Below are positions 1-64,000 of a stretch of 64,000 nt of DNA, in pieces (within the stretch, counting starts at the first letter, position 1; each line of letters begins with the position of its first letter). The stretch spans positions 992,001 through 1,056,000 of the forward strand of contig NC_011891.1 in the NCBI RefSeq assembly GCF_000022145.1, in the 5' to 3' direction. Source of the stretch: Anaeromyxobacter dehalogenans 2CP-1 (GTDB taxonomy: Bacteria > Myxococcota > Myxococcia > Myxococcales > Anaeromyxobacteraceae). The translations under genes and the position numbers were made by a program. Under the pieces are notes generated by a model. It did no database searches. It worked only from the letters and a program-made list of their open reading frames with translations, and had not been told where the DNA came from.

Positions 1-240
1 GACCGGGGAGTCGGGGTCGCCCTCGATGTCGATGATCTTCTCGTCCTTCACGTAGACGAGCTGCCCGCAGCCGACCGCGCAGTACGGGCAGACGGACCGC
101 GCCACGCGATCCGCCGACGCGGTGCGTGGCGCGAGCGAGCGCGTGCGCGGCGAGGCGGCCGTCGAGCCCAGGCCCGACGGATCGCGGTCGTGGAGCTGGC
201 GGAGCACCGGCCAGTCCGAGAGGACGGGAAGCTTCGGCAT
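1..240 (-). CDS. formate dehydrogenase alpha subunit, N-terminal part (runs off left edge)
   Basis: Eighty codons are visible, starting at the ATG at 240. The protein begins MPKLPVLSDWP and carries a CPYCAVGC motif (Cys 50, 53, 57), the first three ligands of the N-terminal [4Fe-4S] cluster of molybdopterin/tungstopterin formate dehydrogenases, followed by KDEKIIDIEGDPDSPV as in that family. The enzyme oxidises formate to CO2 using a bis-MGD cofactor. No Tat signal is seen at the N-terminus, unlike the respiratory FdnG type, which points to a cytoplasmic or differently exported enzyme. Whether the active site uses selenocysteine or cysteine lies outside the window. The adjacent upstream fdhD on the same strand supports the call. 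Confidence 0.88.
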   Translation of the reverse strand, partial: MPKLPVLSDWPVLRQLHDRDPSGLGSTAASPRTRSLAPRTASADRVARSVCPYCAVGCGQLVYVKDEKIIDIEGDPDSPV

Positions 241-264
241 CGCAGGGATCTCCTGCGCTGAAGC
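231..264 (-). promoter_or_regulatory. hairpin enclosing the ribosome-binding site of the formate dehydrogenase gene
   Basis: On the minus strand CGCAGG-AGATC-CCTGCG (257-241) forms a perfect 6-bp stem directly before the ATG, and the Shine-Dalgarno AGGAG lies in its 5' arm and loop. An outer GCTTC (264-260)/GAAGC (235-231) pair would enclose the start codon as well. It could control translation; function is inferred from the fold only. Confidence 0.45.
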
Positions 265-317
265 TCCGTCTCGGCCGGTGCAGCGGCAACCGGCCCCGCG
301 CCGCCAGGGCGCGTGCG

Positions 318-501
318 CTCAGAGCGCGTGAATCCATCCCCGGACCGAGCCAGGCGGTCGAGACGCGAGCAGCGCGAGGCGCGACGACCGAGCATGCCCG
401 TCGGCATGTGAGGGAGGAGCAACGACGCGATGCGACGCGGATCGGCCGCCGCGGCGACGGGAGGGGATGGGTTCACGTGCTCTCAGAGCGCGTGCTCTCA
501 G
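318..501. repeat. dispersed element with terminal inverted repeats, copy 1
   Basis: About 184 bp bounded by imperfect inverted ends: CTCAGAGCGCGTGAATCC at the left and, read inward from the right, CTGAGAGCACGTGAACCC. Its core (roughly 336-395) matches the reverse complement of 59744-59870 almost base for base. This copy differs by about 43 bp of extra sequence near 397-440 and a 15-bp duplication of its right end (486-501). It sits between fdhD and the formate dehydrogenase gene, and the fdhD stop codon (498-500) lies inside its right end. An internal CGGTCG/CGACCG pair suggests a folded RNA or DNA. No transposase is present, so it is MITE- or REP-like. Confidence 0.75.
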
Positions 502-1364
502 GGCCCGGTCAGCCCGAGGCGCTCGCCGTTCGCGTAGACGTTCATGCGCTCGCCGCGCACGAAGCCGCAGAGCGTCACGCCGGCGGCGCGGGCCAGGTCC
601 ACGGCCAGGCTGGACGGCGCCGACACGCTCGCGATCACCGGCACGCCGGCCGCCGCGGCCTTCTGCACGATCTCGAAGCCGGCGCGCCCGCTCACCGCGA
701 GCAGCGCCGGCGCGGGGCCGGCCGCGGCGCGCGGGCCGACGCGCCCCGCCCGCAGCGCGGCGCCGACCACCTTGTCCACCGCGTTGTGCCGCCCCACGTC
801 CTCCGCGGACGCGATCGGCGCGCCGTCGCGGCCCACCAGCACCGCCGCGTGCAGCCCGCCGGTGCGCTCGAACACGGGCTGGCTGCGCGCCAGGATCTCC
901 ATGCCGGCCGCGACGAGCGCCGGCGCGACCGGCTCGCCCGCCGGCAGCGGGTGGATCCGCTCCATGAGGTGGTCGATGCTCAGCCGGCCGCAGACGCCGC
1001 AGGCGGCGCTCACCGGGACGAACCGGCGGCCTTCCAGGATCCGCTCGGGGTCGATGCGCATGCCGGCCGCGGACCGGACGTCCATCACGTTGCCGTACCC
1101 CTCCTCGCCGGGCCGGCCGCAGTGGATGACCGTTCCCACGTCCTCGACGCCGGCGATGATGCCCTCGGCGAACAGGAAGCCGAGCGCCAGGTCGGCGTCG
1201 GCGCCGGGCGTCCGCATGGTCGTCGCGAGCCGGTCGCCGTCCACGCGGATCTCGAGCGGCTCCTCGACGGCGACGGCGTCGCGCACGGCGCCGCCGTTTC
1301 GCAGCACCGTCCGCTCCGCCACGGCGCCCGCCGGCGCGGCGGCGCGCCTGAGGGAGGTTTCCAT
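498..1364 (-). CDS. fdhD: FdhD, sulfurtransferase for formate dehydrogenase activation
   Basis: A 288-residue protein with the FdhD hallmarks: an early VEEPLEIRVDG segment, the DADLALGFLFAEGII helix, and the CGVC pair (Cys122, Cys125) that carries sulfur from cysteine desulfurase to the bis-MGD cofactor. FdhD family members sulfurate the Mo/W cofactor before it is inserted into formate dehydrogenase, and the substrate enzyme lies just downstream on the same strand, so the two probably form one transcription unit. The ATG at 1364 has no clear Shine-Dalgarno but has TACCTT six bases upstream, so the mRNA may be leaderless. The stop codon is provided by the end of the dispersed element. Confidence 0.95.
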   Translation of the reverse strand: METSLRRAAAPAGAVAERTVLRNGGAVRDAVAVEEPLEIRVDGDRLATTMRTPGADADLALGFLFAEGIIAGVEDVGTVIHCGRPGEEGYGNVMDVRSAAGMRIDPERILEGRRFVPVSAACGVCGRLSIDHLMERIHPLPAGEPVAPALVAAGMEILARSQPVFERTGGLHAAVLVGRDGAPIASAEDVGRHNAVDKVVGAALRAGRVGPRAAAGPAPALLAVSGRAGFEIVQKAAAAGVPVIASVSAPSSLAVDLARAAGVTLCGFVRGERMNVYANGERLGLTGP

Positions 1365-1370
1365 GGCGGG

Positions 1371-1376
1371 AAGGTA
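1371..1376 (-). promoter_or_regulatory. -10-like hexamer of fdhD
   Basis: TACCTT on the minus strand, 6 nt before the ATG; this spacing leaves room for essentially no 5' leader. Confidence 0.4.
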
Positions 1377-1656
1377 ACGGAGCGGCCGCCCGCGCGGGCG
1401 GAAAAGAGCGGAGGTGGGGCGCGCGCCGGGCGGTCCGGTCGCGCGCCCCGGGAGCTGCCGCCGTGACCCGGCAGCTCGCGAGCGAAGCTAATCGACCCGC
1501 GCCGCGGACGCAGCGGTCCGGGCGGGACGTTTCGGGTCCGTCACATCCGTCCTCCTGCCCGCTCCGTGAGCGGTGCTGCTCCGGTGGGCAGGCGGCGCCG
1601 CGCGGCCGCGCAAGCGCTGCGCGCGGGCGCGTCGTGCGCCCGTCGGAGAGCCCGCT

Positions 1657-1662
1657 TAAGCT
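1657..1662 (+). promoter_or_regulatory. -10-like hexamer of the HelD-like gene
   Basis: TAAGCT, 7 nt before the proposed TTG start at 1670. It is the main argument for choosing that start over the upstream in-frame GTG at 1463. Confidence 0.35.
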
Positions 1663-1669
1663 AGACCGC

Positions 1670-3784
1670 TTGCGAGCGATCCCTGCCAGCCCGGCGCCCG
1701 TTCTCGAGGGCGACACGCTCACCGCGGCGGCGCGCGCCATCGTGGCCGAGGAGGAGGCGCTCCTCGCCACCGTGCAGCGGGCGCTCGCGGCCCGGCTCGC
1801 GCCGGCGCGCGGGGAGGGCGATCTGGTCGGGCGCCTGAGGGACCTGCGCGACGAGGCGCTGGAGGCGACGCCCAAGGACCTGCCCACGGTCTTCCAGGAG
1901 ATGGGCCTCCTGCGCGCGGTGATGGAGCGCGTCCGCCCCGACCAGCTCCCGGACCCCGCCGCGCCGTACTTCGCGCACCTGCGCGTGCACGAGGGCGGCG
2001 AGCGGCGCGACTACTTCCTCGGCCGCCACACGTTCGTGGACCGGCCCGCCGGCGTGCGCGTGGTGGACTGGCGGTTCGCGCCGGTGGCCGGGATCTTCTA
2101 TCGCTACCGGGAGGGCGAGGAGTTCGAGGAGGCGTTCCCGGGCCGGGTCGCCACCGGCACGGTGGAGGCGCGGCGGGTGGTGGTGGTGGAGCGCGGGGTG
2201 CTGACCCGGATCGCGGCCGGCCCGCTGACGCTGGTGCGCGAGGGCGGGCGGTGGCGGGCGCTGGCCGCCGAGGCGGCGGCGCTGGGCGGCGGGGCGGGGT
2301 CGGCGGCGCGCGCCGGCGCGCTCGGGACCGGCGCCGGCGCGGCCGGCCGCGCGGGTCCGGCCGACATCACCGCGCTGCTCGATCCGGACCAGTACGAGGC
2401 GGTCGCCGCGCCCGCGGACCGCCCGCTGCTCGTGCTCGGCTCCGCCGGCAGCGGCAAGACCACCGTCGCGCTGCACCGGCTCGCCCGGATCGCCTTCGAG
2501 GACCCGCGGCGCTTCCCGCCGGCGCGGCTGCAGGTGGTGGTGCCGGAGCTCGGCCTGGCCCGGCTCGCGGCGCGGCTGCTCGAGCCGCTCGGCCTGGAGC
2601 GGTCGCCGGTCCGGACGCTCGAGTCCTGGTCGCGCGGCGCGTTCCAGAGCGTGTTCGGCGCCCCGCCGCCGCGCCTGTTCCCGGAGACGCCGCCGCTCGT
2701 CGCCCGGCTGAAGCGCCACCCGGCGCTCTACGAGCTGCTCCGCCGCCGGCCGCACGTCGCCCGGGAGCGGCCGGCCCTGGCGCGGCTGCGCCGCGAGCTC
2801 GGCGACCTGTTCGTCGATCGCGGGTTCCTGGAGGCGGTGGTGAAGGCGGCCGCGGGGACGCTGCCGGCGACCGCCGTCGACGAGACGCTCCGCCACACGC
2901 GGCTGCAGCTCTCCTCCTCGACCGAGGACCTGCTGGCGGGCGTGGACCCGGAGCGGCTCCAGACGCTGGACGGGAAGGCGGTGGACGAGGACACGCCCGA
3001 GGCCGCCGCCGGCACGCTCGACGTCGAGGACCTGCCCATCCTGCTGTTCCTCGCGGCGCTCCGGGCGGGCGCGCCGGCGCGGAAGGCGGCGCACCTGGTG
3101 GTGGACGAGGCGGAGGACGTGACGCTGTTCGAGCTGCACGTGCTCGGGCGGCACCTCGCCGGCACCAGCGTCACGCTCGCGGGCGACGAGAGCCAGCAGA
3201 CCTTCGCGTCCTACGCCGGCTGGCCGCAGGCGCTCGCCGCGCTCGGCGCGCCGGCGGCGGCCACGGTGCGCCTCGCGACGACCTACCGCTGCCCGGAGCC
3301 GGTCGCGGCGCTGGCCCACGCCGTGCTCGGGCCGATCGCCCCGCCGGAGCGGCCGCGCGCCGGCCGGCGCGGCGCCCCCGTGTCGCGCTTCGACTTCCCC
3401 ACCGAGGCGCACGCCCACCTGTTCCTGGCGGGCGCGCTGCGCGACCTGGTGGAGCGGGAGCCGGGCGCGTCCGCCGCGGTGGTGTGCAGCGGGCCCGAGG
3501 TCGCGCGCAGCCTGCACCGGCTGCTGGCCGACATGCCGGAGGCGAGGCTCTCGCTCGACGGCGCGTTCACGTTCCGTCCAGGGGTGGACCTCACCGACGT
3601 CGACGGCGTGAAGGGGCTCGAGTTCGACTACGTGGTGGTGCCGGACGCCACCGCCCGCGCCTACCCCGAGACCGACGAGGCGCGCCGCCGGCTCCACGTG
3701 GCCGTGACCCGGGCCGCCCACCAGCTCTGGATCGCGGCGCCGGGCACGCCCTCGCCGCTGCTGCGCGGCCTGCCGCGCGGCTGA
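1670..3784 (+). CDS. HelD/UvrD-family superfamily 1 helicase
   Basis: About 704 residues from the TTG at 1670; the frame is open back to a GTG at 1463 but those 69 codons look non-coding. The N-terminal third contains [18 protein letters not shown], resembling the conserved DWR-P region of HelD proteins. Helicase motifs follow: Walker [10 protein letters not shown], a motif II variant [38 protein letters not shown] and HVAVTRA. HelD in Bacillus and mycobacteria dissociates stalled RNA polymerase, whereas helicase IV of E. coli acts on DNA; which applies here cannot be told. It stands alone, divergent from fdhD. Confidence 0.8.
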
Positions 3785-3853
3785 CCGTGCGCGCCGCGGT
3801 CCCGGAAGGGGCTGCGGGCGTCGAACGGGTAAGCGAGCGTTCAGCAGCCGGAC

Positions 3854-3859
3854 TAGATT
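3854..3859 (+). promoter_or_regulatory. -10-like hexamer upstream of tpx
   Basis: TAGATT lies about 115 nt upstream of the tpx ATG, so this gene, unlike many neighbours, would have a real leader. No convincing -35 box was seen. Confidence 0.3.
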
Positions 3860-3974
3860 CGGGGCACCGAGCATCCGAATCCGGCTGGCGCGGCGGGCCG
3901 AGGCCCCGGCGCTCATGACCGGCAGTGAACCGTCCACGCGGGCGCGGCGCGTCCGCCATCACGAGGAGACCGAC

Positions 3975-4478
3975 ATGGCCCAGGTGACGCTGAAGGGGAA
4001 CCCGATCCACACGAACGGCGAGCTGCCCGCCGTCGGCGCCAAGGCGCCGGACTTCACCCTCACCACCGGCGAGCTGAAGGACGTCACGCTGGCCGAGTGG
4101 AAGGGCAAGCGGAAGATCCTGAACATCGTCCCCAGCCTCGACACCGCGGTGTGCGCGACCTCCACCCGCAAGTTCAACGAGAACGCGGGCAAGCTCCCCA
4201 ACACCGTGGTGCTGGTCGTCTCCGCCGACCTGCCGTTCGCGCAGAAGCGCTTCTGCACCACGGAGGGCCTGCAGAACGTGGTCCCGCTCTCGCTCGTCCG
4301 CGGGAAGCACATGGCGAAGGACTACGGCGTGCTGCTCCAGGACGGCCCGCTGGCCGGCCTCACCGCCCGCGCGGTGGTGGTGCTCGACGAGTCCGACAAG
4401 GTCGTCTACCGGCAGCTCGTCCCGGAGATCGGGCAGGAGCCCGACTACGACGCCGCGCTCGCCGCGGCGAAGCAGTAG
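3975..4478 (+). CDS. tpx: thiol peroxidase (Tpx-type peroxiredoxin)
   Basis: A 167-residue protein with the atypical 2-Cys Tpx layout: peroxidatic Cys60 in [12 protein letters not shown] and resolving Cys94 in KRFCTTEG, at almost the same positions as in E. coli Tpx. It reduces hydrogen and alkyl peroxides using thioredoxin. The ATG at 3975 is preceded by AGGAGA at good spacing, so the upstream in-frame ATG at 3915 is not used. There is no signal peptide, so it is cytoplasmic. It is monocistronic and ends at a strong hairpin shared with the convergent ABC-F gene. Confidence 0.95.
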
Positions 4479-4504
4479 CCCGACGGATCACGGGGTTCCC
4501 TGCG

Positions 4505-4541
4505 CCCCGCTCGCCCGCGCGCCCGCGGGCGGGCGGGGTTT
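4505..4541. terminator. bidirectional hairpin terminator between tpx and the ABC-F gene
   Basis: A 14-bp stem (4505-4518 with 4525-4538, one G-T wobble) and a 6-nt loop, followed by TTT on the plus strand. It sits between two convergent genes. Confidence 0.7.
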
Positions 4542-4554
4542 CGCCGTCTCCGGC

Positions 4555-6576
<2,022 letters not shown>

Positions 6577-6635
6577 GGGGGCGAGGAAGTAGCCCGAAGC
6601 CGGCGCCGGGACAAGCCCGGCCGGTCCGCGCCGCG

Positions 6636-8267
<1,632 letters not shown>

Positions 8268-8389
8268 CGGTGCCACCCTCCAAGGGCCGTTTCGGGCGCG
8301 CGCAACATAACCCCTCTCGGTGAATCCTGCCCAGGTCGCGGCAGGGGCGCGTGCCGGGCGAACCGCCGACGGCGGGCGGGCGCCGGAGG

Positions 8390-9016
8390 TCAGGCGCCGG
8401 GGTCGGGGCAGACCGGCGGGCCGCGGAACGCCACCGGCGCCGCCGCCACGGCCTGGTCGCCGCCGCCCGGCCGCGGCGCGTCGCGCGCGTCGAGCGTCCG
8501 CGCCCGGGGGCCCCAGTGCAGCCCCACCGAGGTCCCGGTGGTCATGGTGGCGAGCTGGACCGGCAGCACCGCCCAGTAGGCCGGCGCGGCGAGGTAGCCC
8601 ACCAGGAGCGCCGCGGCGTGCCCCACCAGCGAGAGCGCGAACGCCTTCCACGCGCTCCCCGCCGACGGCCCGTTGCGCCCGAGCATCCCGCCCAGCACCG
8701 CGCCGAGCGGCGGCACGAACAGCGTGACCGCCGCGAGCCCGAACGCGGCCCGCCGGAAGTTGCCCACCGACGCCGAGACGGTGCCGGTGGTGAAGAGCTT
8801 GAACGTGGCGTAGGTGGCCGCGATCACCGCCGCGTCGCCCAGCAGCAGCCCGGCGCCCGAGCCGGCCAGCTCCCCGGTGCCGAACGGGCCGCGATCGAGG
8901 ACGCGCACGCCGCCCGGGAGCGTCTCGGGCGCGGGCGGCCGGAGGTCGGGGACGCGCAGCTCGCCGGCCGGCTGGGCGGCGAGGAGCACGGCGGCGAGGG
9001 TGAGGGCAGGCGCCAT
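8390..9016 (-). CDS. predicted exported/membrane protein of unknown function
   Basis: About 208 residues. An N-terminal hydrophobic signal (MAPALTLAAVLLAAQPAG) is followed by a proline-rich stretch and then three or four hydrophobic segments (AGLLLGDAAVIAATYATF, FGLAAVTLFVPPLGAVLGGM, LVGHAAALLVGYLAAPAYW). I do not recognise a family. It lies just downstream of the sigma-54 response regulator on the same strand (97-bp gap), so it may share its promoter or have its own. The start at 9016 is the best ATG; a GTG four codons upstream is also possible. Confidence 0.65.
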   Translation of the reverse strand: MAPALTLAAVLLAAQPAGELRVPDLRPPAPETLPGGVRVLDRGPFGTGELAGSGAGLLLGDAAVIAATYATFKLFTTGTVSASVGNFRRAAFGLAAVTLFVPPLGAVLGGMLGRNGPSAGSAWKAFALSLVGHAAALLVGYLAAPAYWAVLPVQLATMTTGTSVGLHWGPRARTLDARDAPRPGGGDQAVAAAPVAFRGPPVCPDPGA

Positions 9017-9113
9017 CACCGGCACGATGCGGCGCGCGCGCGCCCGGCGGCGCCTCCGGCGGGGAGGGAAGTTGGGGCACGCGCGCGCGCCCGCGAGGTG
9101 GGCGCCACCAGCG

Positions 9114-10510
<1,397 letters not shown>

Positions 10511-10514
<4 letters not shown>

Positions 10515-11830
10515 GCCAGCGCTCCCGTCCCCGCGCCGGCGGGGGTCGCGGGCAGGGTGAGCTCGGCCACCATCCCGCCGCCCGTGCGCGGGGAGAGGAC
10601 CAGGTCGCCGCCGTGCTGCCGCGCCAGCGACCGGGCGATGGTGAGGCCCAGCCCGGAGCCGCTCGCCTTGGTGGTGAAGCCGGGCGAGAACGCGGCGTCG
10701 CGCACCGCGGGGTCGAGCCCCGGGCCGCGGTCCTGCACGAGGATGCGCGCCCCGCCGCCGCGCACCGGCGTCGCCACCAGCTCCACCGCGGCGTCCGCCG
10801 GGCTCGCGTCGAGCGCGTTCTGCACCAGGTTCACCAGGATCTGCTTCACCTTGCGTGGATCGCAGCGCGCGCGGACCCCGGCGCCGCGCGCCTCGAGCGC
10901 CACGCCGCGCTCGCGCGCCAGCCCCTCGTGCAGCGCCGCGACCTCGCGCGCCAGCGCGGCCACGTCGCAGTCGTCGAGCACGAGCGGCACGAGCGGCCGG
11001 GAGAAGTTGAGGAAGCCGTCCAGGATGGTCTGCATCCGGTCCACCTCCTGGCGGAGCACCGCGAGCCGCTCGGTGGGCTTGCCCGGGCCGACCCCCTGCG
11101 CGAGCAGGCCGGCCAGCCCCTTCACGCTGGCGAGCGGGTTCTTCAGCTCGTGCGCGATCTCGCCGGAGAGGGCGGTCAGCTCTTCGGCGCGCTCGGCGTA
11201 GGCGCGGAGCGAGTCCTGCTGCGCGGCGAGCGCGCGCCGGATGATGGCCTCGAACACCTTGCGGCCGGCCCGTCCGGCGAAGGCGATCGCCACCAGCACG
11301 ACGGTGAGGAGCGCCGCGTGCAGCCACAGCCCCACCGGCACCGCCCGCCGCGCCGCCCCGCCGAGGAGCTCGATCTCGAGCGGTGCCGCGCCGGCGGCGC
11401 CGACCCCGGCGAGCGCCCAGACGGCCACCACCTGGAACGCGGTGAGCCAGGAGGACACCGGCGGGCGGACGAACACGTTCACGATCACCGCCAGGAGCAC
11501 CGACACGTAGACGAACGGGCTCTGGAGGCCGCCCGTCGCCGCGGTGAGCAGCATCTGCGCGATCACCGCCACCGAGAGGTTGAGCCGGACCTGGCCGGGC
11601 GCGAGGCCGCCGCGCCGCCGGAAGCGGGCGTACTCGACGATGAAGAACGCCGAGACCGGCACCAGCAGGCCGCCGAGCAGCGCGCGCCGCCACCCCGCCG
11701 GCTCCTCCCAGGCGATCCAGGCGCCCGTGCCGACCAGCAGCGGCACCAGCAGCAGGCGCGCGCCGACGAGCTGCCCGAACAGCCGGGACAGCTCCTCGCG
11801 CTGGATCTGGTCGTGGCCGGGCGGTGGCAT
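10511..11830 (-). CDS. membrane histidine kinase partnered with the sigma-54 regulator
   Basis: About 439 residues from the ATG at 11830 (alternative starts lie 15 and 30 codons upstream). The first 185 residues hold five or six hydrophobic segments and no obvious periplasmic sensor domain, so it may sense a membrane or intracellular signal. The kinase core has the H-box GEIAHELKNPLASVKG with His227, N-box VNLVQNALDAS, G1 VQDRGPGLDP and G2 GSGLGLTIARS. This resembles the PilS/NtrB-like kinases that pair with NtrC-type regulators. It overlaps the regulator gene by 4 bp and is divergent from the ABC exporter at 11970. Confidence 0.92.
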
Positions 11831-11953
11831 CTGCTCGATCCGTCGGGGGGCGGGGCGGCTCGCCGCGACCACCATACGACGGGCGGCGTTCCTGCGCACG
11901 GGCGGCGCACGGACGCGCATGCAGGAAGTCGAGCGGACGCCCGCGGGTCACGC

Positions 11954-11959
11954 TAGATT
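11954..11959 (+). promoter_or_regulatory. -10-like hexamer of the ABC exporter operon
   Basis: TAGATT, 10 nt before the ATG at 11970, with no Shine-Dalgarno between them. Confidence 0.45.
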
Positions 11960-11969
11960 CGCGCGACCC

Positions 11970-12899
11970 ATGGAACCCGTCGTGGAGATCCGCGGGGTCC
12001 GCAAGCAGTTCGGCGGGCTGACCGCGCTGGAGCGCGTGGACCTCGAGATCCGCGCCGGCGAGATCTTCGCCCTGCTCGGCCCGAACGGCGCCGGCAAGAC
12101 CACCCTCATCTCGATCATCTCCGGCCTGCTCCGGGCCACCGAGGGCGAGGTGCGCGTGCTGGGCAAGGACGTGGTGCGCGACTACCGCGACACCCGCCGC
12201 GCCATCGGCCTCGTCCCGCAGGAGATCAACTTCGACCCGTTCTTCACGGTGGAGGAGACGCTCCGCATCCAGGCCGGCTACTTCGGCGTGCCGCTCGCCG
12301 AGGAGCGGCTGGTGGAGATCCTCCGCGCGCTCGACCTGCTCGGGAAGCGCAGCGTGAACAGCCGCGCGCTCTCCGGCGGCATGAAGCGCCGCCTCCTCAT
12401 CGGCAAGGCGCTGGTGCACGACCCGAAGGTCCTGTTCCTGGACGAGCCCACCGCCGGGGTGGACGTCGAGCTGCGCCGTTCGCTCTGGGAGTACGTGCGC
12501 ACGCTGCGCGCCCGCGGGACCACGGTGGTCCTCACCACGCACTACCTCGAGGAGGCGGAGGAGCTGGCCGACCGCGTGGGCGTGATCGACCGCGGCCGCC
12601 TCCTGGCGCTGGAGGGCAAGGCCGAGCTGCTCCGCCAGCACGGCGCGAAGACGCTGCGGCTGGTGCTGGACGTGCCGCGCGCGGTGGTCCCGCCCTCGCT
12701 GGCGGCGCTGGGCGGCAAGCTGGAGGAGGGCGGCGCGGCGGTGGCGGTGGAGGTACCGGCCGGCGAGGGGTTCGGCCCGGCGCTGCGCGCCGCGGCCGCG
12801 GCAGGCCTGGGGGTGAAGGACGTGGAGACCCGGCGCACCACGCTCGAGGACGTGTTCGTCCGGCTCCTGGCCGGTGGACAGGCGCGGGGGGACCGATGA
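11970..12899 (+). CDS. ABC-2 type exporter, ATP-binding subunit
   Basis: A 309-residue ATPase with Walker A GPNGAGKTT, Q-loop LVPQEINFD, signature LSGGMKRRLLIGKAL, Walker B VLFLDEPTAGVD and switch His in TTHYLEEAEEL. The C-terminal 80 residues form a regulatory extension typical of the CcmA/YadG/DrrA group of drug or polysaccharide exporters. It overlaps the permease gene by 4 bp, and together they should form a homodimeric exporter. The substrate cannot be deduced. It is divergent from the two-component pair, which could regulate it, but no sigma-54 promoter was recognised in the gap. Confidence 0.92.
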   Translation: MEPVVEIRGVRKQFGGLTALERVDLEIRAGEIFALLGPNGAGKTTLISIISGLLRATEGEVRVLGKDVVRDYRDTRRAIGLVPQEINFDPFFTVEETLRIQAGYFGVPLAEERLVEILRALDLLGKRSVNSRALSGGMKRRLLIGKALVHDPKVLFLDEPTAGVDVELRRSLWEYVRTLRARGTTVVLTTHYLEEAEELADRVGVIDRGRLLALEGKAELLRQHGAKTLRLVLDVPRAVVPPSLAALGGKLEEGGAAVAVEVPAGEGFGPALRAAAAAGLGVKDVETRRTTLEDVFVRLLAGGQARGDR

Positions 12900-13657
12900 T
12901 CTCCCTGGGACTGCGGACGCTGTTCGCGAAGGAGGTGCGCCGGTTCCTGCGCGTACCGGGGCAGACCCTGCTCTCGCCGCTCGTGACCACCACGCTCTAC
13001 TTCGTGGTGTTCGGCTACTCGCTGGGCGCCCGCCTCGCCGACGTCGAGGGCGTGCCCTACGCGCGCTTCATCGTGCCCGGCCTGGTGACGCTGGGCGTGG
13101 TCACGAACGCCTACCTCAACAGCGCCTCGTCGCTGTTCGTGATGAAGCTGCAGGGCACCATGGTGGACCTGCTCGTCTCGCCGCTCTCCTACGGCGAGGT
13201 GCTGGCCGGCTTCATGGGCGCGGCGGTGGTGCGCGGCATCCTGGTGGGCGGGGTGATGTGGGTGGTGGCCGGCCTGTTCGGTGGGTTCCAGCTCGCGCAC
13301 CCGCTCACGGCGGTGGCGCTGCTGGTGCTCGTCGCGGTCGTGTTCGCCGCGCTCGGCGTCGTCACGGCCATCTGGGCCAGCACGTTCGAGCAGGTGAACT
13401 TCTTCCCGACGTTCTTCATCACGCCGCTCACGTTCCTGGGCGGCGTCTTCTACTCGATCGAGATGCTCCCGCCGGCGCTCCGGCGGCTCACCGCGCTCAA
13501 CCCGATCTTCTACATGGTGGACGGGGTGCGGTTCGGGATGCTCGGGATCTCCGACGCCGCTCCATGGGTGGGGGCGGCGATGCTGGCGCTGCTGGCCGCG
13601 ATCTCGGTGGGCGGCGCGTACGCGCTCCTCCGGTCCGGCTACAAGCTGAGGGGCTGA
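12896..13657 (+). CDS. ABC-2 type exporter, permease subunit
   Basis: A 253-residue inner-membrane protein with six hydrophobic segments and the ABC-2 signature region near the C-terminus (LTFLGGVFYSIEMLPPALRR, then LNPIFYMVDGVRFGMLG), as in YadH. It is coupled to the ATPase gene upstream (ATGA overlap) and completes the transporter. The operon appears to end here, 141 bp before the next lipoprotein gene, which has its own promoter-like sequence and ribosome-binding site. Confidence 0.92.
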   Translation: MISLGLRTLFAKEVRRFLRVPGQTLLSPLVTTTLYFVVFGYSLGARLADVEGVPYARFIVPGLVTLGVVTNAYLNSASSLFVMKLQGTMVDLLVSPLSYGEVLAGFMGAAVVRGILVGGVMWVVAGLFGGFQLAHPLTAVALLVLVAVVFAALGVVTAIWASTFEQVNFFPTFFITPLTFLGGVFYSIEMLPPALRRLTALNPIFYMVDGVRFGMLGISDAAPWVGAAMLALLAAISVGGAYALLRSGYKLRG

Positions 13658-13737
13658 GCGGGCGGGCCCCCGCCTCCCACCTCCGGTGGACGCCCCATCC
13701 GGAGCTTTTCGGGATCGAATTCGGCCCGGCTTGGGTT

Positions 13738-13743
13738 TATGCT
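13738..13743 (+). promoter_or_regulatory. -10-like hexamer of the OB-fold lipoprotein gene
   Basis: TATGCT about 55 nt before the ATG; the message would carry a leader with a good GGAGGT ribosome-binding site. Confidence 0.35.
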
Positions 13744-13798
13744 ACGGCGCCCTCAGACCGGGGGAACGCGAAATCTCGATTCACGGAGGTCACTTCAC

Positions 13799-14614
13799 AT
13801 GCGTCGTCTGTCGGTCGTCCTGCTCTCCGCGCTCGCCGTGGCGGGATGCAAGAAGCAGCAGCCCCCGCCCCCGCAGCAGCCCGCCGCCGCCCAGCCGGCC
13901 GGCGCGCCCGCGGCCGCGCCCGTGGCGGGCAAGGTCCTCGAGCGCCTCGACGCGCCTCCGTACGTCTACCTCAAGCTGCAGACCGCCAGCGGCGAGGCCT
14001 GGGCCGCCGTCCCGCAGTCGGACGTGAAGGTCGGCGCCGAGGTCTCGATCGTCGGCGCCATGCCGATGAACGGCTTCGAGTCGAAGACGCTGCAGCGCAA
14101 GTTCGACGTGGTCTACTTCGGCACGCTCGGCGGCGGCGAGGCCGCGGCCGCGCCCGCCGGCATGCCCGGCATGGGCGGCGCGGCGCCGGCCGGCATGCCC
14201 CCGGGCATGGGCGGCGGCATGGGCGGCGGCGCCCAGCCCGACATGGCGGCGCAGCACGCGGCCGCCGCGGCGGGCCCGACCGAGGTCGGCGAGGTGAAGG
14301 TCCCGAAGGCCAGCGGCACCGACGCGCGCACCGTGGCCGAGGTGCACGCGCAGAAGGTCACGCTCAAGGAGAAGCCCGTCACCATCCGCGGCAAGGTGGT
14401 GAAGTACAACGAGGGCATCATGGGCAAGAACTGGCTGCACCTGCGCGACGGGTCGGGCACCGCCGGCAAGGACAACGACCTCACCGTCACGACCACCGAC
14501 CGCACCTCGGTCGGCGAGGTGGTGACCGTGAAGGGCACCGTCCGCGTCGACAAGGACTTCGGCGCCGGCTACGCGTACCCGGTCATCGTCGAGGACGCCA
14601 AGGTCGCGAAGTAG
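13799..14614 (+). CDS. lipoprotein with Gly/Met-rich linker and predicted OB-fold domain
   Basis: A 271-residue protein. The signal ends in a lipobox (LSALAVAGC), followed by a Pro/Ala/Gln stretch. Residues about 45-115 (VAGKVLERLDAPPYVYLKLQ) look like a small beta domain; 120-165 is a Gly/Met/Pro linker (GMPGMGGAAPAGMPPGMGGG). The C-terminal 90 residues (VTIRGKVVKYNEGIMGKNWLHLRDGSG) match the style of nucleic-acid-binding-like OB domains found in some exported cytochrome-associated proteins such as NrfJ. The methionines could bind metal; that is only a suggestion. The ATG at 13799 follows GGAGGT. The role is unknown; it is monocistronic and ends at a hairpin. Confidence 0.75.
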   Translation: MRRLSVVLLSALAVAGCKKQQPPPPQQPAAAQPAGAPAAAPVAGKVLERLDAPPYVYLKLQTASGEAWAAVPQSDVKVGAEVSIVGAMPMNGFESKTLQRKFDVVYFGTLGGGEAAAAPAGMPGMGGAAPAGMPPGMGGGMGGGAQPDMAAQHAAAAAGPTEVGEVKVPKASGTDARTVAEVHAQKVTLKEKPVTIRGKVVKYNEGIMGKNWLHLRDGSGTAGKDNDLTVTTTDRTSVGEVVTVKGTVRVDKDFGAGYAYPVIVEDAKVAK

Positions 14615-14640
14615 TCCGCGACTCGTCGTCGAAGCGCTTC

Positions 14641-14670
14641 GCGGGCGCGGTCCTCCGGGGCCGCGCCCGT
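14641..14670 (+). terminator. hairpin terminator after the OB-fold lipoprotein gene
   Basis: GGGCGCGG (14643-14650) pairs with CCGCGCCC (14661-14668), extendable by one pair and a wobble, around a 10-nt loop; a T-containing but not T-rich tail follows. Confidence 0.5.
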
Positions 14671-14690
14671 CGTCGTTCGTGGGCGGGTTG

Positions 14691-14755
14691 CCGACCTGTT
14701 CGGACGCAGGGCTACGTCCAGCGGGCCCTGTCCTGGAGACGGGCCGCCAGGTCGG
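14691..14755 (+). ncRNA. candidate structured RNA (three-way junction)
   Basis: An 8-bp closing stem CCGACCTG (14691-14698)/CAGGTCGG (14748-14755) encloses two perfect 5-bp hairpins, GGACG (14702-14706)/CGTCC (14715-14719) and GGCCC (14724-14728)/GGGCC (14741-14745). Orientation is unknown because perfect stems read on both strands. Such folds arise by chance in GC-rich DNA, so this is a weak call. Confidence 0.25.
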
Positions 14756-15499
14756 CGGTTCCGGGCGCTCGCGGCGGTGCTCGCTCCGCAAGGCCAGTGA
14801 CGTTGGATGGATCGCCGGAACCGGGCCCGTGGGATCGTGCAAGCCGACGCACCGGACGGGCCAGCCGCGCGTGCGGCGCCGCGACGGCGGATCCGGTGGG
14901 CAGCGCAGCGGCTGTCCACGGCGGTGCAGGTCTCGGATCCTGGGGACGTGCCGTGGGCTTGCTTCGCTGCGCGCCGGCGCGACCGCCCGGACCGACTCCG
15001 GTGGCGGCCTGACGTGGATGGGAGGCGTGGTGAGGACCCGCGCGCCCGGCCCCTTCGACCGGTGCCCCTCGAAGCCGCCAGTACGCTTCCCGTCCGCAGC
15101 GCGTACGCCCTCGCCCGCGACCGCGACTGTCAGCGCAGGCGCAGCCCGCGACGCCCCCTCTCGCGCGCGTATCCAGCCGGCGTGCGCGGCGAGCGTGTCT
15201 GAGGCCGCGCGTCGCGCCAGCGATACGCGCGGCCGAGTTCGCGAGCGCGCCCAGGTGTATCGGACGCGATCCGCGCGCGTCCTACGACCGAAGCCCCGCG
15301 CCGAGCATTCCTTCTCCACGTCGCGGGAGCGGGCGAGGGCGGGAGCGCACACGAGGACCCGCACCCACGGCCCCCCGGCTTCGAGCGAACGCAGGGCCCC
15401 CGGAAACACCGGAGCGGACGTCTCCGTGACCCGCCCCGCTGGAGTCGGTCCCGCGCGAGATTCGCCTCGCGGCCCGTTCCACAAACGGCCGGGCTCGTC

Positions 15500-15505
15500 T
15501 AGATT
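15500..15505 (+). promoter_or_regulatory. -10-like hexamer of recQ
   Basis: TAGATT, 9 nt before the TTG start, with TTCCAC 17 bp further upstream as a possible -35 box. Confidence 0.5.
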
Positions 15506-15514
15506 CCGCCGGAC

Positions 15515-17302
15515 TTGGCCAGCGACGCCGACAGCCGCGCCCCCGCGCTCCGGGAGGTGGAGGACGAGGTCCGGGATCTCGCCCGCGCGGCCGAGGTGGA
15601 CGCGCCGGCGGATCCGGCGGCGCGACGGCGCTGCGCGGAGCGGCTCGAGGCGCTGCGGGAGCGGTGGCGCGAGGCGCCGGCGCTGTTCGGGCCGGACACG
15701 GTGGAGCGGCTGCGCGCGGTGGCCGTCGCGCTGGCCCGCGCCCCGGCGGCCGCGCCGCCCGCGCCCGGCGCGGCCCGGGCCCTGCTGCAGGAGGTGTTCG
15801 GCCACGCCGCCTTCCGCCCCGGCCAGCAGGAGATCGTGGACGCGGTGGTGGCCGGGCGCGACTGCATCGGCGTCATGCCCACCGGCGCCGGCAAGTCGCT
15901 CACCTACCAGATCCCGGCGCGGCTGCTGGGCGGGACCACGCTCGTCGTCTCGCCGCTCATCGCGCTCATGAAGGACCAGGTGGACGCCATGGCGCGGGTG
16001 GGCCTGCGCTCCGCGTTCCTCAACTCGACGCTCTCGCCGGAGGAGCGGCGCGAGCGGGTCCGGGCGCTCCGGCGCGGCGAGCTGGAGCTGCTCTACGCGG
16101 CGCCCGAGGGGCTGGAGGCGTCCGTCGGCGACGCGCTGGAGGGCACCGCGCTCTCGCTCATCGCGGTGGACGAGGCCCACTGCATCAGCCACTGGGGCCA
16201 CGACTTCCGCCCCGCCTACCGCAACCTGGCCGGGCTGAAGGCCCGCTTCCGCGCGCCGGTGCTGGCGCTCACCGCCACCGCCACCCGCGAGGTGGTGCGC
16301 GACATCGCCGGCCAGCTCGGCATGGCCGACCCGCTGGTCGTCCGCGGCTCGTTCCTCCGCCGCAACCTGCGCATCTCCGCGGTGAAGAAGGGCGAGGGGG
16401 TGCGCACCCGCGACGCGCTGCTGCGCCTGGTGCGCGCGCGCCGCGGGCAGAGCGGCATCGTGTACGCGCTCTCCCGGCGGTCGGTGGAGGAGACCGCCGA
16501 GCTGCTCCGCGACCACGGGGTGCGCGCCGGCGCGTACCACGCCGGCCTCGAGCCGGACGTGCGCGCGCGGGTGCAGGACGAGTTCCAGTCCGGCGCGCTC
16601 GAGGTGGTCGTGGCGACGGTGGCGTTCGGCATGGGGATCGACAAGCCGGACATCCGCTTCGTCATCCACCGCGACCTGCCGCGCTCCGTCGAGGCGTACT
16701 ACCAGGAGATCGGCCGCGCCGGCCGCGACGGCGCGCAGAGCGACTGCGTGCTCTTCTACTCGTGGGCCGACGTGATGAGCTGGGACCGGCTCCTCGACGA
16801 CGCCGAGCCGGAGGTCGCCGAGGTGCAGCGGCGCATGGCGCGCTCCATGTTCCGCCTGGCCGACGAGGACGGCTGCCGGCACGAGCGGCTGGTGGGCTGG
16901 TTCGGGGAGCGGATCGACCCCTGCGGCGACGCCTGCGACCGGTGCACCGGCGAGGACGTGCTCGCCTCGGCGCCGGCGCTGCCGCGCGGCGCCCGCGAGC
17001 GGCGGGGCGGCGAGCGCGCGCGCCGCGAGGGGGCGGGCCGGGGGCGGACGCGCGCCGAGCCGGTCGAGACCGCCGAGGCGGACGTGGAGCTGTTCGAGGC
17101 GCTCCGCGCCTGGCGCGCCGGCGAGGCGAAGGAGCGCGGCGTCCCGGCCTACGTGGTGTTCTCCGACGCGACGCTGGCGGAGATCGCGCTCCAGCGCCCC
17201 GCCGCCGAGGACGCGCTGCTGGACGTGAAGGGCGTCGGGCCGCGCAAGCTGGAGGAGTTCGGCGCCGCGCTGCTCGCGCTGGTGCGCGCGCACCGCTCAT
17301 AG
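15515..17302 (+). CDS. recQ: RecQ-family ATP-dependent DNA helicase
   Basis: A 595-residue protein. A 90-residue N-terminal extension (Ala/Arg/Glu-rich) precedes the SF2 helicase core: FRPGQQEIVDAV, Walker A MPTGAGKS, SPLIALMKDQV, VDEAHCISHWGHDFRP (RecQ-type DEAH plus aromatic loop), ALTATAT, and FGMGIDKPDIRFVIH. Next come the zinc-binding cysteines (CRHERLVGWF, PCGDACDRC) and a C-terminal HRDC domain (about 520-595, KGVGPRKLEEFG). It unwinds recombination intermediates and stalled forks 3' to 5'. The TTG start is chosen because a -10-like box sits just before it and the N-terminal codons look genuine. The N-terminal extension is unusual for RecQ. It overlaps the convergent downstream gene by 6 bp. 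Confidence 0.92.
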   Translation: MASDADSRAPALREVEDEVRDLARAAEVDAPADPAARRRCAERLEALRERWREAPALFGPDTVERLRAVAVALARAPAAAPPAPGAARALLQEVFGHAAFRPGQQEIVDAVVAGRDCIGVMPTGAGKSLTYQIPARLLGGTTLVVSPLIALMKDQVDAMARVGLRSAFLNSTLSPEERRERVRALRRGELELLYAAPEGLEASVGDALEGTALSLIAVDEAHCISHWGHDFRPAYRNLAGLKARFRAPVLALTATATREVVRDIAGQLGMADPLVVRGSFLRRNLRISAVKKGEGVRTRDALLRLVRARRGQSGIVYALSRRSVEETAELLRDHGVRAGAYHAGLEPDVRARVQDEFQSGALEVVVATVAFGMGIDKPDIRFVIHRDLPRSVEAYYQEIGRAGRDGAQSDCVLFYSWADVMSWDRLLDDAEPEVAEVQRRMARSMFRLADEDGCRHERLVGWFGERIDPCGDACDRCTGEDVLASAPALPRGARERRGGERARREGAGRGRTRAEPVETAEADVELFEALRAWRAGEAKERGVPAYVVFSDATLAEIALQRPAAEDALLDVKGVGPRKLEEFGAALLALVRAHRS

Positions 17303-17878
17303 CAGCTGGGAGGCGTCGAGCTCCATCTCCAGGCGGAACCGGGCGGACACGTCGGCGTCGAACGCCGGGGTGGGCGCGTCGTAGGTGAGCTCCGCCCGCA
17401 CCCGCAGCACGCCGGCGTCCAGGTAGCGCGCCAGGTCCACGCCCGGCGCCCCCGTCACCGCGATGGCGGTGGGCACGGCGATGGCGGTGGGCACGGCGCC
17501 CGACGGGCGGTCGTAGCGGGCGATCGGCACCGGCGCGCCGCCCGCCGGCGGGTAGACCGAGAGGACCACCGCCGCGAGGCCGCGCAGGTCGGTGCCCGAC
17601 CCGGCCGCGAGCGCGAGGTCGACCTGCTCCAGCCAGAGCCGGGAGTCGACCGCCGGATCCGAGAGGCGGTCCACCTCGGCCCCGAGATCGTAGCCGAGGT
17701 CGGTCGAGAGGCAGCCCGGGCCGCAGTTCCCCACGCCGCCCCCGCGGTACGCGGGGAACCGCTGCGAGGGGAGCGTGAGCCGGAGCTCGGGCACCTCGAT
17801 GGTGGCCTTGCCGAGCGGGCCGCACGCGGCGAGGAGCAGGAGCAGGGCGGGGAGGGTGCGGAGGCGGGCGGGGCGCAT
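17297..17878 (-). CDS. lipoprotein of unknown function
   Basis: A 193-residue protein with a signal ending in a lipobox (LLLLLAACG). The mature part contains a CGPGC pair (GGVGNCGPGCLSTD) and a beta-rich pattern. A perfect 18-bp tandem duplication (17461-17496) gives the repeated peptide VPTAIAVPTAIAV. It follows the outer-membrane-like gene at 17887 after 8 bp, so the two are probably one operon and work together in the envelope. No family was recognised. Confidence 0.7.
   Translation of the reverse strand: MRPARLRTLPALLLLLAACGPLGKATIEVPELRLTLPSQRFPAYRGGGVGNCGPGCLSTDLGYDLGAEVDRLSDPAVDSRLWLEQVDLALAAGSGTDLRGLAAVVLSVYPPAGGAPVPIARYDRPSGAVPTAIAVPTAIAVTGAPGVDLARYLDAGVLRVRAELTYDAPTPAFDADVSARFRLEMELDASQLL
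17461..17496. repeat. 18-bp perfect tandem duplication inside a lipoprotein gene
   Basis: Two identical 18-bp units in frame, encoding a six-residue repeat; a candidate site of replication slippage. Confidence 0.85.
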
Positions 17879-17886
17879 GGGACGTC

Positions 17887-18558
17887 CTAGAAGAAGTACT
17901 GGAGCCCGAGCTTCACCGACGGGATGAGCGCCGTGACGCGGGGGTCGCGGTAGGTGACCTGCGTGCCGCCCGGATCGCCGCTGACCGCGGTGCCGGACGC
18001 CTGCGCGCGGACCCAGGCCACCCCGCCGCGCACCGAGAACGCGAGGCCGCGCTGCGAGCCGAGCTCGAGCCCGAGGTGCGCCGCGGCCCAGGCGTACCCG
18101 ACCTTCTTCAGCAGCGGCTTCATGCCGTCCGGCACGCCATCGTTCACGTAGCGTGACACGTCGCCGTCGAAGAAGCGCCCGCCCTCCACCGAGAGCGCCG
18201 GCGAGACCGCCCACTGCCAGGGGACGAGCGCGAGGCCGGCGTGGAGCCCCGGCGCCGCGGTGTTCCAGGCCGGGCCCGCGAACGCGCGCAGCGCCGGCAC
18301 CGGCCGCCACGCCAGCGAGAGCGTGAGCCCCTCCGGCGCGCCGGCGTCGATCGACACCCCGAGCCACGGCGTGCGGGCCGGGGTCGCCCGGGCCGCGAGG
18401 CGCGGAGGCGGGGGGAGCGGCACGTCGTCCGCGGCGGCGGCGGCCGCCGGCCGGGCCGGCGCGGGCGGAGGCGGCAGCGGGACCTCGTCCGAGGCGCGCG
18501 CGGCGGGCGCGCCGGCGAGCGCGAGCGCGAGCAGGAGGGAACGCGAGGGCGGGAGCAT
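17887..18558 (-). CDS. predicted outer-membrane or periplasmic beta-barrel-like protein
   Basis: A 223-residue protein with a signal peptide (SLLLALALAGAPAARA) and then a repeated proline motif (DEVPLPPPPAP and DDVPLPPPPRL), typical of an exported linker. The remaining 160 residues alternate hydrophobic and polar residues and end in LGLQYFF; a terminal Phe is the usual signature of outer-membrane beta-barrels recognised by BamA. The upstream TATCCT is 10 nt before the ATG at 18558, so the start may be leaderless. It is followed after 8 bp by a lipoprotein gene. The function is unknown. Confidence 0.68.
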   Translation of the reverse strand: MLPPSRSLLLALALAGAPAARASDEVPLPPPPAPARPAAAAAADDVPLPPPPRLAARATPARTPWLGVSIDAGAPEGLTLSLAWRPVPALRAFAGPAWNTAAPGLHAGLALVPWQWAVSPALSVEGGRFFDGDVSRYVNDGVPDGMKPLLKKVGYAWAAAHLGLELGSQRGLAFSVRGGVAWVRAQASGTAVSGDPGGTQVTYRDPRVTALIPSVKLGLQYFF

Positions 18559-18568
18559 GGGGTGCGGC

Positions 18569-18574
18569 AGGATA
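18569..18574 (-). promoter_or_regulatory. -10-like hexamer of the beta-barrel-like gene
   Basis: TATCCT on the minus strand, 10 nt before the ATG at 18558. Confidence 0.4.
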
Positions 18575-18690
18575 GCGCCGCGCATGCCGGCCGCGGAACG
18601 TGGGCGACCCTCCCACCCCGCGCCCGGGCGATCCGCCTCCGTGGCGTCCCGGCTGGCGTTCCGGCGCGCTTTCCGCCATCACTGCGGCCC

Positions 18691-19248
18691 ATGGCGCTCC
18701 CCTCCACCCTCCACCAGCTCGACCTCCAGCTCGCGCACGTCGATCGTGGCGTGGAGCGCGCCCTGTCCCTGCGCATCGCGCGCCACCCCTCGGAGACGAT
18801 GGAGCGGGTCTGGCTGCGGGCGCTGGCGCTCGCCTGGCAGTGGGAGGAGGGCATCGCGCTCGGGCCCGGGCTGTGCGAGCCGGACGCGGCCGACGTGCTG
18901 GCGCTCCAGCCGGACGGGCGCGCCGCGCTCCTGGTGCGCGTCGGACGGCCGTCGCCGGAGCGGGTGGTGCGCGACGTGTCCCAGAACGCGGGCGCGCGCG
19001 TGGCGGTCCTGTTCGAGGGACCGCGCACGATGGAGGCCTTCCTCCAGGAAGCCCGGAAGCTCCGGCTCGATCGCCTGGCGCGTGCGGAGCTGGCCGCAGT
19101 AGATCCCGACTTGCTCGGGGCGCTCGGGGCGCACGAGGACCGCCGGCTGAAGGCCGCCCTCACCATCGTCTCCGACCACCTGTACCTCGACGTGGCCGGC
19201 CGCTCGGTGGACGGGCCGCTGCACCGCGGCACCTACCCGGAACCCTAG
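18691..19248 (+). CDS. YaeQ family protein
   Basis: A 185-residue protein, the usual YaeQ length. The core IARHPSETMERVWLRALALAW and the GLCEPDAADV motif match E. coli YaeQ (LARHPSETQERMMLRLLAW, GLCADDEPEAW). YaeQ proteins have a PD-(D/E)XK nuclease-like fold and an unclear cellular role. No Shine-Dalgarno is evident before the ATG at 18691. It is followed by the Suf operon but separated by 176 bp with its own control elements. Confidence 0.9.
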   Translation: MALPSTLHQLDLQLAHVDRGVERALSLRIARHPSETMERVWLRALALAWQWEEGIALGPGLCEPDAADVLALQPDGRAALLVRVGRPSPERVVRDVSQNAGARVAVLFEGPRTMEAFLQEARKLRLDRLARAELAAVDPDLLGALGAHEDRRLKAALTIVSDHLYLDVAGRSVDGPLHRGTYPEP

Positions 19249-19333
19249 TTCCGTCGGCCGGTTACCTCGTCGGGGCTTTCCCTGGCCCGATAGGCATGCA
19301 TCCGCGGCCCCGCCCGTTAAATGAATGGGTATC

Positions 19334-19350
19334 TGGACTGTTTCGGTCCA
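19334..19350 (+). promoter_or_regulatory. inverted repeat in the suf operon control region
   Basis: TGGAC-TGTTTCG-GTCCA, a 5-bp perfect inverted repeat about 75 bp before the Rrf2 gene; a candidate operator for that repressor. A very similar repeat lies at 63215-63232. Confidence 0.35.
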
Positions 19351-19366
19351 TGATGGCTCTCACCGG

Positions 19367-19387
19367 GTGCGCGCACGTGGCGCGCAC
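19367..19387 (+). promoter_or_regulatory. hairpin in the suf leader
   Basis: GTGCGCGC-ACGTG-GCGCGCAC forms a perfect 8-bp stem with a 5-nt loop about 40 nt before the first gene of the operon; it could influence leader stability or transcription. Confidence 0.4.
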
Positions 19388-19424
19388 GCCGTGAGCGCCC
19401 GCTCCGGCCCGCGGAGGCCGATCG

Positions 19425-19894
19425 ATGATCAGGCTGTCGAAGCTCACCGACTACGCGATCGTGATCCTCGCGAACCTGGCGAGGGCGGGGGAGGGCACCC
19501 TCACCGCCCAGGATCTCGCCGAGCGCTCCAAGGTCCCGCTCCCGACGGTCTCCAAGCTCTGCAAGGAGCTGTCGAAGGCGGGGCTCGTGCTCTCGCACCG
19601 CGGGCGGCACGGCGGCTACGGGCTCGCCCGGCCGGCCGACGCCATCTCCATCGCGGAGATCGTCGAGGCGCTGGAGGGCCCCATCGCGCTCACCTCGTGC
19701 GTGGAGCCCGGCGCGCAGCCCGACGCGTGCGGCCTCGAGGCGACCTGCCCGGCCAAGGCGAGCTGGGACCCCGTCTCCCGCGCCATCCAGGGCGCGCTGC
19801 GAGGGCTGCCGCTCTCGTCCATCGTCCTGCAGCACTCCAACGACCCGAAGAACGCCGACACCGTGGACGTCGTCACCCTGGGAGCCCACGTCTC

Positions 19895-19898
<4 letters not shown>
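19425..19898 (+). CDS. Rrf2-family regulator of the SUF operon
   Basis: A 157-residue protein beginning [20 protein letters not shown], the characteristic Rrf2/IscR N-terminal winged helix. The central region has [30 protein letters not shown]. Three cysteines ([17 protein letters not shown]) lie where IscR binds its [2Fe-2S] cluster, so it probably senses Fe-S status and represses or activates the genes behind it. It is the first gene of the operon and overlaps sufB by 4 bp. A GGAGG motif precedes the ATG. Confidence 0.92.
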
Positions 19899-21334
<1,436 letters not shown>

Positions 21335-21414
21335 TGCCCAGGAGCTTCGGAGCGTTCCGATCACCGCGCAGAAGCGCCGTGGGCATGTCGCTGGAAGGGA
21401 GCGTCGGGTAGGCC

Positions 21415-22217
<803 letters not shown>

Positions 22218-22221
<4 letters not shown>

Positions 22222-23531
22222 CCCCGGCGGAGCAGAGCCTGGCGGCCGCGTTCCGCGGCGGCGCGGGCGAGCCGGCCTGGCTGGCGGACGCGCGCGCGGG
22301 TGCGCTCGCGGCCTTCCGCGCGGCCGGCCTGCCCACCCCCCGCCACGAGGACTGGCGCTTCACCAGCCTGGCCGCGCTCTCGACGCTGTCGCTCGCGCCC
22401 GCGCCGGACGACGGCGAGGGCCCCGCGCGCGCGCTGCTCGCCGGCCGGCCCGCGCCCGAGGGCGCGCGCCTGGTGTTCGAGAACGGCCGCTTCCGCCGCG
22501 AGCTGTCGAGCGGGGCGCCGCTCCCGGCCGGCGCGGTCCTGGGGAGCCTGGCGGACGCGCTCCGCCACGCGCCCGAGGCGGTGCGGCCGCACCTCGGCCG
22601 CCTGGCCCGCGTGGACGGGCTCGCGTTCACCGCGCTGAACGGCGCCCTGCTGGAGGACGGCGCGTTCCTGCTGCTGCCCCCGGGCGCGCGCGTGGAGGCG
22701 CCCATCGAGCTCGTCTTCGCGACCGGCGCGGCCGGGCGCGCGGTGGCGGTGCACCCGCGGGTGCTGGTGGTGGCCGGCGAGGGCGCCCGGGCCACGCTCG
22801 CGGAGGTGCACCTCGGAACGAGCGACACGTACCTCGCCAACTCGGTGACGGAGCTGGTGCTGGGCGAGGGCGCCGAGATCGAGCACCTCCGGCTCCAGGA
22901 CGAGGGCGCGCGCGCGTTCCACGTGAGCGCGCTGTTCGCCGAGCAGGCGGCCCGCTCGCGCCTCACCGCGCACGGCCTGGCGCTGGGGGGGCAGCTCGCG
23001 CGCAGCGAGGTGCGGGCGCGGCTGGCCGGCGAGGGCGCGGAGCTGGCCGTTTCGGGGCTCTACATGGCCGACGGCGCGCGCACCACCGACGCGTTCACCT
23101 GGGTGGAGCACGCGGTCCCGCGCTGCACCACCACCGAGACGTACAAGGGCATCCTGGACGGCCGCGCGCGCGGCGTGTTCGCCGGGCGGATCGTGGTCCA
23201 GCCGGGCGCGCAGAAGACCAGCGCGCGCCAGATGAACTCGAACCTGCTCCTCTCCGACGACGCCATCGTGGACACGAAGCCCCAGCTCGAGATCTTCGCG
23301 GACGACGTGAAGTGCGGCCACGGCGGCACCGTGGGCCAGCTCGACGAGGCGGCGCTGTTCTACCTGCGCTCGCGCGGGGTGGAGGAGGCCGAGGCCCGCA
23401 GCCTGCTCATCTGGGCGTTCGCGGCGGAGATGGTGGACCTGGTGCGGCCGGCCGGCCTGCACGCGCGCGCGCGGGAGCTCGTCGCGGCGCGGCTGCCGGC
23501 GGGGCGGAAGGTGCTGGAGGCGGCGGCATGA
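22218..23531 (+). CDS. sufD: SufD, Fe-S cluster scaffold subunit
   Basis: A 437-residue SufB paralogue with a GTG start overlapping the sufC stop. The C-terminal half is most conserved: TTTETYKGILDGRARGVFAG, ARQMNSNLLLSDDAIVDTKP, DDVKCGHGGTVGQLDEAALFYLRSRG, containing the cysteine and histidine that help bind the nascent cluster. The N-terminal part is more variable, with a PRHEDWRFT motif. It pairs with SufB on the SufC dimer. It overlaps sufS by 4 bp. Confidence 0.96.
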
Positions 23532-24817
23532 GCACGGCGGAGGCACAGGCGGCCGGCGGGCGGGCGGCGCGGCCGGAGGCGCGCGAGGGCGCGCGCGGCG
23601 CGTTCGACGTCGAGCGGGTGCGGGCCGAGTTCCCCATCCTGGCGCGGCCGGTGCGGGGCAAGCCGCTCGCGTACCTGGACAGCGCCGCCACCGCGCAGAA
23701 GCCGCGCGCGGTGATCGACGCGGTCCGCCGCTACTACGAGGAGGACAACGCGAACGTGCACCGCGGGGTCCACCTGCTCTCCGAGCGCGCCACCCGCCTC
23801 TACGACGGGGCGCGCGTGAAGGTGGCCCGGTTCCTGGGGGCGAGCGATCCGCACGAGGTGGTGTTCGTGCGCGGCACGACCGAGGCGGTGAACCTGGTGG
23901 CGCAGACGTTCGGGCGCCAGCGGGTCGGGCCCGGCGACGAGATCCTCGTCACCGAGCTCGAGCACCACTCGAACATCGTGCCGTGGCAGCTCCTCTGCCA
24001 GGAGAAGGGCGCCACGCTGCGCGCCGCGCCGGTGTCGGACGCGGGCGACCTCGACGTGGAGGCGCTCGACCGGATGATCGGGCCGCGCACGCGCCTCGTG
24101 GCGGTGGCCCACGTCTCGAACGCGCTCGGCACGGTGAACCCGGTGGCCGAGATCGTGGCGCGCGCGCACGCGAAGGGCGTGCCGGTGCTGGTGGACGGCG
24201 CCCAGGCGGTGCCGCACCTCGCGGTGGACCTGCCCGCGCTCGGCGCCGACTTCTACGCGTTCAGCGGCCACAAGCTGTACGGGCCGACCGGCATCGGGGT
24301 GCTGTGGGGGCGCAAGGCGCTCCTCGACGCGCTGCCGCCGTGGCAGGGCGGCGGCGACATGATCCTCTCGGTCTCCTTCGAGAAGACCACGTTCAACGCG
24401 GTCCCGCACCGGTTCGAGGCCGGCACGCCGAACATCGCGGGCGCGGTCGGGCTCGCGGCCGCCATCGACTGGCTCTCCGCGGTCGGGCTGGAGGCGGCGG
24501 CGGCGCACGAGGACGCGCTCATCGCCCACGCGCTGGACGCGCTCCGCGAGGTCCCCGGGATCCGCCTGATCGGCACGCCGCGGCGGCGGGCCGGCGTCAT
24601 CTCGTTCCTCCCGGGCGACGTCCACCCGCACGACGCCGGCACCATCCTCGATCGCCACGGGGTGGCGGTCCGCGCCGGGCACCACTGCGCCCAGCCGCTC
24701 ATGCGGCGCATGGGCGTGGCGGCCACGGTGCGCGCCTCCTTCGCCGCGTACAGCACGCGGGCCGACGTGGACGCGCTCGTCCGCGGCCTGCACGCGGTCC
24801 GGGAGGTGTTCGCGTGA
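23528..24817 (+). CDS. sufS: SufS, group II cysteine desulfurase
   Basis: A 429-residue PLP enzyme that provides sulfur for cluster assembly by removing it from L-cysteine. The PLP lysine is in FSGHKLYGP, the substrate-binding ELEHHSNIVPW is present, and the persulfide cysteine is in RAGHHCAQPLMRR. An Ala/Arg-rich N-terminal extension of about 25 residues precedes the normal family start. The next gene encodes SufU, the usual sulfur acceptor of such enzymes. It overlaps sufD by 4 bp. Confidence 0.96.
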   Translation: MSTAEAQAAGGRAARPEAREGARGAFDVERVRAEFPILARPVRGKPLAYLDSAATAQKPRAVIDAVRRYYEEDNANVHRGVHLLSERATRLYDGARVKVARFLGASDPHEVVFVRGTTEAVNLVAQTFGRQRVGPGDEILVTELEHHSNIVPWQLLCQEKGATLRAAPVSDAGDLDVEALDRMIGPRTRLVAVAHVSNALGTVNPVAEIVARAHAKGVPVLVDGAQAVPHLAVDLPALGADFYAFSGHKLYGPTGIGVLWGRKALLDALPPWQGGGDMILSVSFEKTTFNAVPHRFEAGTPNIAGAVGLAAAIDWLSAVGLEAAAAHEDALIAHALDALREVPGIRLIGTPRRRAGVISFLPGDVHPHDAGTILDRHGVAVRAGHHCAQPLMRRMGVAATVRASFAAYSTRADVDALVRGLHAVREVFA

Positions 24818-24857
24818 CCGCGTCCCGTCGCCGCCGACCGTCCCAGGGAGCCTGCCC

Positions 24858-25307
24858 GTGTCGGAGCTGAGCGATCTGTACCAGGAGGTGGTCCTCGACC
24901 ACGGCAAGCGGCCGCGCAACTTCGGTCCGCTGCCAGGGGAGACCCACCACGCCGAGGGGCTGAACCCGCTCTGCGGGGATCACTTCGTGGTCCACGCCAG
25001 GGTGGACGGTGGCCGGCTGGCCGAGGTGCGCTTCGAGGGGAGCGGCTGCGCCATCTCGAAGGCGTCCGCCTCGGTGATGACCGGGGTGGTGAAGGGCAAG
25101 ACCGCCGAGGAGGTGGACCGGATCTTCGAGCGCTTCCACCGGCTGGTGACCGAGGGCCCGGCGCCGGAGGACGAGGAGGCGCTGGGCAAGCTGGCGGTGT
25201 TCGGCGGGGTGCACGAGTACCCCACGCGCGTGAAGTGCGCGAGCCTCGCGTGGCACGCGCTCCGCCAGGCGCTGCGCGGCGAGGACGCGCCGGTCAGCAC
25301 CGAGTAG
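24858..25307 (+). CDS. sufU: SufU, sulfur acceptor/scaffold-type protein
   Basis: A 149-residue protein with a GTG start after CAGGGAG. The three conserved cysteines occur in LNPLCGDH, GSGCAISKAS and RVKCASLAW, with an approximately 18-residue insertion between the second and third (TEGPAPEDEEALGKL) that distinguishes SufU from IscU. SufU is a zinc protein that accepts persulfide from SufS. It lies 40 bp after sufS. Confidence 0.94.
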   Translation: MSELSDLYQEVVLDHGKRPRNFGPLPGETHHAEGLNPLCGDHFVVHARVDGGRLAEVRFEGSGCAISKASASVMTGVVKGKTAEEVDRIFERFHRLVTEGPAPEDEEALGKLAVFGGVHEYPTRVKCASLAWHALRQALRGEDAPVSTE

Positions 25308-25350
25308 CGAGCACCCCCGAGGCAGCGCGCCGAGGCACGCAGGAGCGGAC

Positions 25351-25908
25351 ATGGATCGCACACCCACCCATACCTATCGTGACGTCGAGGCCGTGCAGGT
25401 GCCCAGCGGCCACCTGGTGCTGCTGCCGCAGGGCACCTGGCTGGTGGTGCAGCAGGCGCTGGGCGGGCAGTTCACCGCCATGACCGAGATGGGCGGGCTG
25501 GTGCGCATCGACGGCAAGGACGCCGACGCGCTCGGCGACGCGTTCGTCGAGGAGGCGCGGCGGTTCGAGCAGCAGCGCAGCGCCGCCGCCGAGGGGCCGT
25601 TCGAGGAGCAGAAGGTGTGGGACGCGCTCGGCACCGTCTACGACCCGGAGATCCCGGCCAGCATCGTGGAGCTGGGGCTGGTGTACGCGGTCGCGGCCGA
25701 GCCGGTCGAGGGCGGCCACAAGGTGCGGGTCGTCATGACGCTGACCGCGCCGGCCTGCGGCATCGGGCCGGTGCTGGTGGACGACGTCCGCCGCAAGGTG
25801 GTGGGCGTGCCCGGGGTGAAGGACGCCGAGGTGGACCTGGTGTTCGACCCGCCCTGGGATCCGTCGCGGATGAGCGAGGCGGCCAAGCTCCAGCTCGGCT
25901 TCATGTAG
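25351..25908 (+). CDS. sufT: SufT-type Fe-S maturation protein (MIP18/DUF59 domain)
   Basis: A 185-residue protein. Residues about 1-75 resemble the SufT-specific N-terminal part (VPSGHLVLLPQGTWLVVQQALGGQFT), and the C-terminal 100 residues are the MIP18-like domain with YDPEIPASIVELGLVYAV and the cysteine motif LTAPACGIGPVL. SufT assists cluster delivery to target proteins in other bacteria. It is the last gene of the operon, 43 bp after sufU, and is convergent with the FHA gene. Confidence 0.9.
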   Translation: MDRTPTHTYRDVEAVQVPSGHLVLLPQGTWLVVQQALGGQFTAMTEMGGLVRIDGKDADALGDAFVEEARRFEQQRSAAAEGPFEEQKVWDALGTVYDPEIPASIVELGLVYAVAAEPVEGGHKVRVVMTLTAPACGIGPVLVDDVRRKVVGVPGVKDAEVDLVFDPPWDPSRMSEAAKLQLGFM

Positions 25909-25926
25909 GCGCGGGCCGGCGCGCGG

Positions 25927-26295
25927 CTACGCGTCCACCGCGTACTTCAGCACGGTGGAGGCGATGCGGAGCACGTCGCCGTGCCGGAGCGTCTGCTCCT
26001 TCACCTGCTTCGAGTTCAGGAACGTGCCGTTGGTGGAGTCGAGGTCCACCAGCACGTGCACGCCGCCCGACACGAAGATGCGGGCGTGCCGGCGCGAGGC
26101 CTGGTCGGACCCGATCACCACCGTGTTCCCGTCGTCGCGGCCGAGGGTGACGTCCTCGTCGCCGAGCGGGTAGCGCGTCCCCTGCCGGCCGGCGTCGCCG
26201 GAGTGGACCACGACGAGCGCGGCCCGGACGGTCTCGGCGCGGCCGGCCTGCTGCGGGGCACCGCTCGCGCGGGTTTCGTCGAAGTTCATGTCCAT
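25927..26295 (-). CDS. FHA-domain protein
   Basis: A 122-residue protein consisting of a 30-residue leader and one FHA domain, a phosphothreonine-binding module. Motifs are YPLGDEDVTLGRDDGNTVVI, DQASRRHARI and DLDSTNGTFLNSKQV, which contain the conserved Gly-Arg, Ser-x-x-His and Asn-Gly residues. It should bind phosphorylated partners of Ser/Thr kinases, which are abundant in myxobacteria; no kinase is adjacent. ATG at 26295 or the second Met two codons later could start translation. Confidence 0.88.
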   Translation of the reverse strand: MDMNFDETRASGAPQQAGRAETVRAALVVVHSGDAGRQGTRYPLGDEDVTLGRDDGNTVVIGSDQASRRHARIFVSGGVHVLVDLDSTNGTFLNSKQVKEQTLRHGDVLRIASTVLKYAVDA

Positions 26296-26595
26296 GGCGT
26301 TAGCACGGGCCGGGTCTCGCGGTGAAGGGGCTGCCCGGGGCCGCCGTCGCGCGAACGTCGCCATCGCTCCTCCCTCCCGAGCGGCCCACCGACACCTCGC
26401 CGGGTCGGCCGTCCCGCCGCCGCCGGGCCCCGGCAACGGCGGGCCGGCGCGGGGTGGCCGGGCGTGGCAGACGGGCGCGGCACGGGCCCCGGGGCCGCTG
26501 CTCGCGGGGAGGACGCTCGGGCGGAGCGTGCGGATCGCTCGGTCCCTCTCCACCTTGTTCGCCGACGCATTCGGGAACCCAAAGGAGAGCGATCG
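26296..26595. other. 300-bp region between divergent FHA and DUF4142 genes
   Basis: No gene is supported. It should hold two divergent promoters. An AAAGGAGAG ribosome-binding site closes it on the plus side. No operator or repeat was recognised. Confidence 0.4.
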
Positions 26596-27564
26596 ATGAT
26601 GCAATGGAATCGTTGGGGGATCGCCGCGGGTCTCGCGGCGGCGCTCGCGTTCGCCGGCCAGGCGGTCGCGCAGGGCGCAGGCGGATCGGGCGGGAGCACG
26701 GGGAGCGGGCAGTCGGGGGGCAGCACCGCGGGTGACCGCGGCAGCGCGGGCAGCTCGGGATCGATGGGGAGCGGCTCCGGCAGCATGGGCGCCGGTTCCG
26801 CGGGCGGCAGCGCCGGCGCGAGCGACGCCGGATCGAGCGCCACCGGCGCGACGCCGGGCGCGACCGGCAGCACCGGGACGGGCTCGGCGGCGCACGGGTC
26901 CTCGAAGAAGATGTCGAAGACCCTCGAGGATGGGCTCCAGAAGCTGCACGCGGCCAACCTGTCCGAGGTGCAGATGGGCGAGATGGGCGTGCAGCACGCG
27001 CAGAACGAGCAGGTGAAGCAGTTCGCGCAGCAGATGGTGGACGACCACCGGAAGGCGGACGAGCAGCTCACCCAGACCGCGCAGCAGATGGGCGTGGACC
27101 TGAACGGCAGCGCCTTCCAGAAGGAGCAGACGAAGGCCCAGAAGCAGACGGACAAGCTGACCTCGAAGACCGGGGCCGCCTTCGACAAGGCCTACATGGC
27201 CGTGATGGTCGAGGACCACCGGAAGGACACGCGCGAGGTCGCCACGCTTGCGAAGCAGGCGCGCCAGGGCCAGCACCAGGAGCTCGCCTCGTTCCTCGAG
27301 CAGACGCACGGCACGCTCCAGGGGCACCTCAAGGCGGCGCAGCAGACGCAGAAGGCGCTCGGCGCGGGTCGCCAGGCGCGGAAGGCGCACGGGAGCTCGG
27401 GCGCCGGCTCGATGGGGACCGGCTCCGGCTCCGGCGGCAGCTCGGGCTCGACCGGCGGGAACCCGGGCTCGTCCGACACCGGCTCCGGCGGCGCTGCGGG
27501 CTCCGGCTCGCCCAGCGGCGGCGCGGGCTCGGGCTCCGGCACCGGCGGCGGCGGGACGCACTGA
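26596..27564 (+). CDS. exported DUF4142 protein with Gly/Ser-rich flanks
   Basis: A 322-residue protein: signal peptide (GLAAALAFAGQAVAQ), 75 residues of Gly/Ser/Ala low complexity, a helical DUF4142 domain at about 105-260 (LHAANLSEVQMGEMGVQHA, MVDDHRKADEQL, YMAVMVEDHRKDTREVATLA), and another 60 residues of Gly/Ser repeats. DUF4142 is a ferritin-like helical bundle often predicted to be periplasmic, with the paired Asp-His motifs possibly binding metal. A second, shorter DUF4142 protein is encoded at 59088. The ATG at 26596 follows AAAGGAGAG. Confidence 0.85.
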   Translation: MMQWNRWGIAAGLAAALAFAGQAVAQGAGGSGGSTGSGQSGGSTAGDRGSAGSSGSMGSGSGSMGAGSAGGSAGASDAGSSATGATPGATGSTGTGSAAHGSSKKMSKTLEDGLQKLHAANLSEVQMGEMGVQHAQNEQVKQFAQQMVDDHRKADEQLTQTAQQMGVDLNGSAFQKEQTKAQKQTDKLTSKTGAAFDKAYMAVMVEDHRKDTREVATLAKQARQGQHQELASFLEQTHGTLQGHLKAAQQTQKALGAGRQARKAHGSSGAGSMGTGSGSGGSSGSTGGNPGSSDTGSGGAAGSGSPSGGAGSGSGTGGGGTH

Positions 27565-27595
27565 CGTCGAGCGCGCGTCCGGCGCGCGGATGCGA

Positions 27596-27626
27596 ACGGG
27601 CCGGGGGCGTCGCGCTCCCGGCCCGT
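27596..27626. terminator. bidirectional hairpin terminator
   Basis: ACGGGCCGGG pairs perfectly with CCCGGCCCGT (10 bp, 11-nt loop) between two convergent genes. Confidence 0.75.
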
Positions 27627-27630
27627 CGTG

Positions 27631-29532
27631 CTATCCGCGCACCAGCCGCCGGGGCACGCGCACGTCGAACGTGGACGTGCCGCGCCGCACCTTCAGCAGC
27701 ACCGACGTGCCCTCCGGGCCGCGGATCGCGTCGATCGCGCCGGCCATGCCCAGCTCGGCCACCTGGCGCCCATCCACCTCCACGACCAGGTCGCCGCGGC
27801 CCAGCCCCACCTCGGCGGCCCCGCCGCCGGCGATGACCTGCGCCACCGCCAGGCCGTCGCCCGACGGCGCCAGCACCGCGCCGATGCCGGCCAGATCCAC
27901 CCGCGGCTCCTCGCCGTCCGCCGTGGGACGGAGCCGCACCTCCACCGGCCCGGCCGTCCCGCCCGGCTCGACCTGCACGCCGCCCAGCACGCGCGCGTGG
28001 TGGCCGGCCGCGGCCACGAAGATCGAGGAGCGCGCCGGCAGCCCCGCGAGCGCGAACGTCCCGTCCGTCCCGCTCACCGCCTCCGACAGCACCGGGAACG
28101 TGGACGCCGCGGCGCTCGGCAGCGCGCCCTCCACCGAGAGCCGTGCGCCGGCGATGGGCGCGCCGGTGGCGTCGTCGCGCACCACCCCGGTCAGCCGCCC
28201 CCCGGACTCCAGCGCCGCGTCCACCACCGCCTCGCCGCCGTCGCCCGGGATCTCCACCGCGCGCTCGCCGGACGGCGCGTAGCCCGGCGCGGTGATCACC
28301 ACCGTCGCAGGGCCGGGGGCGAGGTCGTCGAGCGCGTAGCAGCCCGAGGGATCGATGACGGACCGCGTCCGCTGCGGCACCAGCCGGAGCGGGCCGCGCC
28401 GCTCCAGCACCAGCACCGTGAACGGCGCCACCGGCGCGCCGGCGGCCGCGGATCGCACGCACCCGCGCAGTCGTCCCCCGGCGGCCAGCTCGAGCACGAG
28501 GTCCTTCGCGCCCGGCGCGACCCGGCGGAGCGCGGCCGGCGCGCGGCCCTCGGCGCGCGCCCGCACGCGGTAGGCGCCGGGGTCGAGCGGCGGAAGCTCG
28601 AAGCGGCCGTCGGCCGAGGTGACCACCTGGGCCGTGGGGGCGTCGTCCAGCCCGAGGACGCGCTCCGGCGACGCGGTCACCAGCGCGCCGGCGATGGGGG
28701 AACCACCCTTCGCGATCACGCGCCCCGCCACCGGGGCGCGCTCCCCCAGCGGACGGTGCGCCGGGCCGAGCTCCACCGTGACGCGCCCGTTGACGCGCTC
28801 GAGCGGGCCGATGTCGGCGCGCCCGGGGAGGAAGCCGTCCTTGCGCGCCTCCAGCACCGCGCCCTCCGGCGCCGCGAACCGGAACGCGCCCCGCGCGTCG
28901 CTGGTGAAGTGGTCGGGGATGGGCACCAGCGCCGCCTCGCCCGCGGCGCCGAGCAGGCGGACGTCGGCGCCCGCCACCGGCGCGCCGTCCCGGTCGACGA
29001 CGTGGCCCTCGAGCTCCGCCGCCTGGGCGAGGTGGATCTCGATGCCGCGCACGTGGCGGCCCGCCGCGGCGTCGAGCTGGACCGGGCTGTGGCCCCACTC
29101 CGGCGCGAACGGCAGGAACCCGGGAGCGGTGACCGCCGCGAGCAGCCAGCGCCCGGTCTCCGGCGGCTCGAAGCGGAACGCGCCGTCGGGCCCCGCCCGC
29201 ACCGACGCGGCCGCGCCCGCGCGCGAGAACGTCAGCTCCGCGCCGGGCACGCCGGCGCCGGACCCCGCCGCGACCACCTTCCCCTCGAAGCTGGCCGGCG
29301 CGGCGTCGGGCGGGGCCGGCGCGGCGGGGGGCACGCGGATGGGCAGGGCGGTCGGGGGAGGGGCCTCGGGCGCTCGCGCCGCGGGCGCGGGCCGGACCCC
29401 GGCGGTGGGCGCCGGCGCGCCCTGGGGGCCGGGCTCGTCCGGTGCGGTCCGCCGCAGCAGCGCGGCCGCGAGCAGCAGCGCGAGGAGGGCCAGGCCGAGG
29501 GCGAGGAACGCGGTGCGGCGGGGGCTCTGCAT
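27631..29532 (-). CDS. membrane-anchored protein with carboxypeptidase-regulatory-like repeats and a C-terminal PDZ domain
   Basis: A 633-residue protein with a single N-terminal membrane anchor (FLALGLALLALLLAAALL) and a Pro/Ala-rich stretch to residue 80. Next come about five beta-sandwich repeats of the carboxypeptidase-regulatory type, each with patterns such as GAPVAGADVRLLG, DARGAFRFAAPEG, GSPIAGALVTASPE, ADGRFELPPLDPGAYRVRA and TGAPIAGARLSVEG. The last 90 residues form a PDZ-like domain (DGLAVAQVIAGGGAAEVGLGRGDLV). Such proteins act in the periplasm, perhaps as adhesion or protein-protein scaffolds. It is divergent from the TonB-like gene. The TATACA 8 nt before the ATG suggests a leaderless start. 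Confidence 0.8.
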   Translation of the reverse strand: MQSPRRTAFLALGLALLALLLAAALLRRTAPDEPGPQGAPAPTAGVRPAPAARAPEAPPPTALPIRVPPAAPAPPDAAPASFEGKVVAAGSGAGVPGAELTFSRAGAAASVRAGPDGAFRFEPPETGRWLLAAVTAPGFLPFAPEWGHSPVQLDAAAGRHVRGIEIHLAQAAELEGHVVDRDGAPVAGADVRLLGAAGEAALVPIPDHFTSDARGAFRFAAPEGAVLEARKDGFLPGRADIGPLERVNGRVTVELGPAHRPLGERAPVAGRVIAKGGSPIAGALVTASPERVLGLDDAPTAQVVTSADGRFELPPLDPGAYRVRARAEGRAPAALRRVAPGAKDLVLELAAGGRLRGCVRSAAAGAPVAPFTVLVLERRGPLRLVPQRTRSVIDPSGCYALDDLAPGPATVVITAPGYAPSGERAVEIPGDGGEAVVDAALESGGRLTGVVRDDATGAPIAGARLSVEGALPSAAASTFPVLSEAVSGTDGTFALAGLPARSSIFVAAAGHHARVLGGVQVEPGGTAGPVEVRLRPTADGEEPRVDLAGIGAVLAPSGDGLAVAQVIAGGGAAEVGLGRGDLVVEVDGRQVAELGMAGAIDAIRGPEGTSVLLKVRRGTSTFDVRVPRRLVRG

Positions 29533-29540
29533 GCCGGGTC

Positions 29541-29546
29541 TGTATA
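29541..29546 (-). promoter_or_regulatory. -10-like hexamer of the regulatory-repeat/PDZ gene
   Basis: TATACA on the minus strand, 8 nt before the ATG at 29532. Confidence 0.4.
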
Positions 29547-29682
29547 CCGCGACCTGGCCTCCGGAGCAGGTGGCACGCCGGGTGCGGGCGTGGTACCGAT
29601 GCGCCTTTACGTTGCGTGACGGGCGGCGGCCCCGGAGGCCGCCCCGGCTGCGGCGCGGTGGCGCGCCACGGGGTGAGGGCGG

Positions 29683-30411
29683 GTGCGGGACGGCGGGAGG
29701 GCGCGAGGGGGCTGGGGGCTGGCGTCGCTCGCCGCGCACGCGGCGCTGCTCGCCGCGCTGGCGTGGCGTCCATCGCGCCCGCGGCCTCCGCCGGCGCCGG
29801 TGATGGTGCTCCTGCCGGGCGCACCCGCGCTGCGCGCCCCGCACCGGGCCGCGCCCGCCAGCGCTCCCGCGAGGCCCGCGCCCCGCGCCGCCCGCTCGGG
29901 CGGGGGCCACCGCGGCATGCCCGTGCCCCGCGCGCTGCCCGACGCGCTGCCGGCGGCGGAGCTCGCGCCGGTGGCGCTGGAGACGGAGGAGGCCCTCGCG
30001 CCGGGCGCCGGGCCGAGCTTCACCGGGGATGGCGCCGGCGACGGTCCGTTCGTCCCCGGCGGCGGGTTCGGCGCCAGCCGCGGCGGCGGTGCGGGCGAGG
30101 AGGCGGCAGACGGCGAGGGCGAGGAGGGCCCGCCCTGGCTCCGCTCGGCGGTGCTGCGCCAGCTGCAGCGGCAGATCGAGCGCGACCCGTACCCGCCGGC
30201 CGCCGAGCTGATGGGCTGGTCCGGGACGGTGCGGGTCGGCTTCACCGTCCTCACCGACGGGAGCGTGGCCGACCTCCGCGTCGTGGTGTCGAGCGGCCAC
30301 GGGGTGCTCGACCGCGCCGCGCTGGCGGTGATCCGCAAGGCCGCACCGTACCCGCGCCCGCCGGTGGACCAGCCCGTCATCGTGGCCGTGGTCTGGTACC
30401 TGCCCCCCTGA
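29683..30411 (+). CDS. TonB-family energy-transducing protein
   Basis: A 242-residue protein: one N-terminal hydrophobic segment (GLASLAAHAALLAALAW), a long Pro/Ala then Gly-rich periplasmic spacer, and a C-terminal TonB domain of about 80 residues (RDPYPPAAELMGWSGTVRVGFTVLTDGSV, then SGHGVLDRAALAVIRKAAPYPRPP). TonB proteins couple ExbB/ExbD proton flow to outer-membrane transporters, but no exbBD is adjacent, so it may serve as an accessory TonB. The GTG at 29683 is the plausible start; its ribosome-binding site is weak. Confidence 0.85.
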   Translation: MRDGGRARGGWGLASLAAHAALLAALAWRPSRPRPPPAPVMVLLPGAPALRAPHRAAPASAPARPAPRAARSGGGHRGMPVPRALPDALPAAELAPVALETEEALAPGAGPSFTGDGAGDGPFVPGGGFGASRGGGAGEEAADGEGEEGPPWLRSAVLRQLQRQIERDPYPPAAELMGWSGTVRVGFTVLTDGSVADLRVVVSSGHGVLDRAALAVIRKAAPYPRPPVDQPVIVAVVWYLPP

Positions 30412-30438
30412 GCCGGAGCCCGGACCGCGGGGCGCGCG

Positions 30439-31689
30439 CTACTCCGCCCGCATCGCCTCGACCGGATCGAGCCGGGAGGCGCGCGCCGCGGGGTAGATCC
30501 CGAACACCAGCCCCGCCGCGGCGGCGGAGCCGAGCGACAGCAGCACCGACCAGAGCGGCACGCGCGCCGGCACGACGTCCAGCTCCCGCGCCACCAGCGC
30601 CACCCCGCCGCCGAGCGCGACGCCGATCGCGCCGCCCACCAGCGCGAGCACCAGCGACTCGACCAGGAACTGCGCCAGGATCCGCTCGCGCCGCGCCCCG
30701 AGCGCCATGCGCACGCCGATCTCGCGGGTCCGCTCGGTCACCGAGACCAGCATGATGTTCATCACGCCGATGCCGCCCACCAGCAGCGAGAGCGCGCACA
30801 GGCCGAACGTGGCCGCGCCCACCACCCGCGCCAGCCCGTCGAACAGCTCCGCGGCGGTGTCGTTCGAGAACACCTCGAAGTCGTTCTCCTCGAGCGGGCC
30901 GAGCCCGCGGACCCGGCGGAGCGTCGCGACCACCTCGGCCATGGCCTGCGGCACGTCCTCCACGCGCGTGGCGCGGACGGCGAGGTTCGTGCCGCGGGCC
31001 CGGCCCAGGACCGCGTCGTAGGCGGTCCACGGGACCGCCACGAACCCGTCGCGCGACTCGAGCCCGAGCACGGTCCCCATCCGCTCCGCCACGCCAGCCA
31101 CCTCGAACGGCACGCCGCGGATCCGGATCTCGGCGCCGACCGCGTCGGCCCCCGGGAACAGCACGTCGGCGACGCCCGCGCCCACGAAGGCCACGCGGCG
31201 CGCCAGCGCCACGTCGGCGTGCGAGAGGAACCGCCCGCTCGAGACCGTCACCGCGTTGGTGAACTCGTAGTCCGGCAGCACGCCGAGGACGTCGATCTCG
31301 TTGCGCGTCGCGCGCGTCCGCGTGGCGACGGCCTCGGGCCGGCGCCCCTGCTCCTCGATCGACACGAACGCGACGTGGGGGAGGCCGCGGAGCGCCTCGC
31401 CCTGGGCGCGGGTGATGTCCTTGCGGCTCGCGTACCGGTGCCACGCCTCGTGGCCGACCGTGACCATCGGGAACTTCTCCACCCGGAACGCGCCCGCCTC
31501 CAGCATGGAGAGCTGGCCGGTCATCTCCAGCCGCAGCCCCTCGGTGAGCGCCATCATCGCCACCACCGTGGCGGTGCCGATGACGATGCCGAGCGCGGTG
31601 AGCAGCGAGCGGAGCGGGCTCGCTCGCAGCGTGGCCGCGGCCATTCCGACGTCGTCGAGCCAGGAGCGCATCGCCTCCCAGTTCACCAC
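30439..31689 (-). CDS. MacB-like ABC transporter permease (FtsX family)
   Basis: A 416-residue protein with the MacB layout: an N-terminal membrane segment (SLLTALGIVIGTATVVAMMAL), a 220-residue periplasmic core, and three C-terminal membrane segments with the FtsX signature (LLVGGIGVMNIMLVSVTERTREIGVRMALGARR). It ends in FGIYPAARASRLDPVEAMRAE as in the family. MacB-type systems are mechanotransmission pumps for lipoproteins, toxins or peptides, needing an ATPase and an MFP partner; neither is adjacent. The GTG at 31689 was used; an ATG seven codons in (after GGGAGG) is an alternative start. It follows the two protease genes on the same strand after 64 bp. Confidence 0.85.
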   Translation of the reverse strand: MVNWEAMRSWLDDVGMAAATLRASPLRSLLTALGIVIGTATVVAMMALTEGLRLEMTGQLSMLEAGAFRVEKFPMVTVGHEAWHRYASRKDITRAQGEALRGLPHVAFVSIEEQGRRPEAVATRTRATRNEIDVLGVLPDYEFTNAVTVSSGRFLSHADVALARRVAFVGAGVADVLFPGADAVGAEIRIRGVPFEVAGVAERMGTVLGLESRDGFVAVPWTAYDAVLGRARGTNLAVRATRVEDVPQAMAEVVATLRRVRGLGPLEENDFEVFSNDTAAELFDGLARVVGAATFGLCALSLLVGGIGVMNIMLVSVTERTREIGVRMALGARRERILAQFLVESLVLALVGGAIGVALGGGVALVARELDVVPARVPLWSVLLSLGSAAAAGLVFGIYPAARASRLDPVEAMRAE

Positions 31690-31753
31690 GCCACGCCGCC
31701 AGCGTCACGCCCCGATCGCCGGTGGGGCGCGACGTCGGTGTCGCCACGGACCC

Positions 31754-32659
31754 TCAGGCCGCGGCGGCGCGCGGCGGGTCGGGCCGGATGGCGAGCCGGA
31801 GCGGGCGGCCGGCGCGCAGGACCGCCAGGTCGATCTCGCCCGCCCGGGCCAGCACCAGCACGCGCTGCAGGTCGTCCAGCGTCTGCACCGGGCTGCCGCT
31901 CGCCGCGACGAGCAGGTCGCCCGGCCGGAGGGCGGCGCGGCCGGCCGGCGATCCCTCGACCACCTCGAGCACCCGCACGCCGCGCCCGTGGCCGGCGAGC
32001 GCCGCGTCGCGCGCGTCGAGGTCCTCGCCGCGCGCCGCGATCCCGAGGAACGGGCGGCGCACCTCGCCCTCGCGCATCAGCACCGAGGCCACCCACGCCG
32101 CCGTGTGCGCCGGCACCGCGAAGCCGATCCCGTGCGCCCAGGGGAGCATGGCGGTGCTGAGCCCGACCACCGCGCCGCCGGCGTCGAGCAGCGGTCCGCC
32201 CGAGTTGCCCGGGTTGATCGAGGCGTCGGTCTGGACCAGCCCCTCCAGCACCGCCCCGCGCGGCGCCGCCAGGTTGCGGTGCAGCGCCGAGACCACGCCC
32301 AGGGTGACCGAGCGCTCGAAGCCGAGCGGGTTGCCGATGGCCACCACCAGCTCTCCGACCGAGAGTCGCCGCTCGGAGAGCGCCAGGGAGGGGAGGTCGC
32401 GCGCGTCCACCCGCAGCACCGCCACGTCGGTGCGGTCGTCGCCGCCGGCGCGCTCCGCCGCCACCACCCGCGCGCCGGAGAGCCGGACGCGGACCGGGCC
32501 GCGTCCGCGCGCGACGTGCGCGTTGGTGAGCACCCAGCCGTCCGGCGCGATCACGACGCCGGAGCCCTGGCCGCCGCCCTGCTCCACGCCCACCACCGCC
32601 GGGGCGGCGCGGGCCACGAGGTCGGCGACGTCGCGCGAGAGCGCCTGCAGCCCGGTCAC
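31754..32659 (-). CDS. trypsin-like serine protease with PDZ domain (HtrA-like)
   Basis: A 301-residue protein with an intact catalytic triad: His48 (LTNAHVA), Asp78 (DDRTDVAVLR) and Ser153 (NPGNSGGPLL). A PDZ domain follows at about 205-295 (VVEGSPAGRAALRPGDLLVAA). It lacks a signal peptide or membrane anchor, unlike the periplasmic DegP/DegS proteases, so it may be cytoplasmic. The GTG start overlaps the stop codon of the second protease gene upstream (4 bp), so the two are translationally coupled and may form a heteromer. Confidence 0.9.
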   Translation of the reverse strand: MTGLQALSRDVADLVARAAPAVVGVEQGGGQGSGVVIAPDGWVLTNAHVARGRGPVRVRLSGARVVAAERAGGDDRTDVAVLRVDARDLPSLALSERRLSVGELVVAIGNPLGFERSVTLGVVSALHRNLAAPRGAVLEGLVQTDASINPGNSGGPLLDAGGAVVGLSTAMLPWAHGIGFAVPAHTAAWVASVLMREGEVRRPFLGIAARGEDLDARDAALAGHGRGVRVLEVVEGSPAGRAALRPGDLLVAASGSPVQTLDDLQRVLVLARAGEIDLAVLRAGRPLRLAIRPDPPRAAAA

Positions 32660-33594
32660 GCCCGCCTCCCGCGCGCGCCCACGGTGACCGCGACGTCGCG
32701 CACCTCGCCCGCGCGCAGCACGCGCAGCGTCACCGCCTGGCCGATCCGGTCCTCCGAGAGCAGGGCCAGCAGCTCCCCCGGATCCTGCAGCGCCTCGCCG
32801 CCCACCGAGAGGATGGCGTCGCCGAGCAGCACGCCCGCGCGGTCCGCCGGGCTGCCCGGCTCGACGCGCGCGACGAGCAGCGCCAGCTCCTCGCCGGTGC
32901 GCGCGCGCAGCGCCGGCGGGAGCGGGACCGGCTGCGTGGCGAGGCCGAGGTAGCCGCGGCGCACCTCGCCGTGCGAGAGGAGCGAGGTCACCACCCGCGC
33001 GAGCGTGGCGGCGGGCACCGCCAGCGCCGCGCCCCGCACCAGCCCCGCCGCCGCGAGGCCGAGCGCGAGGCCATCCGCGCCGAGCACCAGGCCGCCGGAG
33101 AGCCCCGGGTGCCGGGGGATCCCCAGCTCCAGGTAGCGGTCGACGCGCCCACCCATGGGCGCGCGGAACGCGTCGCCGGCGCGCGCCAGCAGGCCCAGCT
33201 CCGCGCGCGGCCCTCGCCCCGGCCGCGTGACGACCAGCGTGAGCTGCCCCCCGGCGGCGCCGGCCGCGTCCGCCCAGTCCGGCGGCGCGAGCCCCGGCGC
33301 GCGCACCCGCAGCGCGGCGAGGTCGGTGCTGGGGTCGCGGCCGATCACCTCCGCCGCGACCTCGTCGCCCGAGGGCAGGCCGACCGTCACGCCCTCGTCG
33401 CGCTCGAGCGCGTGGTGCGCGGTCACGATCACGCCGTCGGCCGACCACACCACGCCCGACGCGGGCGCGTGGCGCCGTCCCTCGACCCGCACGACGTGCG
33501 CGGCGGCGGACGCGGTGAGGGCGGCGAGGCGCGCGGAGAGCTGGGCGAGCAGGTCGGACGGCAGGGCAGGGCTGACGGGAGGCGCGGAGGTCAT
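32656..33594 (-). CDS. second trypsin-like protease with PDZ domain
   Basis: A 312-residue paralogue of the downstream protease, with His61 (VTAHHAL), Asp91 (DPSTDLAAL) and Ser166 in HPGLSGGLVL. The usual GNSGGP is replaced by GLSGGL, so the oxyanion region differs and activity may be reduced. A PDZ domain follows (VEPGSPADRAGVLLGDAILSV). Again there is no signal peptide. It is first in an operon with the other protease and perhaps the MacB-like permease. A TAGCTT hexamer 6 nt before the ATG suggests a leaderless start. Confidence 0.85.
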   Translation of the reverse strand: MTSAPPVSPALPSDLLAQLSARLAALTASAAAHVVRVEGRRHAPASGVVWSADGVIVTAHHALERDEGVTVGLPSGDEVAAEVIGRDPSTDLAALRVRAPGLAPPDWADAAGAAGGQLTLVVTRPGRGPRAELGLLARAGDAFRAPMGGRVDRYLELGIPRHPGLSGGLVLGADGLALGLAAAGLVRGAALAVPAATLARVVTSLLSHGEVRRGYLGLATQPVPLPPALRARTGEELALLVARVEPGSPADRAGVLLGDAILSVGGEALQDPGELLALLSEDRIGQAVTLRVLRAGEVRDVAVTVGARGRRA

Positions 33595-33600
33595 GGCGGG

Positions 33601-33606
33601 AAGCTA
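33601..33606 (-). promoter_or_regulatory. -10-like hexamer of the protease operon
   Basis: TAGCTT on the minus strand, 6 nt before the ATG at 33594. Confidence 0.4.
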
Positions 33607-33748
33607 GGCGGTCCGCTCGCCGCGCACATCGGCGGGAGGGCCAGGGCGCGGCCTGGTCGGATGGGCAGGTCGCGCCCGGCGCGCGGGGAGGTGCGCGCGC
33701 CGCAGGGGGCGCCGGTTGCGGGACCGGGCCGGTCCGGTCGAGGGCGGT

Positions 33749-33754
33749 TAGATC
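33749..33754 (+). promoter_or_regulatory. -10-like hexamer of the LuxR-type regulator
   Basis: TAGATC, 6 nt before the ATG at 33761 with no ribosome-binding site between. Confidence 0.4.
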
Positions 33755-33760
33755 CGCGGG

Positions 33761-34387
33761 ATGGAGCCGCTCCGGGTGCTGGTGGTCTCGGCCGATCCGC
33801 TGGCGCGGGCCGGCCTCGCCGCGCTGCTCGGCCTGAGCCCGGAGCTCCGGCTCGCGGGCGAGGCGGAGCCGGCGCGCGCGCCGGCCGCGGCGCGCGAGGT
33901 GGACGCGGCGCTCTGGGACCTGGGCGCGCCCGCCGCCGCCCGCGGCGCGGCGGACGCGGGCGGGGCCGAGGCGCTCGCGGCGCTCGCGGCGGGGCTGCCC
34001 GCGGTCGCGCTGGTGGCCGGGGAGGCGCAGGCGGGCGAGGCGCTCCGGGCCGGCGCGCGGGGCGTGCTCCAGCGCGGCGCCGGGGCGGAGGCGATCGCCG
34101 CGGCGCTGCGCGCGGCGGTCAGCGGGCTGACCGCGCTCGATCCCGAGCTCGCGGCGACGCTGCTCCGGGCGCCCGCCGCCGAGGCGGGCGGCCCGCTCAC
34201 GCCGCGCGAGCGCGAGGTGCTGGCGCTCGTGGCGGAGGGGCTCGGCAACAAGGCCATCGCCGGGCGACTCGGCATCTCCGAGCACACCGCCAAGTTCCAC
34301 GTGAACGCGATCCTCGGGAAGCTCGGCGCCGGCTCGCGCGCCGAGGCCATCGTGCGCGCGGCGCGGCTCGGGCTGGTGGTGCTGTGA
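33761..34387 (+). CDS. NarL/LuxR-type response regulator with atypical receiver
   Basis: A 208-residue protein with an N-terminal receiver-like domain and a C-terminal LuxR helix-turn-helix (LTPREREVLALVAEGLGNKA, GISEHTAKFHVNAILGKLG). The receiver keeps Asp12 and the presumed phospho-acceptor Asp53 (ALWDLGAP). The usual second acidic residue is Ala11, and I see neither the conserved Thr/Ser nor the Lys, so phosphorylation may not be the signal. It is divergent from the protease operon, which it could control. No kinase gene is adjacent. Confidence 0.85.
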   Translation: MEPLRVLVVSADPLARAGLAALLGLSPELRLAGEAEPARAPAAAREVDAALWDLGAPAAARGAADAGGAEALAALAAGLPAVALVAGEAQAGEALRAGARGVLQRGAGAEAIAAALRAAVSGLTALDPELAATLLRAPAAEAGGPLTPREREVLALVAEGLGNKAIAGRLGISEHTAKFHVNAILGKLGAGSRAEAIVRAARLGLVVL

Positions 34388-34521
34388 CGTCGCCTGGGCG
34401 CGGTGGCGTCGGGGCGGCGCGGCAGGGCGCCGCTGCCCCGCGCGGGCGTGGCGCGCGTCCGGGCGGCGGGCGATCGGCAGGTGCGGGCGCGACGGCGTCG
34501 CGGCGCCCGGGGAGGACGGAG

Positions 34522-35031
34522 ATGGCGGGGCACGAGGCGGAGGAGCGGGCGCAGGCGGGCGCGGAGCCCGCCGGCGGCATCGAGGCGGTCCGGACGCTGC
34601 TGGAGCGGGAGCGGGCCGGGGTCCTGTCCACGATCTCGTTGCGGCACGCGGGGTGGCCGTACGGGACGCTGGTGCCGTTCGCGGTGGCCGCGAACGGGGA
34701 GCCGCTGCTGCTGCTGTCGGCGCTGGCGCAGCACACGCAGAACCTGGCGGCCGATCCGCGCTGCACGCTGCTGGTGTTCGACGGCGAGGCGGCGCGAGGG
34801 GATCCGCGGACGGCGGCGCGCGCCACGCTGGTCGGCCGGGCCGTGCGGGTGGGCGCGGCGGAGGAGGAGGACGCGCGCGAGCGGTACGCCGCGCGCGTGC
34901 CGGGCGCGAAGGGGCTGCTCGCGCTCGACTTCTCGCTGTGGCGGCTCGAGGTGGAGGAGGTGCAGCTGGTGGGCGGGTTCGCGGCGGCGGGGTTCTTCTC
35001 GGGGGAGGCGCTGCGCAGCGGGGGCGCGTGA
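34522..35031 (+). CDS. pyridoxamine-5'-phosphate oxidase-like FMN-binding split-barrel protein
   Basis: A 169-residue protein with a split-barrel pattern: GVLSTISLRHAGWPYGTLVPFAV, LLLSALAQHTQNLAADPRCTLLVFD, ATLVGRAVRV, and a C-terminal FSLWRLEVEEVQLVGGFAAAG. The VGGFA ending and overall design resemble the HugZ/haem-utilisation group rather than PdxH. It likely binds FMN or haem in the cytoplasm; the substrate is unknown. The ATG at 34522 follows GGAGGACGG. The stop codon is immediately followed by the G-rich tandem array. Confidence 0.85.
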   Translation: MAGHEAEERAQAGAEPAGGIEAVRTLLERERAGVLSTISLRHAGWPYGTLVPFAVAANGEPLLLLSALAQHTQNLAADPRCTLLVFDGEAARGDPRTAARATLVGRAVRVGAAEEEDARERYAARVPGAKGLLALDFSLWRLEVEEVQLVGGFAAAGFFSGEALRSGGA

Positions 35032-35032
35032 A

Positions 35033-35300
35033 GGGGGGGCTTTTGAACGGGGGCGGGGGTTTTGACGGGGGTGGCGGCTTTTGAACGGGGCGGCGGCTTT
35101 TGACGGGGGCGGGGGTTTTTGACGGGGATGAGGCTCTTGAAGGGGGCGAGGCTTTTTGACGGGGCGGGCGGCTTTTGACGGGGGCGGGGCTTTTGACGGG
35201 GATGAGGCTGTTGAAGGGGGCGAGGCTTTTTGACGGGGCGGGCGGCTTTTGACGGGGGCGGGGCTTTTGACGGGAACGGAGGCTTTTGACGAGGGCAGCG
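35033..35300. repeat. 14-unit G-rich tandem array with a TTTTGACGGGGG core
   Basis: About 14 degenerate units of 17-20 bp, each built as T-tract, GA(A)C or GAAG, then a run of four to seven G. A higher-order 74-bp block (35128-35201) is repeated nearly perfectly at 35202-35275, showing recent expansion. The array starts one base after the stop codon at 35031. The plus strand has many runs of G4 or more and could form G-quadruplexes. Frames through it are open on the minus strand (PVKS, PPRQK repeats) but look non-coding. Confidence 0.9.
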
Positions 35301-35410
35301 GGCGGCCGAGGGCGGGTGCGCGTGGTCCGGAACCGGGGCGGCGCGGATCGGCTCGCGAGAGGCCCGAGGGCGGGGCGCGGGACGCGGGGCGCGTGCGGTC
35401 GAGCGTTCGC

Positions 35411-35466
35411 GGCGAAGCGGCGAAGCGGCGGGGCGGCGGGGCGGCGGGGCGGCGGGGCGGCGGGGC
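35411..35466. repeat. octamer tandem repeat, seven units of GGCGRRGC
   Basis: Two units of GGCGAAGC followed by five perfect units of GGCGGGGC, then a decayed unit. A simple repeat prone to slippage, 250 bp before the HNH gene. Confidence 0.9.
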
Positions 35467-35720
35467 GGCGGAGGATGATGGTCACCGTGAGTGGATGTTT
35501 GCGGCCCAACGGGAACGCCCTGCGGGCTTGACGGGGGTCGCGCGGGGAGCGGCTTGCGCGGGCGGAACCGCAGGGGCGCAGCGTTCTGAGGCGTCGGCGG
35601 GGCTCGGCTGAGACGCTGGACGATGAGGCGAGGGGTCGCGGGGCCCTGGGTGCGTTCGCGCGTCTGCGGCGATCCTCGTGCGTTTCACGGAGGGCGAAGA
35701 TCGCGTGCGATGCTTCGTGC

Positions 35721-36833
35721 ATGGACGACGCAAACGAGTTCACGAAGCGTCTGGTCGCGCTGCTCCGGTCCGAGCGGCATGCCATGGCGGAGTTCCTGGT
35801 CGCGCTGGCGGAGTTCGACCGGCGAGGGCTATGGCGGGAGCGGGGGCACACCTCGCTCTTTTCGTTCCTGCGGCGTGAGCTGGGGCTGTCCGCCGGCGCG
35901 GCGCAGTACCGCAAGACGGCGGCGGAGCTCGTCCAGCGGTTCCCGGCGGTCGAGGGCGCGCTGCGGGACGGGAAGCTATGCCTGTCGTCCGTCTGCGAGC
36001 TCGCGAAGGTGGTGACCACCGGGAACTGCGCGGAGATCCTGCCGCGGTTCTACGGGCTCTCGAGCCGGGACGCGGCGGAGGTGGCTGCTTCCATCCGGCC
36101 GGTGGCGAATCCGCCCCGGCGCGAGGTGGTCGTGCCGGTGCGGGCGACCTCCGCGCCGGCGTCGGTGACGGCGCCTGTCGCGGAGCCGATTCTATTTCGG
36201 GCGCCCGAACTGATTGCACCCAGTCGGGCCGAGCCCACGGGTCAATCAGGGTCCGCTCACAGTGCAGAGTCCGCTCGCAGTGAGCCCGTCGAACTGCGAG
36301 TGGCGAGCCCCGTCGCCAAGCCCAGCTCCGTCGACTGGCTCGAGGGCGACCAGGCTCGCATGCATCTCACCGTCTCCAAGGCCTTCCTGAAGAAGCTCGA
36401 GGCGGCTCGGGACGCGCTGTCGCATTCGATGCCGTGTGCGTCTCGCGAGAACGTTCTCGAGGCGGCGCTCGACCTGCTCATCGCAGAGCGGGGCCGCCGC
36501 AAGGGGCTCACGGCTCGGCCGCAGAAGGAGCCTCGCCCCTCCACGCGGCCGGACCACGTCCCCGCCCACGTCCGCCGGGAGGTCTGGGAGCGCGATGGCG
36601 GGCGGTGCACCTTCGTCCTCGCGTCGGGGGAGCGCTGCGGGTCCACGCATCGGCTCGAGCTCGACCACGTCGTCCCGCGAGCGCGCGGCGGGGGCTCGAC
36701 GGCGGGCAACCTTCGGATCCGCTGCCGCGGGCACAACCTCGCGGAGGCGCGGCGGGTCTTCGGGGACGCGGTGATGGACGGGTACGCGGCGAGACGGCGG
36801 GGCGGGGCGCGCGATCCGGCGGGCTCACCCTGA
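35721..36833 (+). CDS. HNH endonuclease with DUF222-like N-terminal region
   Basis: A 370-residue protein. The helical N-terminus (ALAEFDRRGLWRERGHTSLF, FLRRELGLSAGAAQYRKTAAEL) resembles the region before HNH domains in DUF222/13E12-type proteins. The middle (about 130-215) is a low-complexity linker with visibly lower GC. The C-terminal HNH domain has VRREVWERDGGRCTF, LELDHVVPRARGGGST and NLRIRCRGHN, with the three catalytic positions and Cys residues for metal. Such genes are often mobile or multicopy and their biological role is unclear. Codon use is less GC-biased than the neighbours, consistent with transfer. Confidence 0.88.
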   Translation: MDDANEFTKRLVALLRSERHAMAEFLVALAEFDRRGLWRERGHTSLFSFLRRELGLSAGAAQYRKTAAELVQRFPAVEGALRDGKLCLSSVCELAKVVTTGNCAEILPRFYGLSSRDAAEVAASIRPVANPPRREVVVPVRATSAPASVTAPVAEPILFRAPELIAPSRAEPTGQSGSAHSAESARSEPVELRVASPVAKPSSVDWLEGDQARMHLTVSKAFLKKLEAARDALSHSMPCASRENVLEAALDLLIAERGRRKGLTARPQKEPRPSTRPDHVPAHVRREVWERDGGRCTFVLASGERCGSTHRLELDHVVPRARGGGSTAGNLRIRCRGHNLAEARRVFGDAVMDGYAARRRGGARDPAGSP

Positions 36834-36845
36834 GTAAACATTCCC

Positions 36846-37232
36846 TCAACCGCGGATCACCTTCCGGACTCCGCGGCGCTCCAGCCATGCGACGGCGCGG
36901 TCGCGCTGGTCGCCCTGCAGCACGATGGCGTCGCCCTCCACGCCGCCGCCGCAGCCGAGGGCGCGCTTCAGCGAGTCGGCCCACTCGGCGAGCGGCCGGG
37001 GCGCGAGGGCGAGCTTCTCCACCACGGTGGCTTCCTTGCCGCCGCGGCCCTTGCGCTCCAGGCGCACCACGGCGCGCGCGGGAGCGGACGCGGGGGTGGG
37101 GGCGGCCGCAGGCGGCGGCGCGGGTTCGGGTGCGGGGACGTGGTCCGGGGGGAGCTGCGCACGCAGCTTCTCGAACGCGGCGTTGAACGGGCCGGCGGGC
37201 GCGTCCACGGGCGGCGCCTTCTTCTTGCTCAC
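36846..37232 (-). CDS. SUI1/YciH-family translation initiation factor-like protein
   Basis: A 128-residue protein. About 50 residues of Pro/Ala-rich leader ([20 protein letters not shown]) precede the SUI1 domain: VVRLERKGRGGKEATVVEKL, LKRALGCGGGVEGDAIVLQGD and AVAWLERRGV, matching eIF1/YciH proteins. In bacteria, YciH-type proteins are thought to affect start-codon fidelity. The GTG start follows GGAGGAGGT and overlaps the tfuA stop by 4 bp. Coupling to tfuA and ycaO genes suggests a link between that modification system and translation. Confidence 0.9.
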   Translation of the reverse strand: MSKKKAPPVDAPAGPFNAAFEKLRAQLPPDHVPAPEPAPPPAAAPTPASAPARAVVRLERKGRGGKEATVVEKLALAPRPLAEWADSLKRALGCGGGVEGDAIVLQGDQRDRAVAWLERRGVRKVIRG

Positions 37233-38440
37233 GGGGACCTCCTCCTCGTCCTCGCGCGGCGGCGCGGGCGCTCGTGCGGCGTGGCGAGCCGCTGCGCCTC
37301 CTCCAGCCACGCTCCACCGAGCCGCGCGGCGAGCGCCAGGCCCTCCTCCCAGGACGGTCCGTCGGGCACGGCGCGCTCGGCCATCCCGAGGAGCCGCGCC
37401 TCCAGCGCGAGGTCCTCGCAGAGCCGGCGCGCGGCGCCGTCGTCGAGGCCGCAGGCGGCGAGGAACGCGGCGCGCCCGGACGGCCGCACGCCGGCGCGGC
37501 GCAGCCAGGTGCGCTCGGCCTCCGCGGTCTCGGCCTCGCCGGCGGCGAGCCCCATCGACCGGGCCAGCGCGGCGAGCGCGGCGCGGCGCAGCCCGTCGGC
37601 GGCGAGCCGGCGGGCGTCGGGCCGGCGCGCGAGCGCGGCCAGCACCTCGCCGGAGGGGACCTCGGCGCCGCCAGGCAGCAGCGTCGCGGCGCGCGCGAGG
37701 CGCGCCCGGCGCAGGTGCGCGGGCGGCGAACCGGCGGCGGGACGGGGCGGGGGCGGCGCCCCCTGGCGGCGCGCGCGGGCGAAGTCCGCGGCTGCAACGA
37801 GGCACGCCTGGGCGTCGGCGCGCTTCACGTCGGGCGCGCGGGGAAGGCGCTCCCCGAGCCGCGCCCGCTCGGCGGGCGCGAGCCGGGTCCGCGTCAGCAC
37901 GGCGGGCCAGGTGCGCGCGGTGTAGGGGATGCCGGCCGCGGCGGCGAGCACGGCCCGCGCGGCGGCCGGGCCGACCTCTCCCGAGGCGCGCGCGTCCTCG
38001 AGCGCGGCGCGCACCTGCACGAGGGGGAGCGTGAACGGGCGGAACCCGTCCTCGGCGCGCCCGTGCAGCAGCGCCACCTCGCCGTCGTCGTCGATGACGC
38101 CGTCGCGGTACCAGCCGAAGACGCGGCCCACGCCGACCACCCCGTGCGCGGCCAGCTCCGCGGCCCGGAGCGCGCCCATGCTCCCGCCGCCGAACACCGC
38201 CACGCCGGCGTCGAGCGCGGCGAGCACCTCGCGCGGCCACACCGACGGGACCGTGTCGAACAGCCCGTCCACGAGCGCGATCGCGAGCGGGCGCGCCGGC
38301 AGCACGGCCAGCAGGTCGCCGGCGCGGGCGGGCGGGAGCACGCGGCAGGGCGCGAGCCGGCGCGCCTCGTCGGCGCCGAGCGAGGGGCCGAGGAAGGCGA
38401 CGACGTCGCCGGGGCGGAGGCGGCCGGAGGCGGGCTTCAC
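37229..38440 (-). CDS. TfuA-like protein
   Basis: A 403-residue protein. The N-terminal 200 residues show the TfuA pattern: VVAFLGPSLGADEARRL, VDGLFDTVPSVWPREVLAAL, VFGGGSMGALRAAELA, GVGRVFGWYRDGVIDDDGEV. TfuA proteins work with YcaO cyclodehydratases to install thioamides in peptides or proteins. The C-terminal half is Ala/Arg-rich, helical and of unknown role; it ends in a basic tail. It is coupled to the ycaO gene upstream (4-bp overlap) and to the SUI1 gene downstream. Confidence 0.92.
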   Translation of the reverse strand: MKPASGRLRPGDVVAFLGPSLGADEARRLAPCRVLPPARAGDLLAVLPARPLAIALVDGLFDTVPSVWPREVLAALDAGVAVFGGGSMGALRAAELAAHGVVGVGRVFGWYRDGVIDDDGEVALLHGRAEDGFRPFTLPLVQVRAALEDARASGEVGPAAARAVLAAAAGIPYTARTWPAVLTRTRLAPAERARLGERLPRAPDVKRADAQACLVAAADFARARRQGAPPPPRPAAGSPPAHLRRARLARAATLLPGGAEVPSGEVLAALARRPDARRLAADGLRRAALAALARSMGLAAGEAETAEAERTWLRRAGVRPSGRAAFLAACGLDDGAARRLCEDLALEARLLGMAERAVPDGPSWEEGLALAARLGGAWLEEAQRLATPHERPRRRARTRRRSP

Positions 38441-39576
38441 AGGAGCTCCGAGCGCAGGAGGCCGGGGGCGACGATCTTCACCACGTGCAGGCCGGGCGGG
38501 CCCTCGAGCGCGACGCGCACCGCGGGCCCCAGGCCGGCCGCGCGCAGCCGGCCGGCGATCCGCCGGAGCGCGGCCGAGGGCGACGGCGCGGCGAGCGAGG
38601 GCAGCGCGGCGGCCCTGCGCGACGGCCGCAGCGCGGCGCAGCGCGCGGCGAGCGGCGCGGCGGACGCGCGGTCGCCGTGCAGCACGTCCTCGCGCGCGCC
38701 GTGGATCTCCGTGGCGCGCGACTGGGCGGCCTCGAGGAGCGCGGCGAGGAGCGCCTCGTCGCGGCCGGGCCGGCAGGCGTAGCCGGCGGCGAGCGGCACC
38801 GGCCCTCCCGGATCCCCGAGGAGCGCGCCGGCCACGGGCAGCCCGAGGCCACCGGCGCGGCGCCCGGCGGGCACGAGATCGAGCAGGTGCACGCGCAGCC
38901 CGCGCGCCTCCAGCGACGCCGCCAGGGCGGCGGTGCGCGGCGCGGCCGCCGCCAGCCCGCCGGGATCGAGCAGGCGCCGGGCCAGCTCACGCTCGGTGAA
39001 GCCGTCCGGGAGCGCCCGCGCGAGCTGGTCGCGCTCCACCGCCTCGAGCAACGCGTGCAGGGCGGCGCGGTCGGGGTCCGGGTGCGCGCCCATGCCGTTC
39101 GAGGTCCAGGTCAGCACCGCGGGGCCGAGGAGCGGGCCGCCGGGCGGCGGGCAGAACACGGCCTGCGCCGGCACGGCGATCGGCGCGCCGCCCTCGAGCG
39201 GCACGCCCTGGCACCAGGCGACGCGCAGCGCCTCCCAGGCCGGATCCGCGCCGCCGCCGGCCAGGGCGCCGGGCCCGATGACCGCGCCCTCGCCCAGGCG
39301 GGCGCGGAGCTCCGCCGCAGAGGCCAGGGGCATCGGGCCGGGGCGCTCCGCCGCCCACAGCTCGGCCGCCTCGGCCAGCGCCCCCAGCGCGGCGTCCTCG
39401 AACCGCGCACCCTTGCCGTTCGTGACCTGGAGCACGTGGCCGTCCGGGCGCACCGCGCTCGCCACCTCCACGCCGGTCCGGTCGAGGCCGGTCAGGCGGG
39501 CGACGCGCGTCACTCCGAGTGCATGCGTCAGCGTGCCGCGCCGTCCGTCCCGAAGGGGTCGAGGGATCCCGGCCAT
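38437..39576 (-). CDS. YcaO-domain ATP-dependent cyclodehydratase/thioamidation protein
   Basis: A 379-residue protein with the YcaO ATP-binding signature [26 protein letters not shown]; further motifs are [23 protein letters not shown] and [13 protein letters not shown]. YcaO enzymes activate backbone amides with ATP to form azolines or, with TfuA, thioamides, on ribosomal peptides or on proteins such as methyl-coenzyme M reductase. It is first in a three-gene coupled operon (ycaO-tfuA-SUI1). No precursor peptide, McrA or leader-peptide gene is recognisable nearby, so the substrate is probably encoded elsewhere. An AT-rich TATAAG lies 5 nt before the ATG. Confidence 0.92.
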
Positions 39577-39646
39577 GCGCCCTTATATCCCGGGCCGCCC
39601 CTCGCCCGCCCGCGGCGCGGGAACCCTTCTGCCCGAGGTGACATCC

Positions 39647-41044
39647 ATGCCCGAGACGCCGGTCGACCTGGCCCTGGCCCACTACGAGAAGAACGCCGCG
39701 AACTACCTGGACGAGCTGAAGCGGCTGGTCCGCATCCCCAGCGTCTCGTTCCCGGGCTTCCCGGAGAACGAGGTGCGGCGCAGCGCCGAGGCGACCGCCG
39801 AGCTCCTGCGGCGGCGCGGCTTCGAGAAGGTCGAGGTCCTCGAGGTCGAGGGCGCGCACCCGTACGTCTTCGGGGAGCGCGTCGAGGATCCCGCCGCGCC
39901 CACCCTGCTGCTGTACGCGCACCACGACGTGCAGCCCGCCGGCGAGGCGGAGGCCTGGAAGACCCCGCCGTTCGAGCCCACCGAGCGCGACGGCCGCCTG
40001 TGGGGCCGCGGCGCCGCCGACGACAAGGCCGGCATCATCGTGCACGCGGCGGCGGTGGACTCCTGGGTGCGCGGCGCCCGGCGCATGCCGCTCAACGTGA
40101 AGATCGTGGTCGAGGGCGAGGAGGAGATCGGCTCCGATCACCTGACGGCGTTCCTCACCCGCTACCGCTCGCGCCTCGACGCCGACGCGATGGTGCTCAC
40201 CGACACCGGCAACGTGGATTCGGGCGTGCCGTCGATCACGGTGGCGCTCCGCGGCCTGGTGGTCCTCGAGGTGGAGGTGCGCGCGCTCGAGCAGAGCGTC
40301 CACTCCGGCATGTGGGGCGGCCCGGTGCCGGATCCCACCATGGCGCTCGCCAAGATGCTCGCCGCGCTGGTGGACGACGACGGGGCCATCGCCATCCCCG
40401 GGATCCACGACCGCGTCCGCCCGCTCACCCGCGAGCAGCGCGAGGCCATCGCCGCGCTGCCGGTCACCGAGGAGGACATCCGGCGGCAGGCCCGGCTGCG
40501 GCCCGGCGTGCGGCTGCTGGGCGGGCGCCATCCGCTGGAGACGAACTGGTGGCAGCCGTCGCTCGCGGTGAACGCCATCCAGGCGTCCTCGCGCAAGGAC
40601 GCGCGCAACATCATCAACGACGTGGCCTGGGCGCGCCTCGGCGTGCGGCTGGTCCCGGACATGGACCCGGTGGACGTGCGCGAGAAGCTCGTCGCGGCGC
40701 TGCACGCCGCAGCGCCCTGGGGCGTGGAGGTGACCGTGAAGCCGGACACCGCCGGCGCGCCCTGGATCACCGACCTCGGGCACCCGGCGTTCGACGCCGC
40801 GTTCCGGGCCCTGGAGAAGGGGTTCGGGCGCCCCGCCCTCGCGATCGGGTGCGGCGGGTCGATCGGGTTCGTGGAGCCGTTCGCCAAGGCGCTCGGCGGC
40901 GTCCCGGCCCTGCTCATCGGCGTCGAGGATCCGTCGTCGAACGCGCACTCGGAGAACGAGAGCCTGCTGCTCTCCGACTTCCAGAAGGCCATCCGGAGCG
41001 CGATCCACCTCTACGAGGAGCTGGCCGGCGCGCTGCGCCGGTAG
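39647..41044 (+). CDS. M20-family metallopeptidase (dipeptidase-like)
   Basis: A 465-residue protein with the M20 zinc-binding motifs: first His/Asp region [14 protein letters not shown], bridging Asp in [11 protein letters not shown], catalytic Glu pair in [11 protein letters not shown], third-ligand region [11 protein letters not shown], and C-terminal His in [15 protein letters not shown]. An insertion carrying the dimerisation domain ([20 protein letters not shown]) is as in peptidases of the CNDP/ArgE-like group. It probably cleaves dipeptides or N-acyl amino acids in the cytoplasm. The ATG at 39647 has a weak Shine-Dalgarno (CCGAGGTG). It is divergent from ycaO. Confidence 0.9.
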
Positions 41045-41111
41045 CGCCCGGCCGCGCGCTCCGCCGGTGCGACGCGGGGTCCGCCCCGCCGCGCCGCGGC
41101 GGGGATGCGGC

Positions 41112-41117
41112 TATGAT
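41112..41117 (+). promoter_or_regulatory. -10-like hexamer of the glycogen phosphorylase gene
   Basis: TATGAT about 56 nt before the ATG; a conventional leader with GAGGAGA ribosome-binding site follows. Confidence 0.35.
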
Positions 41118-41173
41118 GTCCCGCCGCCCGCCGTGGCCGCCGCCCGCGCCCGGTGCGCACCCTGAGGAGAAGC

Positions 41174-43699
<2,526 letters not shown>

Positions 43700-44045
43700 G
43701 GCGGGCCGCCCGCGGGCCGCGCCAGCCGAACCCGTCCAGCTCCACGCGCCCCTGCGCGTCGAAGCGGACGCCCTCCGCCTCGAGCAGCGCGCGCTGCACC
43801 GCCGCGCCCATCGGATCGAGCATGCTGATCCCGGCCCGCCCGCGGGGGCGCGCGCCCAGCACCCGCTGCCACGGGACCGTGTGCCGGCTCCCGTGCAGCG
43901 CCGCCAGGGCGTAGCCGACCTGACGGGCGGCGCCGGGCCTGCCGGCGGCGAGCGCCACCTGCCCGTAGGTCGCGACGCGGCCCCGCGGGATCCGCTTCAC
44001 GACGCGATAGAACAGCGCCCACCCTGCCGGCTCCGCCATGCGCGG

Positions 44046-44051
44046 AGCCTA
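44046..44051 (-). promoter_or_regulatory. -10-like hexamer of the ATL gene
   Basis: TAGGCT on the minus strand, 6 nt before the ATG at 44039. Confidence 0.4.
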
Positions 44052-44111
44052 CCACCGCGCCGGCGGGCGGCCGGGTCCCGCGCGCGGCGTGCCGGCGCGG
44101 GCGTCCGATGC

Positions 44112-44117
44112 TAGGCT
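44112..44117 (+). promoter_or_regulatory. -10-like hexamer of the Cys-rich lipoprotein gene
   Basis: TAGGCT, about 30 nt before the ATG, leaving a short leader that contains GGAGGT. Confidence 0.35.
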
Positions 44118-44147
44118 CGGGGCCGCGGCGGCGCCGCGGGAGGTCAC

Positions 44148-44699
44148 ATGCACGGGGCGAGGTGGGGGGTCATCGCGGCGGTGCTGGCAGCGTCGGGCTG
44201 CTTCGACACCGAGCCCTGCCCGGCGCCGCTCGAGGCGTGCGGCGGCATCTGCTACGACCTGCGCACCGACCGGCTCCACTGCGGCGACTGCGGCAACGCC
44301 TGCGGCGGCGGCGAGGTGTGCCTGAGCGGCGCCTGCGTGTCGGATCCCAACGCGGCCTGCGTGAGCCGCTCCGGCGGCGCGTTCGTGACCCTGGGCGTGT
44401 GCGGGGACACGGTGAAGGCCTGGATCGTCGCGCCCGACTTCATCAGCCGCGCCGAGGCGCTGGTCGCCGATCCGTCCTCGCCCGGCGCCTCGGTGCCCAC
44501 GTTCGACCTCCGGGACGGGAGCGACTGCGACGCACAGTGGAGCTGGAGCCCGTCGCCCGCGACCGCCCGCTTCGCGGACGCCGCCGCGGCCTCGTGCAGC
44601 GCCTGCCCCAGCTCGGTCCAGGCGGATCCCGCCGGATGGATCGCCCAGGTGGGCGTGTGGTGCCCGCCGGCGCGGGTCCTCGCCGTCCACAGGCAGTGA
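44148..44699 (+). CDS. Cys-rich lipoprotein
   Basis: A 183-residue protein with a signal ending in a lipobox (VLAASGCFD). Residues 25-65 contain a closely spaced cysteine motif (CGGICYDLRTDRLHCGDCGN then CGGGEVC and SGAC), a pattern that recurs in secreted proteins of myxobacteria and probably forms several disulfides. Another eight or so cysteines lie in the rest. It should be surface- or periplasm-exposed. No enzymatic motif was recognised. GGAGGT precedes the ATG at 44148. Confidence 0.78.
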   Translation: MHGARWGVIAAVLAASGCFDTEPCPAPLEACGGICYDLRTDRLHCGDCGNACGGGEVCLSGACVSDPNAACVSRSGGAFVTLGVCGDTVKAWIVAPDFISRAEALVADPSSPGASVPTFDLRDGSDCDAQWSWSPSPATARFADAAAASCSACPSSVQADPAGWIAQVGVWCPPARVLAVHRQ

Positions 44700-44780
44700 A
44701 GCGGGCCCCCGGCCGCATCCCCAGGCCCGACCTGGGTGTGGCTGCGTTAATTCGTCCTTCTCGCGCCGGTCGCCGCGCGC

Positions 44781-44786
44781 TAGCCT
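44781..44786 (+). promoter_or_regulatory. -10-like hexamer of the lemA operon
   Basis: TAGCCT, 7 nt before the lemA ATG, no ribosome-binding site between. Confidence 0.45.
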
Positions 44787-44793
44787 CCGGCGC

Positions 44794-45375
44794 ATGACTC
44801 ACGCGCGATCCGTCCTCGTCGCCGCCGCCGCGCTGCTGCTCGCCGGCTGCGGCTTCCAGTCCATCCCCCAGGCGGAGAACGCCGTCTCCGGCGCCTGGGC
44901 AGAGGTGGAGAACCAGTACCAGCGCCGCGCCGACCTCGTGCCCAACCTGGTCGAGACGGTGAAGGGCTACGCCTCGCACGAGCGCCAGACGCTCGAGGCG
45001 GTGATGGCGGCCCGGGCCCAGGCCACCCAGGTGCGCATCCCGGTGGACCAGCTCACGCCGGAGAACATGAAGAAGTTCGAGGGCGCGCAGGGCGCGCTGT
45101 CCTCGGCGCTGGGGCGGCTGCTGGCGGTCTCGGAGAACTACCCGCAGCTGAAGGCGAACGAGAACTTCCGCGACCTGCAGGCGCAGCTCGAGGGCACCGA
45201 GAACCGCATCGCCATCGCGCGCCGCCGCTACATCCAGGAGGTGCAGCGGTTCAACGACCTCGTGACCGTGCCGCCGACCAGCTGGACGAACTCGATGATG
45301 TACCACAAGCAGCCGAAGGCGCAGTTCACCGCCACCACGCAGGGGGCGGAGAAGGCGCCCGCGGTGAAGTTCTGA
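44794..45375 (+). CDS. lemA: LemA family lipoprotein
   Basis: A 193-residue protein with a lipobox (LLLAGCGF) and the LemA helices: AWAEVENQYQRRADLVPNLV, TVKGYASHERQTLEAVMAAR, FRDLQAQLEGTENRIAIARR and VQRFNDLVTVPPTSW. LemA proteins are membrane-linked helical bundles of uncertain role, commonly encoded beside TPM-domain proteins, as here. It overlaps the next gene by one base (TGATG), so the two are coupled. The anchor is lipid-type rather than a transmembrane helix. Confidence 0.93.
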   Translation: MTHARSVLVAAAALLLAGCGFQSIPQAENAVSGAWAEVENQYQRRADLVPNLVETVKGYASHERQTLEAVMAARAQATQVRIPVDQLTPENMKKFEGAQGALSSALGRLLAVSENYPQLKANENFRDLQAQLEGTENRIAIARRRYIQEVQRFNDLVTVPPTSWTNSMMYHKQPKAQFTATTQGAEKAPAVKF

Positions 45376-46166
45376 TGGCGGTCGCCGCCCCGGCCGCCGG
45401 CCCGCGCGCGCTCGCGGTCGCCGCCCTCCTGCTCGCCGCGGCGCTCGGCGCCGCGCCGTCCCGTTCCGCGGCCCAGGCGGCCATCCCGCCGCTCACCGGC
45501 CCGGTGGTGGACGCGGCCGGCGTGCTCTCGCGCGGCGACGAGGAGCGGCTGGCCGCGCTCGCGCGGGCGGCCCGCGGCGGCGAGGGCGGGCAGGGCGTGC
45601 AGCTCCAGTACCTGCTGGTGCGCACGCTGGAGGGCGAGCCGATCGAGGACTACTCGATCCGGGTCGCCGAGGCCTGGAAGATCGGCACGCGCGGCAAGGA
45701 CAACGGCGTGCTGGTGACGGTCGCGGTCGACGACCGCCAGGTGCGCATCGAGGTGGGCGGCGGGCTGGAGGGCGGCCTCACCGACGTGCAGTCCTCGCGC
45801 ATCATCCGCGGCGCGATCGCGCCCGCCTTCCGGCAGCAGCGCTACGCCGACGGGCTCTACGACGCGGGCGTGCAGATCCTGGGCGCGCTCGGCGCCCTCC
45901 CGCAGGGCGTGGACGCGCGCCGGGCGGTCCGGCCGCAGGTGCGCGTGCCCTCGCTGTTCGTGCTGCTCCTGTTCGTGGTCGCGTTCGTGATCCGCGTCCT
46001 GACCGGCTTCGGCCCGCGGCGGCGCCGCTCGCTCTGGTGGGGCGGCGGCGGGCCCTGGGGCGGCGGCGGCCCGTGGGGCGGGGGCGGGTTCGGCGGAGGC
46101 GGCGGCGGCGGCTGGTCCGGCGGCGGGGGCGGGTTCTCGGGCGGCGGCGCCTCGGGGCGCTGGTGA
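45375..46166 (+). CDS. TPM-domain membrane protein (YgcG-like)
   Basis: A 263-residue protein: signal peptide, TPM domain at about 35-180 (GPVVDAAGVLSRGDEERLAA, YLLVRTLEGEPIEDYSIRVA, KDNGVLVTVAVDDRQVRIEV), one transmembrane helix (LFVLLLFVVAFVIRVLTGF), and a Gly/Trp-rich C-terminal tail ending GGGASGRW. TPM domains are periplasmic and in some homologues have phosphatase activity or act in photosystem repair; LemA-TPM gene pairs are widespread. It is coupled to lemA. Confidence 0.92.
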   Translation: MAVAAPAAGPRALAVAALLLAAALGAAPSRSAAQAAIPPLTGPVVDAAGVLSRGDEERLAALARAARGGEGGQGVQLQYLLVRTLEGEPIEDYSIRVAEAWKIGTRGKDNGVLVTVAVDDRQVRIEVGGGLEGGLTDVQSSRIIRGAIAPAFRQQRYADGLYDAGVQILGALGALPQGVDARRAVRPQVRVPSLFVLLLFVVAFVIRVLTGFGPRRRRSLWWGGGGPWGGGGPWGGGGFGGGGGGGWSGGGGGFSGGGASGRW

Positions 46167-46176
46167 GGAGGCGCGC

Positions 46177-46818
46177 GTGAAGTTCGAGGCGCAGTTCGAC
46201 GAGGCGGCCCGCCGCCGCATCGCGGAGGCGGTCGGGCGCGCCGAGGCGCTCTCGCGCGGGCAGATCGTTCCCGTGGTGGTGGAGAAGAGCGATCCGTACC
46301 CGGAGGTCCGCTACCGCGGCGCGCTCCTCGCCGCCGCGATCGCCACCGCGGCGGTCCTGGCGCTGCACCTGCCGGTCACGCTCGCGGAGCTGCCGCTCGT
46401 CCAGCTCGCGGCCGGCCTGCTCGGCGCGTGGCTCTCGATGTGGAACCCGGTGGAGCGCCGGCTCGCCGGCGCGCGCGCGCTCGACCAGGCGGTGCGCGCG
46501 CGGGCGGTCCGCGCCTTCCACGAGAACGGGCTGCACCGGACCACCGAGGGCACCGGCGTCCTGGTGTTCGCGTCGCTGTTCGAGCACGAGGCGGTGATCC
46601 TGGGCGACCGCGGCATCCACGAGAAGATGGGCGACGCGGGCTGGGACCGCGCGGTCGCGGCGCTGGTGGCCGGGATGCGCGACGACGACCCGGGGCGCGG
46701 CTTCGTCGAGGCCATCGCCCAGTGCGGCGCCCGGCTCGCCGAGCACTTCCCGCGCGACCCCTCCGCCCGCCCGCCGCCGAACGAGCTCGAGGACGCCATC
46801 CGGGCCTCGCGGACCTGA
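46177..46818 (+). CDS. second TPM-domain membrane protein
   Basis: A 213-residue protein with a GTG start 11 bp after the preceding gene. The N-terminal 50 residues (EAVGRAEALSRGQIVPVVVE) precede two hydrophobic segments (ALLAAAIATAAVLALHLPV and LVQLAAGLLGAWLSMW). The C-terminal part (TEGTGVLVFASLFEHEAVIL, GDRGIHEKMGDAGWDRAVAA) matches the short TPM variant that follows LemA/TPM in many genomes. It probably forms a complex with the preceding two products in the inner membrane. The function of the set is unknown. Confidence 0.88.
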   Translation: MKFEAQFDEAARRRIAEAVGRAEALSRGQIVPVVVEKSDPYPEVRYRGALLAAAIATAAVLALHLPVTLAELPLVQLAAGLLGAWLSMWNPVERRLAGARALDQAVRARAVRAFHENGLHRTTEGTGVLVFASLFEHEAVILGDRGIHEKMGDAGWDRAVAALVAGMRDDDPGRGFVEAIAQCGARLAEHFPRDPSARPPPNELEDAIRASRT

Positions 46819-46834
46819 CGGCGCCCGGCGCGGC

Positions 46835-48307
46835 TCATCCCTCCTCCTCGCGCCCGAACAGGAGCTGCACGAACGCCTTCTCGTCCGGCGGGGCGAACAC
46901 GTAGACGTGGTCGCCGGGCTGGAGCACGGTGCGCCCGCGCGCCGCCACCAGCTCGCGGCCGCGGACCACCAGCATCACGGTCGAGCCCTCCGGGAACGGC
47001 AGCTCCGAGATGCGCGAGCCGGCCACGGCGCTCGCCGGCTCGACGTAGTACGAGGCGACCTCGCCGCCGAGCTGCTGGGTGGACACGATCTCGAGCACGG
47101 CGCGCGGCGGGGGCGGCCCCGCGGTCTCGAGGCCGAGCTTGCGCGCGAGCCAGGCGATGGTCGAGCCCTGCACCACCGTGCTCACCACCACCACGAAGAA
47201 GACCAGGTCGAACACGTGCTCGGCGAACGGGAGGCCGGCCAGCACCGGCGTGGTGGCGAGCATGATGGGGACCGCGCCGCGCAGCCCGACCCAGGAGATG
47301 AAGATCACCTCCCGTGCCGGCATGCGGAACGGCAGCAGCATGAGCCCCACCACCAGCGGCCGCGCCACGAACGCGAGGAGCAGGCCGATCGCCAGCCCGG
47401 GGCCCGCGACCGCCGCCACGCGCGACGGGAACACCAGCAGCCCGAGGAGCAGGAACATCGCCACCTGGCTGAACCACGCCATGGCGTCGTGCACGCGGCG
47501 CAGGCCGGCCAGGTAGGGGAGCTGGCCCGCGCCGAGCGTGAGCCCGGCCGCGTAGACCGCCACGAAGCCGCTGCCCCACAGCAGCGTGGGCGCGCCGAAC
47601 GCGAACAGGGCGATGGAGAGGGTCAGCACCGGGTAGAGGCCGCTCGCGGCGAGGTGCGCGCGGCGGAGGAGCCAGCGCCCGCCCAGGCCGATGCCCACGC
47701 CGGCGGCCAGCCCGACCGCGAGCTGGATCGCGATCTCCGCCAGGATGGTCCAGCGGACCGGCTCGCCGGACGCGAGGACCTGGGTCACGGCGAGGGTGAG
47801 GATCACCGCCATCGGGTCGTTGCCGCCCGACTCGACCTCGAGCAGGTGCGCCACGCGCGGGCGCACCCGCACCCCGGCGTTGCGCAGCGCCGAGAACACC
47901 GCCGCGGCGTCGGTGGAGGAGACGATGGCGCCGAGCAGCAGCGCCTCCGGCCAGGGCAGGCCGAACGCGCGCGCGCCCAGCGCGGTCAGCGCGGCGGTGC
48001 CGGCCACGCCGGCGGTGGCGAGCAGCGCGGCGGGCGCGATGATCCGGCGGAGCCCGCGCACGTCGGTGCTGAGGCCGCCCTCGAACAGGATCAGCACCAG
48101 CGCCACCGTGCCCACGCGGAACGTGAGGTGGTAGTCGGCGAACGCGATCCCGCCGATGCCCTCGGAGCCCGCCAGGATGCCCACCGCGAGGAACAGCAGC
48201 GCGAACGGGACGCCCAGCCGCCCGGAGGTGCGGGACGAGAGGACGCTCAGGCCGAGCAGGAGCGCGGTGGCGGTGAGCGCGATCGCGGTGGGGAGTGGCT
48301 CGGTCAC
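46835..48307 (-). CDS. NhaP2/CvrA-like cation/proton antiporter
   Basis: A 490-residue membrane protein with about twelve hydrophobic segments. CPA1 motifs include GAIVSSTDAAAVFSALRNAG and EVESGGNDPMAVILTL, carrying the paired acidic residues for cation binding, plus FISWVGLRGAVPIML. The cytoplasmic C-terminal 90 residues (about 400-490) contain a TrkA-C/RCK_C-like domain (YYVEPASAVAGSRISELPFP, LQPGDHVYVFAPPDE). This resembles the K+/H+ antiporter CvrA/NhaP2. The GTG at 48307 has TAAGGT six bases upstream. It is convergent with the TPM gene. Confidence 0.93.
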   Translation of the reverse strand: MTEPLPTAIALTATALLLGLSVLSSRTSGRLGVPFALLFLAVGILAGSEGIGGIAFADYHLTFRVGTVALVLILFEGGLSTDVRGLRRIIAPAALLATAGVAGTAALTALGARAFGLPWPEALLLGAIVSSTDAAAVFSALRNAGVRVRPRVAHLLEVESGGNDPMAVILTLAVTQVLASGEPVRWTILAEIAIQLAVGLAAGVGIGLGGRWLLRRAHLAASGLYPVLTLSIALFAFGAPTLLWGSGFVAVYAAGLTLGAGQLPYLAGLRRVHDAMAWFSQVAMFLLLGLLVFPSRVAAVAGPGLAIGLLLAFVARPLVVGLMLLPFRMPAREVIFISWVGLRGAVPIMLATTPVLAGLPFAEHVFDLVFFVVVVSTVVQGSTIAWLARKLGLETAGPPPPRAVLEIVSTQQLGGEVASYYVEPASAVAGSRISELPFPEGSTVMLVVRGRELVAARGRTVLQPGDHVYVFAPPDEKAFVQLLFGREEEG

Positions 48308-48313
48308 CTGCCG

Positions 48314-48319
48314 ACCTTA
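48314..48319 (-). promoter_or_regulatory. -10-like hexamer of the antiporter gene
   Basis: TAAGGT on the minus strand, 6 nt before the GTG at 48307. Confidence 0.35.
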
Positions 48320-48387
48320 ACCGAGGCGGCGCCGCCGTGGGGCCGCGAGCGTACGCCCCGGGCGCGTCCTGCGCGCGGCGCGCGCGC

Positions 48388-49461
48388 TCAGGCGCCGCCG
48401 GGGCCCCGGAACGCGCAGCGGTCGCACAGCGGGTGAACGGGGTGCCCCCCCGGGCCGGGCGCGACGAACGCCCGGAACGCCGGGGCCGCCCACAGCGCGC
48501 CGAGCGGCGCGTCGGCCACCGAGCCGAACTCGCCCAGCGCGCCCGTGGCGGCGGCCGGGTGCGGGCACGGCGCCAGTCGGCCGTCGGGGTGGACCCAGGC
48601 CTCCCGTCCCGCGAACGGGCAGGGGCCGCGCGGCGCCGGGGCGGCCGGATCCGGCGCGAGCTCGACGGCGTTCTCGAGCGCCGGCGCGCGTCCGGAGCGC
48701 GCGAGCGCCTCCGCGGCCGCCGCGCGCACCGCCCGCGCCGCGGCGTTCCAGCGCGCGATGGCCTCGGGGCTGCGGCGCAGCGACAGCGGCGCCAGGTCGG
48801 GGCTGCGCACCTGGAGCTGGTTCAGCTTCACCCGATCCACGCCGAGGCGCGCCGCGAGCCGCACGATCCCGGGCAGCTCCGCCACGTTGTCCTCGCGCGC
48901 GGTCACCTGGAACGAGACGCTGCAGCGGGCGCCGCCGCCGGCCGCGTGCCGGTCGCGTGCGGCGACCAGGACCCGGACCCCCTCCACCGCGGCGTCGAGA
49001 TCGAGGCCGGGCATCACCGCCGCGGCGGTCGCAGGGGTGGCGCCGTTCCAGGAGATCTTGACGTCGCGGCACGCCGGCACCAGGACCTCGGCCCAGCCGG
49101 CGGCGCCGCGGCCGGGGAAGGTGCCGTTGGTGGTGACGTTGCCCCGGAGCCCGAGCGCCGCCGCGCGCGCCAGCAGGTCCGGCAGCGCCGGCCAGAGCAG
49201 CGGCTCCCCCATGGTGGAGGGGATGAGCTCCCGGAGCGGGCTGCCGCGCCGCTCCTCCAGCACGCCGGCCGCGAGCGCCGGCGCCATGCGCCGCGGCGGC
49301 GAGCGCGGCCCGCCCCGCGCCCGCGCCGCACCGCACGGGCACATGGCGCAGGCGAGGTTGCAGTCGTCCGGGTCGGTGACGAGCGTGAGCCGCCACGGGC
49401 CGGCGGCGCTGGCGGAGCGCGTTGACAACGCCTCCGTTGTAACGGAAAACCATCGGTTCAT
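48388..49461 (-). CDS. radical SAM protein with SPASM-like C-terminus
   Basis: About 357 residues. The radical SAM cluster motif CNLACAMC (CxxxCxxC) is near residue 35, and TMGEPLLWPALPDLLARAA then LRGNVTTNGT follow as in the family. The C-terminus has additional cysteines (CPFAGREAWVHPDGRLAPCPH and PLCDRCAFRG) resembling the SPASM/twitch auxiliary-cluster domain used in peptide or protein maturation. The substrate is unknown. The start is uncertain: ATG at 49461 would overlap the ATG of the divergent regulator, whereas an in-frame TTG 11 codons later with GGAGG just upstream is an alternative. Confidence 0.85.
   Translation of the reverse strand: MNRWFSVTTEALSTRSASAAGPWRLTLVTDPDDCNLACAMCPCGAARARGGPRSPPRRMAPALAAGVLEERRGSPLRELIPSTMGEPLLWPALPDLLARAAALGLRGNVTTNGTFPGRGAAGWAEVLVPACRDVKISWNGATPATAAAVMPGLDLDAAVEGVRVLVAARDRHAAGGGARCSVSFQVTAREDNVAELPGIVRLAARLGVDRVKLNQLQVRSPDLAPLSLRRSPEAIARWNAAARAVRAAAAEALARSGRAPALENAVELAPDPAAPAPRGPCPFAGREAWVHPDGRLAPCPHPAAATGALGEFGSVADAPLGALWAAPAFRAFVAPGPGGHPVHPLCDRCAFRGPGGA
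49425..49440. promoter_or_regulatory. palindrome between radical SAM and XRE-cupin genes
   Basis: ACAACG-CCTC-CGTTGT, a perfect 6-bp inverted repeat, 20 bp before the regulator's ATG and inside or just before the radical SAM gene. Its 5' end overlaps TTGACA, which may be a -35 box. A likely operator for the divergent regulator. Confidence 0.45.
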
Positions 49462-50125
49462 GAAGACCGCCCGCGACACGCAGAAGCGACCCCGGCGTCC
49501 GGCCGCGGCACCGCCCGAGGCCCGCTCCGCCCCCGAGCCGGGCGAGGTGGCGCCCGCCGGCAAGGACCTCACGCCGGTCGTCGGGACCAACCTCCGCCGG
49601 CTGCGCACCCAGCGCGACCTGTCGCTGGAGAAGCTCTCGAAGCTGTCCGGGGTCTCTCGCGCGATGCTCGGCCAGATCGAGCTCGGGCAGAGCGCCCCGA
49701 CCATCAACGTGCTCTGGAAGATCTCGTCCGCCTTGAGCGTGCCGTTCTCGGCGCTCATCACCGCGCGCAGCACCGGCGGCCTGCACGTGCTCCGGGCCGA
49801 GCACGCGAAGGTGCTGAGCAGCCACGACGGCAGCTACTCCTCCCGGGCCCTGTTTCCGTTCGACGAGCCGCGCCGGGTGGAGTTCTACGAGCTGCGCATG
49901 GCGCCGGGGAGCGTGGAGCGCGCCGACGCGCACAACCCCGGGACCATCGAGAACCTGGTGGTCGCCGCGGGCGCGGTGGAGATCGAGGTCCCCGGCCGCA
50001 AGGAGCAGCTCGGCACCGGGGACGCCATCGTGTTCCAGGCCGACGCGCCGCACGTGTACCGGAGCCGGGCCGACGTCGAGACGGTCATGTACCTCGTGAT
50101 GACCTACGCCGACACGGTGGGCTGA
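49460..50125 (+). CDS. XRE-family regulator with C-terminal cupin domain
   Basis: A 221-residue protein. An N-terminal basic tail of 40 residues precedes an HTH_3 domain (LRRLRTQRDLSLEKLSKLSG, SRAMLGQIELGQSAPTINVL); a cupin domain occupies about 120-220 (FYELRMAPGSVERADAHNPG, GTGDAIVFQADAPHVYRSRA). This design is common in regulators that sense small molecules, such as PuuR/SutR types. It is divergent from the radical SAM gene and probably controls it and itself via the palindrome in between. The ATG at 49460 has no strong Shine-Dalgarno. Confidence 0.9.
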   Translation: MKTARDTQKRPRRPAAAPPEARSAPEPGEVAPAGKDLTPVVGTNLRRLRTQRDLSLEKLSKLSGVSRAMLGQIELGQSAPTINVLWKISSALSVPFSALITARSTGGLHVLRAEHAKVLSSHDGSYSSRALFPFDEPRRVEFYELRMAPGSVERADAHNPGTIENLVVAAGAVEIEVPGRKEQLGTGDAIVFQADAPHVYRSRADVETVMYLVMTYADTVG

Positions 50126-50230
50126 AGCGATTCTCTCTGGGTGAAGCCCCCGGCGACCACCTCCCCCGCGGGCACGACGGGGTGTCGAGGGTCGCGGCGT
50201 CGTGGGACGCCGCCGCTCGCCGCCGCCGCC

Positions 50231-50236
50231 TAGAAT
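50231..50236 (+). promoter_or_regulatory. -10-like hexamer of the MshEN-REC-TPR gene
   Basis: TAGAAT; transcription would start at about 50243, exactly where a hairpin begins. Confidence 0.4.
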
Positions 50237-50243
50237 CCGGCTC

Positions 50244-50260
50244 GACCCGCCCTGCGGGTC
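50244..50260 (+). promoter_or_regulatory. 5'-terminal hairpin before the MshEN-REC-TPR gene
   Basis: GACCCGC-CCT-GCGGGTC, a perfect 7-bp stem with a 3-nt loop, at the predicted 5' end of the mRNA and just before a purine-rich ribosome-binding site. It could stabilise the mRNA or regulate initiation. Confidence 0.45.
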
Positions 50261-50273
50261 GGGGGGAGGGGGC

Positions 50274-51653
50274 GTGGTTCCGCACATCGGGGAGCTGCTG
50301 GTCCGGCGCGGCGTGGCGACCGCCGCGCAGGTGGAGTCCGCGCTGCACGACCCGCGCGATCGGCCGCTGCCGCTCGCGTCGAGGCTGCTGGAGGCGGGCG
50401 TGGACGAGGGCGCGCTGGCCGCCGCGCTGGCGGAGCGCTTCGGCATGCCCGGGGTGGACCTGTCGCGCACCACCATCGATCTCGACGCGCTGGAGGCCGT
50501 TCCGCGGACGGTGGCCGAGCAGGACCTGATCCTGCCGCTCTCGCTGGAGGGCGGGCGCATCCACCTCGCCATGGCGCGCCCGCTCGACGACCGCGTCGTC
50601 GCCGAGCTGCGCTTCGTGACCGGGCGCGAGGTGTCGGTGTACGCGGCGATCCGCTCGGCGCTCGATCGCGCCATCGAGGGCGCCTACGAGGCGCGCGCGC
50701 GGGGCGAGCGGTCCTGGCGCGGCGCGAACGCCGGGCCGCTGCCGGAGCTGGGCGCGGCGTTCCCGGAGGGCGAGGCCGCCGACGAGCCGCTGGACGTGGT
50801 GGAGGTGCTCGAGGCCGACCTCCTGCCCGACGAGCCGGACGTGGGCGTGCGGATCGAGGTGGGCGCGCCGGAGCCGCTGCCGGTGCGCGCGGACGCCCGG
50901 CCGCTGGCGCTGGTGGTGGACGACGAGCCGGAGATCCGGCAGCTGGTGCAGCGCACGCTCGAGTCCAGGGGCTGGGCCGTGGAGCTGGCCACCGACGGGG
51001 AGGAGGCGCTGGCCCGTGCCGACGCGCTGCTCCCGGACGTCGTGCTCCTCGACGCGATGCTGCCCCGGCTGCACGGGTTCGAGGCGTGCCGCCGGCTCCG
51101 CTCATCGCCGCGCACCCGCAACGTGCCGGTGGTGATGATGACCGCCATCTACCGCGGCTGGCGCTTCGCCGAGGACGCGCGCGAGAACTACGGCGCGGTG
51201 GACTACGTGGAGAAGCCGTTCCGGCTCGACGACCTGGCCCGGCGCGTGGCGGCCGCGCGCGAGGCGAGCGCGTCCCGGCCGCTCGCGCCCGCGCCCGAGG
51301 CGGACGCGCGCGTGGCCCGCGGGCGCGCGCTCCTCGACGAGGGCCGCGCGGTCGAGGCCGCAGCGCTCCTCGCCGACGCGGCCCACGCCGACCCGCTCGG
51401 CGCCGAGGCGCACCTCCAGCTCGGGCGGGCGCTCGCCGCGACCGGCGACGCCTTCGGCGCGATGACCGCCCTCGAGCGCGCCGTCGAGCTGCGTCCGGGC
51501 AACCTGCCGGGGCTGCGCGCCCTGGCGCGGCTGTACGAGGAGAAGGGCTTCCGCCGCAACGCGGCCGGGACGCTGGAGCGCGCCGTCGCCGCGGCGCCGG
51601 AGGGGGCGGAGCGCGCCGCCATCCGCGAGGACCTGCTGCGCCTGCTCGCCTGA
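50274..51653 (+). CDS. MshEN-receiver-TPR protein
   Basis: A 459-residue protein with three parts. Residues 1-140 resemble the MshEN (GspE N-terminal) domain: HIGELLVRRGVATAAQVESA, PLASRLLEAGVDEGALAAAL, ERFGMPGVDLSRTTIDLDAL. In some family members this domain binds cyclic di-GMP. Residues 205-330 are a receiver (ALVVDDEPEIRQLVQRTLES, phospho-acceptor Asp in DVVLLDAMLPRLHG, EKPFR lysine). Residues 345-459 are TPR-like helices. There is no DNA-binding domain, so output is by protein contact. The GTG at 50274 was chosen from its ribosome-binding site (GGGGGGAGG). Confidence 0.88.
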   Translation: MVPHIGELLVRRGVATAAQVESALHDPRDRPLPLASRLLEAGVDEGALAAALAERFGMPGVDLSRTTIDLDALEAVPRTVAEQDLILPLSLEGGRIHLAMARPLDDRVVAELRFVTGREVSVYAAIRSALDRAIEGAYEARARGERSWRGANAGPLPELGAAFPEGEAADEPLDVVEVLEADLLPDEPDVGVRIEVGAPEPLPVRADARPLALVVDDEPEIRQLVQRTLESRGWAVELATDGEEALARADALLPDVVLLDAMLPRLHGFEACRRLRSSPRTRNVPVVMMTAIYRGWRFAEDARENYGAVDYVEKPFRLDDLARRVAAAREASASRPLAPAPEADARVARGRALLDEGRAVEAAALLADAAHADPLGAEAHLQLGRALAATGDAFGAMTALERAVELRPGNLPGLRALARLYEEKGFRRNAAGTLERAVAAAPEGAERAAIREDLLRLLA

Positions 51654-51689
51654 GCGCCCGGCCGCCGCGCCGCCCCGCGCGCGAGGCGA

Positions 51690-51896
51690 TCACCCGCCGG
51701 CCGTCCCAGGCGTCTTCCAGCTCCGGATCAGGAACTCCTCCTCGAGCGGCGTCAGGTCGAAGCGCCGCGCCGCCTCGCCGATGGCGCCGGCGCGATCGAC
51801 GTTCGGCGCCTCGCGCGCGCGCTCGTCCAGCCAGCGCAGCGCCCGGCGCAGGGATTCACCCTCCGGAAGGAATCCACCCGAGCCCTCGCGCGCCAT
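51690..51896 (-). CDS. small protein of unknown function
   Basis: A 68-residue acidic helical protein (LRRALRWLDERAREAPNVDR, FDLTPLEEEFLIRSWK). GGAGGTCGAGG precedes the ATG at 51896. I do not recognise a family, but codon use is typical of the genome and the good start supports a real gene. It is convergent with the MshEN-REC-TPR gene. Confidence 0.6.
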   Translation of the reverse strand: MAREGSGGFLPEGESLRRALRWLDERAREAPNVDRAGAIGEAARRFDLTPLEEEFLIRSWKTPGTAGG

Positions 51897-51998
51897 CCTC
51901 GACCTCCGTGCGAAATCGCGCGGCCATCATGGCAGCGGCGGCTCGCCGCGGCGCGTGCCGGGCGGGGCTGCTGCGTCCTGCCGCGCCGCGCGCGGCGG

Positions 51999-52220
51999 TC
52001 ACCGCTGCCGGTGCTCGGGGTCCTTCTGCGCCGACGACTCGGGCTGCGACCAGCCCTCGTCCTCGCGCGCGTCGGACGCCTCGCGCTCGCGCTCGACGCC
52101 GGGCGGCTTCCCCGCGCGCGCTGCGCGGCCGGCCTCGCCGGACACGCCACGCTCCCGCTCCGGATCCGCCGCCTCCCGCGGCGCCTGCTCGCCCTTCTGC
52201 TTCACCCGTCGGTCCGCCAT
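51999..52220 (-). CDS. small charged protein of unknown function
   Basis: A 73-residue highly charged, probably disordered protein (RRVKQKGEQAPREAADPERE, then EREREASDAREDEGWSQPES). The ATG at 52220 follows GGGAGGGG. The composition resembles small stress-related hydrophilic proteins. No family was recognised, and the reading frame rests on codon bias and the ribosome-binding site. Confidence 0.5.
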   Translation of the reverse strand: MADRRVKQKGEQAPREAADPERERGVSGEAGRAARAGKPPGVEREREASDAREDEGWSQPESSAQKDPEHRQR

Positions 52221-52338
52221 GGTCCCCTCCCGTTCGCTCGCGCCGGAGAGCATGCGCACCCGTTCGCGGCCGCGCCGCAGCCGGCGCCCGGGCGGCGGCG
52301 CGGTCGTGGGGCCGGTGGTGGGCGGTGTGGGTCCGCCC

Positions 52339-52344
52339 TAGCTT
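52339..52344 (+). promoter_or_regulatory. -10-like hexamer of the glycosyl operon
   Basis: TAGCTT, about 48 nt before the GTG of the first gene. Confidence 0.35.
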
Positions 52345-52391
52345 TCCGGCTGAGGGCCCGCAGCGCGGGGGCGGAGAGGGGACTCCAGGGC

Positions 52392-53576
52392 GTGCGCTTC
52401 GTCGTCTTCGGGCTGACCGTCAGCTCCTCGTGGGGGAACGGGCACGCCACGCTGTGGCGCGCGCTGGCGGGGGCGCTCGCGCGCGAGGGGCATCGGCTCG
52501 ACTTCTTCGAGCGCGATCAGCCCTGGTACGCGGCGCACCGGGACCTGTGGACGCTCCCCTCCGGCGATCTCGTGATCTATCGCGACCTCTCCGAGGTGCG
52601 GGCGCGCGTCGACGAGGCGATCGCCTCCGCCGACGTGGCCATGGTGACGTCGTACTGCCCGGACGGCGTGGAGGCGGGCGATCGGGTGCTCTCCGCCCGC
52701 TCGGCGCTCCGCGCCTTCTACGACATGGACACCGGGGTCACCCTGGAGCGGGCGCGGCGCGGGCAGCCGGTCGAGTGGCTGGGGCCCCGCGGGCTGCGCC
52801 ATTACGACCTGGTGCTCTCGTTCACCGGCGGCCGGGCGCTCGGCGCGCTGGCGGGGCTGCTGGGGGCCCGCCGCGTCGCGCCGCTCTACGGCTCGGTCGA
52901 TCCGCAGGTGCACCGCCCCTCGCGCCCGGTCCGCCCGTTCCTGGGCGACCTCTCGTACCTGGGCACCTACGCGCCGTCGCGGCAGGCGCTGCTGGAGGCG
53001 CTGTTCCTCGGCCCGGCGGAGCGGCTCCCGGATCGCACGTTCGTCCTCGCCGGCTCGATGTACGACGATCGCTTCCCCTGGCGCCCGAACGTCCGCTACG
53101 CGCGGCACCTCGAGCCCTCGCTCCACCCCGCGTTCTTCTGCTCCTCGCCGCTCACGCTCAGCGTCACCCGCGCCGAGATGGCGGCGCTCGGCCACTGTCC
53201 GTCGGGGCGGCTGTTCGAGGCGGCCGCGTGCGGCGTGCCGGTGCTGTCCGACTGGTTCGACGGCCTGGACGCGTTCTTCACGCCCGGCGAGGAGATCCTG
53301 GTGGCCCGCTCGACGCGCGAGGCGGTGGCCGCGGTGGAGCTGCCGCGCGAGCGGCTCGCCCGCATGGGCGCGCGCGCCCGGGAGCGCGCGCTCGACGAGC
53401 ACTCCGCCGCCGCGCGCGCGCGGGAGCTGGTCCGCCTGTGCGAGGCGGCCCGGCGCAGCGAGCGGCTCGCGCTGCCCCCGTTGCCGGGAACGGAGGCGCG
53501 CGCGGGGATCGACGCCGGCGGGACGCGGGGGGCCACCGCGGCGCTCGACGCGGCGGCGGAGGGGCTGGCCGGATGA
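52392..53576 (+). CDS. CgeB-like glycosyltransferase
   Basis: A 394-residue soluble protein resembling the CgeB/spore-maturation-like glycosyltransferases of the GT-B fold. Visible are VVFGLTVSSSWGNGHATLWR, a Rossmann-like start, YDLVLSFTGG, LYGSVDPQVH, and the C-terminal donor-binding region GHCPSGRLFEAAACGVPVLS, followed by GEEILVARSTREAVAAVELP. It is the first of four coupled genes, overlapping the nucleotidyltransferase by 4 bp. It probably transfers a sugar made by that enzyme. The GTG start at 52392 is chosen because family similarity begins there. Confidence 0.85.
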   Translation: MRFVVFGLTVSSSWGNGHATLWRALAGALAREGHRLDFFERDQPWYAAHRDLWTLPSGDLVIYRDLSEVRARVDEAIASADVAMVTSYCPDGVEAGDRVLSARSALRAFYDMDTGVTLERARRGQPVEWLGPRGLRHYDLVLSFTGGRALGALAGLLGARRVAPLYGSVDPQVHRPSRPVRPFLGDLSYLGTYAPSRQALLEALFLGPAERLPDRTFVLAGSMYDDRFPWRPNVRYARHLEPSLHPAFFCSSPLTLSVTRAEMAALGHCPSGRLFEAAACGVPVLSDWFDGLDAFFTPGEEILVARSTREAVAAVELPRERLARMGARARERALDEHSAAARARELVRLCEAARRSERLALPPLPGTEARAGIDAGGTRGATAALDAAAEGLAG

Positions 53577-54343
53577 CATGGGGCATCGTGCCGGCCGCGG
53601 GCGTGGGGAGCCGGATCCAGCCGCTGGCGTTCTCGAAGGAGCTGCTGCCGGTGGGGAGCCGCCTGGTGGACGGCAGCGAGCGCCCGCGCGCCGTGTCGGA
53701 GTACCTGGTCGAGCGGATGCTCCGCGGCGGCGCCGACCGGCTGTGCTTCGTCATCTCGCCGGGCAAGTCGGACATCGTCGAGTACTTCGGCGGCGCCGTC
53801 GGCGGCGCCCGCATCTGCTACGTGGTCCAGCCGCGGCCGGCCGGGCTGTGCGACGCGCTGTTCCGTGCGCTGCCGTTCGTGGCCCCCGGGGACGAGGTGC
53901 TGGTCGGGCTGCCGGACACGGTCTGGTTCCCCGCGGACGGCTACCGCGCGCTCCCGGGCGGCGGCCTCGCGTTCCTGTGCTTCCCGGTGGAGCGGCCGGA
54001 GCTGTTCGACGCGGTGGTGAGCGGGCCGGACGGCGCCGTGCGCGAGATCGAGGTGAAGGCCGCGGCGCCGTCCACCGGCTGGGTGTGGGGCGGCTTCAAG
54101 CTGACCGGCGCGGTCCTCGCCGAGCTGCACGCGCTGTTCGTGGAGCGCGGCGAGGTCGACGCGTACGTCGGGACGCTGGTGAACGCCTGGCTCGAGCGCG
54201 GCGGCGCGGCGAAGGCCGTGCGCAGGGGCCGGGCCTACGTGGACGTCGGGACGCTGGACGGGTACCGGCAGGCGCTGCGGCTGCTCCGCGAGGGGCCGCA
54301 GCCCGAGCCGGAGGACGCCGGCGCGGCGCCGGGGATCGGGTGA
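53573..54343 (+). CDS. sugar nucleotidyltransferase
   Basis: A 256-residue protein starting GIVPAAGVGSRIQPLAFSKE, the nucleotide-binding signature of sugar-1-phosphate nucleotidyltransferases of the RmlA/GalU superfamily. Downstream are YLVERMLRGGADRLCFVISP, VLVGLPDTVWFP and ending GRAYVDVGTLDGYRQALRLL. It would activate a sugar-1-phosphate to an NDP-sugar; the sugar and base cannot be told. It overlaps the glycosyltransferase stop codon and is followed 5 bp later by the methyltransferase gene. Confidence 0.88.
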   Translation: MTWGIVPAAGVGSRIQPLAFSKELLPVGSRLVDGSERPRAVSEYLVERMLRGGADRLCFVISPGKSDIVEYFGGAVGGARICYVVQPRPAGLCDALFRALPFVAPGDEVLVGLPDTVWFPADGYRALPGGGLAFLCFPVERPELFDAVVSGPDGAVREIEVKAAAPSTGWVWGGFKLTGAVLAELHALFVERGEVDAYVGTLVNAWLERGGAAKAVRRGRAYVDVGTLDGYRQALRLLREGPQPEPEDAGAAPGIG

Positions 54344-54347
54344 GCGG

Positions 54348-55109
54348 ATGACGCGAGCGGAGCTCGAGGCGCGCGTGCGCGCGCTCTCGCCGTGGTTCCA
54401 CAACCTCGAGCTGAACGGCGTGCGCACCGCGCCGGACCACTTCCTCGGCGACTACCCGGGCCTGGTCTGGAGGGCGATCGCGCCGGCGCTCCCGCAGGAC
54501 CTCTCGGGCAAGAGCGTGCTCGACGTGGGCTGCAACGCCGGCTTCTTCTCGCTCGAGATGAAGCGGCGGGGCGCCGACCGCGTGCTGGGCGTGGACTTCG
54601 ATCCGCGCTACCTGGCCCAGGCACGCCTCGCCGCCGAGGTGTCCGGGCTCGAGATCGAGTTCCGCGAGCTGTCGGTCTACGACGTCGCGGGGCTCGGCGA
54701 GCGCTTCGACGTGGTGCTGTTCATGGGCGTGCTCTACCACCTGCGGCACCCGCTGCTCGCGCTCGACCTCCTGCGGGCCCACGCGGTCGGCGACCTGCTC
54801 GTGTTCCAGAGCATGCTGCGCGGGTCGAACGGCCGGTTCCCGGCGGAGGCCGACTATCCGTTCGAGGAGCGCGAGGTGTTCGATCACCCCGCCTGGCCCA
54901 AGCTGCACTTCGTGGAGCGGCGCTACGCGCACGACGAGACCAACTGGTGGATCCCGAACCGCGCCTGCGCCGAGGCGATGCTCCGCTCGGCCGGCTTCGC
55001 GCCCGAGCCCGTGCCGGGCACCGAGGTGTACCTGTGCCGCCTGGCGGAGCCGGAGGCCTTCGGCGGCCCGGTGTACCCGGCGCGGCCGCGCGACGGAGGT
55101 GCGCCGTGA
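54348..55109 (+). CDS. class I SAM-dependent methyltransferase (CmoB-like)
   Basis: A 253-residue protein with SAM-binding motif I VLDVGCNAGFFSLEMKRRGA, acidic loop GVDFDPRYLAQA, and motif IV FDVVLFMGVLYHLRHPLLAL, which closely resembles tRNA wobble-uridine enzyme CmoB. The C-terminal NWWIPNRACAEAMLRSAGF is also CmoB-like. In this operon a role in modifying a sugar or glycan seems more likely than tRNA. It overlaps the next gene by 4 bp (GTGA). Confidence 0.85.
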   Translation: MTRAELEARVRALSPWFHNLELNGVRTAPDHFLGDYPGLVWRAIAPALPQDLSGKSVLDVGCNAGFFSLEMKRRGADRVLGVDFDPRYLAQARLAAEVSGLEIEFRELSVYDVAGLGERFDVVLFMGVLYHLRHPLLALDLLRAHAVGDLLVFQSMLRGSNGRFPAEADYPFEEREVFDHPAWPKLHFVERRYAHDETNWWIPNRACAEAMLRSAGFAPEPVPGTEVYLCRLAEPEAFGGPVYPARPRDGGAP

Positions 55110-55990
55110 TCGAGGCGGTGATGCTCTGGAACGAGCCGAACAACCTGTCGCACTGGGACTTCGACGCGGACCCGGGCTGGCGCCGCTTCTCGGAGATGGT
55201 GCGCCTCGCCGGCGCGGCGGTGCGGGCCGAGCGCCCCGGCCTGACGCGCGTGCTGGGCGGCACCTCGCCCATCGACGCCGGGTTCCTGCGCCTGGTGGAG
55301 TCCCAGGGCGCGCTCGCCGAGGTGGACGCGGTCGCCGTCCACGGCTTCCCGCTCGACTGGAACCACTGGCAGATCCAGGAGTGGCCGGCCCGCCTCGCCG
55401 AGATCACCGCGGCGGTGCGGCTGCCGGTGTGGGTCTCGGAGGTGGGCGTCTCGTCCTTCGGCGCGGAGGAGGTGCAGGAGTGGGGGCTCCGCCGCACCGC
55501 CGAGCTGCTGCTCGGCAGGGCGCCGCGCATCCACTGGTACAGCCTGTTCGACCTGCCGCGCGCCTGGCCCGCCACGACCCGCCACCGCGAGGCGGAGGGC
55601 TCGTCGTACTACCGGCACTTCTACATGGGGCTCATCCGCGAGGACGGCACGCCCAAGCCGGCGCTGGCCGCGTTCCCCGCGCTCGCGCCCGGCCTGGGCA
55701 TCTGCCAGTGGTTCCACTTCGAGGACCCGCGGCTCGACGCCGGCGTGCGCTGGCTGAAGGACCTCGGCGTGCGCCACCTGCGCACCGGCCTGTCCTGGGC
55801 GGACAGCTTCCGCCCGGGCTGGGAGGCCTGGTTCGACCGGCAGATGCGCGCGCTCGAGCCGTTCGAGGTGACGGTCACGTTCTGCTTCACGCCGGAGCAC
55901 CGCGGGCTGAAGCCGCATCACACCAGCCCGCCGCGCGAGCCCGAGGAGTACGCGGACTTCTGCGCGCGGATGGTGCGGCGCTACGCCTGA
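55106..55990 (+). CDS. glycoside-hydrolase-like TIM-barrel protein, apparently circularly permuted
   Basis: A 294-residue protein with a GTG start after GGAGGT. It opens directly with the acid/base motif VMLWNEPNN (Glu10), then the nucleophile motif LPVWVSEVGVSSFG (Glu112). Both are typical of clan GH-A, where they lie on strands 4 and 7. After the usual C-terminal signature DGTPKPALAAF (180-190) the chain continues with what is normally the N-terminal part: GICQWFHFEDPRLDAGVRWL, LGVRHLRTGLSW, and a final EYADFCARMVRRYA that in ordinary enzymes leads straight into the NEP strand. The substrate is unknown; operon context suggests trimming or rearranging the glycan. It overlaps the convergent gene by 10 bp. 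Confidence 0.75.
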   Translation: MIEAVMLWNEPNNLSHWDFDADPGWRRFSEMVRLAGAAVRAERPGLTRVLGGTSPIDAGFLRLVESQGALAEVDAVAVHGFPLDWNHWQIQEWPARLAEITAAVRLPVWVSEVGVSSFGAEEVQEWGLRRTAELLLGRAPRIHWYSLFDLPRAWPATTRHREAEGSSYYRHFYMGLIREDGTPKPALAAFPALAPGLGICQWFHFEDPRLDAGVRWLKDLGVRHLRTGLSWADSFRPGWEAWFDRQMRALEPFEVTVTFCFTPEHRGLKPHHTSPPREPEEYADFCARMVRRYA

Positions 55991-56724
55991 CCGCGGCCGC
56001 GGCCGCGCGCGCGGCCCCGGCGCGAGCCCCCGGACCGCGACCCGCCGCGCGAGGTCCCGCGCGAGCTGCCGCGCGCCGTGCTCCGCGACTTGCCGCGGGC
56101 GGTGCCCGACCGCGAGGTCCCGCTGCGCCGCGTGGTGGTGCGGGCCGCCTCGGCGCGGGAGGCCTGGCGGCGCCCCTGCGTCTCGCCCGTGCGGCGCCCG
56201 CCCGTCCGGCCGCGCGTGCTGCCCTGCGCGCCGCCCCGCCTGCCGCCCGACGTCCGCGCCGCGCCCGCGCGCGCCGCCTTGCGCGTGCGTCCCGTGCCCC
56301 CGCGCCCGGACCGCGCCCCGGCCCGCCCCGCCGCCGTGCGGCTCCGCGCCCGCGCGCTCGTCCGGGCGCCGCCGCGGCGCGCGCCACCGGCGCGGCTGGC
56401 GCGGCGCGACGTCCGCTGCCCACGCGCCCGTGCCGCGGCCGTCTCGCGCCCGATGAGCTTGTTGAAGTTGGAGCGCTGCCCGCCGGCGGTGGTCTCCTCG
56501 TAGGTGAACGCGAGGTCCGCCTCGTCGAACTTCTCGAACCAGTCGTCCCAGGAGATCCGCTCCAGCTTCCCCTCGCCGCTGTAGCCGGGGAAGTCGATGC
56601 GGATGATGCCGGTCTCGTCGCCGCGCTCGGTGCCGCTGACCGACGCCGGCCAGCCGCCGCGCTCCTCCACCCACCTGCGGATCGTGTCGTGATCCGTCGT
56701 CGTGTTCGAAACCCGTCGCGCCAT
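55981..56724 (-). CDS. small conserved domain fused to a long Arg/Gly/Ser-rich basic tail
   Basis: A 247-residue protein. Residues 1-95 form a compact domain (TTTDHDTIRRWVEERGGWPA, GIIRIDFPGYSGEGKLERIS, WDDWFEKFDEADLAFTYEET) that I recall as a stand-alone small conserved protein in many bacteria, without known function. The remaining 150 residues are almost only Arg, Gly, Ser, Ala and Thr (for example RGSSRGTSRGGSRSGGSRRG), resembling RGG/histone H1-like nucleic-acid-binding tails. GGAGGTGGG precedes the ATG at 56724. It is probably a DNA- or RNA-binding protein. Confidence 0.8.
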   Translation of the reverse strand: MARRVSNTTTDHDTIRRWVEERGGWPASVSGTERGDETGIIRIDFPGYSGEGKLERISWDDWFEKFDEADLAFTYEETTAGGQRSNFNKLIGRETAAARARGQRTSRRASRAGGARRGGARTSARARSRTAAGRAGARSGRGGTGRTRKAARAGAARTSGGRRGGAQGSTRGRTGGRRTGETQGRRQASRAEAARTTTRRSGTSRSGTARGKSRSTARGSSRGTSRGGSRSGGSRRGRARGRGRGQA

Positions 56725-56929
56725 GGCCCACCTCCGTGACGCGTACATCCTGCGCACGGCGCCTGGCCGGCGGGAGCCCGCCCGGCCTCCACCACGCGCG
56801 TGCATCCGCGCTCGCCGCCGCGGGTGCAGGTGGGTCCGGGGCCCACCGCGTCGCCCTCGGAACGCGCTCGGCGCTTGCGGTGCCCCCGTCCGGCGGAGAA
56901 GATCCGCGCCTCGCGCAAAGGAGCCCGAC

Positions 56930-57442
56930 ATGACCCGCCTCGCACTCGCCGCCGTGATCACCCTCGCCCTCGCCGCCCCTGCGGCCGCACAGGTGCCCTG
57001 GGACGCCGCCAAGAAGGCGGCGGGCCAGGCCACCGTCGGGAAGCTCGAGAAGGAGATCAACCGCCGCCTGCTGGAGGAGGGCCGCAAGAACCAGTGCTCC
57101 TTCAAGACCGACACCGATCAGCTCGAGCCCGGCTGCGACCAGAAGATGAAGCGGCTCTCGAACGCGCTGGTGGACGCGAAGAAGCGCCTGAACGGCGCGG
57201 GCGTGAAGAACTTCAAGTTCGTGGTCTCCGGCCACACCGACACGTCCGGCTCGGCCGCGCACAACCAGGAGCTGTCCGCCCGGCGCGCCGCCGTGATCGA
57301 GAAGGAGCTGGTGGCGCGGGGGATCCCGCAGGCGGAGATCGAGTCGGTGGGCATGGGCTCGAAGAAGCCGCTGGTGAAGCCCGACGACACGCCGGCGAAG
57401 AAGGCGAAGAACCGGCGCTACGAGCTGCAGGTGAAGCTCTAG
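56930..57442 (+). CDS. OmpA-family peptidoglycan-binding protein
   Basis: A 170-residue protein with a signal peptide (AVITLALAAPAAAQ) and, from about residue 60, an OmpA C-terminal domain: FKFVVSGHTDTSGSAAHNQE, LSARRAAVIEKELVARGI, GMGSKKPLVKPDDTP, NRRYELQVKL. The conserved Asp and Arg that bind diaminopimelate in peptidoglycan are present. No lipobox was seen, so it is probably soluble in the periplasm. Two cysteines (Cys56 and Cys69, flanking KTDTDQLEPG) may form a disulfide. AAAGGAG precedes the ATG. Confidence 0.9.
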   Translation: MTRLALAAVITLALAAPAAAQVPWDAAKKAAGQATVGKLEKEINRRLLEEGRKNQCSFKTDTDQLEPGCDQKMKRLSNALVDAKKRLNGAGVKNFKFVVSGHTDTSGSAAHNQELSARRAAVIEKELVARGIPQAEIESVGMGSKKPLVKPDDTPAKKAKNRRYELQVKL

Positions 57443-57503
57443 CCTCCGCCGGACGGCAGCCGAGCCCGGCCCGCGCCGCCGCGCGCCGGCGGCCCGCCTC
57501 TGC

Positions 57504-57509
57504 TAGCAT
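57504..57509 (+). promoter_or_regulatory. -10-like hexamer of the nfeD-SPFH operon
   Basis: TAGCAT, 20 nt before the ATG at 57530, leaving a very short leader that contains GGAGGGG. Confidence 0.4.
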
Positions 57510-57529
57510 CCGGGCGGTCGGAGGGGCGC

Positions 57530-57952
57530 ATGGACTGGTGGATGTGGGTGCTGGCCGGGATCGGCCTGCTGGTGGTGGAGCTGGTCACGCCGGGCGGGCT
57601 GTTCGCGCTGTTCTTCGGCGTGGGCGCGCTGGTGGTGGCGCCCGCCGCGGCGGCGGGCCTGGGTCGTGTCGGGCAGTGGCTGCTGTTCACCGCCGTCTCG
57701 CTGGCGCTGCTCGCGACGCTGCGCCGCCGGCTGCAGGACCGCCTGTCGCGGCGCCCGGGGGGCGCGGTGGACTCGCTCGTCGGCGAGGAGGTCGTGCTGA
57801 TCGGCGACGTGCCCGCCGGCGGCGAGGGGCCCGCCGAGCTGCGCGGTGTGCCCTGGCGCGCGCGGGCGGTGGGCGGCGACGCGCTCCGGGCCGGCCAGCG
57901 CTGCCGGGTGGAGCGGGTCGAGGGCGTGCTGCTGTGGGTCCGCGCCGCCTGA
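57530..57952 (+). CDS. NfeD-like membrane protein
   Basis: A 140-residue short NfeD protein: two or three membrane segments (WVLAGIGLLVVELVTPGGLF, ALFFGVGALVVAPAAAAG, WLLFTAVSLALLATL) followed by an OB-fold domain (LVGEEVVLIGDVPAGGEGPA, RAVGGDALRAGQRCRVERVE). NfeD proteins pair with SPFH proteins, and the SPFH gene follows 28 bp downstream. Together they likely organise membrane microdomains or act with membrane proteases. Confidence 0.92.
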   Translation: MDWWMWVLAGIGLLVVELVTPGGLFALFFGVGALVVAPAAAAGLGRVGQWLLFTAVSLALLATLRRRLQDRLSRRPGGAVDSLVGEEVVLIGDVPAGGEGPAELRGVPWRARAVGGDALRAGQRCRVERVEGVLLWVRAA

Positions 57953-57980
57953 CGGCGCGCACGAGGTCCAGGAGGACGGG

Positions 57981-58991
57981 ATGGAGCCGATGAGCGCCGG
58001 GCTGATGATCGCGATCGTGGTCGCGGCCTTCGCCGTGTTCGTGGTGGTGAAGACCGCGGTGGTGGTGCCGCAGCAGAACGCGTTCGTGGTGGAGCGGCTG
58101 GGCCGGTTCCACAGCGTGCTCGACGCCGGCTTCCACGTGCTGCTGCCGTTCGCGGACGTCATCCGCTACCGGCACACGCTGAAGGAGCAGGCGGTCGACA
58201 TCCCCGAGCAGATCTGCATCACCAAGGACAACGTGCAGGTGGCGGTGGACGGCATCCTCTACCTGAAGGTGCTCGACGCCCAGCGCGCGTCCTATGGCAT
58301 CGCGGACTACTACTACGCCATCAGCCAGCTGGCGCAGACCGCGCTCCGCTCCGAGATCGGCAAGATCGACCTCGACCGGACGTTCGAGGAGCGCTCGCAC
58401 ATCAACGCCATGGTCGTCACGGAGCTCGACAAGGCCACCGGGCCCTGGGGCGTGAAGGTGCTGCGCTACGAGATCAAGAACATCACCCCGCCGCAGGACG
58501 TGCTCGCCGCCATGGAGAAGCAGATGCGCGCCGAGCGCGAGAAGCGCGCGGTGGTGCTCACCTCCGAGGGCGAGCGCGACGCCGCCATCAACAACGCGGA
58601 GGGCAAGAAGCAGCAGGTCATCAAGGAGTCCGAGGCCTCGCGCCAGCAGCAGATCAACGAGGCCGAGGGTCAGGCCCAGGCCATCCTCGCGGTCGCGCAC
58701 GCCACCGCCGAGGGCCTGCGCAAGGTGGCGGAGGCGATCTCCGGGCCGGGCGGCGTGGAGGCGGTCCAGCTCCGCGTGGCCGAGCAGTACGTGGAGCAGT
58801 TCGGCCAGCTCGCGAAGGTGAACAACACGGTGATCCTGCCGGCCACGCTCTCCGACGTGGGTTCGATGGTGGCGGCGGCCATGAACGTGCTGAAGACCGC
58901 GCGCGCCGAGGAGCCGGTGCGCAGCGCCGCCATGGCCCCGCCGCGCATGGGGGCCGCCGTGCCGCCGCGCCCCCCGCTGCCGCGGCCCTGA
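57981..58991 (+). CDS. SPFH/Band 7 protein (QmcA/stomatin-like)
   Basis: A 336-residue protein with one N-terminal membrane helix (LMIAIVVAAFAVFVVVKTAV) followed by the SPFH domain: VVPQQNAFVVERLGRFHSVL, GFHVLLPFADVIRYRHTLKE, VDIPEQICITKDNVQVAVDG, LRSEIGKIDLDRTFEERSHI. A coiled-coil region (about 190-260) and a Pro-rich C-terminus complete it. This matches bacterial QmcA/stomatin homologues. It is in an operon with nfeD. GGAGGACGGG precedes the ATG at 57981. Confidence 0.95.
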   Translation: MEPMSAGLMIAIVVAAFAVFVVVKTAVVVPQQNAFVVERLGRFHSVLDAGFHVLLPFADVIRYRHTLKEQAVDIPEQICITKDNVQVAVDGILYLKVLDAQRASYGIADYYYAISQLAQTALRSEIGKIDLDRTFEERSHINAMVVTELDKATGPWGVKVLRYEIKNITPPQDVLAAMEKQMRAEREKRAVVLTSEGERDAAINNAEGKKQQVIKESEASRQQQINEAEGQAQAILAVAHATAEGLRKVAEAISGPGGVEAVQLRVAEQYVEQFGQLAKVNNTVILPATLSDVGSMVAAAMNVLKTARAEEPVRSAAMAPPRMGAAVPPRPPLPRP

Positions 58992-59087
58992 GAAGCCGCC
59001 CGCCCCGCCGCCGGCGGGGTGGGCGCCGCGACGGAGCGTGCCGGGGCTCGCCGGCGTCCCCATCCTCTCCAGCGAGGAGGGACACGC

Positions 59088-59747
59088 ATGATCGTACGAA
59101 TCTCGAAGCTCGCGCTCGGCGCGGCGCTGGCGATCGCCGCCGGCTCCGCCGGCGCCCAGACGCCGGGCACGCCGCGGCCGATCCCGCGGCAACCGCCCGC
59201 CACCACGCCGCCGATCACCGCGGCGCCCGGGCAGCCGGCGGCAGGCCAGCCGGCGCTGACCGAGGACGCCCGCAACACGCTCGCCACCCTGCACCTGCGC
59301 AACGCGTTCGAGGTGGACGCCGGACAGCTCGCGCAGCAGCAGGGCGGGTCGCAGCCGGTGAAGGACTTCGGCCGCACGCTCGAGCAGGACGCCCGCCGGG
59401 TCGACGGGGAGCTGGCGTCCCTGGTGCGCGAGCGCGGGCAGGACGTGGCCACGCTGCCCCTGCCGGAGCACGAGCGGGCCGGGCACCAGCAGATGATGGA
59501 CCGGTTGCGCGCGGTGCAGGGCGACGCGTTCGACCGCGAGCTGGTCCGCGCCGCCATCGACGTCGAGCAGCGCTACGTCCAGGACCTGAAGACGATGCGC
59601 AACCGGACGCCGGGCCAGGACGCGCGCCTGAAGAAGTGGCTGGACGACACCGAGAACGTGGCCGAGGCGCACCTCGCCGCGGCGCGCGCGCTCAAGCGCA
59701 GCCAGGACGGGCAGCGCGCGGCGCGCCGTCCGCCCGGGGCGCCCTGA
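59088..59747 (+). CDS. exported DUF4142 protein
   Basis: A 219-residue protein: signal peptide (LALGAALAIAAGSAGAQ), a Pro/Thr-rich linker to residue 55, and a DUF4142 helical bundle (LHLRNAFEVDAGQLAQQQGG, FGRTLEQDARRVDGELASLV, ERAGHQQMMDRLRAVQGDAF). It is the second DUF4142 gene in the window, without the Gly/Ser arms of the one at 26596. Its TGA stop codon lies inside the end of dispersed-element copy 2. GAGGAGG precedes the ATG. Confidence 0.85.
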   Translation: MIVRISKLALGAALAIAAGSAGAQTPGTPRPIPRQPPATTPPITAAPGQPAAGQPALTEDARNTLATLHLRNAFEVDAGQLAQQQGGSQPVKDFGRTLEQDARRVDGELASLVRERGQDVATLPLPEHERAGHQQMMDRLRAVQGDAFDRELVRAAIDVEQRYVQDLKTMRNRTPGQDARLKKWLDDTENVAEAHLAAARALKRSQDGQRAARRPPGAP

Positions 59748-59870
59748 GAGCACGTGAACCACTCCCCTCCCGTCGCCGCGGCGCCTCGGGGCATGCTCGG
59801 TCGTCGCGCCTCGCGCTGCTCGCGTCTCGACCGCCTGGCTCGGTCCGGGGATGGATTCACGCGCTCTGAG
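59744..59870. repeat. dispersed element with terminal inverted repeats, copy 2
   Basis: About 127 bp, in inverted orientation relative to copy 1 at 318-501. The ends CTGAGAGCACGTGAACC and (read inward) CTCAGAGCGCGTGAATCC form imperfect inverted repeats of about 24 bp. It lacks the extra central 43 bp of copy 1. It lies between convergent genes, starting inside the stop codon region of the DUF4142 gene, so it could act as a bidirectional terminator. Confidence 0.78.
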
Positions 59871-59908
59871 CGGCGGTTCGTGATCCGCCACCGCCCCGTG
59901 GCGCGGGG

Positions 59909-60733
59909 CTAGTCGCCATCGCGGGCCGCGTCGAGGTGCCGCCGGGCGTCCTCGGCGCGGCCCAGCCGCTCCAGCAGCCGCGCCGCGGCGCGATGCGCGT
60001 CCGGGAGCGCCGGGTCGGCCTCGATGGCGCGGGCGCACGCGAGCAGCGCCTCGTCGAGGAGCCCCTGGGCCTCCAGCGCCGCGGAGAGCGCCACCCCCGC
60101 GCCGGCGCGCAGCGCCGGATCCTCGAGCGCGCGCCGGAGGTGCAGCTCCGCCGCGCGCGCGTCGCCCTCGTCGCGCAGCAGCAGCCGGCCGAGGTGCAGG
60201 TGGGCGCCGGCGTGGTCCGGCGCGACCCCGAGCGCCTGCCGGTAGGCGGTGCGCGCCTCGGCGGGCGCCACGTCGTGCAGGTCGCGGCCCCAGTGGAACC
60301 ACGCCTCGCCGTCGAGCGGCCGCATCCCCCGCCCGCGCCGGGCCGCCGCCCGCACCAGCGGCGCCACGCGCCGGGCCAGCTCGCCGATCTCGAAGTCGAG
60401 CAGCACCTGCCCGGTGTCCGGGTGCCACCGCGCGCCGCCGTCGCGCACGACCACCCGCCCGCCCTCGGCGGCCACCTGGACCGACGCGAGCGAGCGGCCC
60501 TCGGGAAGCTGCGCCGCCAGCCGGCGCAGCGCGCGCCGCACCCGGGCCGGCCGGAGCCGCGCCTGGACCAGCCCGGCCGCCGCCCGCAGGAGGACGAGGT
60601 CCTGGAACGAGAAGCGCAGCGCGTTGCCCGGACCGCGCCGCGCCGCCACGAAGCCCGCGCGCGCGAAGCGCCGGACCTCCGCCGGTGGGAGGCCGAGCAT
60701 GCGGGCGACGTCGCGGGTGCGGTAACCCCACAT
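59909..60733 (-). CDS. MerR-type helix-turn-helix protein with TPR repeats
   Basis: A 274-residue protein. The first 65 residues form a MerR-like winged helix (RTRDVARMLGLPPAEVRRFA, GNALRFSFQDLVLLRAAAGL). A middle region to about 150 resembles a small beta domain, and the rest is four to five TPR helices (EAWFHWGRDLHDVAPAEART, AGAHLHLGRLLLRDEGDARA, LPDAHRAAARLLERLGRAED). It may be a regulator that senses through TPR contacts. No ribosome-binding site is clear before the ATG at 60733. It is divergent from ligD. Confidence 0.82.
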   Translation of the reverse strand: MWGYRTRDVARMLGLPPAEVRRFARAGFVAARRGPGNALRFSFQDLVLLRAAAGLVQARLRPARVRRALRRLAAQLPEGRSLASVQVAAEGGRVVVRDGGARWHPDTGQVLLDFEIGELARRVAPLVRAAARRGRGMRPLDGEAWFHWGRDLHDVAPAEARTAYRQALGVAPDHAGAHLHLGRLLLRDEGDARAAELHLRRALEDPALRAGAGVALSAALEAQGLLDEALLACARAIEADPALPDAHRAAARLLERLGRAEDARRHLDAARDGD

Positions 60734-60799
60734 ACGTCCGCGGAGGTTCGCACGCCGCGGCGGATCTGGGAAGCGCGGGCCCCGGGAGCGTCCGAGGGC

Positions 60800-60805
60800 T
60801 AGATC
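60800..60805 (+). promoter_or_regulatory. -10-like hexamer of ligD
   Basis: TAGATC, 7 nt before the GTG at 60813, no ribosome-binding site between. Confidence 0.45.
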
Positions 60806-60812
60806 AGCTGCG

Positions 60813-63182
60813 GTGCCCGACCGGCTGGAGCGATACCGCGCCATGCGCGACCCGGGCCGGACGCCGGAGCCGTTCGGCGGCGGTGCGCCCGGCGAGGACG
60901 GATCCGGCTCGGCGCGGGCGTTCGTCGTCCAGAAGCACGCGGCCCGGCGCCTCCACTGGGACTTCCGGCTCGAGCTGGGCGGGACGCTGCGGAGCTGGGC
61001 GGTGCCGAAGGGCCCCTCCGCCGATCCCTCCGACCGGCGCATGGCCATCGAGGTGGAGGATCACCCGGTCGAGTACGCGGACTTCGAGGGGATCATCCCC
61101 GCCGGCAACTACGGCGCAGGGGCGGTGATCGTGTGGGATCGCGGCGCGTGGTGGCCGGTGGGCGATCCCGAGGACGGCCTGGCCCGCGGCAAGCTCGTGT
61201 TCCGCCTGAGGGGCCACAAGCTGCGCGGAGAGTGGACGCTGGTCCGGACCCGCGCCGGGGACGGCGGGAAGCGCCAGTGGCTGCTCCTGAAGCACCGCGG
61301 CGATCCGTTCGCCGGGCCGGGGCGGCCGTTCCCGGAGGCGTCCGTGCTCTCGGGGCGCACCGTGGAGGAGCTCGCGGCCGGCACGAGCCGGGCCGAGGCC
61401 GCCGCCCGCGAGGCCGCGCGCCTCGGCGCGCCGGCGCGTCCGCTCCCGCGGCGGGGGCCCGCGCCGATGGCGCCGGGCGCGCGCCGGGCGCCGTTCGACC
61501 GCGCGGGCTGGCTGTTCGAGGTGGCGCAGGGCGGCCAGCGCGTGTCGGCGCGCCGCGAGGGCACCGGGGCGGTGCTGCGCTCGCCGCAGGGTGAGGACCT
61601 CGGGCCGCGCTTCCCGGAGGTGGCGCTCGCCGTGGCGCTCCTGCCCGGCGATCCGGTGCTCGACGGCGAGCTGGTGGTGCTCGACGACGAGGGGCGGGCG
61701 TCGGCCGAGGCGCTCGAGGCTCGCGCCCGCACCGGCGCGAGCGCGGCCGCCGGCGCCGCGCTGCAGCGGCCGGCGACGCTGTTCGCGTTCGACCTCCTGG
61801 CCCTGGGTGGGCGCGACCTGCGCGCGCTGGCGCTCGCCGACCGCAAGCGGCTGCTCGCCGAGGTGGCGCCCGCGGTCGGCTCGGTGCGCTTCGCCGGCCA
61901 CGTCGAGCGCGAGGGGAAGGCGCTCCACCGCGAGGCGGCGGACCGGGGCCTCCCCGGCGTGCTCGCCCGGCGGGCCGCGGCGCCCTACCGGTCCGGCCGA
62001 TCCGCCGACTGGGTGCTCGTGCCCGCCGCCCGGAGCGCGGCCCCGCGCCCGCCGGCGCCGCGCCCCCGGGGCGACGCGCCGGCCGCGACCGGCGCCGTCC
62101 CGGTGGAACGCACCGTGAACGTGGTCCATCCGGAGAAGGTCTGGTTCCCGGAGGACGGGATCACGAAGGGCGAGCTCGTCGCGTACCACCGGGCCATCGC
62201 ACCGTTCATGCTGCCGTACCTGGCCGATCGTCCGCTGGTGCTCACCCGGTTCCCGGAAGGCATCCACGGTCGCAGCTTCCTGCAGGAGGACGCGCCGGCG
62301 TGGCGGCCGCGCTGGTTGCGCGCGGCGACGGTGCACGCAGGGGAGGGGGGCCGCACCCTCGATCACCTCCTGGTGGACGACGCCGACGGCCTCGCCTGGC
62401 TGGTGGATCAGGGCGCGATCCCGCTCGACGTGCTGGCGGGCCGCGCCGGCGCGCTGGAGCGGCCGGACTGGTGCGTGCTGGAGCTCGACGCGGGCGACGC
62501 GCCGTTCGCGCAGGGGGTGCGGGTGGCGCGCGCGCTCCACGCGCTGTGCGACGCCGCCGGGCTGCCGAGCCACGTCAAGACCACCGGCGAGCGGGGGCTG
62601 CACGTGCTCGTCCCGCTCGGCGGCCAGCTCACGCACGCGCAGGCCCGCACGCTCGCCGAGCTGCTGGCGCGGACGGTGGAGGCCGAGCTGCCGGACCTGG
62701 CCACCACCGCCCGCACGGCCGCGGCGCGCGGCGGCCGCGTGCACGTCGACGCGCTGCGGAACGGCCACGGCACCGCCATCGCGGCGCCGTACACGGTGCG
62801 CCCGAGGCCGGGGGCGCCGGTGTCCACGCCGCTGCGCTGGAGCGAGGTGAATGCCCGCCTGGACCCGGCGCGGTTCACCGTGCGCACGGTGCCTGCGCGC
62901 GTGGCCCGGCTCGGACGCGATCCGCTCGGGCCGGTCCTGACCGAGCGCCCGGATCTGCTGCGCGCGCTCGCGCGCCTGCGGGCGCGGCCGGGTGCGGTCG
63001 GGTGCGGTCGGCCGGCGCGCAGCGCGCCGTTCGTGACGCGCCGCACGCCTGGGGATGCGACCCGCCGCCGCGCGCGCCGCCTCGTGGTGCCGGCGCGCAT
63101 GTGGGGACAGGTGGCCGAACCCCGCCCGGGGGGCGACTTTGCGGCAATGTGCCGGCCGACGCGCAATCGTTCGCGCCAATGA
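60813..63182 (+). CDS. ligD: LigD-type NHEJ protein with degenerate ligase module
   Basis: A 789-residue protein in the order phosphoesterase (about 35-165), ligase (215-410), polymerase (430-720). The phosphoesterase has HWDFRLE and EDHPVEYADFEGIIPAGNYG, intact. In the ligase the motif I KxDG is AQGG (Ala238 in place of the catalytic Lys, Gly240 for Asp); motif IV EGxxxK reads PGVLARR (381-387) and motif V WLKxK reads WVLVPA (400-405), although VLDGELV remains. The polymerase has VKTTGERGLHVLVPLG and LELDAGDAPF, with Glu557 where Asp is usual. The last 65 residues are a basic tail. No ku gene is in the window. The GTG start lies just after a -10-like box. Confidence 0.88.
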   Translation: MPDRLERYRAMRDPGRTPEPFGGGAPGEDGSGSARAFVVQKHAARRLHWDFRLELGGTLRSWAVPKGPSADPSDRRMAIEVEDHPVEYADFEGIIPAGNYGAGAVIVWDRGAWWPVGDPEDGLARGKLVFRLRGHKLRGEWTLVRTRAGDGGKRQWLLLKHRGDPFAGPGRPFPEASVLSGRTVEELAAGTSRAEAAAREAARLGAPARPLPRRGPAPMAPGARRAPFDRAGWLFEVAQGGQRVSARREGTGAVLRSPQGEDLGPRFPEVALAVALLPGDPVLDGELVVLDDEGRASAEALEARARTGASAAAGAALQRPATLFAFDLLALGGRDLRALALADRKRLLAEVAPAVGSVRFAGHVEREGKALHREAADRGLPGVLARRAAAPYRSGRSADWVLVPAARSAAPRPPAPRPRGDAPAATGAVPVERTVNVVHPEKVWFPEDGITKGELVAYHRAIAPFMLPYLADRPLVLTRFPEGIHGRSFLQEDAPAWRPRWLRAATVHAGEGGRTLDHLLVDDADGLAWLVDQGAIPLDVLAGRAGALERPDWCVLELDAGDAPFAQGVRVARALHALCDAAGLPSHVKTTGERGLHVLVPLGGQLTHAQARTLAELLARTVEAELPDLATTARTAAARGGRVHVDALRNGHGTAIAAPYTVRPRPGAPVSTPLRWSEVNARLDPARFTVRTVPARVARLGRDPLGPVLTERPDLLRALARLRARPGAVGCGRPARSAPFVTRRTPGDATRRRARRLVVPARMWGQVAEPRPGGDFAAMCRPTRNRSRQ

Positions 63183-63196
63183 AGGGCGACGGGAGC

Positions 63197-63233
63197 GTGG
63201 ACAATCAATGCGGATGGACTATGTTTCGTCCAC
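63197..63233 (+). promoter_or_regulatory. nested inverted repeats upstream of a small regulator-like gene
   Basis: GTGGAC (63197-63202) and TGGAC (63215-63219) can each pair with GTCCAC or GTCCA (63228-63233). The inner form TGGAC-TATGTTTC-GTCCA resembles the repeat before the suf operon. TGGACA and TATGTT spaced 16 bp apart could be the promoter. Confidence 0.35.
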
Positions 63234-63250
63234 ACCCGAGGGAAACGCCC

Positions 63251-63589
63251 ATGCCGAGACCCACCCGCGAGACCTCCATCGACGCCATCATCCGCGAGAC
63301 CGCCGACCGGGTGGTCGAGCGGATCTCCGCCGCCATCGCCCGGCAGGTCGGCGAGCTCGTGCAGGACGGGATCCAGCGCGAGATGGCGGCCGGACGCGCC
63401 GGGCGGCCGGCGCGCTCCAGCCGGCGCCGCGTCGAGATCACCCGCTGGGTGGCCGACGCCCGCGCGCGCCGCGTGCCGAACTTCGTCATCGAGGCGACCG
63501 GCCTCGACACCAAGAAGAAGATCGTGGCCCGCTTCGGCGAGAACGCGGCGTTCGAGAAGGGCAAGCCGCTGCCGCGCGCCCGCGCCTGA
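63251..63589 (+). CDS. small basic protein of unknown function
   Basis: A 112-residue protein: an N-terminal amphipathic helix (IIRETADRVVERISAAIARQ), an Arg-rich stretch (GRAGRPARSSRRRVEITRWV) and a conserved-looking C-terminal half (RRVPNFVIEATGLDTKKKIV, ARFGENAAFEKGKPLPRA). It may bind nucleic acid. No family was recognised. The ATG at 63251 has a weak GAGGGA upstream. Confidence 0.65.
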   Translation: MPRPTRETSIDAIIRETADRVVERISAAIARQVGELVQDGIQREMAAGRAGRPARSSRRRVEITRWVADARARRVPNFVIEATGLDTKKKIVARFGENAAFEKGKPLPRARA

Positions 63590-63607
63590 CGCCCAGCGTC
63601 GATCCGC

Positions 63608-63877
63608 TCAGCGTCGGACGAGGCCCTGCACCAGCCCGGCGCGCTCGAGCGCCTCGACGCCGCGGTCGGCGTCGGGCGCGTCCACCCAGAACCCGACCCC
63701 CTGGCGGCGCGCGCGGAACGCGCTCGGCGGCGCCAGGTCCTCGGTCTCGGCGCCGTACTCCAGCCCCGCGCCGTCGAGCGCACGCTCCACCTCCTGCGCC
63801 TCCTCGAGCCGCGCGGCCAGGTAGACGCGCACGATCTCGGTGCCCTCCTCGAAAGCCTCCATCGGGATGCGTGCCAT
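63608..63877 (-). CDS. DUF2007-like small protein
   Basis: An 89-residue protein with an N-terminal VRVYLAARLEEAQEVERALD and Ala-rich helices, resembling DUF2007 putative signal-transducing proteins, which adopt a ferredoxin-like fold. GGAGGAACC precedes the ATG at 63877. It is convergent with the preceding small gene. Confidence 0.7.
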   Translation of the reverse strand: MARIPMEAFEEGTEIVRVYLAARLEEAQEVERALDGAGLEYGAETEDLAPPSAFRARRQGVGFWVDAPDADRGVEALERAGLVQGLVRR

Positions 63878-63926
63878 CCGGTTCCTCCGGCGCCAATGTA
63901 ACCCGCCGCGCCGGGCGCGCCCGCGC

Positions 63927-63932
63927 TATCCT
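63927..63932 (+). promoter_or_regulatory. -10-like hexamer of the last gene
   Basis: TATCCT, 8 nt before the ATG at 63941. Confidence 0.4.
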
Positions 63933-63940
63933 CCCCCGCC

Positions 63941-64000
63941 ATGACGCGATCCTCCCTCGCCCTCGCCCGCGCCGCCGCGCTGGCGCTCGCGGCCGCGCTC
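63941..64000 (+). CDS. start of an exported protein (cut by window edge)
   Basis: Only 20 codons are visible. They encode a positively charged start and a hydrophobic run (MTRSSLALARAAALALAAAL), which looks like a signal peptide. Nothing more can be said. Confidence 0.5.
   Translation, partial: MTRSSLALARAAALALAAAL

Follow-up and report, generated by a model that had tools for sequence, protein, structure and literature searches.

An orphan YcaO–TfuA pair of the Myxococcia as a putative protein-thioamidation system

What does a YcaO–TfuA pair modify when neither a precursor peptide gene nor McrA is at hand, and does the SUI1-domain gene joined to it take any part? Enzyme pairs of this kind exchange the oxygen of peptide backbones for sulfur. 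So far, McrA and uL16 are the only two proteins known to carry backbone thioamides, and more are expected (PMC13063428). We addressed both questions for a gene trio in a window of 64,000 nucleotides from Anaeromyxobacter dehalogenans 2CP-1.

The gene trio and its protein families

A first-pass annotation had described three coupled minus-strand genes. Its coordinates proved exact, with 4-bp GTGA overlaps at both the ycaO–tfuA and the tfuA–SUI1 junction. The features of the locus are as follows.

38437–39576, minus strand: ycaO; 379 aa, ATG start; PF02624 at 180.5 bits, above the Pfam cut-off
37229–38440, minus strand: tfuA; 403 aa, GTG start; TfuA core plus helical C-terminal extension; PF07812 at 133.9 bits, above the Pfam cut-off
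37799–38404, minus strand: TfuA core domain; residues ~13–214, from the alignment with 6xp8
37283–37729, minus strand: TfuA C-terminal helical domain; residues ~238–386, possibly SurA-N-like, from a structure model with fold and profile matches
36846–37232, minus strand: SUI1-domain gene; 128 aa, GTG start; PF01253 at 47.1 bits (cut-off 25.5)
39647–41044, plus strand: M20 family peptidase; PF01546 at 106 bits; divergent neighbour of ycaO, context only

The ycaO–tfuA overlap is not due to chance, because it is found again in most relatives; the tfuA–SUI1 overlap is identical in genomes G002, G006 and G011. The host genome, a single contig of 5,029,329 bases, encodes one YcaO only, with no second copy found, and contains ThiS-like carriers; searching it with the MCR_alpha_N profile revealed no McrA. 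The SUI1 protein has a SUI1 domain and scores 58.7 bits against the YciH equivalog TIGR01158, below the cut-off of 111.65.

Both members of the pair carry the hallmarks of their families, PF02624 with the conserved ATP/Mg residues in YcaO and a PF07812 core, encoded beside a YcaO, in TfuA. Conserved YcaO residues comprise E69/E72, E178/E181/R182 and E282/Q285/R287, and the Glu, Arg and Gln columns that align with the E. coli and MJ1094 YcaO proteins are invariant. Profile scores were 102 bits for MJ1094 of a methanogen, 34 for E. coli YcaO and 31–34 for RiPP heterocyclases, and sequence similarity to E. coli YcaO amounted to 22.7 bits. Among solved relatives, the methanogen enzymes that install the McrA thioamide are thus the nearest; fold comparison agrees, the AF2 model (pLDDT 91) matching MJ1094 (6peu) with a TM of 0.73. 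By analogy with these relatives, the YcaO studied here is probably a YcaO-fold, ATP-dependent, backbone-activating enzyme that forms thioamides. The McrA thioamidation pair (YcaO TIGR03266 and TfuA NF033432; MJ1094 and 6xp8 are the nearest solved structures) likewise combines a YcaO with a TfuA and acts on a whole protein, but the host genome here has no McrA, no MCR_alpha_N domain was found in it, and both proteins fall below the equivalog cut-offs (TIGR03266, 94 against 365 bits; NF033432, 153 against 235 bits), placing the pair outside that class.

The TfuA core closely resembles M. acetivorans TfuA (6xp8) by profile (E 7e-54) and by fold (Z 30.1, rmsd 1.4 over 212 residues); its matches to periplasmic binding proteins and receiver domains (Z <9) were judged to reflect common Rossmann-like arrangements. 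Residues ~238–386 form a well-predicted helical domain in the model, an extra domain that is absent from the 217-residue archaeal TfuA of the McrA pair. Four SurA-family chains recurred among the fold matches confined to this C-terminal part (Z 5.4–6.1, rmsd 4.2–5.0, weak alone), and hhalign of the C terminus against SurA_N, likewise weak alone, gave a probability of 53% and a score of 32.5, whereas none of 30 shuffles exceeded 13.1. No Pfam SurA match was found in 29 TfuA members, and SurA was the only fold family to recur on the C terminus among the matches listed, a list that barely tests the point. The domain may bear a faint likeness to SurA-N, above that seen in shuffled controls. Because a Paracoccus plasmid TfuA has a faintly similar C-terminal extension, the extension is not unique. 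The long Ala/Arg tail, to which the first-pass annotation had assigned a possible role, is replaced by an acidic tail or by none in orthologues, and this lack of conservation speaks against a function for the basic tail.

Inheritance of the pair and its linkage to SUI1

Scanning one genome per species across 84,980 species with two short peptide patterns yielded 65 loci, all named as myxobacterial or delta-proteobacterial bar one. That record, ‘Comamonas sp. KCTC 72670’ (L128), holds a Myxococcus-like ycaO–tfuA locus nested among Myxococcus in the YcaO tree, and is probably mislabelled or contaminated. The YcaO tree follows genera. TfuA was present in 67 of 116 Myxococcota genomes of a phylum-wide sample, with two of the 67 outside the order, and nearly all sampled Myxococcaceae carry it, the exceptions being small genomes; among 60 relatives, 34 had TfuA and 43 had SUI1. 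The unit that is conserved is the ycaO–tfuA pair alone, single-copy in the host genome and, as far as sequence comparison indicates, vertically inherited in the class Myxococcia.

Several Anaeromyxobacter draft contigs (L102, L103, L104, L132 and L185) stop inside ycaO or tfuA, so that absence in drafts is not to be read as loss; an apparent loss of TfuA in G001 was rejected because the contig ends there. In Anaeromyxobacter sp. RBG_16_69_14 (L067 and L137), the pair is relocated with a 242-bp gap, and the PGxxxSELL that conserved YcaO C termini end in is missing; this copy may be decaying, or the arrangement may be an assembly error. In several large Myxococcaceae (G118, G124, G126, G116, G110, G058 and L075), the number of TfuA matches ranges from two to five; the additional ones score higher against PF07812 and may belong to RiPP clusters. 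Sequence divergence of YcaO and TfuA outpaces that of the housekeeping genes nearby, with YcaO at 63–65% in the genus versus 92–94% for uL16 and 83–85% for M20.

The proposal that the SUI1 protein is a partner or substrate of the pair was weighed by the linkage of its gene in other genomes. In an independent genome scan, SUI1 lay within 3 kb downstream in 3 of the 45 ycaO–tfuA loci with enough readable downstream DNA, all three in Anaeromyxobacteraceae. Within the 60 relatives, adjacency of SUI1 to the pair is limited to g1 (the genus of the window), g3 and a single one of the two g4 genomes; SUI1 lies elsewhere in g2, in g5, in the Myxococcus family and in the remaining families. A tree of M20 and GlgP places g5 beside g1 and g2 beside g3; the SUI1-less junctions of g2 and g5 thus fall on separate branches, and the SUI1 junction is most simply ancestral to Anaeromyxobacteraceae, with at least two losses. 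Gene order therefore suggests that the junction is probably ancestral in this family and was broken more than once, both genes being retained in the genome. SUI1 also persists independently of the pair: in G016, where the pair is on another contig, SUI1 still adjoins M20, and three good g6 genomes have no pair, yet retain the M20 block as well as SUI1. Of the genomes with a completeness of 90% or more, SUI1 was present in 28 of the 29 that have the pair and in 8 of the 14 that lack it (Fisher p 0.003, kinship uncorrected), and the genomes without SUI1 were mostly small ones.

This survey of related loci had been suggested by the first-pass annotation, which would have given up SUI1 if the adjacency belonged to this genome only. 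Adjacency is not confined to the host genome; however, because it is limited to one family and SUI1 is kept without the pair, the outcome largely went against the proposal, and SUI1 was rejected as a conserved partner of the pair. Judged by linkage, the SUI1 protein is an operon neighbour specific to Anaeromyxobacteraceae and not needed by the pair. Co-expression with SUI1 may still bring some benefit within this family, since the tight junctions are kept across three genera. The survey corrects a tempting but poorly supported lead.

Gene neighbourhood and the search for a precursor

The pair's neighbours differ by family: M20 with SUI1 in one, a peroxiredoxin-like gene with a kinase-like gene in another, and elsewhere a sensor–regulator-like pair or an endonuclease-like gene (M20 alone was named by profile match, the others by reading their sequences). 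No short open reading frame (ORF) within 4 kb of the pair was conserved across families in 41 loci, although a fast-evolving or genus-specific precursor could escape such a comparison. Within Anaeromyxobacteraceae, no conserved short ORF was found beside the pair in a screen with a low-complexity filter, which was needed because the unfiltered screen was uninformative at 75% GC. The precursor gene close to the pair that would mark a thioamidated RiPP cluster was thus not found, and the earlier observation that neither a precursor peptide nor McrA is nearby held up.

A 44–74 aa ORF downstream of tfuA in Myxococcaceae was not taken as a precursor because it sits in a conserved element ahead of the kinase-like gene and is not beside tfuA in Archangium and Hyalangium. 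The element itself, GTGACA...TAGGGTCA then ACCCTGGAGGTT...CCCTGGGTGGT, is strongly conserved in many Myxococcaceae, lying downstream of tfuA from ~12312 in L112 and at the same place in L106, L110, L113–L115, L118, L120–L124, L126–L128, L130, L131 and L140. By its sequence, it looks like a promoter followed by a structured leader, and two loci scanned against Rfam gave no match to it.

On the other side of the pair, M20–glgP–MGMT–lemA–TPM forms a conserved block that is kept with or without the pair, and the M20 peptidase was rejected as a partner because it belongs to this block. Apparent M20 matches near the Myxococcaceae pair were due to an ORF overlapping ycaO and were gone when the trimmed protein was used. 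In the window, lemA and then two TPM-domain genes occupy 44794–46818, conserved with the M20–glgP block across the family. Separately, 32656–33594 and the overlapping long ORF 31754–36019 contain two trypsin/PDZ (DegP-like) stretches, seemingly in tandem on the minus strand, the first of which was profile-scanned.

Candidate targets of the pair

We favour, with a probability of roughly 55%, the explanation that ycaO and tfuA encode a stand-alone backbone-thioamidation pair, vertically inherited in Myxococcia, that modifies an unlinked cellular protein. This explanation draws on gene identity, intact motifs, pairing, coupling geometry, single copy number, a genus-following tree and the absence of a linked substrate, all of which are observed, and on thioamide formation, which the pair would carry out by analogy with its relatives. 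An unlinked protein target, as the first-pass annotation had supposed, is reasonable because there is no precursor peptide beside the pair and no McrA in the genome; its suggestion of SUI1 as a partner or substrate found no support. Judging from its family, YcaO would bind ATP and activate a backbone amide of the target, and the literature suggests that TfuA would supply a sulfide equivalent, whose source may be a thiocarboxylated carrier of the ThiS type; more speculatively, the helical C-terminal domain of TfuA might help to hold or present a protein segment. The faster divergence of YcaO and TfuA, in contrast to the slow change reported for uL16-modifying YcaOs (PMC13063428), counts against this explanation, and so do the extra TfuAs of large Myxococcaceae, some of them perhaps RiPP-type. 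In a narrower and more tentative version, the whole class would devote the pair to a single conserved myxobacterial protein, with a SurA-like TfuA domain capturing the target segment.

Precedent points elsewhere: most bacterial YcaO–TfuA pairs described so far have been filed as RiPP clusters (PMC8120280), and the pair could make a thioamidated RiPP from a precursor encoded elsewhere in the genome, a possibility consistent with its moderate sequence divergence and with the weakly similar extension of the Paracoccus plasmid TfuA. Thioviridamide-type clusters and other TfuA–YcaO gene clusters share the gene pair (PMC8120280), but the myxobacterial pair has no conserved precursor or tailoring genes beside it in the families examined. 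In RiPP clusters, the precursor gene usually stays close to the genes for export and tailoring, whereas this pair is inherited vertically as a near-core gene among neighbours that change from family to family, with no short ORF shared across families, and we consider a RiPP product doubtful.

A target in the translation apparatus had also been proposed; the candidates are uL16 and the SUI1 protein itself. E. coli YcaO thioamidates uL16, the thioamide lying at Met82 (PMC13063428); it has the YcaO fold in common with the enzyme here and modifies a complete cellular protein, likewise lacking a linked precursor. Arg-Met-Gly is retained in the uL16 loop here, and the probably ancestral operon with SUI1 in Anaeromyxobacteraceae, together with the uneven occurrence of SUI1 in genomes with and without the pair, lends this idea some weight. 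However, the SUI1 link is absent outside Anaeromyxobacteraceae, and 8 good pairless genomes keep SUI1. Published marks of uL16-type YcaOs are membership of the E. coli YcaO group, an acidic pI, a TPR domain and no TfuA nearby, with no TfuA near any suspected member (PMC13063428). The enzyme studied here lacks every one of them: E. coli YcaO has 586 aa, a TPR domain, a pI of 4.4 and no TfuA, whereas this YcaO has 379 aa, no TPR domain, a pI of 9.84 (5.3–11.1 across the clade) and an adjacent TfuA. Moreover, the uL16 loop reads RMGTGKG within Anaeromyxobacteraceae both with the pair and in genomes that lost it, which removes it as a co-varying target. uL16 may be a target, SUI1 is unsupported, and a translation target as a whole is improbable. 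YcaO enzymes vary in nucleophile and product (PMC13063428), so an active pair might instead leave a different backbone modification, for instance an azoline or an amidine, whether its substrate is a protein or a peptide; we regard this as very unlikely, given that all TfuA-associated YcaOs with known products in the literature covered make thioamides and that the nearest structures are McrA-type thioamidases.

If modification of an unlinked protein is borne out, the target of the pair would join McrA and uL16 as a third protein substrate. The class can be cultured and counts Myxococcus xanthus among its members, and its near-core orphan YcaO–TfuA pair offers a clear place to seek that third thioamidated protein.
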